Shown: positions 1 through 64,000 of the stretch, in pieces | How the letters are laid out: the number at the start of each line of letters is the position of its first letter | Position numbering within the stretch: the first letter of the stretch is position 1 | NCBI RefSeq assembly: GCF_037893015.1 | Contig: NC_133658.1 | Span: forward strand, 257,465,856 to 257,529,855 | Source of the DNA: Macrotis lagotis | Lineage: Eukaryota > Chordata > Mammalia > Peramelemorphia > Peramelidae | Direction: 5' to 3' | DNA length: 64,000 nucleotides | Notes under the pieces: model-generated | What the model saw: the letters and a program-made list of their open reading frames with translations, nothing else | The model's database searches: none | What the model was told of the DNA's origin: nothing | Translations under genes and position numbers: made by a program

Positions 1-1475
1 TAATCATGACTTTCATGTAGCCCAATAATTTTTAAATTTTCTCTTCTAGATCTCTTTTCCAGATCCCTTTCAAAACAATGGATCAATCAATATTTCATAT
101 GCAAGCATTTGCATAGCTACATGTATGATCATACTTGTTGAGAAGTAGCTATGCAAATACTTGCAAACACTTCATGTTTTCATCCAGTTTTTCTTTCTTT
201 TGATATTGTTTTATTATGTCTTGATTTCTTGCAAATTTATCATCTTCCTTTATTTCCAATTCTACATTTGAAGGATTTCATTTCCTCAGAGAGCTTTCTT
301 ATCGCCTTTTTCATCTGACCAATTCTGCTTTTTAAGGTATTTTTCTCCTCATTAACTTTTTGAATTGTTTTATCCATTTGACCTAAACTGGTTTTTAACA
401 TCATTTAACATCATTTTAACAACATTTTAACATCATTTTTTCTTCAGCATTTTTTGGATGACCTTGACCAAGCTGTTTACTTGGTTTTCTTGTTTTTCAT
501 GCATCTCCCTCATTTTTTCTTCCCAATTTTCCCTCTACCTTCCTTACTTGATTTTCAAACTCTTTTTTGAGCTCTGAAATAGTCTGAGCTCAACTCCTTT
601 GCTTCTTGATTTAGATACAGAAGCTGGAACTTTCTCATCTTATTGTGTTTTTGTCCTGCATTGGACCAAAATAATTGTCTATGGTCAGGTTCTTTTTTTT
701 CCTGTTTACCCATTTCCCCAGCCTGTGCCTAGTTTTGGGGTGCTTCCTGAGCTTTTGAGTATTATTAGGACACCACCGCAAGGACCTCAGTATGTGAGTC
801 TCTGACTGTTCTCCTGCCTGTGCTCTGGTCTGTAGATGGCAATAGGGAGTCTGCAGACTGTGACCAGGGTCTGAATATGGACAAAGCACAAGAGTCCTGC
901 CCCAGGGCCAGAGGAGAGATCTTGACAGTCTCCTTCCATCCCCTTACTTTCCATAGGTTGAGCACTCTGGGAGCAGCTGCTGGGCAACTCTGGGCCTACT
1001 TCTATTTCCTGTGATCTGGGCTGCACTGAGGGCCACAACTATGCTGGTGGCTACAGCTGCTTTGAGTGCCATGCTGGCTCCCACTCACTCTGACAGAGGT
1101 TTCCCTGATGATCTTCCAAGTTGTGCTCGGTGTTCCCTGTGTTGCCAGGTCAGTAAACTGCTTCTGCTGTTGGGAACTGGAACTTCCTGTGACCCAGGCA
1201 TCTAGGATCCCAGCTGGCTGTTCCTAGAATACTGGAGCTCTTTCCCTAGGCATGATAATAGTGGCTGTGCTGTCACCCCCTCCACCCCCTGTGGAACAGG
1301 ACTTTCCCACAATTTTCCAGGTGACCTTGGGATGGAGAATTGCCTCACTGGATCTTTCTGTGGGTTCTGTCTCTTGAAAATGTAGTTAGAGCCACAACTT
1401 TAAGGGTTTTGGAATATTTTTGAGAGAGCTCCTAGGAAAAACTATTCAAATGCTGCCATCTTGGCTCTGCTTGAG
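1..1475 (-). mobile_element. HAL1/L1 5' region (5'UTR and start of ORF1), cut by the window edge
   Basis: On the minus strand this reads as the 5' end of a marsupial ORF1-bearing L1-type LINE. The terminal gccaagatgg-like start is near 1450-1475, followed by a GC-richer 5'UTR (about 700-1470) and then ORF1 coiled-coil sequence. The antisense hallmark agtccaataatttttaaatt is recognisable near 20-40 (here as agcccaataattttt). The same family recurs at 33466-36205 (minus) and 50889-52765 (plus). Confidence 0.7.
100..165. repeat. Inverted repeat, 20-21-bp arms, 24-base loop
   Basis: gcaagcatttgcatagctac (101-120) pairs with gtagctatgcaaatacttgc (145-164) with one mismatch, and the t100-a165 pair extends it by one. 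Each arm carries an octamer motif (ATTTGCAT at 107-114, ATGCAAAT at 151-158). It lies inside the HAL1-type element. Confidence 0.9.
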
Positions 1476-1489
1476 GATGATTTTAAAAA

Positions 1490-2060
1490 TTAATTAATTT
1501 ATTTATTTTCATCTATTTGTACATGAATATTTCCAAGTTAAAATTTTCCCTCCACCCTCCCTTCCTACCCCACCTCTGCTCAGCAATGAACACTCAGATT
1601 AGCATTTTACATACATATTTTGTTAAACATATATACAAATTAGGAATTTTTGGCAGGTGGAATTAGAATTAAAGGAAAGAGATACATAAGAGATAATTTT
1701 TATAAAGTGTTCATCAGATTCGGAAACTTTTTTTTATTTCTGTGTTCTGTTTTGTTTTGTTTTTCTTCCTCTGGTTGAGGATAGCATAGTCGAGTTGTCC
1801 TAGCTCTCAGAACTGTCTAGAGGACCTGCTTCCATCAAGATTGTTTCTCTCATGATGTTGTTGATGTGTACATTGTTATCTTGGCTCTACTCCCTTCACT
1901 CAGTATCAGATCCTGTAAGTCTTTTCATGCTTCTCTAGAGTCTGACCATTTATGGTTTTTTTATGGAACAATAATATTCCATAATATTCATGTACCATAA
2001 CTTATTTAGCCATTCCCCAATTAATGGGCATCCTCTCATTTGGATCCTATATCATAGAAC
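1490..2060 (-). mobile_element. L1 3' end (end of ORF2 and 3'UTR), minus strand
   Basis: The stretch carries the antisense signature of a marsupial L1 tail: a purine/pyrimidine-rich 3'UTR on the left, then ctcagtatcag..., an attccataatattcatgtaccataa segment and the ccattccccaattaatgg motif near 2010-2030. The same landmarks occur in the 3' ends at 15350-15415 and 37270-37440. Confidence 0.7.
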
Positions 2061-2329
2061 TGTCATCAACAGTAAACTAATACAATAGATCAACTCTGTG
2101 TAGCTACAATCTGTAAAGATTTCAGTGATATCCACATGTAAACATCAAATTGACAGTTTTGTAAATTAATTGTATGTACTTATACAACTTCTTCCTCTTC
2201 TTCCTCCTTCTTTATTCTCTTAGTATCCATACTTCTAACGATTTGGTTGAACTGAATTTTTCACTTTTTCAAGTGTACTTTTGGATATTGTTTGGAGTCA
2301 ACCTGAAATTTGCATAGTGCAAGAAACAC

Positions 2330-2510
2330 CTGAGTTCATTTGGAGACTTTTAGAGTTGGAAGATTATAGTAATTATCTAGTCTACTCTTCTAATTTATAA
2401 ATTAGGAAATTGAGGGCTAAGAGAAATTAAACTGCTTGCCCAATATCAGACACATCATGATATGACTGATACTTAAACCTAATGTTGTGATTCACAATCC
2501 AGTTCTGCCT
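2330..2510 (-). mobile_element. MIR-type SINE relic
   Basis: It reads as a minus-strand MIR, with a segment equivalent to 'lower than threshold fluids removed, cattttacagatgaggaaactgag' in degraded form (taaattaggaaattgagg), followed by a 'gcttgcccaa...tcaga' stretch. Heavily diverged. Confidence 0.5.
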
Positions 2511-2994
2511 TTTTTTTAAAGTTCTGGCTCTACCATTAACCAGTTGTATGAACATGAGCAAAGCAGTTTCCAGATCTTAAAAATGAGGAGATTATACCAA
2601 ATCAGGGATTATTTAATTGGGATATGCAGACTGCCAAGAGGTAAACTGATAGATTTGAGAAAGTATATAAACTTTTATGAGGAAAAATTCCATCATTATT
2701 TTTCACTAATCACAACTCAGATTTAGCAATCTCTTTAATAACTTATTCTGAGAAGAGTAAATATGCTTTAAAGGAATCTGGACACAAATGTGGCTTAGAA
2801 CCCATGAACTAGATAATCTCTGAATCAGTCTTTTCATATTCTAAATTCTTGCAATTGCATGATTTGTCTCTGTCAGTAAAATATTTAGCAAATAGCTTTC
2901 AGGAAATTACCACATTGGCTACCATGGACAGAGCTTCACATTTTCAGGCAGCCAATAGAAACTCTTATGTACCCTCTTTTATTTATTTTCTAGC

Positions 2995-3145
2995 ATGATA
3001 GAATGCAAGATCTAGAAGGGATCCTACAGGTTAAATTTAACTCAATTTACAAAGCAGAAACAGTCTAAAAATGACTAATCCAAGGTCATTTAGCTAATTT
3101 CTGGTAGTGTCAGACTTGGTTTTCTGACTCCCAGTAAAAGAATCT
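2995..3145 (-). mobile_element. MIR-type SINE relic
   Basis: It contains degraded minus-strand MIR landmarks: acaaagcagaaacag, then aatccaaggtcatttagctaatttctgg and a terminal ttctgactcccag. Confidence 0.5.
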
Positions 3146-3267
3146 TTTTTACCTCTGTTTTCTTCTTTTTTCAGCATGGAACTTGAACTGAATTTAGGAG
3201 AATTTCATATTTTCTGGAAAAAGAACATGAAGATGAAGGCAGTAGATGTCCTCTTTAACAAAAAAAA

Positions 3268-3403
3268 GTTTCCTTCCAAAATATATTGACTTTTTTATTG
3301 TTCTGTTTCCTATCTATCTTCCCCTCAGACAAAAAGACTTCCCTCCAAAATGTATTGACTTTTGTATCATTTTGTTTCATATCTATCTTATACTCTAACA
3401 GAC
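3268..3403. repeat. Diverged tandem duplication, about 69-bp unit, two copies
   Basis: Unit one (about 3270-3330) and unit two (about 3339-3403) share ttcc(t/c)tccaaaat(a/g)tattgactttt and a following tatctatctt, and both end in cagac. The copies differ at many sites, so the duplication is old. Confidence 0.75.
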
Positions 3404-3675
3404 AAGGAACGAATCTCTAATCCTTTCTTAAAACAGCACACACAAGGAAAAGGTCAATGAAAGTCAGAGTTCTTAGAAAGAATGAGATAAACCCAATAGG
3501 ACCAAATTATTCTTTTTTTTTCCAGACAGAATGAAAAAATACTTTGAGTCCCTTTATTGGATCTTATTCCCAGTACTATTATTGTTAGGCTACAATAAGA
3601 AACTACCTCAAATTATTTATAAAATGTTCAGGTAAGAAGAGAGAAAGCATAGCAACTAAAAGATCTAGAAGCATG

Positions 3676-4510
3676 CTGTATTTCCCCAGGTTTAAGATAC
3701 AGCCTTTTTCAAAAAATTTGGGGTCTAAAAACTGGAGCATCTTGTGTAGTGGTTGTAGATTTTTTTTTTACTTGCACTTCCCACTTTTTCCATACTTCTT
3801 ATCTTTGTACTCATTGTTTCGCATTTGATACCTGTATATTAGGTTATGTTTTGCCATGTTCTGCTCAAAAATGGCTTAGAAAATATTTTTGTACAGTACT
3901 GAATTCAGGCCCAAAGTGATCCAGCTTGTAAAAGTGAATGGAAATTGTGTTGCTGGATGTCAGTTTGGTCATCCTCCAACTGAGAAAACAATCCAAGACT
4001 GGCTACTGGAAGGAAAAACCCTACGGAAAATGGCATGGTAGAAGAAGGCCATGAGAAGCAAGTCAGCAAAATGACCTGATTTAGAGAGGAATTGAAGAGA
4101 TGGATTGAAGAGCAAAGGGCAATTGGAATTCCTGTGTCCACAAAGATGGTTAAGCATGAGATCAGAAGAATTGCTGTTGAAAAAGAAGTTCTGATTTTAA
4201 AGGAGGACACAATTGGTGCTTCAATTTCATGAACTAAGCATGTGTTCATGGACCAGACTTGTCCAGGGAGTGCTTGTGGTCAACCATAGACCAGAGAACA
4301 GGTAGGAGAGCAGTCAGAGCTTCTCCTAAGACAGTTATTTGTCATCAAACACAGATGAGGATAAGCTAATGGATGGGAGTTTTGACAAGTATGAGTTGTA
4401 TGAATTTTATGATAAATAAAATTTGAGTTCAATGACTTTATGTAATACATTTTTTTTTTCAAATTTTGAGCCCCCAAATCAAGGTGCATCTTATGCAGGG
4501 GGAAATACAG
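3676..4510 (+). mobile_element. Pogo/Tigger-like DNA transposon relic with terminal inverted repeats
   Basis: The left end begins ctgtatttcccc and the right end finishes ggggaaatacag followed by TA, giving matching inverted termini. Inside the termini, taagatacagcc mirrors ggtgcatctta. The middle (about 3906-4250) translates on the plus strand to fragments resembling the CENP-B/Tc5-type helix-turn-helix of pogo transposases (for example RWIEEQRAIGIPVSTKMVKHEIRRIAVEKE), broken by in-frame stops after KMAW and SAK. At 835 bp it is far shorter than an autonomous element and lacks any DDE domain that I can see, so it is an internally deleted, inactive copy. Confidence 0.7.
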
Positions 4511-4749
4511 TAAGTGAGACTAGATTTGAACTCAGGTCTTCCTAACCTCTGGTGCTCTATTCACTGTACCATCTAGCAACCTAAGGAAACTGAAATCAGA
4601 AAAGAAAAATAACTCACCTAACATAAGGCAGATAGAGAAAACATATGTTAGACCTATATTTTCTGATTTATTATTTCATTTGAAGAAGGAACTCTTGGAC
4701 TACTGGAATAGAAATATTTCACTAACAGATGTTTTAGAGGGATTTTTGG

Positions 4750-4945
4750 AGGCACTTAAAAATTCAATAATTTGCCCATGATCACAGAGCTGCCACAGAT
4801 TTGAAAGGGACTATGAAGACTGAGTTCAAATCTTCCATCTGAAAGATGGGGAAACTGAGACTTTGAGAAGTACAATGACTTAGGATGAAACCTTAAGTGT
4901 CTAAGATGGAATTTTTTTTTTGCAGGTCTTCTTGACTCTACTTTC
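4750..4945 (-). mobile_element. MIR-type SINE relic
   Basis: It contains atggggaaactgagactttgagaag followed by a tgacttaggatgaa stretch and a final gcaggtcttcttgactct, all minus-strand MIR landmarks. Confidence 0.5.
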
Positions 4946-5084
4946 AGTATTTGATTACTAAAACAATTCTAAAGATTTGAGATTAAATCTTACTGATTCA
5001 CAGTCTGTCTTTCAAACTCTTTTGTCATATTGACTTTCATATATATAGATGACTATAGATAAGTATATTAATATAATTATAGCA

Positions 5085-5206
5085 AGATTGTAGTGGTGTA
5101 GAGTGTATAGTGCATAGTACACTAGATTTAGAGTCTTAGGACCTTGATACAGATCCTGGTTTAACTGGTGATCATTTATCTGATGTTAGGTGAATCATTT
5201 TTATTT
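5085..5206 (+). mobile_element. MIR-type SINE, interrupted by the following SINE
   Basis: It reads agtggtgtagagtgtatagtgc...gatttagagtcttaggaccttgatacagatcctgg, a plus-strand MIR 5' half. It stops where the tRNA-headed SINE at 5213 begins. Confidence 0.5.
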
Positions 5207-5212
5207 CCTGGT

Positions 5213-5425
5213 TTCAGTTAGGTGGTGCAGTGGATACAGTACCAGAAGTTAAGGACATTTGAATTCAAATCTAGCTTCAGATACTTATGAACTCTATGAC
5301 CATGGGCAAGGTCCTTCCTCTTGTTTGCCTCAGTTTCCCTATCTATAAAGTGAGCTGGAGAAGGAAATGGCAAACCACTTCAGAACCATGATGAGTTGGA
5401 TGTGACTAACAATGACAAAATCACT
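5213..5425 (+). mobile_element. tRNA-headed SINE with RTE-type tail (MAR1-like)
   Basis: It starts with tcagttaggtggtgcagtgg, the tRNA-like head. It continues through a B-box-like gaattcaaat and gaccatgggcaaggtc, and ends gagctggagaaggaaatggcaaaccacttc...gatgtgactaacaatgac, the RTE-like tail known from marsupial SINEs. Confidence 0.75.
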
Positions 5426-5972
5426 TTCTGTGTCAGAGGGAGTCAAAGTGTAGATGATTATGCCCAAGTATGCAGATGAGGAGGAGGAGAAAGGAATAGA
5501 TATTGAAAACTGAGATGGTGTGACATGTTCAAGATAATGTGGTGAGTAAAATGATGAAGCCAGGACATGAATTTCATGTCTTCTGATTCTTAGATTTAGA
5601 GCGGAAAGGGACCTGAATTCAAGTCTCTCAGTTTACAGAAGATCATGATATGATTAAAGTCACACATAGTAAAATGGTAAAGCTGTTAAAAATAGCTCCT
5701 ACAACATTAAATTCATTATTTTTTCCTGTCACTTTCACACTGCCTACTATTAGCTAAGATTGATTCTAATCATAGCATTAATAGAGCCAAATGTCTCAGT
5801 ACCTTAGAGATCAGCTAATACTTAATTCACTAATCTTTTTTGTCTCCATACTCAGAGACTTTCAGTAAATCTTAATATTCACCCTACTCAATATTGAGGA
5901 AGGCAAATTCTACAATTTGACATGCATATGTATTAATTATGAGATAGAATAAAGACATTAATAACATTCTTT

Positions 5973-5998
5973 TTTAAGGACTCTCAGGAGTCCTTAAA
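5973..5998. repeat. Short perfect hairpin, 11-bp stem, 4-base loop
   Basis: tttaaggactc and gagtccttaaa are exact reverse complements around tcag. It is followed by AT-rich sequence and is probably incidental. Confidence 0.85.
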
Positions 5999-6119
5999 TA
6001 GAAATAGTACTTTAAATAGAATTTTGTAACTTCATTGATTGGAAATAAAATTTAAAAATCAAATCAAAACTTTCCCTGTAATTCAAGTTTCTGATACTCC
6101 CTAAAGTTTCACAGACCAC

Positions 6120-6255
6120 TGATGTAGTCTAACCTCCCCCTTTTACAGAACTATAGAATCAGACCTACAGAGAGGAAATGGCTCCCCCAAGATCTCCCAG
6201 CAAATCAGAAGAGATGGAGTCATAGCTAGAATTTAAGTTTTTGAATGCTATTCCA
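6120..6255 (-). mobile_element. MIR-type SINE relic
   Basis: It contains ccccttttacagaactatagaatcagacc..agagaggaaatggctcccccaag and gtcatagctagaatttaag, a minus-strand MIR pattern. Confidence 0.5.
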
Positions 6256-6302
6256 GTTGCTTTTCTACACACTGTTTTGTGCTTATATTTAGCAATGTGT
6301 AT

Positions 6303-6500
6303 TTATAGAGGAGAGGCAGGATTACATAGGAGCTTGAAAGCCAATTCAAAGTCTAGAAGACCTGAGTTTAAGCTCTGGCAGTACTGACTAGGTGAAGCGG
6401 GGCAAGTCACTTAACCTCTCAGTGACCCAATTTATTAAGACTGTAAATTGAAGAAGTGTCATAGATCTGCGTGGGTAGAAAGTTTCTTTAATGTGATCTC
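6303..6500 (+). mobile_element. tRNA-headed marsupial SINE, first of two in tandem
   Basis: It contains agaagacctgagtttaagc, ggggcaagtcacttaacctctcagtg and a tail with ttaagactgtaaattgaagaagtgtc. This tail (variant 'ctctaagactataaattgcagagaagg') marks a SINE subfamily also seen at 6530-6760 and 60123-60255. Confidence 0.6.
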
Positions 6501-6529
6501 AGACTGTGCTGAGGTGTGTTGTGTGTGAA

Positions 6530-6760
6530 CATAGGTGAAGCCTCTTGCTATAGAGGGTAGAGATCTTGCCTTGGAGTCACAAAGACCCAGATTCCAGTCC
6601 TATCTCTGACTCCTACTGGGTGTTTGATCCTCCACATCACTTTACCTCCTTTTACCCCAGGGCAATTCTTTTAAGATTAGAAATTGCAGAGCAGGTGAGG
6701 ATCCACCTTGGCTGAGGGAGTTTTTTTCCCTGGAAGTTTCCCATTCTAAAGACATCCAAC
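6530..6760 (+). mobile_element. tRNA-headed marsupial SINE, second of two, abutting the CpG island
   Basis: It shares with its left neighbour the order gagtcacaaagaccca..., a degraded 'ctttacctcc', and the tail agattagaaattgcagagcagg...gagggagttt. It ends about 110 bases before the start of the CpG-rich block. Confidence 0.5.
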
Positions 6761-6869
6761 CAGATTTCCTTGAATCCTAAAATAAATCACTGAAGCGGGA
6801 ACAGAATGAGATTTTGGCAGGTTTACAATGAGGCAGAGGAGATTCTCAATTATTGGGGAGGAAATTTAC

Positions 6870-8539
<1,670 letters not shown>

Positions 8540-8655
8540 GAATATGAGCTCCTTGAGAGCAGGGATTGTCCCCCACCCCTTTTCTTTGTATCCTCAGTGC
8601 TTAGCACAATGCTTAACACATAGAAGGCACTTAATAAATGATTGTTGACCATTGA
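8540..8655 (+). mobile_element. L2 3' end
   Basis: gagctccttgagagcaggga...gtatcctcagtgcttagcacaatgcttaacacatagaaggcacttaataaatg is the conserved 3' terminus of L2 LINEs. Confidence 0.8.
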
Positions 8656-9800
8656 CTGGCATAAGGGACCAACTGTTCCTCCACTGTTTTTCTAGTGCTT
8701 TTTGGAAGAATAAAAGACATATGAGAAAAGAATGTTTAGATTGCCTTTCACGGAATAATTCAGCGTGTAATTTGGGGGTATTCTAAGAGAAAATTGTGAC
8801 ACAGATTTGAGTACTAATGCCTTTTATTCCGTAGAGACTCCAATTTCTTTTTGGTCCTGTGGTCTGTACTACTTTTACTGATGGTTGCCTTGTTACAGTT
8901 CCTTGACAAAGTGGTAAATATTGGATACAAGAAAGGGAGGGAGGGAGAAAGTCCTGGTGGGGCAGGATAGGAAAGGAGAAAGACTGGTAAATTCAGTAAT
9001 ATGACATTATTACTATTCTAGCCTAAAACAGTCCTATACCTTCGTTCCTATAATAATGTGCCCTTCCAAAGAAGCAGACTAAGAGTAGAGACTCACTGAG
9101 ATTAGATCTCTCTAAGTTCTTTTTTTTTTATCTTGGCTATTAATTAGTACTAAAAAACATTACTTCCCAGTGCTTCTGAACCACACCAAATGATTAGATC
9201 CAGGAAAAAAAAATTAGTCATTTCATTGCTCTCTCATTGATGGAAATATTTGGATTTTGCCAAGAAAATTTCACTCAATGCTTAGGGACCATTCCAGTAG
9301 TAAGAGTGCATGCATTATTAATGAATAAAACCTGAATTATTCATAAGATTAAGGTTTTGCTAAATTGTGACACATGATGATTTATTAGAAAGACTGGTTA
9401 CCTTACCTTTTCAGTTATGGTATGGAGAATATTTTTACCATATTATGACAATTGAAATTTTATAAATTTCTGTCATTACTAAAACTCTTGGAAAAAATTT
9501 GAAATAAAAGTAAAATAAATTCATCTGACTCCTGGTACTCTGCATTAATTTCATATTTTATGATACTTTGAAAGTTGGCAATGTCCGGAGTACTCCTTTT
9601 GACTGCAACTTAAATGTTGTGACTTTAAGAATATTTGTTTAATGCTGTTGATCATTGAGGGGTAAAATGATAGAATATATTCAGTTAATATTTGTTAGTC
9701 TTTACATTTTACCTGGAATTTATTTTTAAAATTCTAATGTTATGAATGAAAGATTATAGCAACACAATTAAAAAGGATATCAGATAATGAAGGAGGCAAG
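8656..9800. other. Unassigned intronic sequence
   Basis: Repeat-poor AT-rich DNA. It has one short A/G-rich run near 8930-8950 and nothing recognisable as an exon or mobile element. Confidence 0.4.
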
Positions 9801-9814
9801 GAGGTTGGAACTAA

Positions 9815-9915
9815 GGACCTATAATGTTTATAGCTAAAAATGGAAAAGAGTGACTTCCCCAAGGTCATACATCTAGTTAATGACAAAAATCAAAGACTAG
9901 ATCTTCTGTTACCTT
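9815..9915 (-). mobile_element. MIR-type SINE relic
   Basis: The stretch gacttccccaaggtcatacatctagttaatgac...agactagatcttctg is a minus-strand MIR core. Confidence 0.5.
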
Positions 9916-10369
9916 GTTCAATGTCTTTATCTACATTAAATTATATAGCACATAGATCATAATACAAACTGAACTCCAAATAAGTTCAAATAAGTAACTG
10001 AAGAATATTCAGGAGAACAAGACAGTACACAGTTGACCTACAAATTTATATACATATTTCATCTATTGTTCACCAATAAATATCAGATGCAATCACAGGT
10101 GTTAGTAGATTAGGTCTCACTTTAGCAATAGAGGGCAATTTTCCTTTCCTGATGAGAGATCTCTGTGTGTCAGAGATAGCTCCTGAACTCAAGAGAAAAG
10201 CCCAGATTATTTGTAACCCCCCCTTTTTTTTAAAGTGAATATCTTTAGCTCTAGATAACAGTGAACTATCTCACCATATCTATAATTCTACATGTGTTTC
10301 ATAATATCCCCTCTTCCTTCCAATAACTGTTTTTTAATCTCCTCCCCCCCCCCCAAGAACTATGGTAAT

Positions 10370-10495
10370 AGAAACTCCTGTGTGACCCTGGAGAAGTCAC
10401 TTTACTTTTCCATGTTTGCATCATTTATAAAATGAACTGGAGAAAGAAAACCCTAAATAGGGTAGAATCAGATATGACTGAAAAATGAACAAAAA
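10370..10495 (+). mobile_element. RTE-tailed SINE, 3' half
   Basis: It contains tgtgaccctggagaagtcactttac, aaatgaactggagaaagaaaaccc and a tail agaatcagatatgactgaaaaatgaac matching the RTE-type tail. Confidence 0.6.
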
Positions 10496-10584
10496 CAAAT
10501 ATTTCTATATATTTATATCTCCAACCCCTAGTTCAGTACCTAGGTGCTTGACAAATGCTCGTGAATTGATAGATACTAGAGGAA

Positions 10585-10800
10585 CAGAGAAAGAGGAGCA
10601 TCAGAGATTGAATCCTATCTTAGATATATAGATTATATTTCAAGTCACTTAACTTTTCTCTGATTAAATTCCTCTTCTAAAAATGTGGATGATAACCATA
10701 CCTATCTCCCTGTGAAGATCAAATCAAATGACATATTTTGCAAACCTTAAAGAACTATATAGATGGTAGCTATTATCAGCTTTTGTAAAATGCTATAAAA
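10585..10800 (+). mobile_element. MIR SINE
   Basis: It shows the plus-strand order: a 'gaatcctatct' segment, caagtcacttaacttttctctg, aaaatgtggatgataaccatacctatctccctgtgaagatcaaa, then gcaaaccttaaag. This is a fairly complete MIR. Confidence 0.65.
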
Positions 10801-11447
10801 ATATCATCTGTCATTATTGCTGTTATTCTCAAATAGAGATTTTTATATTTTTTTCTGTCATAGATCTCATTGGCAATCTGGTAAAACCTGTGGACCCTTA
10901 ACTATATAATTTTCTTTTCCTTTATTGAAGAAAATATCATATTTTAGTTCAATATTAGTCAAAATAAAAAAGCAGTTTTTCTACAACCAAATCTATTCAT
11001 GGAAATCTTATTTTTCAAGAACCAACCCCTATTTTAGTAGATCTTTAGCTATTTGTTATTCAGATTTATCACAGGAAGATAGGGTGGATCCTATATTAAA
11101 AGATGATGAAGTTGATTTTAGATAGGGAGCAAGTGCCTTCAAGCAACAGACAGACATATTGGCATATGGTAGTCTAGTAAAGCCAACCAAAGTCTAATGT
11201 AATTCTAATATCAGTTTGCCAGTGGATATAATTTCATCAGTGTAGATATCCCCTCCACTAGTGCAGGTCACAACCCTTCCACATTTCTTCATACTGCACA
11301 ATTTTTCTCCATAAATTCCATCCCTCCCATAAATAAATCCTCCATAGACCAAGTCCTTCTTTTTGGTCTTTTAATATTTTGTGGATATCAATGCTAAAGG
11401 ATATTTTGGAAGGGAAAATTTACTGTGTAACTTAGGATAAGTGATTT

Positions 11448-11892
11448 ATCCTCCCTCCCTTCTTTTCTTCCTCCCCCTCTTCCTCCCTCTCTCCCTCCCT
11501 TCCTCTCTTTTTCTCCTTTCCTCCCTTTCTTCTTCTCTCCTTTCTCCCTCCCTTCCCCCCTTCCTTCCCTCCCTTCCCCTCTTCCTTTCTTTCCTTCTTC
11601 CCTTCCTTCCTCCCTTCTTCCCCCTTTTCTTCTTCCCTTCCTCCCTCTCTTCTTCCTTCCTTTCCTTTCCTTCCTTCCTTCCTTCTTTCCTTCCTTCCTT
11701 CCTTCCTTCTTTCCTCCCTCCCTCCTTCCCTCCTTCCCTCCTTTTCTTCTTCCCTTCCTCCCTCTCTCCCTTTCTTCTTCCCTTCCTCCCTCTCTTCTCT
11801 CCTCCCTCCCTCCCTCCTTCCCTCCTTCTTCCCTTCCACCCTCCCTTTCTCCCCCTTCTTTTCCTCCCCCCATTTTCCTCTCCCCTTCACTT
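11448..11892. repeat. Polypyrimidine/polypurine low-complexity tract (CCTT-rich)
   Basis: About 440 bases on the plus strand consist almost solely of C and T in shifting cctt, ccct and ttctt units. Long apparent ORFs here on both strands are products of the composition. Such homopurine-homopyrimidine DNA can form triplex structures. Confidence 0.95.
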
Positions 11893-12024
11893 CCCTTTCT
11901 CAATTGCCTTTTCTCTAAATATAGGTATACAATTTGGGGATACAATTTGTTAGCATAAAGTTGGATTCAGGCTAGATTAATCACTCCAGAAAGAAAGGTA
12001 TTGGGACACTTCAAAAATTGGGTA

Positions 12025-12200
12025 TTTAAGTCAATCAGAAAACTGGCATTTGCTGAGCACTTTAGTATGGTCAGAGAACTGTGGTTAAAAAAGGTCCCTT
12101 TGCCCAAGGAGCTCACAGTCTAATGCAAACATGCAAACAATTACTTTGGACAAGGTAGATAAAGGCTAAATAGGAGATAGTCATCAGAGGGAAGGCACTA
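12025..12200 (-). mobile_element. L2 fragment
   Basis: It contains gcatttgctgagcacttt..., ccaaggagctcacagtctaatg and agagggaaggcactagcac, landmarks of antisense L2 3' sequence in marsupials. Confidence 0.65.
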
Positions 12201-12269
12201 GCACTGAATGAGATCATCTGCCTGTTTTTCAACTGTAAGAGTTGCTTTCATCTATTATGTACTCCTTTC

Positions 12270-12360
12270 AAATATATGTATATATGGATTATATATGTAT
12301 ATATGGATGTAGGTATATATATATGTATATATATATGCATATATATATATATATATATTC
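12270..12360. repeat. (AT)n-rich microsatellite
   Basis: Interrupted tatatatgtatatatgg units are followed by a clean (at) run ending at about 12358. Confidence 0.9.
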
Positions 12361-12989
12361 CAATTTCCAGATCTTAGTAGATGGTCTTTGTTTTGTATGA
12401 AAAATATTATCACTGTCTGACTGTACTTTGGGGGAGAAGTCTCTTTATATTTAACTAGGCTTATAATCAGAAGTCAATCAGTTTTTGTCCTCACTTCTGA
12501 AGTTTTTCCAGCTTATTAGTACCTGTATCCCTGGTAATTTACTTCCCTAACATTTTTTCTGAGGACCCTGGATGACCTCTATATTGTAATGAAGCCATCA
12601 GCCAAGTTGTTTAACTGAGATTGGCTATTTAGATTTTATAAATGATTGTGTACAAATCTTGATTTTTTTCTTCCCTCCCTCCCCTCCCCCCCAGTTGTAT
12701 CTGACTTGGTATGGGAAAGTATATAAAAAAGTATTGTGACTCAGGCTGCCTGCGTTCTAGTTATTTTCGGTCAAATAGTCAGTATGTACAAAAGTTGAAG
12801 TTGAACTCAGATCTTCCTGACTCTAAGACTGACTTTCTATTTATGACAACATAATATATCTCACTCTTATAATTTACACACGTATGAGTATATATGTGCA
12901 CATACACATATATGTCCAAAACATATACATAGTCAATAAATATTTATAACTACACTTGTATACATAAATATCTTTATAATTTATAAGGT

Positions 12990-13145
12990 ATTTTTATCAC
13001 AACCTTGCAAGATAGGAAATACAAATATGATTACCCTCATGTTAGAAATGAGAAAACTAAGGGACCAAGTGACTTGTCCATGGTCATACAGGTTAAAATG
13101 CCAATTCTGTGACTTGAAGCCAGATCAATTTTTTCTAGTGCAAAG
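12990..13145 (-). mobile_element. MIR SINE
   Basis: ttaccctcatgttagaaatgagaaaactaagggaccaagtgacttgtccatggtcatacagg is a minus-strand MIR core. Confidence 0.65.
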
Positions 13146-13604
13146 TCTAGGGCTCCCTATAATCCTGGTTTCTTTCTTCTTTCCTTGGTATCTAGAGTTG
13201 CAGCTTAACTATTTGTGAGTTTGAATTTCTTAAAATCAAGGACAAGACCTATATAATTTTCTTTGGTTCTTTGAAATAGTAGTAATTTCATCATTTTGCA
13301 GACTTGCTCCTTGGGGGAACTTACAAGATCTCCTTGTAACCTTTTTTGTTTTTTGTGATGAGCCTCTCTAGATTCATTCACAGATGACAGACTTAGAAAC
13401 TGTAGTGTGGCATATACTTAGAGATTTTCTGGATGGGAAGGACTGATTGAGCTCTAAAAGCATTACCTCACCTTCCTAAGGTACTAAGAAGGACTTTAGT
13501 AAAAAAGTAAAAAAAAAATATCAGTAGAATTGTAGTGAAAAAAGTAGCAGATATGGAATATTAGAAGATATACATTTGGATCCCAACTCTGTCACTTAGT
13601 ATCT

Positions 13605-13825
13605 GTGTGACTTTGCTCTGTTGTGTCTTACTCTTCTTGACCCTACTTGAAGTATTCTTCAGAAAGATACTAGAGTGTTTTGCCATTTTTTTCTCCAGCT
13701 CAGTTTACAGATGAGGAAACTGAGGCAAACAGTATAAAGTGACTTGTTCAGGGTCATACTGCTAATAAGTATCTGAGGACAGATTTGAACTCTGTTAGGT
13801 GAATCTTCCTGACTATGCCATACTC
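13605..13825 (-). mobile_element. tRNA-headed SINE with RTE-type tail (MAR1-like)
   Basis: On the plus strand it begins with the antisense tail (tgtgtcttactcttcttgaccc). It then reads gttttgccatttttttctccagctcagtttacagatgagg, tgacttgttcagggtcatactgcta and ends in the antisense tRNA-like head. Confidence 0.7.
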
Positions 13826-14109
13826 ATGATATAAACCATGACTTAATTAAAATTAATTCAAATTATAATTTTGTAGTTAAAATAAGTACCAAGAGTGAAT
13901 ATTTGATAGGGATAAGTTTTCTCACTCACTCCCCACCCAAACCAGGCAATTTAAAGGAGAATTAATGAAGCTAAAATTAAATATGATTCATTGCATTTGT
14001 TTCTGTTTATATTTAAACTTTTCTATTTTGAGTTTTATTGCCTTATGTTTATATGACACCTTAAAAGGGCCATTTCCTTCAGACTTTAGACTCTCAGTCC
14101 CCTTTACTA

Positions 14110-14315
14110 ATACACCTAGAGATTTTGAATAGTACACAGTGCTCTGAATTTGGAGTGAGAAGACCTGGACCTCAGTCTTAGCTTTCCTACTTCTTATCTT
14201 TGTGACCTCTAATAAGTCATTTTTCTCTGTCTCATGGTTTTTCTAGGTGTAAAATGAGGGTCTTGAACTAAAGAACTTCTTAGGTCTCTTTCAGCTATCA
14301 AATGATCTTATTAGT
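14110..14315 (+). mobile_element. MIR SINE
   Basis: It reads atagtacacagtgctctgaatttggagtgagaagacctgg...aatgagggtcttgaactaaag...ggtctctttcagct, a nearly complete plus-strand MIR variant. Confidence 0.7.
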
Positions 14316-14432
14316 AAGATAAATTAGCAATTTACAAATGGCTTAGCTCAGGTTAAAATAAAATTTTATTGAGCTCTGAAAAAAGTTGTCAGCTAATAAA
14401 ACTATTTTATTAACTCACTGACAGTTTTAAAT

Positions 14433-14512
14433 CCAGAGTGTCCCCAGAGTCTTAGTGTAGTTTTAAGTGGTCAAAGCTTAAAACTGCACTAAGACTTTTG
14501 GAATACCTTGTC
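14433..14512. mobile_element. Mariner-type palindromic MITE
   Basis: The roughly 80-bp element is almost entirely an inverted repeat. gtcttagtgtagttttaag (14449-14467) pairs with cttaaaactgcactaagac across a 9-base spacer, with one mismatch, and the pairing extends more weakly outward (gtccccagagtc against gacttttggaat). It resembles short mariner-derived MITEs with gtcccaaaagtctta-type ends. Confidence 0.55.
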
Positions 14513-14721
14513 TAAGTACCTTTGTTTTTCAAGTCACTTTTCAGTAACTTACATAAAGTCTTTTTAAAGTCTGTTTTATAAAGCAAAGTAAATTAAAAAA
14601 AGCCATGAAGCTAGTTATTATTGTTAGACTAAATCCCTTGAAATAATTTGTAAATTGTCTGACTCATTTGCAAATGAACTAGTCTTGTATATGGATTTTC
14701 ACAAACTGATGGCTGGGTTGA

Positions 14722-14885
14722 CTGTTGTCCTTTGTTCTTGAAGAGGACCAAAATGACATTACCATGTTAAAATCAAGTTAAAGTGTGTCCAACTGTGATT
14801 GATCAGACCAATATGAGTTCAGAGTAGCATAAATAATCCATGTGATCATTTGGGGTGGGTTCTCTGAATTTGTACATCTCTCTTT
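14722..14885 (-). mobile_element. Marsupial SINE tail fragment
   Basis: tgttgtcctttgttcttgaagaggacc is the antisense tail of a marsupial SINE group also seen at 28130, 35405 and (opposite strand) 39165 and 55900. The following body (gtgtccaactgtgattgatcagaccaatatgag) differs from those copies. Confidence 0.5.
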
Positions 14886-14894
14886 TTATTTAAG

Positions 14895-15415
14895 CTATTT
14901 ATTTTTTATCTTTGAAATTTGATTTTATTTTTTCAATTACATGCAATGGTAGTTTTTCAACATTTATTCATTTGCAAATTTATGAGTTCCACATTTTTTT
15001 TACCACCTTCCCTTCCCTCCCCCCTTCCCAAGATGGCAAACAATCTGGTAAAAGTTGCTCATGTACATTCATGTTTATCATATTTATATATTAGTCATAT
15101 TGTGAAAAAGGAATTATTACTAAGGGGAAAGGGAAAAAAACTATGAGAAAGAAAAGAAAAACATAAAAGCAGTTTTAAAAAAGTGAAACTAATATGTTTT
15201 GCTCTGCCTTCAGACTCCATAGTTTTTTCCCTTTGGATGTGGATAGCGTTGTACATTGCAAGTCTCTCAAGGTTGTCCTTGATCTCTGAACTGTTGAAAG
15301 GAGCTGCATCCTTCATAGTTGATTGTTAATATATAAAATGTTCTGTTGATTCTGTTAATTTCACTCAGTATCGGTTTATGCAAGTCTTTCCATGCTTCTC
15401 TAAAGCCTGAATGCT
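14895..15415 (-). mobile_element. L1 3' end, minus strand
   Basis: Antisense landmarks are tcaattacatgcaatggtagtttttcaacattt, a C-rich tract, gactccatagttttttccctttggatg and ctcagtatcggtttatgcaagtctttccatgcttctc. Together these are the L1 3'UTR and the end of ORF2. Confidence 0.75.
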
Positions 15416-16320
15416 CAAGATTCTTTTAAGCTATTTCAGTTCTGTTAGTCTATATAATTACTTTTAGGTGAACACAACCAAGCAGACTAGTTAACTCAGA
15501 CCAGTTAACTCAGGTTTCAAGTGTGATGTGAAGAGTTAGTTTTTTTTTTCTGTGATATCAACCAAAAAGAAAAAAAAAGCTTTAATTTAGTTGAATTTAT
15601 CATTTTGCTGTATGTTTGGATTTTTTTTTTTTGTGGATAAATGTTGGATTTGACTCTTACCAAACTTCAGGAGACATTTTGAAATTCAAAGTGAAAAATG
15701 GGTTACTGAATTGTGAGGTAGACAATCATTCATTCTATTTTCAGAGGATAGAATGCTAGAGACTTTTCCTCAGAGAGCTGCTGGCATGTAGATGCATAAT
15801 TTGTAATTTCAGCACTAGTTTAAGGTGAATGCATAGACTGATCCTTTCTTGGCTGTATTTTCTGAGATGGGAGCCATCAGCCACGGTCATTTCCAATTGG
15901 ATTCTTGTAACTCATGGGATCATATTTTCTTCTGTTTTAAAGATAAAGAGTTGCCATTTAAGATTTAGAAGCACATTAAAGATGATTAATCTTCTTTAAA
16001 ATCATCTTGGGAAATATTATAAAGTATTTTCATGTGGAAGATGAGTTGAGCAATATGCTAGATGAAAGAATATATTTATGATGGATTTTAAGCCTAAAGA
16101 GGAAATTAGGAAAATCAGCCCTGGTTGTCATTATGTATCAAGGCTAAATATATGTGGTTAGAGAATAGAATAAAAATAGGTTAGTGAATCTGCCTGAATC
16201 ATTTGTTTTACTTAGTTTGGTCAACCTTATATTGTTTCTTTTATTGTAGCTAATAAAAGGGAAAAAAAACTATCAATTGAAATTTCTAAACATATAAATC
16301 ATAGAGATTTAAATGTTCTT
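15416..16320. other. Unassigned intronic sequence
   Basis: AT-rich with two poly-T runs (near 15540 and 15625). A short direct repeat (agttaactcag) occurs at about 15488-15516. No exon or named repeat is recognised. Confidence 0.35.
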
Positions 16321-16413
16321 TAAATTAAAATATATTACTTAAATACACATATTATATATATGTATATATATAATATGCCAAGTTATCAATAAGACAATTT
16401 ATAAATAATGTTA

Positions 16414-16609
16414 CAGGAGTGGGGAGCCTTTTTTTCTGCCAAAGGCTATTTGGACATTTATAACATCATTCATGGACTATATTTGCTCAAACATTTAATT
16501 GATTCACCCCTAAAAAGTTCTCAGATTTATTGAATTTTGAGTGCTGCTTGTAGTTGCCTTGGCAACATCAGACCAATATGGCCTATAGCCTCGAGGTTCC
16601 CTGTCCCTG
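16414..16609 (+). mobile_element. hAT-type MITE
   Basis: The 196-bp block starts caggagtggggagccttttt and ends gaggttccctgtccctg, which are mutually inverted termini of the caggggtggggaacc type. The interior (gaattttgagtgctgcttgtagttgccttggcaacatcagaccaatatggcc) matches a marsupial non-autonomous hAT element as I remember it. An 8-bp target duplication is not clear. Confidence 0.65.
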
Positions 16610-16724
16610 ACTGTATATCATAAACTGATACACATAAATTAATATATGTACATAGGTATTTTATATGTATATAGATTATATGTGAATAAATAAATCTCTC
16701 TATATTAAAAATACAGTGGTAGTA

Positions 16725-16830
16725 TTGCATAGGGAGTAGAGAACAGGGGATAGAGAGAGGAAAATGGGCTCAAATCTAGCCTCTAGTGTGGCTGTGTGAA
16801 CCTGGATTAGTCACAACCTCTCATTGTCTT
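16725..16830 (+). mobile_element. MIR SINE, 5' part
   Basis: agtattgcatagggagtagagaac...gctcaaatctagcctctagtgtggctgtgtgaacctgg is a plus-strand MIR head and core. Confidence 0.55.
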
Positions 16831-17102
16831 AGTTGTTGTCCTGCATAGAAAGAGAGCATTTTCTCATAATGGAATTTCTTATTCCATTGAAATAAAAGGT
16901 ACAATCCCTATTTCTATTGTTTCTTTGGAATGAGATATTAGATAATTGATTGGAGGCAATGAGCAATTGGGTGATTTACCCTATATCTCCTAAGAGTAGA
17001 GACTTGAACCCAGTTTTTTCTGAGGTTGCCTTAGTATAAGTTGTATGCTGTGTGCATCCAGGGAAAGAACTTACAAATAGAAGTATATATAGAACGATTT
17101 TA

Positions 17103-17152
17103 CATACACACACAAACACACATAAACACACAAACACACATATATATACAGA
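17103..17152. repeat. CA-rich interrupted microsatellite
   Basis: It consists of acacaca units interrupted by aa and at, then tatata. Confidence 0.85.
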
Positions 17153-17469
17153 GGCATATTTGTATCTAATGGTAGACATCTCTAGGGCAAGACTGAGGCA
17201 AAGAAGAAAAAAAGGAAAAAAAAAGACATTTATAGAATGATTTTGTTTTATATTTAAAAGGAATAGGAAGTTGCACTTAATGAATTTGTACTTTCATGTG
17301 CAGTCATCTTCTTTATTGTACTATTACAGAAGTGCTTGTTTTATGTCATAAATTAAAACTAAAATAGCCTTTTTTAAAAAAAGAATGTTTTAGACTAAAT
17401 TTCTGGCTCACATCAAAAAAGAGAGTTTCCTCCGTGAAAGTTCTCTACATTGATGAAATCACACGTGTG

Positions 17470-17545
17470 GATATACATACAAAAATATATACATATATAT
17501 CATATGTATGTATATATCCACATATATGTGTATATATATATGTTC
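17470..17545. repeat. AT-rich microsatellite
   Basis: Imperfect atatat/catatg units. Confidence 0.8.
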
Positions 17546-17684
17546 ATAAATCCAAAGAAATATTCTGTATTTTATTGAGTGAATGAAATTACATACTGTG
17601 AGTTTCTTTTTCCAGTTACTTATTTATAAAGTTGTATGATTCAATCAATAATAAGCCCCAAATCAAAGCAATTTAGCATGGTAG

Positions 17685-17965
17685 CAATAGCACAGGACTA
17701 AGAATCAGTTGACCAGAATTCTAGGCATTGATGGTCACGATTTTGCCATTTCACTTAAATTAAAAAATAATATGGGGATTAATATCTTGTCCACTGACAT
17801 TGAACAAATTGTTGCTTTGAAAAATAAAATAGTTGTGAAAGTATTTTGAAAAGTATGAAGAATTATACAAGTGAATCTTAGTTTCCTCTTCTGTAAAATG
17901 AGAATATAGATCAGACCTTTAAGGTCCTTTACAGTTCTGCCATCCCATTTTCTAAGATCTCCTCA
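17685..17965 (+). mobile_element. MIR-type SINE, split
   Basis: The head is atggtagcaatagcacaggactaagaatcagttgaccag. After an unassigned stretch, the 3' core tcttagtttcctcttctgtaaaatgagaatat...aggtcctttacagttctg follows at about 17875-17945. Confidence 0.55.
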
Positions 17966-18649
17966 GGTATATAGCATTAAAGCCAGAACTAAGCTTAGTT
18001 ACTACATTAAATTTGGAATTATCTCCTTTGCTAACCGTCTAGGAAATATCAATAAGGCATCTGGAAGCTAAAGGCTCTTGGATCTTAAGCCAGTCTCCCC
18101 AAAAGCTCTGATGATTTTTCTGTTTACTTTTCACACATGGAGGCACTATCACAGAAAAGGTAGAGTTGTCTGCCTACCAAAAAAAGGACAACTTGGAATA
18201 AAAGCAGGGTTTTGTTATACTCCTTTTAAAGGCACCAGTCTCCAATTCATTGATGCTTTGTCTTCAGGCTCCACTGTTAAGCAAATGTTCTGGAAGTGGG
18301 AACTCCCCTTAACCAGCTGTCAAAACTGCTTCACTATATTCCACTGGAGCATCTCAGCAGTATCTCAGATTTTTTTATTCTGTTACTAGAATATTTAACC
18401 TTTCCCACTGGGCCTCTCACTGTCTTTGAATTTCAGAATTCATTGGTTAATTGTAGAAAGGTCAGTCATGATTGAAGCTACCTCTACTTAGGGCAGGACT
18501 TTTAGCTGGTATTCAATAATGATAATAGTCTTAAGCCTAATCAAAGGCCCCCTCCCTTGTCTAGTTTATATTTTTGGGGAGTTTGTTTGATATTAAGTCA
18601 TTCTATTTATTTTTTTACTTTTTTAAAAAAATGAAGTCAACAAGTTAAC

Positions 18650-18790
18650 AAGTATTTATTAAACATTTACTGATGCCAGACATTGTGGGATACAAATGCA
18701 AGCCAAAAAAAGTGATCTTGCCTTGGAGGAATTGATGTTCCAATGGGAGGAGACAATACATAAAAGGAAGCTGAAAAGAGAAGTAGGGGA
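18650..18790 (-). mobile_element. L2 3' fragment
   Basis: acaagtatttattaaacatttactgatgccagacattgtgggatacaaatgcaag...gccttggaggaattgatgttccaatggg is antisense L2 3' sequence. Confidence 0.75.
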
Positions 18791-18851
18791 GGGAAGTTAC
18801 TACCTGTAGGGGCAGGATGTATAGTCAAGAGAACTATACAGGTCAGTGTGG

Positions 18852-18937
18852 ATCATTAGATGAAACTTTAGTGGTTTATTTCTTCCCCTCAGTAACCTAA
18901 GGGGAAGAAATAAACCACTAAAGTTTCATCTAATGAT
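18852..18937. repeat. Perfect inverted repeat, 38-bp arms, 10-base loop
   Basis: The left arm (18852-18889, starting atcattagatgaaactttag) and right arm (18900-18937, ending aaagtttcatctaatgat) are exact reverse complements over all 38 positions. They are separated only by cagtaaccta. The match stops abruptly at both outer ends. No inverted-terminus transposon that I know is this shape, so a fold-back template switch is the likeliest origin; an assembly artefact must be kept in mind. Confidence 0.95.
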
Positions 18938-18989
18938 GAAGGTGATTTCACTATTGTGAACACCTCCAATAGCACTTTACATACATTAT

Positions 18990-19155
18990 CAGCACCATGG
19001 TATAGTTGAAAAATTTTCTGATTTGAAGTCAGAGGACCTGTGTTAAAACCTTGGGTCTGCTTACTTATTCTCCTCTGGGATTTAGTTTCTCATCTGGCAA
19101 GTGAAGGAAGGATGATCAGATGACTTTCTAGCTCTTAAATCAGTGATTCTGTGAT
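18990..19155 (+). mobile_element. MIR SINE
   Basis: ccatggtatagttgaaaaa...gatttgaagtcagaggacctgtgtt...tagtttctcatctggcaagtgaagg...cagtgattctgtg is a near-complete plus-strand MIR. Confidence 0.65.
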
Positions 19156-19159
19156 CTCA

Positions 19160-19345
19160 TTTGAATCTTACAATACCTCTATAAGAGGAATTTTGGGAAT
19201 TTTTATTCCTGTTTTGCATAAGGAGACTGAGGATTGGAGAAGTTAAGCGAGTTGCAAAAAGTCATATAGCTAGTTAATAAACATCAGAAACAAGATACAA
19301 ATCCAAGTCTTCTTGATTGATAGTCCAACACAATATAATAACATA
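19160..19345 (-). mobile_element. MIR SINE, head-to-head with the preceding one
   Basis: It reads tcttacaatacctctataagagg...ttcctgttttgcataaggagactgaggattgg...tagctagttaataa...ccaagtcttcttg, a minus-strand MIR. Confidence 0.65.
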
Positions 19346-19369
19346 GCATGATAATTCTAGTGCCTTTGT

Positions 19370-20160
19370 ATTTTAGTAACAGTATTTATGATATGCTATG
19401 ATCAAAACTTACATGTGGAGGCCACTTCAAACATTTTTTTTTAGGAGATTCTATGGTCAATAGGCATTATCTGTATTGGAGCCAAGTGCTCAAAGTTTTC
19501 CCAGCTTAGTAGAACTAGCCAAAATTAGATCTCTGATGATCAAATAGACTATAATGACAAAAATGGTTTGGGACAAATGAAAACCCCAGAGATACAGAGG
19601 TTCTGGGTAAGTAATAATAACTTTATTCAATAGGATAGCTAATAAAACATTGATGATCAGTGGTTTCTTCTGGAAAACCAAAGACAAAAACCTGAAAGCA
19701 TTGATATACTTTTGGAAAAAAGAATTCCCTGACAAGCAAAAATCAACTAGCATTGGGGGACATATAATGAGGAAGTTGGCTAGAAATCTTTAATTTCTCC
19801 TGCTAAGAATTTGGCTTGATCAGGAGACTCAGCTGCTTCTAGAAATCTGATCAGGGATTCATCTCCACCCAGAACACTCTGGTTGATTTTCTCCTTTATA
19901 AGCTGGGTCACTTTTAATTCTAAGGAAGGGGTTACAAGAAGAGGAACTCATTTCCTCAAGTCTAGAACTTGTCTAGATTGAATTATCTTCACACACTAAA
20001 CAGAAGTAAGGTCTATTTGTGGGGAGTCTGGTCCAAAATCAAGGAGCATGTTCCCTGAGATTTAGGGGCATCTCATCAATCAGTCATTTCCTTCAGAGAC
20101 TTCAATGACTGGGTCCTAAATGATGAAATAAAACTCTGAAATCATAATTAAACAATGAAT
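19370..20160. other. Unassigned block, possibly an unclassified repeat
   Basis: It does not resemble MIR, L2, L1 or the SINEs seen here. An 87-codon minus-strand ORF (19490-19753) shows no family hallmark. The texture could be unique DNA or a repeat I cannot name. Confidence 0.3.
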
Positions 20161-20334
20161 TATTAATATAATAAAAAGAATAATTACTCAGGCTATACTG
20201 TGTTTTTAGACTAGTAAATCACTTTATCATTTTACTTAATTCTCATGACAGATCTATGAATTCAGTGTTACTGATGTTTGTTCCCATTTGACATGAAAAA
20301 AACTAAGAATGAGATAGAAGCCATAATGGTAAAG

Positions 20335-20500
20335 AGAAAGATGTGCTAAATTTGGAGGACCGAAGTTTAGTCCCTTCTTTATCATTTGCTAGTATATATA
20401 ACTCAGAGCCAATCACTTAATCTCTGTAAGAGATTGTAATGTTCCTCATCTATAGAATGAGAGAGTTGGACTAGTTGAACTAAAATCCTATTTAAACTCT
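20335..20500 (+). mobile_element. MIR SINE
   Basis: aaatttggaggaccgaagtttagtccc...agagccaatcacttaatctctgtaag...ctcatctatagaatgagagagttggac is a plus-strand MIR. Confidence 0.6.
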
Positions 20501-20639
20501 AAGCTTTTTGCCTAGGATTACTCTGTTGGTAAGTATCTGAGGTAGCATTTAAACATACATCTTCCTGACTCTATTTTGGGTTGGTACTCTATACATTGTT
20601 CTATGATGCCTCTGGAATCTAGGGTCACCTTTATGCCTC

Positions 20640-22090
20640 AGAGGAGAATCTTAGTGGAGGATATATTATTAATTTATGAAGCAGCCTGATTCTTTCCCAC
20701 ATACTATTTTGCACCCTGGGAAAGTACTTTCTTGACTGGATCATTTTATTTGAATTATATGGAATATTTGGGTCAAAATACCATGAGCCAACCTTGGCTC
20801 TTGGATAGACAAGAATTAAATAGTGGGCAGGATTTACGGGTATTGCTTTAACTCTTTTGGCTTGAAAGGCATAATTACAACTTCTTTCCCAGACACCTGC
20901 TTACACTAACCAGTCTCATAAAAACAAATCCTGCTTATAGCTTGTTTGTAGCCAGAGGAAGAGAAAATGCATTCATCTGTGAACCTGATTTTCTTTTAAT
21001 TTGGTGCAGAGTTTTTGGCTACCAAATAAGTCACTCCACAAGAAGAGACAATGTGATTTTCTTTATAACTGTCAATTGGCTGTGCTTCTTTCTTAGAAAC
21101 ATTTGTATAATAAATAGAATGAAAGAAGAGATGCTGCCTGCCAGATGTTTCTGGATTGATTAAAGATTTAAAAGGAAGAACTATTCCCCGGGCTTCTGGA
21201 CAACCTCTTAACTAGATTGATGATTTGCCCATAGGAGTGAAAGATTCTTTATTGTTCTGAAATGATAGTCTAAAGCTAATACCACTTTAGTGGCACAAAA
21301 AGACATAGGAAAGAGGCTTCATTAGAATAGATTAGATATTTTTATATGGGCTCAGATTTAAAGCATATTTTTCTGAAATGGTTCAAGTTGAATGTTTTTG
21401 AGGTAGAAAATGACTTGTGTGGTACAATGATGACTGTGGTATGATGATAGTTGCTCCAATTTTTTTCTTATTAGTTGGTGATTTTATGTTTGGTAATGAA
21501 TTTGCCCTGAAGTTGAAGACATGAATACCAGAAAAGGGGAGTTACTTATTGCAAAGAACACAGGATAAAGAATATAAGACATAAGGAAGTTGAAATCCTA
21601 CTTATTTTGTTTTGTTCAATTTTTTTTAAATTTAAATTTGATAGTGACTGGAGCAATTACTATCAAAGCTGGAAAAAAGATACAGAAAAGAGAATTTTGG
21701 TGTGGATAGAAAGCTCTTACATTTTTAAGGGAGCAATCATGTCCTTTTCCCAATATTCCAGTGGATCCACGACAAACAAGGATTGACTTCTGTTGATACT
21801 TTTTTTTCCATCTGTTTCCAGTCGATTGTCAAATCTTGTAGTGTTTCTCTTCACAAAATATCTTATATCTCCCCCTTTCTTTCCACTTGGGTTACTAACA
21901 CACTGGTCCATTTAGGTAAGACATTCAATTTTTATTTTTTGCCATGGACTTTTTTACTGTCTGATGGAATTTGTGAATTCCTTCTCAGAATAATGATGAA
22001 AAATTCATAATATAAGTTATGTTTACAAGGGTAATAAATTAGGTTGAAAAATTTGTCAAAATTTTTTTAAAGTGCATGAATTATATGTTA
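20640..22090. other. Unassigned intronic sequence
   Basis: No mobile-element landmarks are recognised over about 1.4 kb. Short ORFs at 20942 and 21783 have no recognisable domain. It may include unique or conserved noncoding DNA. Confidence 0.35.
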
Positions 22091-22099
22091 ATCCCCCTC

Positions 22100-22765
22100 C
22101 CCATGTAACACCTTCTCTCCTCTATTGGGTTATTGTAATAATCTTCTAAATAATATTTTAGCCTCCAATTTTCTCCCTTCTTCACATAATTATCTAGGGG
22201 CCAATTGGATATTTCTAAAGCCATGTTAGGCCCCTGCTCAAGTTTCTGAGGTTTCCTCTTCCCTCTAGAATAAATATAGATTCTTCTGCTGTTTTTTTTT
22301 AAGTCCTTTGCTATCTGTATTCAGTCTGTCTTTCTAGGCTCATTCATAAGGGGAACTTTGCATCTATAGTTAGATAAATCCTTCCAGCTTTCCAGGGAGG
22401 ATATATTGATAATCTTCATGTACTTCATGTACATTTTACACATATTGCCTAAAACCTTTCTTACTTTTTGTGTCTTGTAAACAACACTGAATCTCCCATC
22501 TCCATGCTTTTGCACTAGAATCATCTTCAATGTCCAGAATGAATTACCTCTTCACTTTGGCCTCAGAATTCCTGGGTTCCTTTAAGGATTAGATTAGGTG
22601 CTACCTCCTACATTTTGATAACTCCAGTTATTAATACTCTCTTTATTGAAAGTAGCTTGTGGCTATTTTAAAATATATTTGGTATTTGATTGTCTTTTAC
22701 CCTAATAGAATGGTAATCAAGGGTAACATTTTTCTTAATGCTCTGCCACTAAACTGATATATTAT
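22100..22765 (+). mobile_element. L2 LINE 3' region
   Basis: Recognisable plus-strand L2 features are ctattgggttattgtaataatc, gcccctgctcaagtttctgaggtttcctcttccctc, ctccatgcttttgcactag and ggttcctttaaggattagattaggtgctacctcctac. The last corresponds to the L2 '..agctcaaatgccacctcct' segment. Confidence 0.65.
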
Positions 22766-22879
22766 TTGTAAAAGAGGAACTTCCTTGTTCTGAGTACTAT
22801 TGACAGTTCCAGTTATATTCAGGAATGCATATAAAATCAGTCATCTTATTAGGGAATCAACTGTTTTTAAGGTATAGTT

Positions 22880-22995
22880 TTTAAGTCTCTGTGATCTTGA
22901 GAAAGTTGCTTAAGATTTATCAATATCTTAGTTTTCCTATCCATAAAATGAAAGAGCTAGACTAGATGTTCTCAGTCACTTTCCATTTTTAAATA
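22880..22995 (+). mobile_element. MIR SINE fragment
   Basis: It contains gtctctgtgatcttgagaaagttgcttaag and agttttcctatccataaaatgaaagagctagactagatg. Confidence 0.6.
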
Positions 22996-23499
22996 TATGT
23001 TCTTATGTGCTCTGAAGTTTTGTTGTGAAAGAAATTCTATTTCTGTGGTTGGCAGTTAATATTTTGCTCAAAATTTTATTAGATTAAACTGACTTGTTTA
23101 GGAGGCAACTAATGCAAAACTGTTCCAAGTGATCCAGTAAAATAAATAATATGCATCAGGCAAGGTGGGAACAGAAACATCACATATTAATTAGGGCAAT
23201 CATCATTATGATACCTGTTGAGATCCAGATTTCCAGAGTATCAAAATTGGGAAATTTTGTTACTTGGTGAAATAAGGAAAAAGAGGTAGGCTGTTGAAGG
23301 ATTCAGCACTTAAGGGTCAACTAAAGTCGACACTAACTTTTACAATTAGGTTAAACCTTACTGGAAAGCAGAACACTCTTATGGTTACTTAACAGGGAAT
23401 AGATTTTAAAGTGGAATTACTTAAACTGACTTTGATCATTTACAAAATATTTTCTTGATAATAAAATCATGAAACAGCACAAATATTATAGTACCATTT

Positions 23500-23620
23500 A
23501 CTAGATGAGGAGCCAAAATATTTTTTAGATTTCAGTGCCTTACCTAGGATTAATAAATATCTGAGGATTCAAACCCAGAATGCAGGATTTAAGACTACCT
23601 CACTATTTATTACACTATAT
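23500..23620 (-). mobile_element. MIR SINE fragment
   Basis: tactagatgaggagccaaaat...agtgccttacctaggattaataaatatctgaggattcaaacccag is a minus-strand MIR. Confidence 0.55.
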
Positions 23621-23664
23621 AGTTTTGTAATGATAATGATTACACTAATCAGAACTGATAATCC

Positions 23665-24110
23665 ACTTTACTTCTTTATCTCATTTAGTCTCCCCACAAT
23701 CCAGTTAGTTCATATCCATAATATATATAAATGTATATAAAGATAAAGTTCTTTTCAGATGCTAATGTGCCATATAAAGTGAAGAATTATTATCTCCTTT
23801 TTAAATTAGGAAACTGACTCTAAACAATGTAACTGAATCAGGATTTAGCCCTAATCTTTGGTACCCATCTTGACTGGGAGTGTCAAATCAAGTTCCTGGA
23901 GATAAAACAATAACAGTAATTATTATTTCACTCTCCTATCCATACATATATCTTTAAGGTTGCAAAGTACTTTATGTATATTATCTCCTTTGATTCTCAT
24001 ACCAACCCTATGAGGTTGGTTTTATTATTACCATTTTTGAAATAAAAAAGAAAACAAACCCATGAAACCTTTAATTTTACAAGTTAAGTCATTTACCTAG
24101 GGCATCTTTT
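23665..24110 (-). mobile_element. Two minus-strand MIR-type fragments
   Basis: Part one (about 23665-23870) ends in a taggaaactgactctaaac core. Part two (about 23945-24110) contains gcaaagtactttatgtatattatctcctttgattctcataccaaccctatgagg. Confidence 0.55.
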
Positions 24111-24553
24111 AACAATACTTCATGAAAATGATCATTTCCATTCAGTTACTAACACCAGGAACACTGTATACTTAATAAATGATGTCTGACGATGTCTATG
24201 AGGCTAGAAAATTTGGGGGCTCCTATTTAAAAATGTGTTAATAAGTAGGGTACTTTAGTTAGCAAAAATATTTGATAACACGTAGGCTCTATGACTTGGA
24301 ATTTGAAGGACAAGCTGCCCACCTTATGAAAATATATGTTCTGAACACTTGGATTTAAATTAGCTTTTCATTCATTAAATGCATTTCAAATGCATCATGA
24401 AAGATGAGAAGGGTTAAAGAAGCCTGTTGCAATATACATTTCCAATTAATAAATCATTAGTAATATTGATGTCTTACTTTTATATGAAAGTTGTTTTTTG
24501 AAGTGTGACTTCTCTATACCATTTTCTTCAAGAGCCAGATTTGATTGGGTTTT

Positions 24554-24690
24554 TTTTTTTAGATTTTGTTTTGCAAGGCAAATGGGGTTAAGTGGCTTGC
24601 CCAAGGCCAGACAGCTAGGTAATTATTAAGTGCGAGGTCAGATCTGAACCCAGGTACTCCTGACTTTATCCACTGCCACTTAGCTGCCCC
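24554..24690 (-). mobile_element. Australian-marsupial-type tRNA SINE, copy 1
   Basis: In antisense it runs poly-T, ttttgcaaggcaaatggggttaag, cccaaggccagacagctaggtaattattaag, agatctgaacccagg (B box) and ends cttagctgcccc at the tRNA-like head. Flanks attgggtttt (24544-24553) and attggctttt (24691-24700) are a target-site duplication with one mismatch. A short segment upstream of 'tttatccac' is missing relative to sister copies. Confidence 0.85.
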
Positions 24691-24867
24691 ATTGGCTTTT
24701 GATATTTAGTAGTTGAGAACAATAAGAAGGAACAGTACTTCGGGGTAAGATCTAATTTTAATGCAACAAACCCCATTGCAATGTGATGGAGACCTATTTA
24801 CTTTATGATAGAAATATCTGTACAAGTTCTTCATTATCCTAAAACATATCACTCGATAATGCAATTG

Positions 24868-24884
24868 TTTTTTTTTTTTTTTTG
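24868..24884. repeat. Poly-T run
   Basis: A homopolymer with no recognisable SINE body next to it. Confidence 0.8.
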
Positions 24885-26055
24885 CTAGAACCTACAGAGA
24901 GGTGTTGGATTTGACTGTGAATAAATACCTACATTTGCCCCTACAATTGTGTAATTCTCTTGTGTGAAACTTCTTCTGAGAGTAATAAAGCAGTGGTATT
25001 ATCAACTTCTTGCTGTAATTCTTGAAGTTTTGTCAGAAACATTGCAAACATGATAACAATTGTAATAAAATAGTTTTCTTTAGTGACAATTATTAAATGT
25101 AAGAGTACTATAGATCAGAATGGCAGCAACCTTTCTCTCTCTTGTAATTTTACTCAGCAGATTAAATTATTCTTTTTATTGATCATATTAGCCCCATCAA
25201 GGGAACAGTAACAGTTAGCAAAGAGAAAAAATGACCTCACATTCTCATATGTTAAGTACAACAGCCAGTAAAAACCAAATGCTGAGTCTGGGATCTCCAA
25301 GAGAGAGGGAAGAATTAAGGCAGTTAGTTATACAGTTAGTTCAGGTACTCACCCATAACATGGTACCACTCTTTGCTCCTACCCTTATGATATCTTGCTC
25401 AGCACTGGGTACTCTGAAAATCTTGGCTTCTTTGTCAATATTCTGCCTCTGGAACATGTTCTATGGGTTTTTGTCTTCTTGCTTTTGTTTATCAGATAGT
25501 TGGAATTTTTTCTTAGTCTTTTAAATTTGTTCTTTAAAGCCCAACTCAAATGCTAAACCCTCAGGTTGGTAACTACTCCTCTTGTACCTCACACAAAACT
25601 TATTTTTTGTAATTCTTGACTATACTTTTCATAAATTACTGTGCATTATATGTGTTTGGGTCTTATTTCTTTCCTAGGCTATAGGTTCTATGAACATAGG
25701 CATCAGAGCCGTAGCTAAGAATTCTTTCATTTAGAGTAAAAACAGTTCCAGGGGCAGGAAGTCACAAAGGACATACAATATGCATGTGTAGAGGAGGGAC
25801 TGGGGATACAGGTAGAGTATGGTCTGTCATTGTCCAGAGAACAGTACAAAACTCTTCTTTTCTTCTTTTCCAATCTTCTTTTGCTTTACTTCCCTCCAAG
25901 TATGGAAAGCTACTAGAGGAAGCAGCATAAACAATGTATCAAATATGTGATTTTTGGCCTCAAAACTGCTACAAGGAGAAACATTGGTTCCTGGTGATTA
26001 ATACTCTGGGACAAAGGCTTGGGGGTCCTGCTTTAGTTAAGGACTAAAATATTAT
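24885..26055. other. Unassigned intronic sequence
   Basis: Mostly unrecognised. An L2-like stretch (ggtaactactcctcttgtacctcacac ... ggtcttatttctttcctaggctataggttc) lies at about 25550-25720 on the plus strand. Confidence 0.35.
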
Positions 26056-26059
26056 TGCA

Positions 26060-26300
26060 CTTCGATTCAACAAATGTTTTTAAGTGTCTGTAGCATTCTA
26101 GGTTCTGTGGCCACTTTGAGGTGCAAACATGCAAAAATCTTGACCTCAAGGAATATATTATATTCTATTTGGGAGGAACAGATATATGCAAATCAACATG
26201 AGCAGTAGTTACACTAAAATAAGTTAATTTTTGCCCTTTTTAATCTCCTCAAGTACTTAGTAGGATACTTTGAATTTACCCAGCAGTTGATTAATAAATG
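26060..26300 (-). mobile_element. L2 3' fragment
   Basis: gattcaacaaatgtttttaagtgtctgtagc...gacctcaaggaatatattatattctatttgggagg is antisense L2. Confidence 0.65.
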
Positions 26301-26974
26301 TTTTCACATTGATAATTCATTCAACAAATTCAATATTTGAAACTCCCCCTTTTTCATTCAGTATTTGAAAAGACAAATTAGGAAGAGGAAACACTGATCT
26401 AATAGGAAGTGAGAGAACACAAAGTAGGTTTCAACATATCTGACTTTTCCAATTTTTTTAAAATGGTATCATGGCAAGGTGCCACAAGAGAAATTGACCC
26501 TATTTCTATTTCATAATAGGCTTTATGCTGCCATCGGTCTTGGGTTGGGATCACAAGCTAAGTGATTATGTTTTTAATCATACACACAGAGTCCTCAGTA
26601 TGTGTTTTGGCTTCAGTTATAAAAAGATGGATGGCATTTTATGACTTCAGTAATTTAGAGCTTGGATAGGTCTATAACTCTTTTAGAAATTACATAAGAG
26701 CCTGAGAAAATCATTGGTTTGTATGTGTGTAGTTGTGAGCCTTGCCCTGCAGGACTATGCTGTATGCTTATTGCTGTTAGTTTATCAAATAGTTTAAGTG
26801 AACCAACCTCAGTTCCGATTTTATTTTTCTTTGCCCTGAAAAGTAGAATTTTTTTTGAGGGGGGGAAATTGAATCACCTTTTTAGTTCTACCTATCTGAT
26901 CATCCATATCATATTATCTGTAGACATATATACATAAATATGTATATATTTACATGTACCTTACTTGTTTTATT

Positions 26975-27126
26975 TTTTTTTTAGGGTTTTGCAAGGCAAA
27001 CGGGGTTAAGTGGCTTGCCCAAGGCCACATGGCTAGGTAATTATTAAGTGTCTGAGACCGGATTTGAACCCAGGTACTCCTGACTCCAGGGCTGGTGCTT
27101 TATCCACTACGCCACCTAGCCGCCCC
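26975..27126 (-). mobile_element. Australian-marsupial-type tRNA SINE, copy 2
   Basis: This is a full-length antisense copy from poly-T through gcaaggcaaacggggttaag to gccacctagccgcccc. The antisense B box reads ggatttgaaccc. It is bounded by perfect 13-bp target-site duplications, tacttgttttatt at 26962-26974 and 27127-27139, so its ends are exact and the insertion is fairly recent. Confidence 0.9.
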
Positions 27127-27234
27127 TACTTGTTTTATTAATATCTACTCCTTTTTTATCTAAAAATTAGAAGTGTTTTGGTTTTAATCAATTATTTTAG
27201 ATTGATGAAACCCTGATAAGAACTAATAAGACCT

Positions 27235-27440
27235 CATATTTAACAGGTGCTTTATAGTTTTCTCTGGAAAAACCAAGTAGATAGTGAGTTGCAACCCCCA
27301 TTTTACCAGTGAAGAAACTGAGATTTAGAAGGGTTAAATGACTTTCTCATAGTTAAATGGCTGCTCAGTGACAGAGCCAGTCATGATTTGAACCTTGTTC
27401 CTGTGCTTTTAGGTCTAGCATTTCCCCATCATACCTACTT
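27235..27440 (-). mobile_element. MIR SINE
   Basis: aacaggtgctttatagttttct...ccattttaccagtgaagaaactgagatttagaagggttaaatgactttctcatagttaaatgg is a minus-strand MIR. Confidence 0.65.
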
Positions 27441-27484
27441 GCCTTTCTTATTTTAATAATATCAATCCATGGTGTTAAGGAGGA

Positions 27485-27625
27485 TTCATTCATTCATTCA
27501 ACAAATACGTATTAAGACTTACTGTGTTCAGAACCCTATCTTAGGAACTGGGAGAGTTACAAGATTTAGATGATACTTGTCTGTTATGAAATTTGTAGTC
27601 TAGTTATGATAATTAACAAGCACAT
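27485..27625 (-). mobile_element. L2 3' end
   Basis: ttcattcattcattcaacaaatacgtattaagacttactgtgttcagaaccctatcttaggaactggg is the antisense L2 3' terminus. Confidence 0.75.
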
Positions 27626-28129
27626 CTTTAGATGTGCTACTCACTTTGGGACTGAACTTGAAACATTATTAGAATTCTGTTATTTTATTTTATTTTTTTA
27701 GGTTACGAAGCACCTGCATCATTATTAGGGTGTCCTTAATTATTCCACTGGTGTGAAAAATGGTGTCACTATACCTACTAGGCAGACATTACCTATGCAC
27801 AGTCAACCAGTCATTATTAAACATTGGTTGAGAATCTGTCACAGAATCCTAGAGCTGGAAAGAACTCCAGAGGCTATGTAAATAAGAATACCTCCCATCA
27901 ACACCTAAAATATTTGATCTTCCAGTCTCTTCTTAAAGACCATCAAGGAAGAAAAACTCTGCTTCCCAAAATAAGCACTTCTGGATAACTCTTATAAGAA
28001 ACCTTACTAAGTCTTCTACTTTTCCTAAGTTGTACCCAGGACAGTTCTCTGGGACAAGTCATTGCTAGAAGCCAAAGAAACATAGGGCAATATAGGAGTT
28101 TATGCTTCCAATTGGGGAGACTGTAAAAG

Positions 28130-28380
28130 CAGTTGTTCTTTGTCCTTCATTTTTGAAGAGGACCAGTGACATCATGGGGGAGGTCTTGACTCATATGTAA
28201 ATTGAATTTAAGTGAGGTAAAGTGGTACAAAGTTATCAGTATCACTTTTTCTTCCAAAGTCATTGAAGTTCAGTGCAAGACAAAAGTCAGGGCGACTGGC
28301 GGTGACCCAGGATGCCTCTTTGATATGTGACCAACCTCTAAGCACTCCACAATGCTTGCTTCAATCCCCTCTAACTCACT
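28130..28380 (-). mobile_element. Marsupial SINE with gaagaggacca-type tail
   Basis: The antisense tail gttctttgtccttcatttttgaagaggaccagtgacatca leads into a body with aattgaatttaagtgagg and agtcattgaagttcagtg. The tRNA-like head is not seen, so the copy is incomplete at that end. Confidence 0.6.
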
Positions 28381-28719
28381 GTTGAATGTGGGACCTGTCA
28401 TTTACCATCAACCTGGTTTAGCCCATCTGTTGATACAGTTTCACTGTGCATACTACAGTTTTTTGTAGCCAGAGGTAAGAGTTGGGTACCAGGTGGACAC
28501 CAAAGGCAGATGAGCAGTCCAACAGTGATATAAATAATGAAACAGCAAGGACACTGATATACTAATGAAAGAGTCAAGTGATACACTGATACGCAGCAGA
28601 AAGGAAGGTCATCAGCAAGAATCTAGTTAATCACTGAATAAATAAATGCTCTGATTTCAGAAATGAATTATATCCTTGAGGAAAGTCTTTATGATTAATA
28701 TAGGACATGGAATCAGAAC

Positions 28720-28830
28720 TAAAGCAAATCTTAGATATCATTGGATGTCTAAGAAAGAAACAGAGGTTCAGAAAAGAGACTTGATCAAGATCACACAGTG
28801 ATTTAATGGGAAAATAGAAAATGGAAGCTC
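28720..28830 (-). mobile_element. MIR SINE fragment
   Basis: aaatcttagatatcattggatg...agaggttcagaaaagagacttgatcaagatcacacagtg is a minus-strand MIR. Confidence 0.6.
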
Positions 28831-29224
28831 TTTTGACCGATAACAAACTCATTCACACCCAAATTTGAATTGTGTGAATAGGTCAGGGTCAGGGACTCAA
28901 AAATCTCAATGAAAAGATCTAAGCCTTGGGGATTTAAATACAAAGCAAAGATGAAATATGATAGTTTGTATCTTTAATTTCTTAAAAACTCCCTTGACTC
29001 TGAAAGATATGATTAGCCTCAGATTACCTGTTCATCTAAGTCCCTTAGCCCTAATTGTTCTAGAGATATCTATATGGTAAGTGACCTGTCTTCTTTTTCA
29101 CATGACGTTTGTTCTGACTTGGACTCTGCCTTCTCTTTTCCATGAAGGATTACCAGTCACCCTGGCTATGTTCAAGTTACTGACAAGGCTTCACACTATT
29201 GTTTCAAGTTTGTATAGCTGGATT

Positions 29225-29364
29225 TGTTTTGGCAAGGCAGTGGGGTTAAGTGACTTGCCCAAGGTCACACAGCTGGGTAATTATTAAGTGTCCGAGGCCA
29301 GCTTTGAACTCAGGTCCTCCTGACTCCAGGGCCGGCGCTCTATCCACTGCCCAACAGGTTGCCC
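29225..29364 (-). mobile_element. Australian-marsupial-type tRNA SINE, copy 3
   Basis: Antisense ggcaaggcagtggggttaagtgacttgcccaaggtcacacagctgggtaattattaag continues through a degraded B box (gctttgaactcagg) to ccactgcccaacaggttgccc. Flanks tatagctggattt (about 29213) and tatagtaggaattt (29365) are an imperfect target duplication. Confidence 0.8.
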
Positions 29365-29599
29365 TATAGTAGGAATTTTTAATCTTTTTGATGATATAGA
29401 TTCTTGTTGGTCTGGTGAGACCTAAGGATCCCTTCTTAGAATAATGATCTTAGGATTACTAAGAAAACAAATCATATTGAAACACTGTTATCAAGCTATA
29501 TATGATAAAGTTCTAGCACTCCAGAGGTTCTTAAGAGGAAAGTCCTTGCTTTATAATATTTAATTAATGAATAAAAATCATTTCTTGATTATATGTGTT

Positions 29600-30120
29600 A
29601 AGCATTATACTAGGGAGAGGTAGAATGGGTGATATTTTAGGCAAGGGGTATGGCAGTAACAAGTTGAAGAGACACAAAAGGGTAAACTAATTTCCATGGT
29701 TCACATGTACAGTGACATCAGCTTAGTTAAAGAATAGAAATTCATGTAAAGGAGCAATGAGATATCAGATTGGAAAAGTATGGAGTTTAAGAGTTTCAGA
29801 TGTTTGGATTTTATAATAAAGTCAATGGCAAGTAAAGGGTTTAAAGCCAGGCTGAATAGTCAAAGAGTTGTTTTAGCTGTGATTTGTGTAGGATGGCTAG
29901 GATAGATATGGGAGCAGAATTAGAGATACCAGCTGGGGGCCACTAAAGTATTGTGTATATGACATGATAAGGATTCTGAGGAGAAGTGATGGTGAGAGTG
30001 GAAAGAAAGGAATAGATCCAAGACATATTGTGAGGGAAGGATATACTGGACTTGCAATTGGCACAAAGAGTTATGAGAAAGTAGAAGTGAAAGGCTGCTG
30101 TCCTGTATTTTTGAGACCAG
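29600..30120 (-). mobile_element. L2 internal fragment, antisense
   Basis: It follows the order of antisense L2 3'UTR: tttggattttataataaagtcaatggcaag...gctgtgatttgtgtagg... gtggaaagaaaggaatagatcc... gggaaggatatactgg. The match is diffuse and old. Confidence 0.45.
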
Positions 30121-31980
30121 GGGAATGATAATAATTTCTACATAGAACCAACCAGTTTGCAACACTGAAATGGATTTAATTTTCAAAAGTTGCTTATTAT
30201 TATTATTTTTTATTTTCATTTTTAAATAATAATTTTCCTTTACAGTTTCAGTGAGTAAAAGAAAGACATGGTAAAAACTGAAGAATATCACAGGGTTTTT
30301 GTTTTTGTTTTTAAAACTCATTTTGTAACACATACAATTGCCTAACTCAATTGAGGTGAGAAATAAAAATGAGATGTCTGTGTTTAGATTAGGTGGCTGA
30401 TGTTATGCACACTAAATAAACAACATGTAAGTGGCAGATCAGTCTTGCTGAATTGACATACAGAAGACTGAAGGTTCATAATCCATATTATTTATGAAGT
30501 TTAACTGCCTGTGTCAGTCTGGTGGCTTTTATTTTCCTTTAATAACCATTTAATGCTACAGTAGCATCAGTGTAAATGATGCAATGCAATATTCATGGTG
30601 ATCAGAAGATAATGACAATATAAATCAATGGCATTTTATATCAGGCTATTTCCCCCTGGGTTTATTCTGTGAGGGAGCTGAGTTTAAATTTTCCTCATTC
30701 CTTGGGTAAACACATTTCTGTGCTAGGGAAAGAAAACTCAACACTTTCTTGAAATGTGTCTAGACCAGAAGAGTACATAAAAGTAACCTGTTCTAAGTAG
30801 AATAAGAAAATAATTCTGGCTTAGCTATTATCTATCCATATCTAAATGTATTTCAATGTGAAAGATCCCCAAGACTATTTTCCTCAGAAAGACAAAGCAA
30901 GGGAATGATCTTTCTCACCAATGGAGCTAGTCAGTCTACAGACCTGAGAAAAAGTTGAGATAATTTTTCAATGAATTCAGGAGACTGAACAATCCATAGG
31001 ACACTGAAATCAAAATGATTTTTGAATTTATCAAATGATTGCCTTCCATTTTGCATGGGTTGTTCATGCAGTTATATCTTACAAGTGTAGTATGTTGTTT
31101 CGGGGAAAACTAGACAGGTCTCTCCTGATCCTCAATGATTGGCTTGCTGCCAGGCATGCTAAGCCTTCTGGCTCAGTCCCTGTTCTAACAGTCTGTTCTC
31201 TGCATCCTCTGTGCTGGAACAGGGGGATAAAACCAAATGAATGAATTTGTAGAATGTCAGAATGCTCCCAGTGCCAGAGCAGAGTGGGCCAGCATGCAAA
31301 AGCTTCCAGCCTTCCAAATTCAGACAACCCCAGGCAGTGAAATTGAACTCCATTTAAAAAAGGAGGTTTGGGTTAACTGGGATTTAGGCAGATTATAATG
31401 AAGCCATGGGTTCTTTGTCAAAATGGGTGATGTTTCCATGTGGAGCATGTTTTTTAAGGATCAAATCACAAAGCTGTGAACATTAAAATAATTGCAAGCT
31501 ATTTCAGTGCTCTATCAAGAAGTAAACAGATACCAAAAGAAAGTCAAAGTGTTTGGAAACCAAAATCCTTTCCAAATCAGTCCTATAAGGTCTGTTCTCT
31601 AGGAATTCTTTTTGGCAGCTGGAATACAAGGCAATGAGGTGTAAGATCTAGTGGAATACTATCTATGAAGGCTCCATTACCATGTCATTATGAAAGAATA
31701 AATGTGCTCCTTTTCATCAGAAATTGACAAAAATCACAAATTAGGGTTTGATTTCCTATTTTATGACGTAACAGATGTCTAGATATAACAGAGTGATGGG
31801 GGTAAATGTTTATGGTCTTTATTAAACTTAGAAATATGTGATATATACATATTTATTCAAAGACCTATTTGTAAAACATTAGTTTGAATGTCCCTCCCCT
31901 AATTTGATTCCATTCTAAAAATTACTTTCTGTTTATCCTGTATTAAAATATATATCTTTTATGTCTATATACACGATAAT
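30121..31980. other. Repeat-free intronic interval with candidate conserved blocks
   Basis: About 1.9 kb has no recognised mobile element. Within it, 30500-30760 and 31020-31370 have balanced composition and no low-complexity sequence, which is how conserved noncoding elements look in long first introns. Conservation itself cannot be seen here. Confidence 0.35.
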
Positions 31981-31989
31981 TTCCCTCAA

Positions 31990-32085
31990 TTTACCTTCTT
32001 GAGAGCAGAGCTATGCCATTTTTGTCTTTTAATCTTCAGCACATAGAACAGTATCTGACACATAGTTCTTCATAGATTCTGTTTA
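31990..32085 (+). mobile_element. L2 3' end fragment
   Basis: cttgagagcagagctatgcc...cttcagcacatagaacagtatctgacacatagt is a plus-strand L2 terminus. Confidence 0.65.
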
Positions 32086-32088
32086 TTA

Positions 32089-32111
32089 AATAATAATAAT
32101 AATAATAATAA
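32089..32111. repeat. (AAT)n microsatellite
   Basis: A short run of taataataat units. Confidence 0.9.
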
Positions 32112-32290
32112 AAATTTACAAAGTACTTAAATTTTATGAAGCACCTTCCTCTCAATAACCATTTTAGGTGGATATTTCAAGAATTATAAATTACCTTTAC
32201 AGATGGGGATACTGAAAATCTTAGAGGTATGCTGATTTGTCTAGTATTACTCCATTAGTAACAGTCAGAGCTATGATAAAAGAGGCAGGT
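32112..32290 (-). mobile_element. MIR SINE
   Basis: tacaaagtacttaaattttatgaagc...ttacagatggggatactgaaaatcttagaggtatgctgatttgtctag is a minus-strand MIR. Confidence 0.55.
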
Positions 32291-32419
32291 CAGTTTATCT
32301 AGGCTATCTATCTCAAACATGCAAATTTGTACCAATAGTTCTAGTAAGGGAACTAGCCTTTTTTCCCTCTCACACTTTATCTATAGACATCACACAAAAG
32401 CCTATGTTTCTGGAGAGGT

Positions 32420-33465
32420 GTTTTCTTTCCTTTTTCTTTTTTTTCCTTTTCTCTGGTTAGTGCAAAAACAAGTTTCAACATTCACTTTTAAAACCTTGAG
32501 TTCCAAATTTTTTCCTTTCTTTCCATTCTAATCCCCCTGATTGAGAAAGCAAGCTATTTGATATAGATTAAAAATGTGTAGTCATGAAAAACATTTCCAC
32601 AATAGTCATGTTGTAAGAGTAAAGATAATCCCTTTCCCCCTCAAGAAAACAGAAAGCTTAAGAAAAATACAGTAAAAGAGAACATATGCAACAATCAACA
32701 TTCAGGTACCATCAACTCAATAGTATTCTTTACCATAAATCCTTTAGAATTGTCTTAGGTAATAGCATTGATAAGAAAAAGTAAGTCATTCACAGCTTAT
32801 CATCCTAAAGCATTGTTGTTACTTTGTGTCTAGTATATTTCCCATTTCATCTGCTCATGAAAGTTTTTTTACTGAAAGTATTCTGTTCATCATTTCTTAT
32901 AACGGATTAGCATTTCATCATAATAATATACCACAATTTTTCAGCTAGTCTGCAAATGATGAGCATCCCCTAAATCTCTAATTCTTTGCTACCAGAAAAT
33001 AGCTTCTATAAATATTCTTTTCCTACCTTTTTTCATCTCTTCTGGTATTATAAACCTAGTAGTAGCACTGCTAGATTAAAGGATAGTTTTATAACCCTTT
33101 GGGCATAGTTCCAAATTTCTCTACAGAACTGTTGAATCACTTCATGACTCTTCCAGCAGTACATTAATCTCATTTTTCTCTCATCCCCTCCAACATTTGT
33201 CAACTTCTCTTTCAGTTCTATTAGTGAATCCAATAGGCATAAGGTAGCTCCTCACAATTGTTCCAACCTACATTTCCTCTATCAATAATAAGTTAGTACA
33301 TTTAAAATTGATTTAAATAGATAACATCTGAAAACTGTTCATGCATTTTGCTCATTTATCAATTGGGGAATGGCTCTTATTTTTATAAATTTGACTCATT
33401 TCTCTATGTTTGAGAAATGAGATCTTCATCAGAGAAGCTTGTCTCAATATTTTTTCCCACAGTTA
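32420..33465 (-). mobile_element. L1 3' part: end of ORF2 and 3'UTR
   Basis: On the minus strand a frame at 33048-33233 encodes GGDERKMRLMYCWKSHEVIQ and REIWNYAQRVIKL, matching the C-terminal region of L1 ORF2 (MHCWW...VIQPFW...IWNYAQRAIKL as I know it). The antisense motif tcaattggggaatggc lies near 33360. The 3'UTR runs left to the T-rich tract at about 32420. ORF2 is broken and lacks its upstream endonuclease and reverse transcriptase, so this is a 5'-truncated insertion. It abuts HAL1-type sequence at about 33465 in the same orientation. Confidence 0.8.
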
Positions 33466-33513
33466 CTATTGCTTACTGTTATTTCCCTCCATCTTATTCA
33501 CCCAGCTCAATTT

Positions 33514-33514
<1 letters not shown>

Positions 33515-33584
<70 letters not shown>
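33515..33584. repeat. (CT)n microsatellite inside the HAL1 3' region
   Basis: About 34 ct units with one interruption near 33571. The apparent serine-leucine repeat ORFs here are artefacts of the array. Confidence 0.95.
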
Positions 33585-33585
<1 letters not shown>

Positions 33586-35404
33586 CTTTTATCCTGTCCA
33601 TTCTCAAAAGTGTTTTGCATCTGACTATGCCCTCCTACACTCTTTCCTCCCTTCTGCCACCTTACTCCCCTTTTCATCTATTCCTTTCCCTTCCTTCTTT
33701 TCTCTAGGGTAAGATAGATTTCTACACCAATTCTATACCAAATAACAATTGAGTATGTATGCTATTCTCTTTCTCAACCAATTGCAATGAGAGAAAGGCT
33801 CACTCATTCTCACTTACCTCTCCCCTCTTCCACTCCATTGCCAAAGCTTTTTCTTGCCTATTTTATCTGAATAACTTTCCCCCTTCTACCTCCTCCTTTA
33901 ACTTTCTCCTAGTCCCTTTCTCTCCCACCCATTAACTCCATCTTTTTTAATATATTATCCCTTCCAATTTAGTTCCCTCCTGTGCCTTGTCTATAAATGA
34001 GAAAGTTCATATGAGTTATCAGCATCATCTTCTAATGCAGGAATATAAACAGTTCACCATCATTAAGTCCCTTATGATTTGCTTTTCCTATTTACATTTA
34101 TATATATTTTACTTGAGTCTCATATTTGAAGATCAACTTTTCTATTCAGCTTTGCCTGCTCGAATATCATATTCCAAATCCAATGATCCATTTAATGTGT
34201 GAACTGCTACGTATTGTGTTATCCTGATCTTTGATCTTCATGACCTTTGAATTGTTTCTTTCTGACTGCTTGCAGTATTTTTCCTTGACCTGGGAGCTCT
34301 GAAATTTGTCTATAAAATTATCAGCATTTTTCAATTTGGAATTTCTTTTAGGAAGTAGTTGATGAATTCTTTCAATTTCTATTTTACCCTCTGCTTCTGG
34401 AATATCAGGGCAGTTTTCCTTGATAATTTCTTAAAAGGTGAAATCTGGACTCTTTTTTTTAATTCTGACTTTTAGGTAGTCCAATAATTTTTAAATTATC
34501 TTTTCTGATCTGTTTTCCAGATCAGTTGTTTTTCCAATGAGCTATTTCACATTTTCTTTTAGTTTTTCATTCTTTTTGTTTTATTTTCTTGTTGCTTTAT
34601 TTCTCATAAAGTCATCAACTTCCCTTTGCCCTATTTTATATTTTAAGAAGTTATTGTCTTCGATGAACTTTTGTATTTTCTTTTCCATTTGGCCACATCA
34701 GCCTTTGAAGGCTTTCTTCTCTTCATTGGCTTTTTTGGAACTGCTTTTTCCATTTGACCAAAACTGGTTTTTAAGATGTTGTTTTCCTCAGGATTTTTTA
34801 TATCTCCTTCACCAAGCTGCTGACTCAGTCTTCATGATTTTCCTGTATCACTCTAATTTCTCTTCCTAATTTTTCTACGTTAATTGATTTTCAAAATTCT
34901 TTTTGAGCTCTTCCATGACCTGATATCAATTCATATTTTTCTTAGAGGCTTTGTATGTTGAAGCTTCGAATTTGTTATTTTCTTCTGAGTGTGTATTTTG
35001 ATCTTCCTCATGACCATAGTAACTCTCTTTGGTCATGTTCTTTTCTTTTTGTTGTTTACTCATTTCTCCAGTCTTTGGCTTGATTTTAACTCTTTTTTAA
35101 AGGTGGGACTGTACTTCTGGGGTGTAGAACATACTGTCCCAAGCTTTTGGGAATTTTTTCAGCTGTTTTGAGAGATACTTCCAGGGATCCACAAGTTTTC
35201 AATTCTTCCATGGTCTTATGATCTAAGAAGGGTTTGTATTACTTTCCTGACCTGTGCTTTGGTCTGTGGATGACCACAAGCACTCCTTTATGCTCTGGAA
35301 TTAGGAGAAGGTCCCTGTTCACTGTGACTGTAAATTCTGCTTCTGCTACTCTTCATGGGACTGGGACTTTTCTGACTGAGACCCAGATCTGAGTTAATGT
35401 TTGT

Positions 35405-35693
35405 CCTTCATTTCTTGAAGAAGATCACAACATCAGGGAGCTGATACCATGATAAGCATGTGAATTGGATTTGAGTGAAGGGCTGCTGTGCCTCACTTTC
35501 TCCTTCAGAGCCACCTGGGTCCAGAGGCCAGATATGAATCAGGATGACTGGATATGGCCCTGGAAGCAAGGTAATAAAGTTAAGTGCTTTGCACAAGGTC
35601 ACACAACTAGTAAGTGGCAATGTCTAAGACCAGATTCAAACTCCTGTTCTCCTGAATCCAAGACCAGTGCTCTATTCCTTACACCACCTAGAG
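35405..35693 (-). mobile_element. Marsupial SINE nested in HAL1
   Basis: The antisense tail gtccttcatttcttgaagaagatc, body agccacctgggtccagaggccagatatgaatcaggatgactgg, and tRNA-like end agattcaaactcctg...accagtgctctattccttacaccacctag give a nearly full-length copy. It matches the opposite-strand copy at 55900-56217. The HAL1 sequence resumes on both sides, so the SINE is younger. Confidence 0.8.
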
Positions 35694-36529
35694 AATGAGC
35701 AAAGCAACAAGTGATAGAAAAGAGATCAGAGTTTCAGAAAAAGCCACCACTGATAATTCAGCGGTTCCTGAGGCCTGTTCCTGGTCTTCTGGGGTTGGAT
35801 CCACTCTGCTGAGATCTGTTCTAGACAGGGCTCCACTGTCACCCTGGTGGGGCAAAGTTTTTTTTACTGACATTCCAAGAAGTCCTTGGCAATCTATGCA
35901 ATGAGGGGCCTGAAAACCATCTCTGTTTTCACTGACCCTGGTGCCCACTGTCTCTTCCTGAATTTCTGGGTCTGATTGGCTGGCACAGCCTGTGATGTTC
36001 CACACTCCTCTCTCTAATGGTGCAGCAGACCTTTCCTGCCCAATCTTCCAAGTTGTCTCAGAATGGAAAACTGTTTCCCTACTTTTTTTTTTGGTTTTTG
36101 TGTATTTTGCCTCTCTAGAATATGATTAGAGTCATTATTTAAAGATATTTGAAATGGTTTGGGGAGAGTTCAGGTCATGCCCTGCCTTTACTCTGCCATC
36201 CCTCTGTAGGGGTGCTTTCTATCGACTGGTGTATACTGAATTGTATTGTTGTTTCTCTGAAAAAGTTATTTCATCTAGACTGGTTTTCTTGCTTCATTGA
36301 TAGCAGTTGGTCAGTAGTTAGTATTGGCATTGGGAGTGGGGATAGGGTAGATCCCTTCTCCAGAAAGATTGCTCCTCTGGATGACTGCTGTAGGAACTGG
36401 CCTGGAAGCTAAGAGAAAAGAGTAGTCAAGAGAGTGGTGGTGCTTTGATTTTCCTGGCACATACTAACTTCTGCCCCATCCTTTAGGATATGTTGCTGCT
36501 TCAACTAGCCTGATTTGCCTAGGGATCAT

Positions 36530-36655
36530 CTTGTTATTTCAAAGATAGGGAACCTGAGGCTTAGAGAGATTAAATATTTTGCCCAAGGTCACATAATAAG
36601 TGAAAAAGCTAGAAGGTGAACCCAAGTACTAAGGCTATAAATCAATTGCCACTTT
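36530..36655 (-). mobile_element. MIR SINE
   Basis: tatttcaaagatagggaacctgaggcttagagagattaaatattttgcccaaggtcacataataag is a minus-strand MIR core. Confidence 0.7.
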
Positions 36656-36894
36656 CTCTACATTATACCTATGGAGGCCTAGAACACTTTAAACTTTTGG
36701 GGACCAAGTCATAACAATGAGATAATAATGGGGAAACAAAATATTACCCTCCCCAATTGTGAGGTGTAATTATCTTTGTTCTTTTAAATACAAATTATTT
36801 TCTAGGTTTCTTCCCACTCCTTTAAAATGCATTATTTGTTTAAGAAAGTCTAGATTTCCATGTTTTGTTTGATATTAAACATGGAAAGCCATTC

Positions 36895-37460
36895 ATATTT
36901 TTTATTTTAAAGATTTTATTCATTTTTGAGTTTTACAATTTTTCCCCCTAATCTTACTCCCCCCCCCAAAGGCAATTTGCCAGTCTTGATTGTAATGAGA
37001 GAGAAATCATATCCTTAAGGAAGAAAAATAAAGTATGAGAGATAACAAGATTATGCATTAAGATATCAGGTTTTTTTCCTAAATTAAAGATAATCATTGG
37101 TCTTTGTTCAAACTCCATAATTCTTTCTCTGGATACAGATGGTATGCTCCGTTGCAGATATCCCCAAATTGTCCCTAATTGTTACACTGATGGAATGAGT
37201 GAGTCCATCAAGGTTGATCATCACCCCCATGTTGCTGTTAGTGTGTACAATGTGTTTCTGGTTCTGTTCATCTTGCTCAGCATCAGTTTATGCAAATTCC
37301 TCCAGGCTTCCTTGAATTTCCATTCCTCTTGGTTTCTAATAGAACAATAGTGTTTCATGACATACGCATACCATAATTTGTTAAGTCATTCCCCAATCGA
37401 AGGACATTTACTTGATTTCCAATTCTTTGTTATCACAAACAGGGCTGCTAGCCATTCATA
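36895..37460 (-). mobile_element. L1 3' end, minus strand
   Basis: Antisense 3'UTR is followed by the end of ORF2: gttctgttcatcttgctcagcatcagtttatgcaaattcctccaggcttcc, agaacaatagtgtttcatgacatacg, cattccccaatcgaaggac. Relative to other copies it is close to the family sequence as I know it. Confidence 0.8.
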
Positions 37461-37469
37461 TATTCTTGA

Positions 37470-37915
37470 AGCAAATATCAATAAAAATGGTGATGGTCCT
37501 ATCTGTTAAATTTGAGAACTTATTTGAGTTTGAGACACAAAGGAAATAACTCTTGATTTCCTCTTATGGTCGTGTGTAGAAATAGAAAATGGAGGATTAT
37601 AGAACATAGGCAGTTGGAGCAGAAACAGGTAGTGAACCAGGCAGTAGCAAACCATTAACCCTAGATGCTAAAAAATCAATCATGATCCTGAGTTATAAAA
37701 ATAGGCCTGTGGGAGGAGAGCCTCCCATTATGCAGTCCTTATCAGAATGTTTTATCTAGTTCTCAGCTTCACAATTAACATTAATGGATATAGAACAGTG
37801 AGAGGAAACTCATGAAGTGAGATAGAAAATAAGCTTACAAAGTGGAAATTCTTCAATAAACTTAGTTTAGAGAAGAGAAACTAGCTGTGTTGGCAGAGTG
37901 TAGGACGGGAGTATG
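37470..37915 (+). other. Unclassified block, weakly LTR-like
   Basis: It has a TATA-like ttataaaaata near 37695 and an aataaa near 37855. That order and spacing could be a solitary LTR fossil. No target duplication, primer-binding site or internal region is recognised, so the identification is weak. Confidence 0.2.
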
Positions 37916-39160
37916 AAAAGTGAAAAGTTCCAACTATTCATCTTCCAGCTCAAAAAAAAAGATAAAACGTGAAAATAGAGGGTAAAGTAAGAAAAAGATA
38001 TTAGGCTAAACCATGAAAAATTTACTGACACTAATAGTTGTTAAGTTTGAGAATGAATGTGCAATCTTCTCCCCTGAAGATAATTTAAAAGTGGAACCAT
38101 CTCTTTAGGATAGTTCTAATGTGGTACTGCCTGAAGGCAAGGTGGACTAGATGACCTTTGAAAGTCTTTTCCATCTTTAAGAGTGTAACTTGGCAGTTAT
38201 CATCTGGAAACCAGGAAAGTATAAATAATTGTTAGCTGTAGAATACAATTCAAGGGAATAGTTCAAACATCTTTACTGAGTAGGATACTGATTACTTCAT
38301 GGAGAATTTCACCCCACTTTGTAGGTGCTACCTCATGTCTGCCACTGTTAACAGACACAAGCTTTGATTATAGGGATAGTTTGAGAAATAGGGAAAAAGA
38401 TGTTTTTTCATTACTAGCTACACTCTTATTTCTTCCAAGAAAAAGAAAATATAAAAGGAATCCTTCCTTCAGACTCAGATGGTAAGTACTCTAATCCTTT
38501 ATCATCCTGGTCATCTTAAAGATGCATACAATCTTGGCAGTGTCCTTCATAAAATGTGACACTGAAATTTGGGCAGAGTGATCCAGATGCAATTTGAACA
38601 GAGAGAGGACAGAAATTCCATGACCTTCATTCCTTTTATTTTACTTTTATTGATGTGCTTAGGATAGCAACAGATAATTTGTTTTTTTTTTGTTGACTTT
38701 CACTCATTTTATAGTATTGACTAAAATCCTATTTTTAGAGGGACTTTTCCCCAATTCCTTTTAATTCTGTCTCCCCTCTGTTGATGAAATCCATTTTTAT
38801 CTTGTATCTCATTAAAAATACCCAGAATTTTTATTCATAAACATGCTTTTGAGGTAAATCTCCATTTTTCACTTTTGAAATTAATTTTTAAGTCCAAGTT
38901 TAGAATTTCACCTTTGCTTTAATAATGCTTTTTCTTCAAAATTTGACCTCACTGAGATAGACTAAGGTAGATTGAGGGCCTCATTTGAGGCCCCTCAGTG
39001 AGTTAGAGGGTTTTCTACCTCAAGTATGTAAAGGTTTTCCCAGACAGAATGAGAATCATTTGTTCCATTTATTTGTTCTGCTTAAGTAGGCATTGTGGAG
39101 TGCTTATGTTCTGGTCAACCAACAAAGACAGCACAGTCCTCTAATACAACCTAGGGCATT
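37916..39160. other. Unassigned intronic sequence
   Basis: Mostly unrecognised. A MIR-like tail (aaggtggactagatgacctttgaaagtctttt) lies at about 38140-38175. A small nested inverted repeat occurs at 38948-39002: outer arms ctcactgag/ctcagtgag, inner gggcctc/gaggccc. Confidence 0.35.
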
Positions 39161-39164
39161 GCCA

Positions 39165-39300
39165 GTTGTCTTTTGTCCTGCCACTGATCTTTGATGACTC
39201 AGGAAGGGAGAGTGAGGCTGATGACTTTGTCCAACCCTTCCCACCTAAATCAAGTTCATATATGATGTCATTGGCCTACTTCAAAAAAAAAGGACAAGAA
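39165..39300 (+). mobile_element. Marsupial SINE tail (gaagaggacca type)
   Basis: ctttgatgactcaggaagggagagtgaggctgatgactttg...gatgtcattggcctacttc...ggacaagaaacagc is the plus-strand 3' half of the SINE seen complete at 55900. Confidence 0.6.
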
Positions 39301-39404
39301 ACAGCTACAACAATTATATAACATATCTTGAATATGCCCTCTGTGCTCTTTTAACAATGGTCTGGTTGGTCTACTTTGGTCCAGAACCTCATGACTTCAA
39401 GACT

Positions 39405-39755
39405 GGATGATAACAATAGCCTGCTGATTGATATATCTTGCTCTATGTCTTCTCATCCCTTCAGTCCATTCACTACTCAGCTGTCAAAGCAAGCCTCCTA
39501 AGGATCAGGTCTGATTATGTCACTTCTCTCATTAAAAAATGAAAAAAACTCTAGCAACTGCCTATCACCTCTAGAATTAAATGTAAAATGATATTTGGCA
39601 TTCAGAGACCTGTGCTTCCTTTTGCAGTCTTATTAAAACTCTTCCTCCCTACCCCCCAATTCCTCAGCCTATGATCCAGTGACTTTGGTCTCCTTGCTGT
39701 CTCTCAAACAAGACAATCCATCTCTTCTGACTGTGGACATTTTCATTGGCTAGTC
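39405..39755 (+). mobile_element. L2 LINE 3' region
   Basis: It contains cctcctaaggatcaggtctgattatgtcacttctc, ctctagcaactgcctatcacctctagaattaaatg, tttggcattcagagacctgtgcttcc and tggtctccttgctgtctctcaaacaagac, all in L2 order. Confidence 0.75.
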
Positions 39756-40109
39756 CCTAAATAAGAATTTAGTTAAATTAATTAAGATATGAGTAAGGTG
39801 AATATAGACTTCCTAAATCTTAGAACTCAGGGCAAATTATACATTAATTTAAATTTCTTGGAATGAATAAATTAATGAGAACTTCTTACGGCTGTATTTC
39901 AGAAGAGGTAAAAATATAAGGGATGCTTGCAACAAAGGACAATATAATTTTTTAAAAAAATAATTACCCAACAAAGGGGTAAAACCAGGAAAAATTAACA
40001 GGTTCAAGGAAGGTTAAACAAAATAACTGTTGAAAAGTGAAATAAATAAATTCTTTCAGTAAAGCCAGTTATTTGAAGTAGATTCCCAAACCTTTTGGGT
40101 TTTTAATTT

Positions 40110-40140
<31 letters not shown>

Positions 40141-42010
40141 TATATTTTTATTTTAATTGAGATCAATGAGGCACAACTTTCAAAAATGAATTCTGCCTCT
40201 ATTAGTTCACCTACAGTTTTATTCTTATTTTTTGTTAAATAGATGTGTTTTTTTTAAATTTTTATTGACTTTTGATATCTGACATGAAGCCAGATATGTG
40301 TCTGCTTCTCTGAGGATTAAAATACTTTTCTCAAGTTACATTTGTGAAATATCTCTCCTGAGACCAGGCACAAAAATAAGACAAACAAAAGGAAGATAAA
40401 TAATAAACAAATAAACCAACAAATAATTTTTTTCCTTAGTCACAAGTCTAGCAAAAATTTGTTGAAATAAACTAGAATTGTAGTAATGAGATATATGCTT
40501 ATGAAATGAGATGCTAGCTCATTCACATACCAATATCTAGGAATTTAGAGAAGTCAGATTAGTGGAAATCAATAAAATTTGTTGTATTATTCCACAACTG
40601 GCAGGAAATTATTTTTTTCTGCAATTCAGTTACCCCTCAGTGACTAGAGATTATATGGTATGAAAGCAATTTCTGCCATTCTCCATCTCTTTCTGAATGT
40701 AGCTCATTCTGCTTTTCAAGGTGGGCAGGAAAGACTGAAGGAGCTGGAATACAATAGTAAAATGTTCATCCTTAATGTATCACCCTCTGTTAGGCTAAAG
40801 ATAGTTAAGAGTTTCAGAATCTGGCTCCATTATTCCTAGCCCTTAGATATCTTTTCTTAAAAGACAGAAGCATGTCTGGTTACATAATTCTGTTGTAGTG
40901 GAAAGATGAGCTAAATTTAAATGTGCTTGCAAAGAAACCCATTGTCAGATGCAGATACATATTTAATTAGTGTGACATAAAATTCCAAGAATTTTGAATA
41001 GGGAATGAGGTTTGAGATGATCCAAGTGGAGTTTTAATTCAGTCTCTGTGTAGCTGAGAAACATTGTTCCAGTGAATACCTATTAAAACAACCCAATAAG
41101 CCTGTCTTATTTAAAATACTGTTTCACAGAGATGGAGAGGCATAAATGAGGGGAAAATGAATTATTTAATTATAACCTATTTAAAATGCTCAAGCTTGCA
41201 GAGGTTTATTAGCATCTTCAGTGCATGTTGGACATGATATTGCTTCTGAGTTACCTTCTTTCTCCCTGTCTAAAAACAAGGTCAATATTGACTGTAGCAA
41301 ATTCAATTATGTTTATAAAACCTTTAATTTTTCTTTCATTTATAAAAATATAGAATAACTGTCAGATCATAGCACTAAAATTCAGCTTTAAAGTTCTTTA
41401 TAAAATGGAAATTTCTATGTTTTCTGGTCCCTTCAAGTTCCAGCAAATGTGTCATATTCGAATGTCCCCCCTATATTCTGTAGTCCCTTCCATTGCTAAT
41501 CTCTTTTGTTCTTTTTCCTAATTTTTTTTTACCAGATCTAACACTGCATTTTCTAGAGTCTAAGTTTCCTTCGATCACTGACATCCTTTGATTCTATGTC
41601 AATGAAAAGCACCAAGAGTTGTTCTTGGCAAAGGAAAGCTACTCCTGAATTTTCCTTTCTTAGTAAAAGTTGATGATCAGCATCTGAGCTCAAGTAAAAA
41701 AAATTCTTGCTATATTCATGTTACTGAATTGTTTTCAATAAAGGCTGCAGGTTATTTATAGTCAGTCTAATTATGAATGCCCTTGTCCCTGAGTGGAATT
41801 TCTTTGCCCGTCTTTGGAACTTGGCTACCTCTTTATAGCTCAAGCAGAGAAATTGTTTCCAATTTTGATCTCCTCTTTGGTTACATTTCTTCTGTCCCAG
41901 ACAGTCAGGTGACCACAATTTGCTGGGGTATTCCAGAGTCAGATGAAAAATTCTGGCATTCTTCCAGGAATGACTAAAGGAATTCTCTTTGTGAACAGTG
42001 GGTTTGCTTT
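39756..42010. other. Unassigned intronic sequence with a short (AT)n
   Basis: AT-rich and repeat-poor, with an (AT)n run at about 40113-40138. 40900-41340 contains homeodomain-type aattag/taattat motifs and no mobile-element marks, so it is a possible conserved noncoding block. Confidence 0.3.
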
Positions 42011-42019
42011 CTCTACTTA

Positions 42020-42225
42020 GAATCACAGAAATATTGGAACTATGAGTGACCTTAGAGGCCATCTTTTTCCTCTTCTAAATTTTACATCTAAAGAAGCTGA
42101 CACTCAGAGGAAACAGAAGCAATGAGAGAACATAGTCAATGTGATCAGCCAAAGTCTTGAATTTATTAATAAAGCCATGGCTAGAATCCCACTTGCCCTT
42201 GCTGGTGCTTTTTCACTATACTACA
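42020..42225 (-). mobile_element. MIR SINE
   Basis: aatcacagaaatattggaactatgagtgaccttagaggccatc...taaagaagctgacactcag is a minus-strand MIR variant. Confidence 0.55.
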
Positions 42226-42479
42226 GTTTCTGAAATAACACCCTAATTCAGAGATAACATACATAAAGATCTGGGAAATGATTCCTAGATCAAAACAGGA
42301 CTCATATTTTGATCTGGGAGGTAACATTGATTATGCATAAAATGGCTGATTTTAAAAGTGTTTTCTAATAGCAATATATTGATTTTAATATTTTCCCCAA
42401 TAAGTAAGAAGTAGAATGTTACTATAGATAGCAAGTTGGTCAGGAAGAATTGGGTACTAATTCTACCTATAACACATAT

Positions 42480-42890
42480 TGTTTTATTCAAGTAATATTG
42501 CAACACATATTTCCTGATAACACTCTTTGGCTATACTTTAGAAGATGAATCCACATAATAATGATGTTTACTGTGTTCTCAATTTGTTTTGAAGATCAGC
42601 TCTACAACTTTTGTGCCAAATAAGAAGCAACTAATTTTCTTTGCTGTATAAAAGTGTGATTAAGAGTATAGAATGTCTTTGTTGAAATGACACTATATTG
42701 CTCTTTCTTACCTACATGTCTTTTCAATGTCTAAAAGAAGCAAGAGAATATCAGAACTGGAAGGAACCTAGGAGATCACTGAATCCATCAATTTAGGTTA
42801 AAGAGAGCAGTAGTAGAAAGAACTTGGGTCCTTGAAAGAGAATATCTGAATTTGATTCTGACTTTGACATTTATTAAGTATTATGCTTCA
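42480..42890. repeat. Duplicated intronic segment, copy A
   Basis: It shares collinear sequence with copy B (43808-44375): cctgataaca, tttagaagatg, gtgctcaatttgttttgaa-type, agcaactaatttt/aacaactaatttc, tctttgttgaaatg/tctttgttgagatg, ttcaatgtctaaa, tgacatttattaa. The copies start 1.33 kb apart in direct orientation and have diverged moderately. Confidence 0.85.
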
Positions 42891-43654
42891 ATATGTTTAT
42901 GCAATAGTATATCTCAATTTCTAGGCCACTGGTATCAGACAAATAACCCTCAGAACAAGATTTAACATATTTAAGAAAATAAAAATACAATAGAGCATAG
43001 TGTTAATATATGATTTTCCAAGGCAAAATATCCTTATGTATCCCCTTTCTATTAATGCTTGATATGACTGATTTAGACAGTTTCCTAATATTGTAAATAG
43101 CTAAAAAGGTGCTAAGTTGCATTGATAGAGGCACTTTCCTCACCCAGGGATTCTTGTTATCAACACAAACACAGGTTGATTATCTTAAAGTCTTGTAAGT
43201 AGAAAGGGAGTTGGGAAAGTGATAGTGGTGCTGCTGGGGAATATATTCAGGGTGAATGACAAGATGGAATTCATTCTATTCCTAAATTCTATGGTATTAC
43301 AATAGCATTTCAGGTCCTGGCTTTTTTAAGATGGTATAAAAATTTATTGGGAAGATTATAGATTCTTATAGAAATTAGCTGAAACTCTGTGGTTTTTGTG
43401 ATATCTTTCACTTTTGAGATTCAGGGATTATTAGCTATGTGATCAAAGACAAATCAAAATTTTTGAATTCCTTTTCTATGATAGATACACTACTTACCTC
43501 ATGAAATATCTACAAAGAAATTCTTTTTAAAATACTATATACATGTGAGTTATTTTATGAACAAATATAATCAGGGAAGAACATGACAACAGTGTCTCAT
43601 GCACAACTGATGATAGATTTAAATTTCCATTGTGTTCCTCCTATGGGGAGGGCA

Positions 43655-43656
43655 TA

Positions 43657-43718
<62 letters not shown>
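43655..43718. repeat. (AT)n microsatellite
   Basis: A nearly pure at run of about 60 bases. Confidence 0.95.
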
Positions 43719-43721
<3 letters not shown>

Positions 43722-43807
43722 AGTCTTATCCTGTGGCTACATAAATGGGAGCCATTTTTACCTCTCACTGCTGTTCTATTCCTTTAATCCCCTTTGAAGA
43801 TCCAATG

Positions 43808-44042
43808 TTATTCAAGTAGGAAGGTTTAGACAATTCATCTTACCTGATAACATTGTGTATCTATTCTTTAGAAGATGGATATATGTAATAATAGTGGTTC
43901 CTAATTGTGTGCTCAATTTGTTTTGAAAATTAGATCTACAATTTTTATGCCAAATGAGGAACAACTAATTTCCTTTATTGTATAAATGTGTGGTTGAGAG
44001 GGTGGAATATCTTTGTTGAGATGTCAGTACATTGCTCATTCT

Positions 44043-44086
<44 letters not shown>

Positions 44087-44124
44087 TATATATTTGAATA
44101 AAGATATATAATATATAGAAATTG

Positions 44125-44191
<67 letters not shown>

Positions 44192-44375
44192 ATATATTCA
44201 ATGTCTAAAGGACTTAAAGACTATTGATGCTGGAAGGGACCTAGGGGATCATTAAATCCGACTCTTTATTTTAAAGAGTAAGAGTAGTATAGTGAAAAGA
44301 TCATAAATCCTGGAAGGAAAAGACCTGAATTTGGTTTTGGCTTTGACATTTATTAACTATTATATCTCAATCGTG
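43808..44375. repeat. Duplicated intronic segment, copy B, expanded by a compound microsatellite
   Basis: It is homologous to copy A throughout, except that a stretch of about 20 bases in A (between cttac and ttcaatgtc) is replaced here by about 155 bases of AT, CT and AT repeats at 44042-44197. The 3' limits of both copies lie shortly after tgacatttattaa. Confidence 0.85.
44042..44190. repeat. Compound (AT)n-(CT)n-(AT)n microsatellite
   Basis: AT run 44045-44090, an intervening AT-rich spacer, CT run about 44127-44157, then AT to 44190. Confidence 0.95.
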
Positions 44376-44412
44376 TCATATATGAATAGGAACAATTGCA
44401 TAAGTTACTCCT

Positions 44413-44672
44413 TAGGGAAGAGCAGTTAGGTGGCACAGTAGACAGAGGGCTTGACCTGGAGTCAGGAAGATTCTTCTTCATGAGTTCAAATCTATGCTCA
44501 GACTTTTATTGGCTATATGCCCCTGGGAAAGTCACTTAACCCTATTTACCTTGGTTTCTCATCTAAAATGAGCTGGAGAAGGAAATGGGAAATCACGAGA
44601 GTATCTTTGCCAAAAAAAGACTAAAATTGGGATCATAAACAGTCAGATATAATTGAAATGATTGGACACAAA
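44413..44672 (+). mobile_element. Full-length tRNA-headed SINE with RTE-type tail (MAR1-like)
   Basis: Head agcagttaggtggcacagtagacagagg, B-box region gagttcaaatct, ggaaagtcacttaaccc, atgagctggagaaggaaatggg and tail agtcagatataattgaaatgattgg follow one another in family order. This is the most complete copy of this family in the window. Confidence 0.8.
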
Positions 44673-45219
44673 CAAACTTCCTAGGTAATGCTTTCAAAAT
44701 ACTTTATAAATATGTTATTTTACAGAGCAGGAAATTTAATCCAGGGAGGGAAATGACTTGTCTAAGGTTGCCCAGGGGGTGGAGAATAGAGAAAGAAAAA
44801 TGAAAACCATAGCTGAGGGAGAGAGAAGAAAAGTGGGGGAATGAGTCCATTGTTGAGTCCAGCTTTTACTTATGTTTCTTTTTTCCTCCCACCATCCAAT
44901 TCTTCTTGTTCCTAAATCTATTGACAGAAGTTGTAGGAAAGACTGACTCAAAGAGATCAGGTCCATTTCTTCAGGAAAATCACACTAAGTTCAAAGGTAT
45001 TTTAAATTTGAGTTAACAAGTGTGTTACCTAAGGTTGTAGCCTTTGCTTAAAAATATGACAATGAGCCTGGATAGAGGGATGTTGGATACAGGTCTGAGT
45101 ATTTATATGGTAAAGTATTGCAATGAATAGAATTATCATAGCATAATATAATATAACAGTATAGTACAATAGCAGAGCTTTCCACTTTAGTCTAGGTTCT
45201 CTGATGCCAAATACAGTTC

Positions 45220-45335
45220 TTTTCTACTATATTTATATATATTCATACACACATATATGCAGTATATGACTTTATATCTTATATTATATAGTATTATATC
45301 ATATTATACTATACTGTACTATACTATACCAACCC
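45220..45335. repeat. AT-rich simple repeat (tatac/tatat units)
   Basis: Irregular tatatta, actatac and tactat units. Confidence 0.75.
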
Positions 45336-45701
45336 AACTATACAATATGACCTTATGTGAGTAAAAATAGGTATATTAGACTAAATCAGAGATTTTTAAT
45401 CTATGAATTTCAAGTCTGTAAACCTGGAAGGGAGAATACATATTTATTTAATTAACTTCTAACTGATTTAGCACTTCTTTCAATTATTTAAAAACACTAT
45501 CTGAAAAAAAAGCTCCATAGTCTTTACCATATTGACAAAAGCGTTTATGACCCTCAAAAAAGTTAAGAACCTCCAAATGCTTCCTGATGTTAACTTCCAG
45601 CATCAAGTCCTTAGATCCATTCCTTCTATTTTTCTGGATTAGAATGATCTTTTCCTATGGAGGAGATACTTATTTAGCTACCATAAGGATTAGATGACTT
45701 T

Positions 45702-45852
45702 TATTTTAGGTTTTTGCAAGGCAAATGGGGTTAAGTGGCTTGCCCAAGGCCACACAGCTAGGTAATTATTAAGTGTCTGAGATCAGATTTGAACCCAGGT
45801 ACTTCTGACTCCAGGGCCAGTACTTTATCCACTGCTCCACCTAGAGGCCTCT
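45702..45852 (-). mobile_element. Australian-marsupial-type tRNA SINE, copy 4
   Basis: Antisense full-length copy from ttttgcaaggcaaatggggtt to ccacctagaggcct. It is bounded by perfect 14-bp target-site duplications, ggattagatgactt at 45688-45701 and 45853-45866. Confidence 0.9.
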
Positions 45853-45889
45853 GGATTAGATGACTTCTGAGGGCCTTTCCAAATCTGTG

Positions 45890-47070
45890 TTCTGTTAATT
45901 AATAAATTAATATTTATTTGGTCCCACTATGTGTCAAGCTAAATGCCTGGGGGGAAAAGAGGCAAAAGAGAGTTGTGGCCCTCAAGAAATTCACAATCAA
46001 ATGGGTGAAGCAAGCAAACATGCATATCAAGCTATATACAGAATAAATAGAAAATAGTTAAAAGAAGTAAAAGATTGGAATTAATGGGATGGAAAAGGCT
46101 TCCCGAAGAAGGTAGTATTTTTGTTGAAACTTAAAGTAAGTCAAAAAGACCAGTAGTTGGAGTGGAAGAATCAAACTCTTCTAGCCATGGGTCACAACCA
46201 GAGAAAACACCTGGAACTGAGAGATGGAGTTTCATATTTCTGGAACAGCTAGGAGGCCAATGTCAGCACTGAAGAGTAAGCATTGGGAAGTAAGGTGTAA
46301 GAATACTGAAAAAGTGGGAGAGGACTAAGTAATGAAGGGTTTTAAATGACAGTGAGAGCATTTTGTATTTGCTTTTGATGATAATGGGAAGCTACTGGAG
46401 TTTATTGAGTGGGTGTAAATGACATGATCAGATCTATGTTTTTGGAAAATCACTTTAGTGGCTGAATGGAGAATGAATTGGAGTGGGGAAAAACTTGAGG
46501 CAGTTATATCCACCATTTGTCTATAGCAATAATTTAGGCATGAGCTTAGGAGATCCTACTACATTGGTGGAAATGTCAGAGGAGAAAAGGAGAAATATTA
46601 CAAAAGTGAAATCGATAAGTTTTGGCTATAGTTTAGATATGGGGATGAAAGGGGACAAGTAGAATGTGCAGTGGATAGTGCACAGGCCCTGAGTCAGGAG
46701 AACCTGATGCAAATCAGACTTGAGACACTTGTTATTTACTGGCTGTATTACCTTGGGCAAATCACTTAACCACATTGCTCCACAAAAACCAAAACCAAAA
46801 ACAAAAACGGGGGATATGAGAGATAGTGAGTTATCTTGGATAGCTCCTATGTTGTAAGCATGGATAGGTTGCACTCTACAGTATTAGGGAATATGGGAGC
46901 TGGGGGAAGATGTAGGGTTAAAGATAATGAGTTTTGTTTTGAACATACTTTATTGAATTTTAAAAGTCTACTGGACATTCAGCTTGAGGTATCAATAAAA
47001 CCGATTTTAGATTGGAGATCAGCAGAGATTAGCATTGGATTTGGAGGTGTGTTCCTTGTTCCACCTCCAC
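45890..47070 (-). mobile_element. Long antisense L2 element
   Basis: It starts with the antisense 3' end (aatatttatttggtcccactatgtgtcaagc) and continues in order through cctcaagaaattcacaatc, ggaaaaggcttcccgaagaaggtag, aatgacatgatcagatc, tggagaatgaattggagtgg, aaattgataag-type and tctactggacattcagcttgagg. The tRNA SINE at 46655-46808 interrupts it. Confidence 0.7.
46655..46808 (+). mobile_element. tRNA-headed SINE nested in L2, with a (CCAAAA)n tail
   Basis: gcagtggatagtgcacaggccctgagtcaggagaacc...cttgggcaaatcacttaacc, followed by a tail of aaaaccaaaacc repeats. L2 sequence (gatatgg..gggggatatgagagatagtgag) flanks it on both sides. Confidence 0.8.
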
Positions 47071-47869
47071 TATTTGTGTGTATTTTTAAAAATCTGTTAA
47101 TAACTAGTTTCTAGAGCTGCTTCCCCTACTGCGTCTTCATCAGTGGATAAGGCTTAGACAGACAGTCTATTTAAAGGAAATTTTAACAGAAAGTAGGTTT
47201 TGATTGAATTGTTAAGGCTAAGTCTCCAAAACTTGAGAAACAAACTGAAAGGTGCCAGGTTGAATTTGGAGTTCCAGTTTCTGAAAATTCAGAGAGCTGT
47301 GTGTTCATTACTTTGATCTGGAGCTGGTCCCTGATGTTTGGTTCTGGCAAATTAGACTTAACAGTTTGGAGTTTGGCATGTTAGAAATAATGAATGACTC
47401 CTCAGAATGGCCACTTTCTGGTTTGCTTATTGAAATGGTTAAAAAAAGGGATATATGAATAAGGAAAATACAGTTTTTGAATAATAGAAAAGAAAAAAAA
47501 GGTTTCTAACAGTTCTATGTCTTTTAGACTATATAATTATGTTAGTTTAAAAGTGGAAGTTTTGGACTTTCCCCTTTCTTCTCCTTTGCACAGCCCTTTA
47601 CCTTCTTGAATCATCACTCTCTTCCCAAATAAAAATATAAAATACTGGAAGTGTAGGAAAAGTCTTTTTTTAAGGAATGTTCTGGGAGTGTTCTCATAGT
47701 CATAACATTTCCCTTAGTAATATGAAGTGAAAAAGGGGTAAACTTAGAATATTGTTCTGCACATACTAGGAACTTCACAAATAGTTGTTAAGCTGAATTA
47801 AATTATCCCCATGGTTATAGTAAGAGTTTTGACGTAATTGTCTTGTCATCTGATCAGAAGAAGTATTAA

Positions 47870-48050
47870 TACAGTGGAAAAAAAAGTCTTAGACAAGGAA
47901 AACCTGGCTTCAGGTACTCCCCTTGTACATGCTGGCTGTATGACTGGGAAAGTCACTTAACCTTCCAGTGATCCCAGTATAAAATGTAGATTAGTTATCA
48001 TTTGTGCTTGCCTCACTAGCATTCCTTAGAGAATCAAAGTGGCACAGAGG
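47870..48050 (+). mobile_element. tRNA-headed marsupial SINE, old
   Basis: acagtggaaaaaaaagtcttagacaagg...ctggcttcagg...ctgtatgactgggaaagtcacttaaccttccagtgatccc. Confidence 0.5.
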
Positions 48051-49140
48051 GCCAGGGCCGAAAGCAGAAAGATCTTTTAATCTGACTTCAGATGCTTTCT
48101 AGCTGTGTGATTCTATCTTCCAGGATTGTTATGGAGATCAAATGAAATGAAGTTAGTGCAGAGCATGGCACTATCTTCTTTCCTATTATTAAATTCTTTC
48201 CTAGATCAAAGCAATCACTTGTCCAAAAAATAATTTTCAATGCATATAGTCTGTTTTGGAATTTCCTGAAGTACCCACGCATTTTCATCCCACTTGTCGT
48301 GTTACCATTCTCTTGTTTCTTCCAAGAAACAATCCTCTCTCTACCCACATCCACCCTTCCATCTGGTATAATGGCATCTCTGTCTGAATCCAAATCCAGG
48401 AACAGACTTATGGGGCTCTGGTGTGATATTGGATGGTGTATGCTTCAGTAAACTCAATTCCAGAGCCACATGAATAGGAACACCATGGGGGCATGCTTGG
48501 CCCATTCATTGGACTTTCTCCTGTTTTGACAAATGGAGATAGGAAGCAAGGTATTTCTTTCTTTAAGGACAAAGCATAACTTTGACTACCATCCTAAATG
48601 GACAGATAACTAAGTGGGAATTGCATTTTTGAAAAGGAGAACAGATGTCCGTTTGAACATCAGCAGTTCATATCTGTAATACTTTGTTAAGTTTAAAAGA
48701 TCTTTCTTCTTCAGAACCTTAGAAGGAGCAGTTTTTCTCTAGGATTTGCAGTTGGAAGATGCATAGTCAATGTTCTGACTATTACTAAGTTCCCATCCAG
48801 TCCAATCAGTCCACATGCTGCTATTCCCATACCATCCTCATATCATACTACTGAACTCCAGTCAGCTGCCACCTCCAACCTCAAGATCTAGCAGTCACTC
48901 TGAATCACTGATCTTTTGACTGGTGAAACTTCAGAATTTTGGAATTGACTCATCCCCACCTCTCTAGAGTTCCCTCACTATCTTCACATAATGCCTCTTT
49001 CTCACCCTCTGCTTTTCACCTCCAACTCTGGGAACAATATTCAAGTCAATATTTTCATTCCTTGCTCTATGGACAAATCAATATTCTTGTGACTTCACCA
49101 GAATACTCTTCCATGGTTTCCTATTTGTTTTCACTTTCTT
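48051..49140. other. Unassigned intronic sequence
   Basis: No confident repeat call. The C/T-rich texture of 48830-49140 could be degraded L2 leading into the L2 end that follows. Confidence 0.3.
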
Positions 49141-49147
49141 TATTATT

Positions 49148-49245
49148 AGGTAAGCTCCCCAAAGGCAAAGAATGTTTAACTTTTTTGTATTTATATCCCA
49201 AGGTTTAGCACAGATAAGTAAACACTTGATAAATGGTTTTTATTC
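49148..49245 (+). mobile_element. L2 3' end
   Basis: ggtaagctccccaaaggcaaagaatg...atcccaaggtttagcacag...aacacttgataaatgg. Confidence 0.7.
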
Positions 49246-49289
49246 TTCATTATTCAGATCTAAAGTCTTAAGATCATCTCTGTAATAAT

Positions 49290-49500
49290 AAAAATAAACA
49301 TTTCAACATGTTAAGGTTTGCATAACACTTTACTAATAGTGACTCATTATGTCCTTACAATAACTCCTAGAGGTCTATGATTTTATTATTTCCATTTTGC
49401 AGATGAGATAACTGAGGTAGACAGAAGTTGTTATTTTCCTATTGTAACACAGCTAGTAAATACTCGAGACTATTTGAACTAACCTGATTCCAGGTACAGC
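49290..49500 (-). mobile_element. MIR SINE
   Basis: catttcaacatgttaaggtttgc...ccttacaataactcctag...attttgcagatgagataactgagg...acagctagtaaatac. Confidence 0.7.
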
Positions 49501-49644
49501 ACTTCATATACTGCCTTCATCCATCACAACTTTTACTGTTCATAAGGTTTTAATCCCTTTATCTCTTTCAAACACTGGCCTCATATGTAATCTCCATGGG
49601 ACTAAATGACCTCTAGATCCTGTGATTTTAAATAGACAGTACAA

Positions 49645-49775
49645 GTATCATTATTTCCATTTTATAGATTAAGGAACTGAGGTTCAGAGGCAGACTGAAT
49701 CACCCAAAGTCATTTAAGGGTCAAAATTGAAACTTACTCCCTTGTTTCACCTCAAGTCTAGTGCTTCTTTCAATA
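49645..49775 (-). mobile_element. MIR SINE fragment
   Basis: ttccattttatagattaaggaactgaggttcagagg...gaatcacccaaagtcatttaaggg. Confidence 0.65.
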
Positions 49776-50505
49776 GATTAGGTTTTGTCATTTCTGAATA
49801 AGACCCATGACCAAGTGATTAGAAGATAATTGGCAAACTATCAGGCTTGCTTGTTCTGGTTAACTTCTAATAGTGACCTCTTTCAATCCTTGAGCTAATT
49901 CACTATCAGTCATCCACTGTGGGGCACTGAAAAACTGACATTCTGATCAGCTGCAGGAGTCAGAAGACATATACAGAAGTTGTAAAGGGAAGGCTGCTTA
50001 TCTGTACTTAAACACTGACACACACAAACTAAACAAAAACTTCCAGATTATATCTAAAGACTATTAATACTTGTTTCTATCTTCCATTTAGCCTTTTATC
50101 TGATGGACTATGAGATAATGCTGATCTGATGGCTTTAGGAGAAAGCAACATTAAAACAAAGGAAGATATAAAAGAGACTTGACTGCTTTAAAAATTATTA
50201 TTGTATTTCAACAAATTAAAAAACCTACATGTTAGAATTTTTATGAAAATATTCTTTAGAAGAATATGTTAAAATATACTTTTTCAACTTAGAGCATTCA
50301 TTTTATTCACTTATATAAAGAGTATTACTCTTTTGTAGCAATTACATAGTACTTAATATATACCAAATATTTTACAAATATAGAAGTTTTCTACCAAATG
50401 CAAAATTCTGCATTCAGGTTTTCTGGAAGAAAGAAGGATAAATAAGATAAGGATGTGACACAGACCTTGTCTTCCTGTACCATATAACTCACTAGGGAGA
50501 ATAAG

Positions 50506-50506
<1 letters not shown>

Positions 50507-50553
<47 letters not shown>

Positions 50554-50573
50554 GCACACACGCACATATACAC
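50507..50573. repeat. (CA)n microsatellite
   Basis: About 20 pure ca units, then cgcacgcacaca-type interrupted units. Confidence 0.95.
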
Positions 50574-50660
50574 ACAAATACACCATATTCTAAACTTTAC
50601 CCTTTTCTAATCTATCCATGATCAGTATCTGTATGAGCATCTGGGATCTGCTTACCCTAA

Positions 50661-50722
50661 TCTTGCTATCCTAACAAATGCTATGAATTTTTCTTGCTAT
50701 CCTAACAAATGCTATGAATTTT
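50661..50722. repeat. Perfect 31-bp tandem duplication
   Basis: The unit tcttgctatcctaacaaatg...gaatttt occurs twice without a mismatch, at 50661-50691 and 50692-50722. Confidence 0.95.
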
Positions 50723-50888
50723 GTAAGCAGCTGTCTTCTTCTACCTTAGTAGAGCACCACACAGCCTCTAATAACTACCTTGATGGCAGAGTAGATCTGG
50801 AGAATGTTGATTTCCTTATTACAATGACATGTAACTTCATTTCTTTAAACCAAAGATAGAATCAAGTTAATGATGGGATAAAATTATG

Positions 50889-52765
50889 AGTGGAGCTAAG
50901 AAGGTGGAGTGAAGGCAGGAATTCCTGGAAACTTATTCCCCCCCAAACTCCCAAAGCCATCAAATTATGACTCTAGCCAAAATTTAGAGGGGCAGAACCC
51001 ACAGAAAGGCTGAGTGATACAATTTCCCAGTCCAAGACAACTTAGAAGTTCCATGGGAAAGGTCTGTTTCACCGGGACCAGGGGTTGGAAAAAGATGCTG
51101 TGACCTCAGCCACAAATATAGCTGCAAGCACAGTGGGGCTGGGCACCTGGGTCTGTGGCAGAGAGGATGGTTTCCCAACCTCCTGGCCCTCTGATCACTG
51201 GGAACAACTTGAAGGGGTGATGAGAGAACTCTACCGCACCAGAGTGAGTGAAAAGCAAGTGCAAGCAGCAGAGCAGCCCTGCAATGAGAACTTGCAGCAG
51301 GAATCAGGAAAGCCACCCAGCACGTTCAGAGCTCTCAGCCCATAGATAGTAAGGGGGTCAGGGGAGACTGCACAAGTCTCTCTGCTCTCCCTGCTCTCCC
51401 TGGGACAGAACACTGCTGTTTGCCCACACCCAAATCCAGGTTGCAGTTTGGGCTCTCATGCCACCATAGCTGAACAGAGATTCTCCTCACAGCTCCAGGG
51501 CAGAGGGGAGGGCCTGTGGTTATCCACATACCAAAGCACAGGCAAGAGAGCAGTCACAGTATCTCATAAGACCTTGGAGGAATTAAGGTCCCTATGGGTT
51601 GTCCCAAAAAACCCCTGAAACCTTGGGAGTGTGGTAAATAAGTCATAGCCTGAAGAAATGAGCAAACAACAGAAAAAAGAAGAATCTGACTATAGAAAAT
51701 TACTTAGGTCCCATGGAAGATTTGGAACATGACAAAAATGAAGTTTCTGTACCCAAAACCTCCAAGAGAAATAGAAAATGGGCTCAGGATATGGATGAGC
51801 TCAAAAAAGACTTTGAAAAGCAATTAAGGGAGGTAGAGAAAAAAAACCTGAGAGGAGAAATGAGAACAATGAAGATAAATCATGAAAGCCAAATCAACTT
51901 TCCTGTTTAAATAACCAGAGCTGAACCAGAAAGTTTGATCTCAAAGTATAGGACTCAGGTGAACTATGGAGTGGGTGCATGAGAAGGACTATGAGGAACT
52001 TAATGATGTTGTACTGTTTGTATTCCTGTATGGGAAGAAGATACTGATAACTCACATGAACTTTCTCATATAAGAGCAGTTAGAAGGAGCATATATAGAC
52101 AAGGCACAGGAAGGAGCAGAATATAATAGTATAATATGGTAAAAAGATGGAGTCAATGGGTGATAAATGAAAGTACTGGGAGGAAGAGAAAGGAGAGGAA
52201 AAAGGGCTGAGATATTTCACATAAGAATAAAGAAAAAGGAGTGGAACAGAGGAAAACAAGGGGGAATAAGGAAGCCTTCATTGTCATCAGAAATGGCTCA
52301 GAGAGGAACTAACAGACACACTTAATAGGGTATAGAAATCTATCTTACCCTAGAGAAAAAAGAGAGGAAAGAGATGTGATAAGGGGAAAGGGAGGAGAGA
52401 AGGGGGGAATAGGTGATAGAAAGGAGGGAAGATTGCGGGAGAGGGTATTCAGCTACAATACACTTTTGAACAGAGATAGGGTAAAAGGAGTGAGAGAATA
52501 GAATAAATGAGAGTGGAGAGGAATAGAGTGGAGGGAAATATAGCTAGTAATAGCAACTGTGGGAAAAATAATGAAGCAACTTCTTTGGTGGACTCATGAT
52601 AAAGAAGACAATTCATCCCAGACACAGAGCCATTGGAATCTGAGCATAGACTGCTGAAGTAAATTTTTTTTTTCTATCTCACTATTCTTGATGTTTCTCA
52701 TCTTGTCTTTGGGGGGGGGTTATATTTACTTCACAACAAGATTATTGTAATCATATAAAATAAAT
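50889..52765 (+). mobile_element. HAL1-type element, sense to the gene, with internal ORF1 deletion
   Basis: 5'UTR starts near aaggtggagtgaaggcagg. An ORF1 start at 51658 reads MSKQQKKEESDYRKLL... and hits a stop at 51728-51730. A frame one base away continues with MEDLEHDKNEV...MDELKKDFEKQLREVEKK, the coiled-coil start, so one frameshift lies between them. Near 51905 the coiled coil jumps to C-terminal sequence (ccagagctgaaccagaaagtttg), so most of ORF1 is deleted. The purine-rich 3' region (tagggtatagaaatctatcttaccc at about 52326-52350) and a T-rich end near 52660-52765 complete it. It is non-coding now. Confidence 0.7.
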
Positions 52766-52988
52766 ACACCCAAATCTCCCCAAAAATAATTGGATAAAAT
52801 TAACATATTCTTGAACCTTCCCTGCATGAGTGAGTGTATTCTCTAATAGATTACATATTTACAATAAACCCTGTAGTTAGAGCAACTAATTTTTACTCTT
52901 TGCCACTATTCTTTGAAAGCTGAGCCTTGAATAGCAAAAGGGGGAATATAATTAACATGAATAAAGTACTTGGAAATTTGGTGGATAA

Positions 52989-53140
52989 CTTTTTTTGTTT
53001 TTTTTGCAAGGCAATGGGGTTAAGTGACTTGTCCAAGGTCACACAGCTTGGTAATTATCAAATATCTGAGGTCAGATTTGAACTCAGGTCCTCTTGACTC
53101 CAGGGCTGGTGCTCTATCCACTGTGCCATCTAGCTGCCCC
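52989..53140 (-). mobile_element. Australian-marsupial-type tRNA SINE, copy 5
   Basis: Antisense tttttgcaaggcaatggggttaag to ccatctagctgcccc. Target duplications tggtggataa at 52979-52988 and 53141-53150 are perfect over 10 bp. Confidence 0.9.
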
Positions 53141-53162
53141 TGGTGGATAATTTTTGAATAAT

Positions 53163-53180
53163 TCTTAAACATAATTATAT

Positions 53181-53211
<31 letters not shown>

Positions 53212-53224
53212 CATATATATATGT
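53163..53224. repeat. (AT)n microsatellite
   Basis: Tata units with a few tac/cat interruptions, between two SINEs. Confidence 0.9.
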
Positions 53225-53285
53225 GTGTTCTCAGTTATATGTAGGAGAAAATTAAAGCTGTTTTGTTGAGGGTTTCATGACTTTT

Positions 53286-53431
53286 AAATTATAATTTATA
53301 TAAGGCAATAGGGTTAAGCAACTCACCCAAGGTCACACAGCTAGGCAATTAAGTGTCTGAGACTGGATTTGAACTCAGGTCCTCCTGACTCCAGGGCTGG
53401 TGCTCTCTCCATTGCGCCACCTAGCTACCTA
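53286..53431 (-). mobile_element. Australian-marsupial-type tRNA SINE, copy 6
   Basis: Antisense ataaggcaatagggttaag to gcgccacctagctaccta. Target duplications ggtttcatgactttt (53271-53285) and ggtttcatgattttt (53432-53446) differ at one base. It has lost the usual 'gtaattatt' spacing (gcaattaag), a small deletion. Confidence 0.9.
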
Positions 53432-53879
53432 GGTTTCATGATTTTTGATGATAGAACAAAATCTTTGTTAACTGAGATAAAATAAATGGTACTGAGTATA
53501 CTCCAGTTTAGTCATGTCAAACTCAAATAGAAACAAGGCCAGGTAGTGTTATTTATGGATCTTTGAGGCCACATACTGATTTAGAACACCATATATTTAC
53601 ATTATCTATATTCTTTTAATCCTTACTTATTTTGTTAAATATTTTCCAAATAATATTTTAATCTGATTCTGGTTGCACCTGCAGTCCACTGGCTGAATGT
53701 TTGGCAGTTCTGTTCCAAACAGTCAACTTTCTCAAGAGAAAATATTATATGACATTCATATATAATAATTTCACATAAGTGATATATCCTACATTATATT
53801 TTTATATACAGATGCATATGTAACTAATTTATTATGCTTGAGATTCATTATGAAAAATTGAGGAGAATATTATCTGCAT

Positions 53880-53995
53880 GGTATATTGGAAAACCTTCTG
53901 GATTTAGAGTCAGAAAGCCTGAATTCAAGTTTTGTCTCTGTAATTTCCTTATCTATATGTAGCAAAATCATTGAACTTGAATTTGATGGAATTTG
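53880..53995 (+). mobile_element. MIR SINE
   Basis: catggtatattggaaaaccttctggatttagagtcagaaagcctgaattcaag...gtaatttccttatctat. Confidence 0.65.
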
Positions 53996-53999
53996 GGGA

Positions 54000-54660
54000 T
54001 GGAGTTTCCCAAAGGACAGCTACTACCTCAAATTCTAGTGTATCTATAGTTCATGATAACACTATAGCCCTCATTGGTGTACTTCCATTAATAGTAGACA
54101 CAACTGGCTCTTTCTAAAACTGTTGACTAAAATGGCAAAATAATAAGAGAAGCTAAAAAATGCTTCCCTCTTCCTTTCTTGCCCCTCTTTCCTGCCTGAG
54201 GTGTTATTTACCATAAATACACACAGTTTCTGTGAAAGTAGTGAGTAGAAAAAGAGCAAAATGGAACTAAAGCACAGATGAAGGAAAATTGATATGTCAA
54301 GGTTACCAATGTGACAAATCTAATCCTTCAGAAATTGGAAGGAAATCTTTTCTTTTCTTGAAAGGTTCTCTCTGCAACTCAGCTCTACATGGTCAGGGTT
54401 GCCTCTCTATTGAGACAATAGCTGGCTTTCTTCTTGGCCCCTAATATCTTCTTTCAGGTTTAAGAAAATATTCTTTTATGCTGTCTCTTTATATTGCTGT
54501 GTGTCTGGAGTGTGTGAGACTCTTCCCTGAACTGTACCATCCACTAAACACTCTTCCACTGATTTTTACTTCCCTACAGAGGGAGTTTTTTAGAGTGAAA
54601 TAGATCTACTGCTAAGCTAGATGCCATGAAAGCTTGAAGGAAGGGAGAAGAGAATATTCC
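54000..54660. other. Unassigned intronic sequence
   Basis: No repeat landmarks recognised. A 62-codon minus-strand ORF at 54071 has no family hallmark. Confidence 0.3.
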
Positions 54661-54677
54661 TTTCCTTTACCCCAATG

Positions 54678-54679
<2 letters not shown>

Positions 54680-54735
<56 letters not shown>

Positions 54736-54742
54736 TATATAT
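54680..54742. repeat. (AT)n microsatellite
   Basis: About 46 bases of pure tata, one tacaca interruption, then tata again. Confidence 0.95.
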
Positions 54743-55109
54743 CCCCTCAAATCTCCCACTTTTCTACAGATTTAGGTATTTAAAATCCCCAAGGGACATG
54801 ACCCATTTCTAATCAAAGCAAAGATTGCTGCTTCTAATTTATTCAGAGAAAGGCATTCTCACTTAGTAAAGGAATCATCGTGTATAAACACCTTCTTAAG
54901 GACACTGACATCTGATTAGTTCTCTTAACTATTCTGCTTTATATCTGTTCTACAACTGTTGTAGGGGGATCAAATGTCTGCTCTCTTTCATGTAAAATGG
55001 AGATAAAGGTGTGTGCATTACTAATGGAAAAACTTCCTTATAAGGAAAGCTATTCACTAATGCAAGCTATTGTTACTATCAGGGTCATCCCGAAGTACAG
55101 GGTTCAGGG

Positions 55110-55200
55110 GATTCATTCATTCATTCACTAAACATTTATTAAGCACCTATTGGCAGGCACTGTCCTGAATGCTAGAGATCAATGCAAACCACCTTCCTAT
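55110..55200 (-). mobile_element. L2 3' end
   Basis: ttcattcattcattcactaaacatttattaagcacctattggcaggcactgtcctgaatgctagag. Confidence 0.8.
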
Positions 55201-55659
55201 TATCTCTTCCTACTCCTTTCTTCTTCTTTGTATATTAATATTGGCAAAATTTAGAATCCTGTGTCTGTAATAATGATCAATATTATAAATGTATATGTGA
55301 AAAGCTGATTAAAATGAGCATTATCTGGAAAGAATAGGAAGGATATCTGGAAGCTTGAGTCATATGGGAAAGGAAGAGGTACTTAAAGAATTGTTCTCTG
55401 GGCTTTAGGTGAATGAGCCCCTCAGGTCTTTCCTACTTCACTCCCACAGCCACACTAGGAAGTACTCTTTTGACCCTTTCTCCCCTTCCCCAGCCCCAGC
55501 ACTCCAACAATTAGCCGTCTCTTAAAGAGATAATGCTAAATAAAGGCAACTGACATAGCAAACTTTCCTGACAGCACACATTACCTATCAATTACCTATC
55601 CAGCAAAGAAGATGGCACATTTCCCCATCCATTATCTGGAGCCAACATTGGTCATCATA

Positions 55660-55895
55660 ATTACTCAATGTTTTTATTTTATCATAGTTTTCACTTAAAC
55701 CATTTTAGTCACTGTATATAGTTTTCCTGCTGTTGCTTACTTCATTATACTTTGGCTCATACAAATATTCCTATGCTCCTCACACATTCCTTCTTATACC
55801 ACAACAATATATCATTCTATTCCCATTCCACAGTTTGCTGAGTTTTTCCTCAATCAATGGACACCCATTTTATTTCCACTTCCTTGCTACTGACA
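55660..55895 (-). mobile_element. Probable L1 3' end fragment split by a SINE
   Basis: ctttggctcatacaaatattcctatgctcc..., acaacaatatatcattctattcccattccacag and cctcaatcaatggacacccattttatttcc resemble the antisense end of ORF2. After the SINE, aaaaagtattcttttaggacc continues the pattern to about 56330. Confidence 0.5.
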
Positions 55896-55902
55896 AAAAG
55901 TA

Positions 55903-56217
55903 GGCAGCTAGGTGGTACAGTGAATAGAGCACTGACTTTGAAGTCAGGAGGATAGGAGTTTGAATCCAACCTCAGACATTTGCCACTTACTAGTTGTGTG
56001 ACCTTGGACAAGTCACTTAAACTTGATTGGAACACATCCAGAACTATCTCCAGTCATCATGATTCATATCTGACCTCTGGATCCAGATGATTCTGGAGGA
56101 GAAAGTGAGGCAGGTGACTTAGCACCCCCTCACTAAAAATCTAATTCATGTGCTTGTCATGACATCACGTCCCTGATGTCGTGGTGTTTTTCGAGGATGA
56201 AGGCCAAACACCATTAT
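55903..56217 (+). mobile_element. Full-length tRNA-headed SINE with gaggatgaaggcc-type tail
   Basis: Head aggcagctaggtggtacagtgaatagagcac, B-box-like gtttgaatccaacc, tgtgaccttggacaagtcactt, then ccagatgattctggaggagaaagtgaggc, tgcttgtcatgacatcacgtccctgatgtc and the tail ttcgaggatgaaggccaaacacc. It is the reference copy for the partial ones at 28130, 35405 and 39165. Confidence 0.85.
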
Positions 56218-56829
56218 CAAACTACAAAAAGTATTCTTTTAGGACCTTTATTTCTGTTTTTTATCTCCTTACAGTATATGTCCAGTAATATGACTGATGG
56301 CTAAAGGATATGACCTTTGTCATGAAGTTTCACTTGTTTTTCAGAAATTCTGGACCAAGTCACATATCCAACAAACATGTATTAAAGTAATAGCTTAAAG
56401 TTTGAATGCTTGGTAATAGCACTATCCGTGGAGTATCAGTATTTATCTTGTGATGTTAAGTAATTTGTGATATAGTGACAGTTCAATGATTCCAGGTGGT
56501 AGTAATACCTGTAAGATATGATTTTTAAACTTTATTCAAAGTGCTAGTTCCTTATTGTGCCCTTTCTATAGCCTGTCATGGCTACCTGATTTCAATAACT
56601 GTTTGTTACTTTCTAAATATTGTCCTTGCTCAATATCTATACCTGTGTTTAGTAAGCTTGTTATTATTTGTCTAAGGATGTCAAAATATCTTGTTATTTT
56701 ATTCAAAAATTTCAGTCAACATCATCTTTATTATATCCCCCTATTTTTCTGTATTTAGATATTCACAGAGCATTTGTCCATCTATTTTGTCATTTGATTC
56801 ATTCATCAATTCTTTGAGTTAAAGAAGTG

Positions 56830-57165
56830 GGGGTATAACCAGCTCCATACTATAGATGAAACTGAGATACAGGTGACAAATTATTTGATAGAAGACATAC
56901 TGCTGAAAAACCCAAACTTAGGTCGTCTTATTTCCTGTATTTTTCTACTTCATCGATTTAGAAAAATTCTCACTAATATCCTAGGATATTTGTAACTGAA
57001 AGAGATCTTCATTTGAAATCAGAGGACCTGAGTTTAAAGTCCAGCTTTATCACTTGTAAACTTCATGGCATTGAATAAATCACCTTTCTGACTTTCAGTT
57101 TCATCCTCTTCAATACTAAGGAATTGGATTAGATGGGGACTCTAAATTTATGAATTGCAATTCTA
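56830..57165. mobile_element. Two MIR-type fragments in opposite orientation
   Basis: A minus-strand piece (about 56830-56940: atagatgaaactgagatacagg) is followed by a plus-strand piece (about 57005-57165: tcttcatttgaaatcagaggacctgagtttaaag...tcagtttcatcctcttcaatactaaggaattggattag). Confidence 0.6.
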
Positions 57166-57404
57166 TGGCTATGAATAATTTAAATAAACATTTCTGAGTT
57201 TTTGGTTTACATCATAAAACCCCCATTTAGAGACTTGGAAAATTGAAATAGATTAAATAATAAGGTGATATTTTAATCTATAGTATTACTTTTTGGTATG
57301 AATGGCAACTGAAATTATTTGGGTCATTTATAAGTATGCTTTTATTTTCTTTAATATTTTCTAAGAAAATCACTTATATTTAATTTGCAATTGTGTCTAG
57401 ATAA

Positions 57405-57540
57405 CAACCTTAAGGGTCATCTAGTCCAACCCATGTATTTTATAAAGATAAAGGCTCACAGAGGGCAAATGACTTATTCAAGGTCATATAAATGGTAAAT
57501 AGTGGAGTTGGTATGTTGTCAAAGTTCTTCTGACTCTCTC
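57405..57540 (-). mobile_element. MIR SINE
   Basis: accttaagggtcatctagtccaacccatgtattttataaagataaaggctcacagagggcaaatgacttattcaaggtcatata. Confidence 0.7.
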
Positions 57541-58450
57541 TATATAAAGAAATTTCCTTTACCTCCTATGACTTCACATTTCTAGTGCAGTTACTAATGT
57601 TTCCTCACAGTCATGCATATGAAGTGTGCCAGGTATGCTCAAATTCCTCCAATGTATCAACTATACTTTTCCTTTGGCAAAGATGCCTGGGATCCACAGC
57701 CTGCTGAGAATAAGGGTGCCTTTCTCTGTTCCTTCCTATTTTCTTTCCTTTGCTGCCCCACTTGCTAGCTTTCTGCTACTTCAGCATGAAAGAAAAGAGT
57801 TTTGGTGACTGAGTCATGCTACAATCTAGAACCTCTCAATAGCCCTTACCAGGACTACATTCAGTTGCTTCCTTGCTTGCTGTGATGGGGCTTCAGCTTA
57901 CAGTAGGAATCTGGTTTCTGATAGGCTCAAGTAAATCATTTGTCCTCCTTCCAGTCTCAGGAGTCTCAGCATCTTCCAGAACACTACACAGCTGACTCTG
58001 GAGTCAGGGAAAACTCAACTAGGCATTTATTTTTCCTTTGATTTTTCTGAATATTTTGTTTTTCATAGTTCAGTACTGAGTAGATGGTCTGGAGATTGAT
58101 TGCCATGGGCAAGGAAAGCAAAAAAGTTAAGCTTTAAAAATTTTAAATAATTGAATATCTGGCCACCAGCCTTTAAATTCCATCACTGACCCTTCATGGA
58201 AATTTATGGAATGAGAATATAAGGATTAAATTGTAAAGTTTTTTTTAAGCCAATATGAAGACTACAAAAGTTTTACTGTATTTACATGGTAAGAAAAGAT
58301 GTTTTGATTGAAAAGAAACCCTTTGAAAACTATAATTTTTTTTATAACATTGAGGTAAATTTTTTAAAATGAGTTAACTTTTAACTTCTTTGTTTTTTTT
58401 TTTAAATTGACCCCTTAATGTCCTTCTAGCACTACCCTTCTATCCTTTCA
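57541..58450. other. Unassigned intronic sequence
   Basis: No recognised repeats apart from poly-T runs near 58380. 57600-58080 has balanced composition and could include unique regulatory DNA. Confidence 0.3.
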
Positions 58451-58463
58451 GACTTTTTATTTT

Positions 58464-58607
58464 TAGTTCTTGCAAGACAATGGAGTTAAGTGGCTTGCCC
58501 AAGGTCACACAGCTAGGTAATTATTTAGTGTCTGAGACCAGATTTGAACTCAGGTAGTCCTGACTCCAGGATCAGTGCTCTATCCACTGCACTACCTAGT
58601 GGCCCCA
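58464..58607 (-). mobile_element. Australian-marsupial-type tRNA SINE, copy 7
   Basis: Antisense cttgcaagacaatggagttaagtggcttgcccaaggtcacacagctaggtaattattt to cactacctagtggcccc. Flanks actttttatttt (58452) and acttttttctttt (58608) look like an imperfect target duplication. Confidence 0.85.
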
Positions 58608-58619
58608 ACTTTTTTCTTT

Positions 58620-59800
58620 TCAATGCAATTTTTAATTCCAATGTAAAAAATCTCAGAAGCTGTGACATTAGGTCCATTTCTGGTGTTTTCACTATCCTTA
58701 TAATAGAAATTTTTTGCTAACAGTTTTTTTGCAACGCATTTTCTTCTACTTTTCTTCCTAAATCTGTTTCCTAAATCTTGCCACTTCTTTTGATTGGTTT
58801 TATCCTCAGTTGTCTCTTCTCTGCTTTTTGAGGTCATACTGCTTATAGTTGTTCTTCATGAGATTTTAAAGACAAGAGTATATGTAATCTGCTGTTGCCT
58901 TTGGCAACCACCTTTGACTATTTGACCAGTAAGTCAAATGATTGCTCACTTATTTGGTTTCTGGACTCAACTGATTTACTTATTGAAGTATTTAATTTAT
59001 ATGGGTCTAACTCTTGTATGATATTATTGTAGTTGGTGTCAGTGTCATTTCTATTATCCATTTCTAATTTAAAATATTTTAATAACTTGTTTAAATAATT
59101 AAGAGTTAAATCTTTTTATTTAAATCCCAGGTATTTTCATCTTATTAGTCTTTCTTCTTATTGGTTAAAATATTAATTTTATGTCTTTTGAGGCTGTGAC
59201 CTGACAAATGACTTGGGGTTGAATTCCATATCACAATAAACATTTTTCTGTCAAAATTTAGTCTATTTTACTGTTTGTTATGTTATTTGCTACTCAAAAT
59301 TCACAGTCTACCTTTAGTTTTAAATGAGTGTTTATGATATAGAAGCAAAAAATTTCTACAAAATCTACATATTTTGACCCATCATCTCTTGGTTCATAAG
59401 CTGAAATTATTTTCAAGATGATTTTTTTATTTAAACAAATACTTACTATTGGTATTATTAATATGTGATGACCACATAACCTATGAAATAATATTTCTGT
59501 AGATTTTGTTTGTGTGTTTAAAACTTACTCTGTCACTTTTTTCTTTACTTCTTAGAGACTGTTTATGACTTATGAGGCATTCTTCAATTTAACTTCAACT
59601 TCTTAGTTTTGGTAACACATAGCACAAATGGCAGAATTGATAAGATTAAATCCCCCATTAATATGCCCACTCATTGGTCATTGGTCACAGATCTCACATT
59701 TAGAATATTAATAATCAAAAATTGTTTGATGGTCTAAAAGTTGAGTCTGAGCACCCTTTCTTTACCTCTTCTTTTCCACTACTTTTTCACTTCTCAAGCA
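58620..59800. other. AT-rich block, possibly an old antisense LINE
   Basis: The T-rich plus strand and phrases such as taagattaaatcccccattaatatg recall antisense L1 ORF2, but I cannot place the rest. The 81-codon minus-strand ORF at 58592-58837 has no recognisable domain. Confidence 0.3.
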
Positions 59801-59809
59801 CCATCACTC

Positions 59810-60122
59810 TAGACAAGGCACAGCCAAGTACAAATGTTTAGAGACAGACTACAGAGTGGCATGTATGAAGCATAGCAATGAGATCAGTGTAGCTAGATTG
59901 TAGAGTGTATGGAGCAGAATAAAGCAACAAGAAACTGGAAATGTTTGTTTTATGAGGAGTTTCAAATGACAAAATGAGGAATTTGTATTTGATGTTGGAA
60001 GTGATATGCTCTTTGAGCTTTGAGCATAGGGAAGGAGTGACATGGTCACACCTATGCTTTAGAAGAATCACCATGGCAGCTGAGTGAAAGATGGATTTGA
60101 ATTGGGAGATACTTGAATCTAT
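59810..60122 (-). mobile_element. L2 internal fragment, antisense
   Basis: atgaggaatttgtatttgatgttggaagtgat...aaggagtgacatggtcacacctatgctttagaagaatcaccatggcagctgagtgaaagatgg matches the same part of L2 as 46340-46480. Confidence 0.7.
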
Positions 60123-60255
60123 AGGACCCTGAGAAGTCACTTAAAATTTTTTTGTGCTAAAGGCAAGTTGCTAAAACTATAAGTTTCAGAGAAGTTGTCA
60201 ACTTGCATCAGTGGAGAGACTTTCCTCATCTGGGAGTTCCCAATGTCAGTTATCT
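60123..60255 (+). mobile_element. Marsupial SINE tail (ctaagactataa type)
   Basis: gagaagtcacttaaaat...gctaaaactataagtttcagagaagttgtcaacttgcatcagtggagagactttcctcatctgggagttccc is the 3' half of the subfamily seen at 6303. Confidence 0.7.
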
Positions 60256-60559
60256 TAGATAAATTAGGGAATAGCTATTATACTTTACCTTAATGCAAAG
60301 TATATTCTTTTTATAATAGTTCTTAATTTAATAAAAGTACTTCTTTCCATAGCACAATTTTTGTATCTTTTCCTTTTATTGTTTCAGGCTAGTTTTCTAA
60401 GAGTACCAACACCTAGAGATAGCAGGTAGATTCTGTACTGGAGATGGTACCAGAGAAAAGTTTTGAAGGAAATTAGGGTTTTGAAGAGGTGGAGGTGAAA
60501 GGGAATGTATTTCATCAATGATTATGAAAATATATAGAGACATAAGAAGGAACATTGAA

Positions 60560-61000
60560 TTCAGAGAACAACCAGCTATTATGGATATACGAAGGGAAGT
60601 TATGTGACATATACAAATAGGAAAAGTAGCTTGGAATTATATTGTGTTACAGTTTTGGGTGTAGTTAAGGACTTTATATTTTTCCTAAATACAAATAGGA
60701 AGTCATTGAATATTTTTAAACTGGAATATGATGTAGTTTAACATGAGTTTCAGAAGTTTTAATTTGTCAGCTCTGTGAACAATAACTTGGAAAAAAGGAG
60801 AGAATTGAAGTAATGGGATTACTGAAGAGACTTTTGCAATAATCAGTGTAAGAGGCAGGGAGGGATCCATACTTAGTAAAGAGGAAACTATTCAAATAGA
60901 TGTTGTAGAGATTGAATAACACCTGGAAACTGATAGGATGTAGGTTGTGAGGAAGAGAGAGGAGTTAATAATGACTGTGTAACTGTCCTAGGGTGATTAG
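60560..61000 (-). mobile_element. L2 internal fragment, antisense
   Basis: ggaagtcattgaatatttttaaactggaatatgatg...gagagaattgaagtaatggg...gacttttgcaataatcagtgtaag follow antisense L2 order. Confidence 0.55.
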
Positions 61001-62830
61001 ATAAATCAATGCATTGTAATGGTAAGTCACTACTTGAACTTATCCTCCTCATAGTGTATGTCAAATCAGAAATCAGATATTGACTATGAGAAAGAAAAAA
61101 TGATCTTTGGTTTAGTTCAAATAGGCCTTCATAAGGAATTATAATAATAAAAATTAGGTCCCCACTCTTTTAACTATAGATAGTAGTACCTAATTAACAA
61201 TTTAGAAAGTAGTTCATGATAATAAATCAATATTTTGGAAATATAGGTAATAAAATGAGGACCTATACATACTTAGCGCCATTTGTGCCTTTAAGACCAA
61301 TTTCTCCTGTATTTGGAACATAGCACATTAGAAATAAAATAGAGGGGGATAATTATTTAATATTAATAAACTTCCTTGGGTATTTCAAAAAGTATTTTTA
61401 AAACTATTTTTATATATTTAACTTTATGACTAATTACAAAATTTTATCTTTAATATGTTATTTTCTCATTTCTGTGAATGGAGAAAGTACTTTCCCACCC
61501 ACTGTACAATCTTTCCATTGTTAGTCATGAAATAGCTTTTTTCCCTCTGGTTAAAATTATGATTAAATATGACTATTCACTGAACATACGTAAATGTGAG
61601 AAACATGCTTCGTTTCTTCAGCTAAAGATTTTATCTTAGGGAGAAAAGTGAGTTTGGAGAGGTAGAATAGGCAGCTATAGTGTGATTTCTAGAATTATAA
61701 GAAGGTCTTTGGTCACTAAATTATTTTTCCTATCCACTCAATTAGTTGCTGACATTTCACACTTAGAGAGTAATTAATTTGTTTCCTATGCTCCCTCCCT
61801 ACTCCCCTCCCATATTTCTACAATAAAAACTTATGTTACCCTGTTGAAAATAGCACATTAAATCTTATCAGTTAATTTTTTTAGTGAAATTAATTTATCA
61901 TGTTTCCTAGAGATCATATTTCTTCTAGGTTGCAGTGACAATGAGTATTCCCTACCTTCCCACTTTCTCCCTTCTTTTTTCCCTCTCCTTTCCTCCTTTT
62001 CCTTTCCCTTTCTCTTTTCCTTTTTCACTTTGCCAAAGCCATGTTGCATTGTCAAACCTTGGCAGTTCCTTATTAAACCTCCAAAAGTATTATGTCTAAT
62101 TCTGATGTAGGAATCATATTGCTGCTAAAATGACAAAATTCCAAGTAAATAAATTCTTGATAGACTCAGCTGCTATTTGGCACTAGAAAAACTTGTAAGC
62201 CTTCCAGACCATTCTTTTTTGAGGAAAGAGACCAAAAAAGGCAGGGTTTTCACATCAATCAAAAGTATAAGGGGTATTTTAATGGAAAATAGAATGATTT
62301 TTTTTTGATCGGTTGATGAACGGGAATAGAAAATGTAGTATACACAAAAATCAAAACTGAAGTATTCCTTAATATAATTGGCAATCTGGTTTGTAGTCAT
62401 CAAAAAATATCATACCTGGGTGTTGTTTTTCTCTATGCTTTGTGACAATTAAGGGAGAGGTGGCAGTTGGAAATCATGTTATAAAAATATATTTGTTTTT
62501 CTTCTCTTTTTATCTTGGATATGAAAGCTACTCTTGTTGATTGATCAATCTAAGGTTTATAGATGAACAAGGTGGTATTTCAACCTTTTTTTTTTCTTTT
62601 CATGTTACTGCATAGAGTTGGCAGTACTGAATTTAGTCATTGAGGGTTAGTTATCCCTTTCATGTAACCCCATAACAAGGTTTGAAAATATTCATGAAGT
62701 CTCAGGATTCTAGACATTTTAAATGCTCAGTCTCAGGTCAATTTTCTTCACTAGAATAAATAGTAAGAAAGCCAATTCAGGATTTCACAATCTAATAGAT
62801 TAGAAATTCAGAGATTACTTTAGAGTTTAA
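61001..62830. other. Unassigned intronic sequence
   Basis: AT-rich without confident mobile elements. It includes a T/C-rich stretch at 61970-62030. The ORFs here are short and composition-driven. Confidence 0.3.
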
Positions 62831-62839
62831 AGATCACTT

Positions 62840-63170
62840 TAGAGTTTAAAGACAATTCTGCGATCATTTGATCAAATTCTTCCCTTTCATTTTACAAGAT
62901 ATGGAAACTTAATTACAGATCAGAGAAGAGACTTGCCCATGGTTACCATCACAGAATCTAGATCCAGTTCTATTCTTTCTATTTTCACAGGATGATAGAA
63001 TTAAGATTAGAAAAGATTTTAAACATCTTAGAATTCCCCATTATTTTATCGATTATAAAAAAAAACCCAAAACTAAAACTGTGAAAAGTTAAATGAGTTG
63101 ATCCAAGGCATATAGTTAGTTAGTGGAGAGCTCGGATTCAAAGTAAGTTACTGACTACCAAATGTCTTTT
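62840..63170 (-). mobile_element. Two minus-strand MIR-type fragments
   Basis: cccttcattttacaagatatggaaacttaattacagatcagagaagagacttgcccatggtt (to about 62985), then agattagaaaagattttaaacatcttag...aagttaaatgagttgatccaaggcatatagttagttagtgg. Confidence 0.6.
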
Positions 63171-63564
63171 CTGTGAACTCCAAATCCAGTGATCTTTCAT
63201 TAACTTCAAATCATTTCTTTTTTAATAGAATCATGTTTGTTCATATCTAATGTACCATATACTACACTATGCAACTTCCACTTATTCCAAAATTCTCATT
63301 GTACAGGCTGAACTTTTGTCTATACCACATTGTCACTCGTTGGGTATGTCTCCTATCACCTTAACCTTTTCATTGACTTGACTATAAGGAAAACCCTAAC
63401 ATAATATCTACTAAGCAGATCAAAGTCCTTCTTAATATGCAGCTTACCAGGGAATTTTTACTCTCTGGTAATGACTTTTTAAGTAAGATTTTTAAGTGGA
63501 TGAGATTCTAATCTCAAATCTGATTTTTACTAATTTTTCTCAGGCAAATTTCTAACTCTATGGG

Positions 63565-63712
63565 TCCCATTAAAATGTATAGTATTTATAATATTTTATA
63601 GATATTATAAATTCATTATATATTCGTAATATTTTGTATTATTTATAATAAGTTATTTATATAATTTATTTATTATAAAATTATTTATTTATACAATTAT
63701 TTATAATATTTT
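63565..63712. repeat. AT-only simple sequence
   Basis: About 150 bases of tataat, tttata and attatt units, nearly free of G and C. Confidence 0.85.
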
Positions 63713-64000
63713 GCCCAATTCTAGATCTCAGAATTTTTAAGACTTTCTTCAGTGATTAAAAAATTCAATTTTATTTGGTAACATTTTTTTTCCTGTTTGT
63801 TCTTTCTTTGAAGTACTTATGCTACAGTTGCCTAGTTTCATTAAAATTGCAGTATAACCCAGTTTTGAATGACTTTATCTATCAAAACTAGAATAGTGTT
63901 ATTGGTACTTAAATTTATTATCCATGATAAAAGATGTCAGGCACTATTCATTTCAGAAGTGTTTGTCCCTGAGCAGACACCATAATGTAGTGCAGACAGC

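What the first reader, a model, noticed from the sequence alone, without database searches (positions are those of the whole stretch)
18852..18937. Perfect 38-bp inverted repeat with a 10-base loop in intron 1
Both arms match at all 38 positions, while surrounding DNA is unremarkable and the neighbouring L2 and MIR pieces are old. Perfection implies a recent event. A fold-back template switch during replication would copy the left arm in reverse. The gene-sense RNA would fold into a long perfect stem, a potential Drosha/Dicer or ADAR substrate. A chimeric fold-back read in the assembly would look the same.
Basis: partly seen in the sequence, partly recalled or inferred. Interest (0 to 1): 0.72.

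Follow-up and report, generated by a model that had tools for sequence, protein, structure and literature searches.

The report
Young perfect DNA hairpin in intron
A short stretch of DNA inside what looks like a gene's first intron is followed almost at once by its own exact mirror copy, most likely left by a one-off copying slip during DNA replication; this is a real but known kind of mutation, with no sign yet that it does anything.

Summary
Positions 18852-18889 and 18900-18937 are exact reverse complements (38 of 38) with a 10-nt spacer; equally, they are 41-nt arms with 40 of 41 pairs and a 4-nt loop. Chance expectation in the window is about 2e-15. Outside TA-repeat tracts, the next perfect inverted repeat with spacer up to 100 has 14 bp. 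Both strands fold into one long stem. It lies 11.3 kb downstream of an exon resembling exon 1 of DOK5/DOK6 (name recalled).

Best explanation: a one-event, short-range fold-back template switch during replication, as described in great apes. Edges are sharp, no target-site duplication flanks it and no second copy lies in the window, which counts against a MADE1-like MITE, the main rival. Which arm is ancestral, its age and read support could not be tested: the own-genome search was unanswered in ten attempts, and no marsupial collection was available. No Rfam family reaches its gathering score, and the apical UGU and well-placed CNNC of pri-miRNAs are missing, so a function is unsupported. New member of a known kind; low to moderate interest.

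The parts
18852..18889 (+). left arm, 38 bp (41 nt if extended to 18892 with one mismatch)
   Evidence: exact reverse complement of 18900-18937; 41-nt form
18890..18899 (.). spacer CAGTAACCTA; in sense RNA it folds as a C.A mismatch, two pairs and a 4-nt loop
18900..18937 (-). right arm, 38 bp (41 nt from 18897 with one mismatch)
18938..18967 (+). adjacent small imperfect hairpin, two stems of 5 bp with a 2-nt bulge; relation to the long hairpin unknown
   Evidence: RNA fold -10.7 kcal/mol, z -3.66, 0 of 200 shuffles as stable
7452..7517 (+). coding part of exon 1 of a DOK5/DOK6-like gene (name recalled), which makes the hairpin intronic and fixes the sense strand
   Evidence: tblastn of a recalled 22-residue start, 95.5 percent identical (21 of 22), E 1.5e-11; followed by GTAAGT

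Best explanation
A single short-range template-switch mutation in the germ line made the hairpin. During replication the nascent strand folded back, or the polymerase jumped locally, copied about 38-41 bases of just-made sequence in reverse, and returned to its template, leaving an exact inverted copy after a 4-10 nt loop. If the fold-back was primed within the spacer, the CT at 18897-18898 pairing with the AG at 18891-18892 gives a 4-nt loop and a 41-bp product, and a later transition at position 18890 or 18899 gives today's single mismatch. Shown: the arms, spacer, edges, single copy in the window and lack of a visible target-site duplication. Inferred: the event itself, its direction, its priming site and its youth. 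Today it is most likely a neutral, transcribed intronic stem; any processing by ADAR or Dicer would be incidental.
For: Perfect 38-bp arms with chance expectation 1.9e-15, and sharp outer edges. Outside the locus the best match of the hairpin in the window is 23 bp at 87 percent, E 0.33. No direct repeat at the edges: of the eleven lengths 2-12 compared, none matched fully, and with 12 bp of slack the best exact repeat was 5 bp, a length reached or exceeded by 1041 of 2000 random placements. Great-ape template switches often leave perfect inverted repeats (PMC7954356, passages); 1503 gold-standard events have median copied length 12 and maximum 128 (section 8 part 1), so 38-41 is long but in range. 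Template switches are reported to have made microRNA hairpins such as MIR633 in one step (PMC8794818, sections 5 and 9).
Against: No orthologous sequence was seen, so the one-arm ancestor is not shown. The copied length is well above the median of known events. A MITE with the same layout (MADE1: 37-bp arms, 6-bp middle; PMC1784062, passages) is not excluded genome-wide. Perfection could also come from repeated template switching that repairs an older palindrome.
Confidence: 0.72

Rival explanations
1. A MADE1-like miniature inverted-repeat transposable element (MITE): two terminal inverted repeats almost touching, inserted by a transposase acting in trans.
For: Layout nearly identical to MADE1: 86 bp with 38-bp arms and a 10-bp middle, against 80 bp with 37-bp arms and 6 bp. 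A TA lies at arm offset 6, so a TA duplication could hide inside the arms.
Against: No target-site duplication at the edges. If the TA at offset 6 is the target duplication, the 5 bp outside it (ATCAT/ATGAT) must be complementary by chance, about 0.0015 (from the pair probability). No second copy in the 64-kb window, although that is a weak test for a family of some thousands of copies.
Confidence: 0.13
2. An assembly or library artefact: a fold-back chimeric read or a polymerase snap-back taken into the consensus.
For: Such errors make perfect inverted copies with small loops (general knowledge); no reads could be examined.
Against: Unrelated sequence continues on both sides of the 38-bp arms; a chimeric fold-back read normally gives arms up to the read's end. 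The possible single change at 18890/18899 would suggest some age. This is inference from the sequence.
Confidence: 0.06
3. A selected RNA hairpin: a young pri-microRNA or hairpin-siRNA precursor whose stem is kept perfect by selection.
For: Gene-sense RNA folds into one stable stem: -61.0 kcal/mol for the 86 nt, z -15.88, and -69.9 with flanks, z -11.87; antisense -67.3, z -13.69. Stem length is close to that of pri-miRNAs (recalled, about 35 bp). Some microRNA families match weakly, best MIR6425 at E 3e-07.
Against: No Rfam family at gathering score in the window; all 14 matches in 18750-19050 at E up to 10 are below their gathering scores, MIR6425 at 39 of 142 bits, and reflect stem pairing more than sequence. 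No UGU in the loop; the first CNNC is 24 nt past the stem, farther than the recalled position a few nt past the stem base. PMC8794818 section 5 places bulges of microRNA stems after a perfect phase.
Confidence: 0.05
4. An old palindrome kept perfect by arm-to-arm conversion or repeated template switching.
For: PMC8794818 argues that template switching can also repair stems.
Against: The single mismatch near the loop is not repaired; no relative was available to show age either way.
Confidence: 0.04

Closest known systems
[quoted passage not shown]
   Same: perfect local inverted repeats made by a single reverse-copying event; stable secondary structure afterwards
   Different: arm of 38-41 bp against a median copied length of 12; here no ancestor sequence is available to prove the event
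MIR633 and other microRNA hairpins attributed to template switching (PMC8794818)
   Same: proposed origin of a long perfect stem in one step
   Different: those loci are annotated human microRNAs with a phylogeny; here neither is available
MADE1 MITE and the hsa-mir-548 family (PMC1784062)
   Same: almost the same layout: 37-bp arms, 6-bp middle, 80 bp in all
   Different: no visible target-site duplication here and no second copy in the window; the sequence was not compared with the MADE1 consensus by a tool

Membership tests
Template-switch hairpin | perfect inverted copy with sharp ends close to its source | tested here: met
   38 of 38 pairs, spacer 10, no continuation outside
Template-switch hairpin | ancestral state with one arm only in relatives | not testable with these tools
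   no mammalian relatives held; the genome search 'own' did not complete
MITE | target-site duplication flanking the terminal inverted repeats | tested here: not met
   eleven lengths from 2 to 12 compared, none identical; an absorbed TA at arm offset 6 remains possible but needs 5 further chance pairs
MITE | multiple dispersed copies in the genome | tested here: inconclusive
   no copy elsewhere in the 64-kb window; the genome could not be searched
microRNA gene | match to a known microRNA family | tested here: not met
   0 matches at gathering score in the window; weak matches below it
microRNA gene | small RNAs of 20-24 nt with precise ends from the arms | not testable with these tools
   no small-RNA data available
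microRNA gene | pri-miRNA sequence motifs (apical UGU, downstream CNNC; motifs recalled, found in only part of real pri-miRNAs) | tested here: not met
   loop CAGTAACCTA has no TGT; CNNC first at 24 nt after the stem

The most novel reading that the evidence does not exclude
A just-born hairpin gene: a template switch made a perfect 38-41 bp stem in the first intron of a DOK5/6-like gene, and the transcript already feeds Dicer (hairpin siRNA or proto-microRNA), caught before the bulges of a mature microRNA gene have arisen.
Probability: 0.06. Interest if true: 0.65.

Novelty: new member of a known kind. Interest (0 to 1): 0.28.

Why it matters
Template switching is a proposed one-step source of hairpin RNA genes, studied in microbes and great apes and inferred for some human microRNAs (PMC8794818, PMC7954356). 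A long, nearly undecayed example in an intron of another lineage would be a clean test case for how such stems arise, decay or become processed, if relatives confirm a one-arm ancestor. On its own it is an ordinary, probably neutral mutation scar.

Tried and rejected
Known RNA family: Rfam at gathering score gave 0 matches in the window. With E up to 10 on 18750-19050 it gave 14 matches, 12 of which overlap the hairpin at least partly; the best is MIR6425, E 3e-07 but 39 bits against a gathering score of 142. I reject these as generic long-stem matches.

Older copies or a parent repeat in the window: blastn and nhmmer with five queries (the two halves of the locus, and three joins lacking one or both arms). 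Matches with E up to 0.05 lie in the right-flank repeats only and reach neither arm; the only ones near the left arm have E 23 and 30. The left flank's best matches have E 0.025 and 0.24. So nothing tells which arm is ancestral. A 57-bp, 63 percent match of 18828-18884 to 26922-26978 (E 1.8) was inspected and rejected as AT-rich chance.

Exons: a recalled exon 3 piece gave E 0.027 at 57965-58075; I looked at the DNA and did not accept it at 32 percent identity.

Copies elsewhere: an exact 21-mer in viral contigs, 0; an exact 24-mer in genome contigs, 0. By their descriptions these hold viral and prokaryote contigs, so these nulls say little.

Papers: six answered searches. The tammar wallaby small-RNA paper PMC3576234 (passages only) has 0 occurrences of DOK5 in its main text.

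Full report
What is there. The window holds, at 18852-18937, two exact reverse-complement arms of 38 bp separated by CAGTAACCTA. The repeat finder extends them to 41 nt at 98 percent with 4 nt between. I prefer this second description, because it leaves a normal hairpin loop and one mismatch, C18890 against A18899. In gene-sense RNA that is C.A; in antisense RNA it is G.U, and the 41-bp stem is continuous. A single transition from a perfect 41-bp stem would explain it. Two of three inner pairs can also match by chance, so the extension is plausible, not shown.

Is it more than chance? At the window's composition, 1.9e-15 such arms (38 or longer, spacer up to 100) are expected. Longer imperfect inverted pairs (up to 65 nt, 73 to 98 percent) are listed, which shows 25 of 166; the other 24 shown lie in the TA-repeat tract 43654-44207. 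Among perfect arms with spacer up to 100, the next after this one are 34 and 25 bp in TA repeats and then 14 bp, the floor of that scan. Allowing mismatches, five hairpins of score 14 or more pass a simple low-complexity filter, with scores 38, 18, 17, 16 and 15; six random first-order Markov sequences of equal length gave none. Two of the five are still AT-rich. Folding gives -69.9 kcal/mol for 18832-18957 as RNA (z -11.87, 0 of 200 shuffles as stable) and -41.3 as DNA (z -12.43).

Where it is. A coding stretch for [22 protein letters not shown] lies at 7452-7517 on the + strand, followed directly by GTAAGT, a splice-donor consensus. It matches 21 of 22 residues of a DOK5/DOK6 start that I recalled; the gene name therefore rests on recall. 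Recalled exon 2 pieces found nothing better than E 0.73; a recalled exon 3 piece had one match at E 0.027 (57965-58075, 32 percent identity), which I do not accept as an exon of so conserved a gene. So the hairpin most likely lies in a long first intron, 11.3 kb inside it. The right flank, from about 18970, is an antisense MIR interrupted by a SINE-like piece that I removed by eye; it aligns with a recalled MIR consensus at score 52.5, the same whichever arm is put before it, against a maximum of 17 in 200 shuffles. The match does not reach the hairpin. In-window relatives of the right flank with E up to 0.01 are 64-80 percent identical, in keeping with old repeats. The left flank gave no clear relatives (best E 0.025; 0.24). 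That the genome is a marsupial's was not tested.

How it arose. A one-step local template switch explains perfect arms, sharp ends and closeness. In great apes, 1503 well-placed events have a median copied length of 12 and a maximum of 128 (PMC7954356, section 8 part 1), so 38-41 is long but in range, and the authors note that such events often generate perfect inverted repeats (passages). Template switching has been proposed as the origin of microRNA stems such as MIR633 (PMC8794818, sections 5 and 9). The main rival is a MITE: MADE1 has almost the same anatomy (PMC1784062, passages). Against it, no duplicated target flanks the arms at any of the eleven lengths from 2 to 12, and the best exact direct repeat with 12-bp slack is 5 bp, reached or exceeded in 1041 of 2000 random placements. 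A mariner-type TA duplication could be hidden at arm offset 6, but then five more outer pairs must be chance, about 0.0015. No other copy lies in the window, which is a weak test. Copy number in the genome would settle this; the own-genome search did not complete in ten attempts.

How old. With an assumed neutral rate of 2.2e-9 per site per year (recalled, not measured here), no difference in 76 sites gives a 95 percent upper limit of 18 million years; one change in 82 sites gives a best value of 5.5 and an upper limit of 26 million years. At 1e-9 the zero-difference limit is 39, at 3e-9 it is 13. Arm-to-arm repair would make these limits meaningless, so 'recent' is an inference.

What it does. 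Nothing is shown. A 38-bp perfect duplex in an intron could be edited by ADAR or cut by Dicer (established knowledge), but the stem matches no Rfam family at gathering score, though some microRNA models match it weakly through pairing, and it lacks an apical UGU and a CNNC at the usual distance (motifs recalled). I judge it most likely neutral.

Verdict. It is a new member of a known kind.

Noticed in passing
18938-18967: A second, small imperfect hairpin (GGTGATTTCAC / GTGAACACC) abuts the long one; RNA fold z -3.66, 0 of 200 shuffles as stable. Possibly chance or a second, older event.
   Followed up: partly
14448-14496: Imperfect hairpin with 20-nt arms (score 17, one mismatch) and a 9-nt loop, not low-complexity; may be an older, decayed event of the same kind.
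   Followed up: no
100-165: Imperfect hairpin with 21-nt arms and a 24-nt loop; it holds a perfect 14-bp inverted repeat at 107-158.
   Followed up: no
11431-11966: Long pyrimidine-rich stretch on the + strand, with several overlapping repetitive open frames.
   Followed up: no
43654-44207: Dense TA repeats with long imperfect inverted pairings up to 65 nt, a likely unstable AT-rich site.
   Followed up: no
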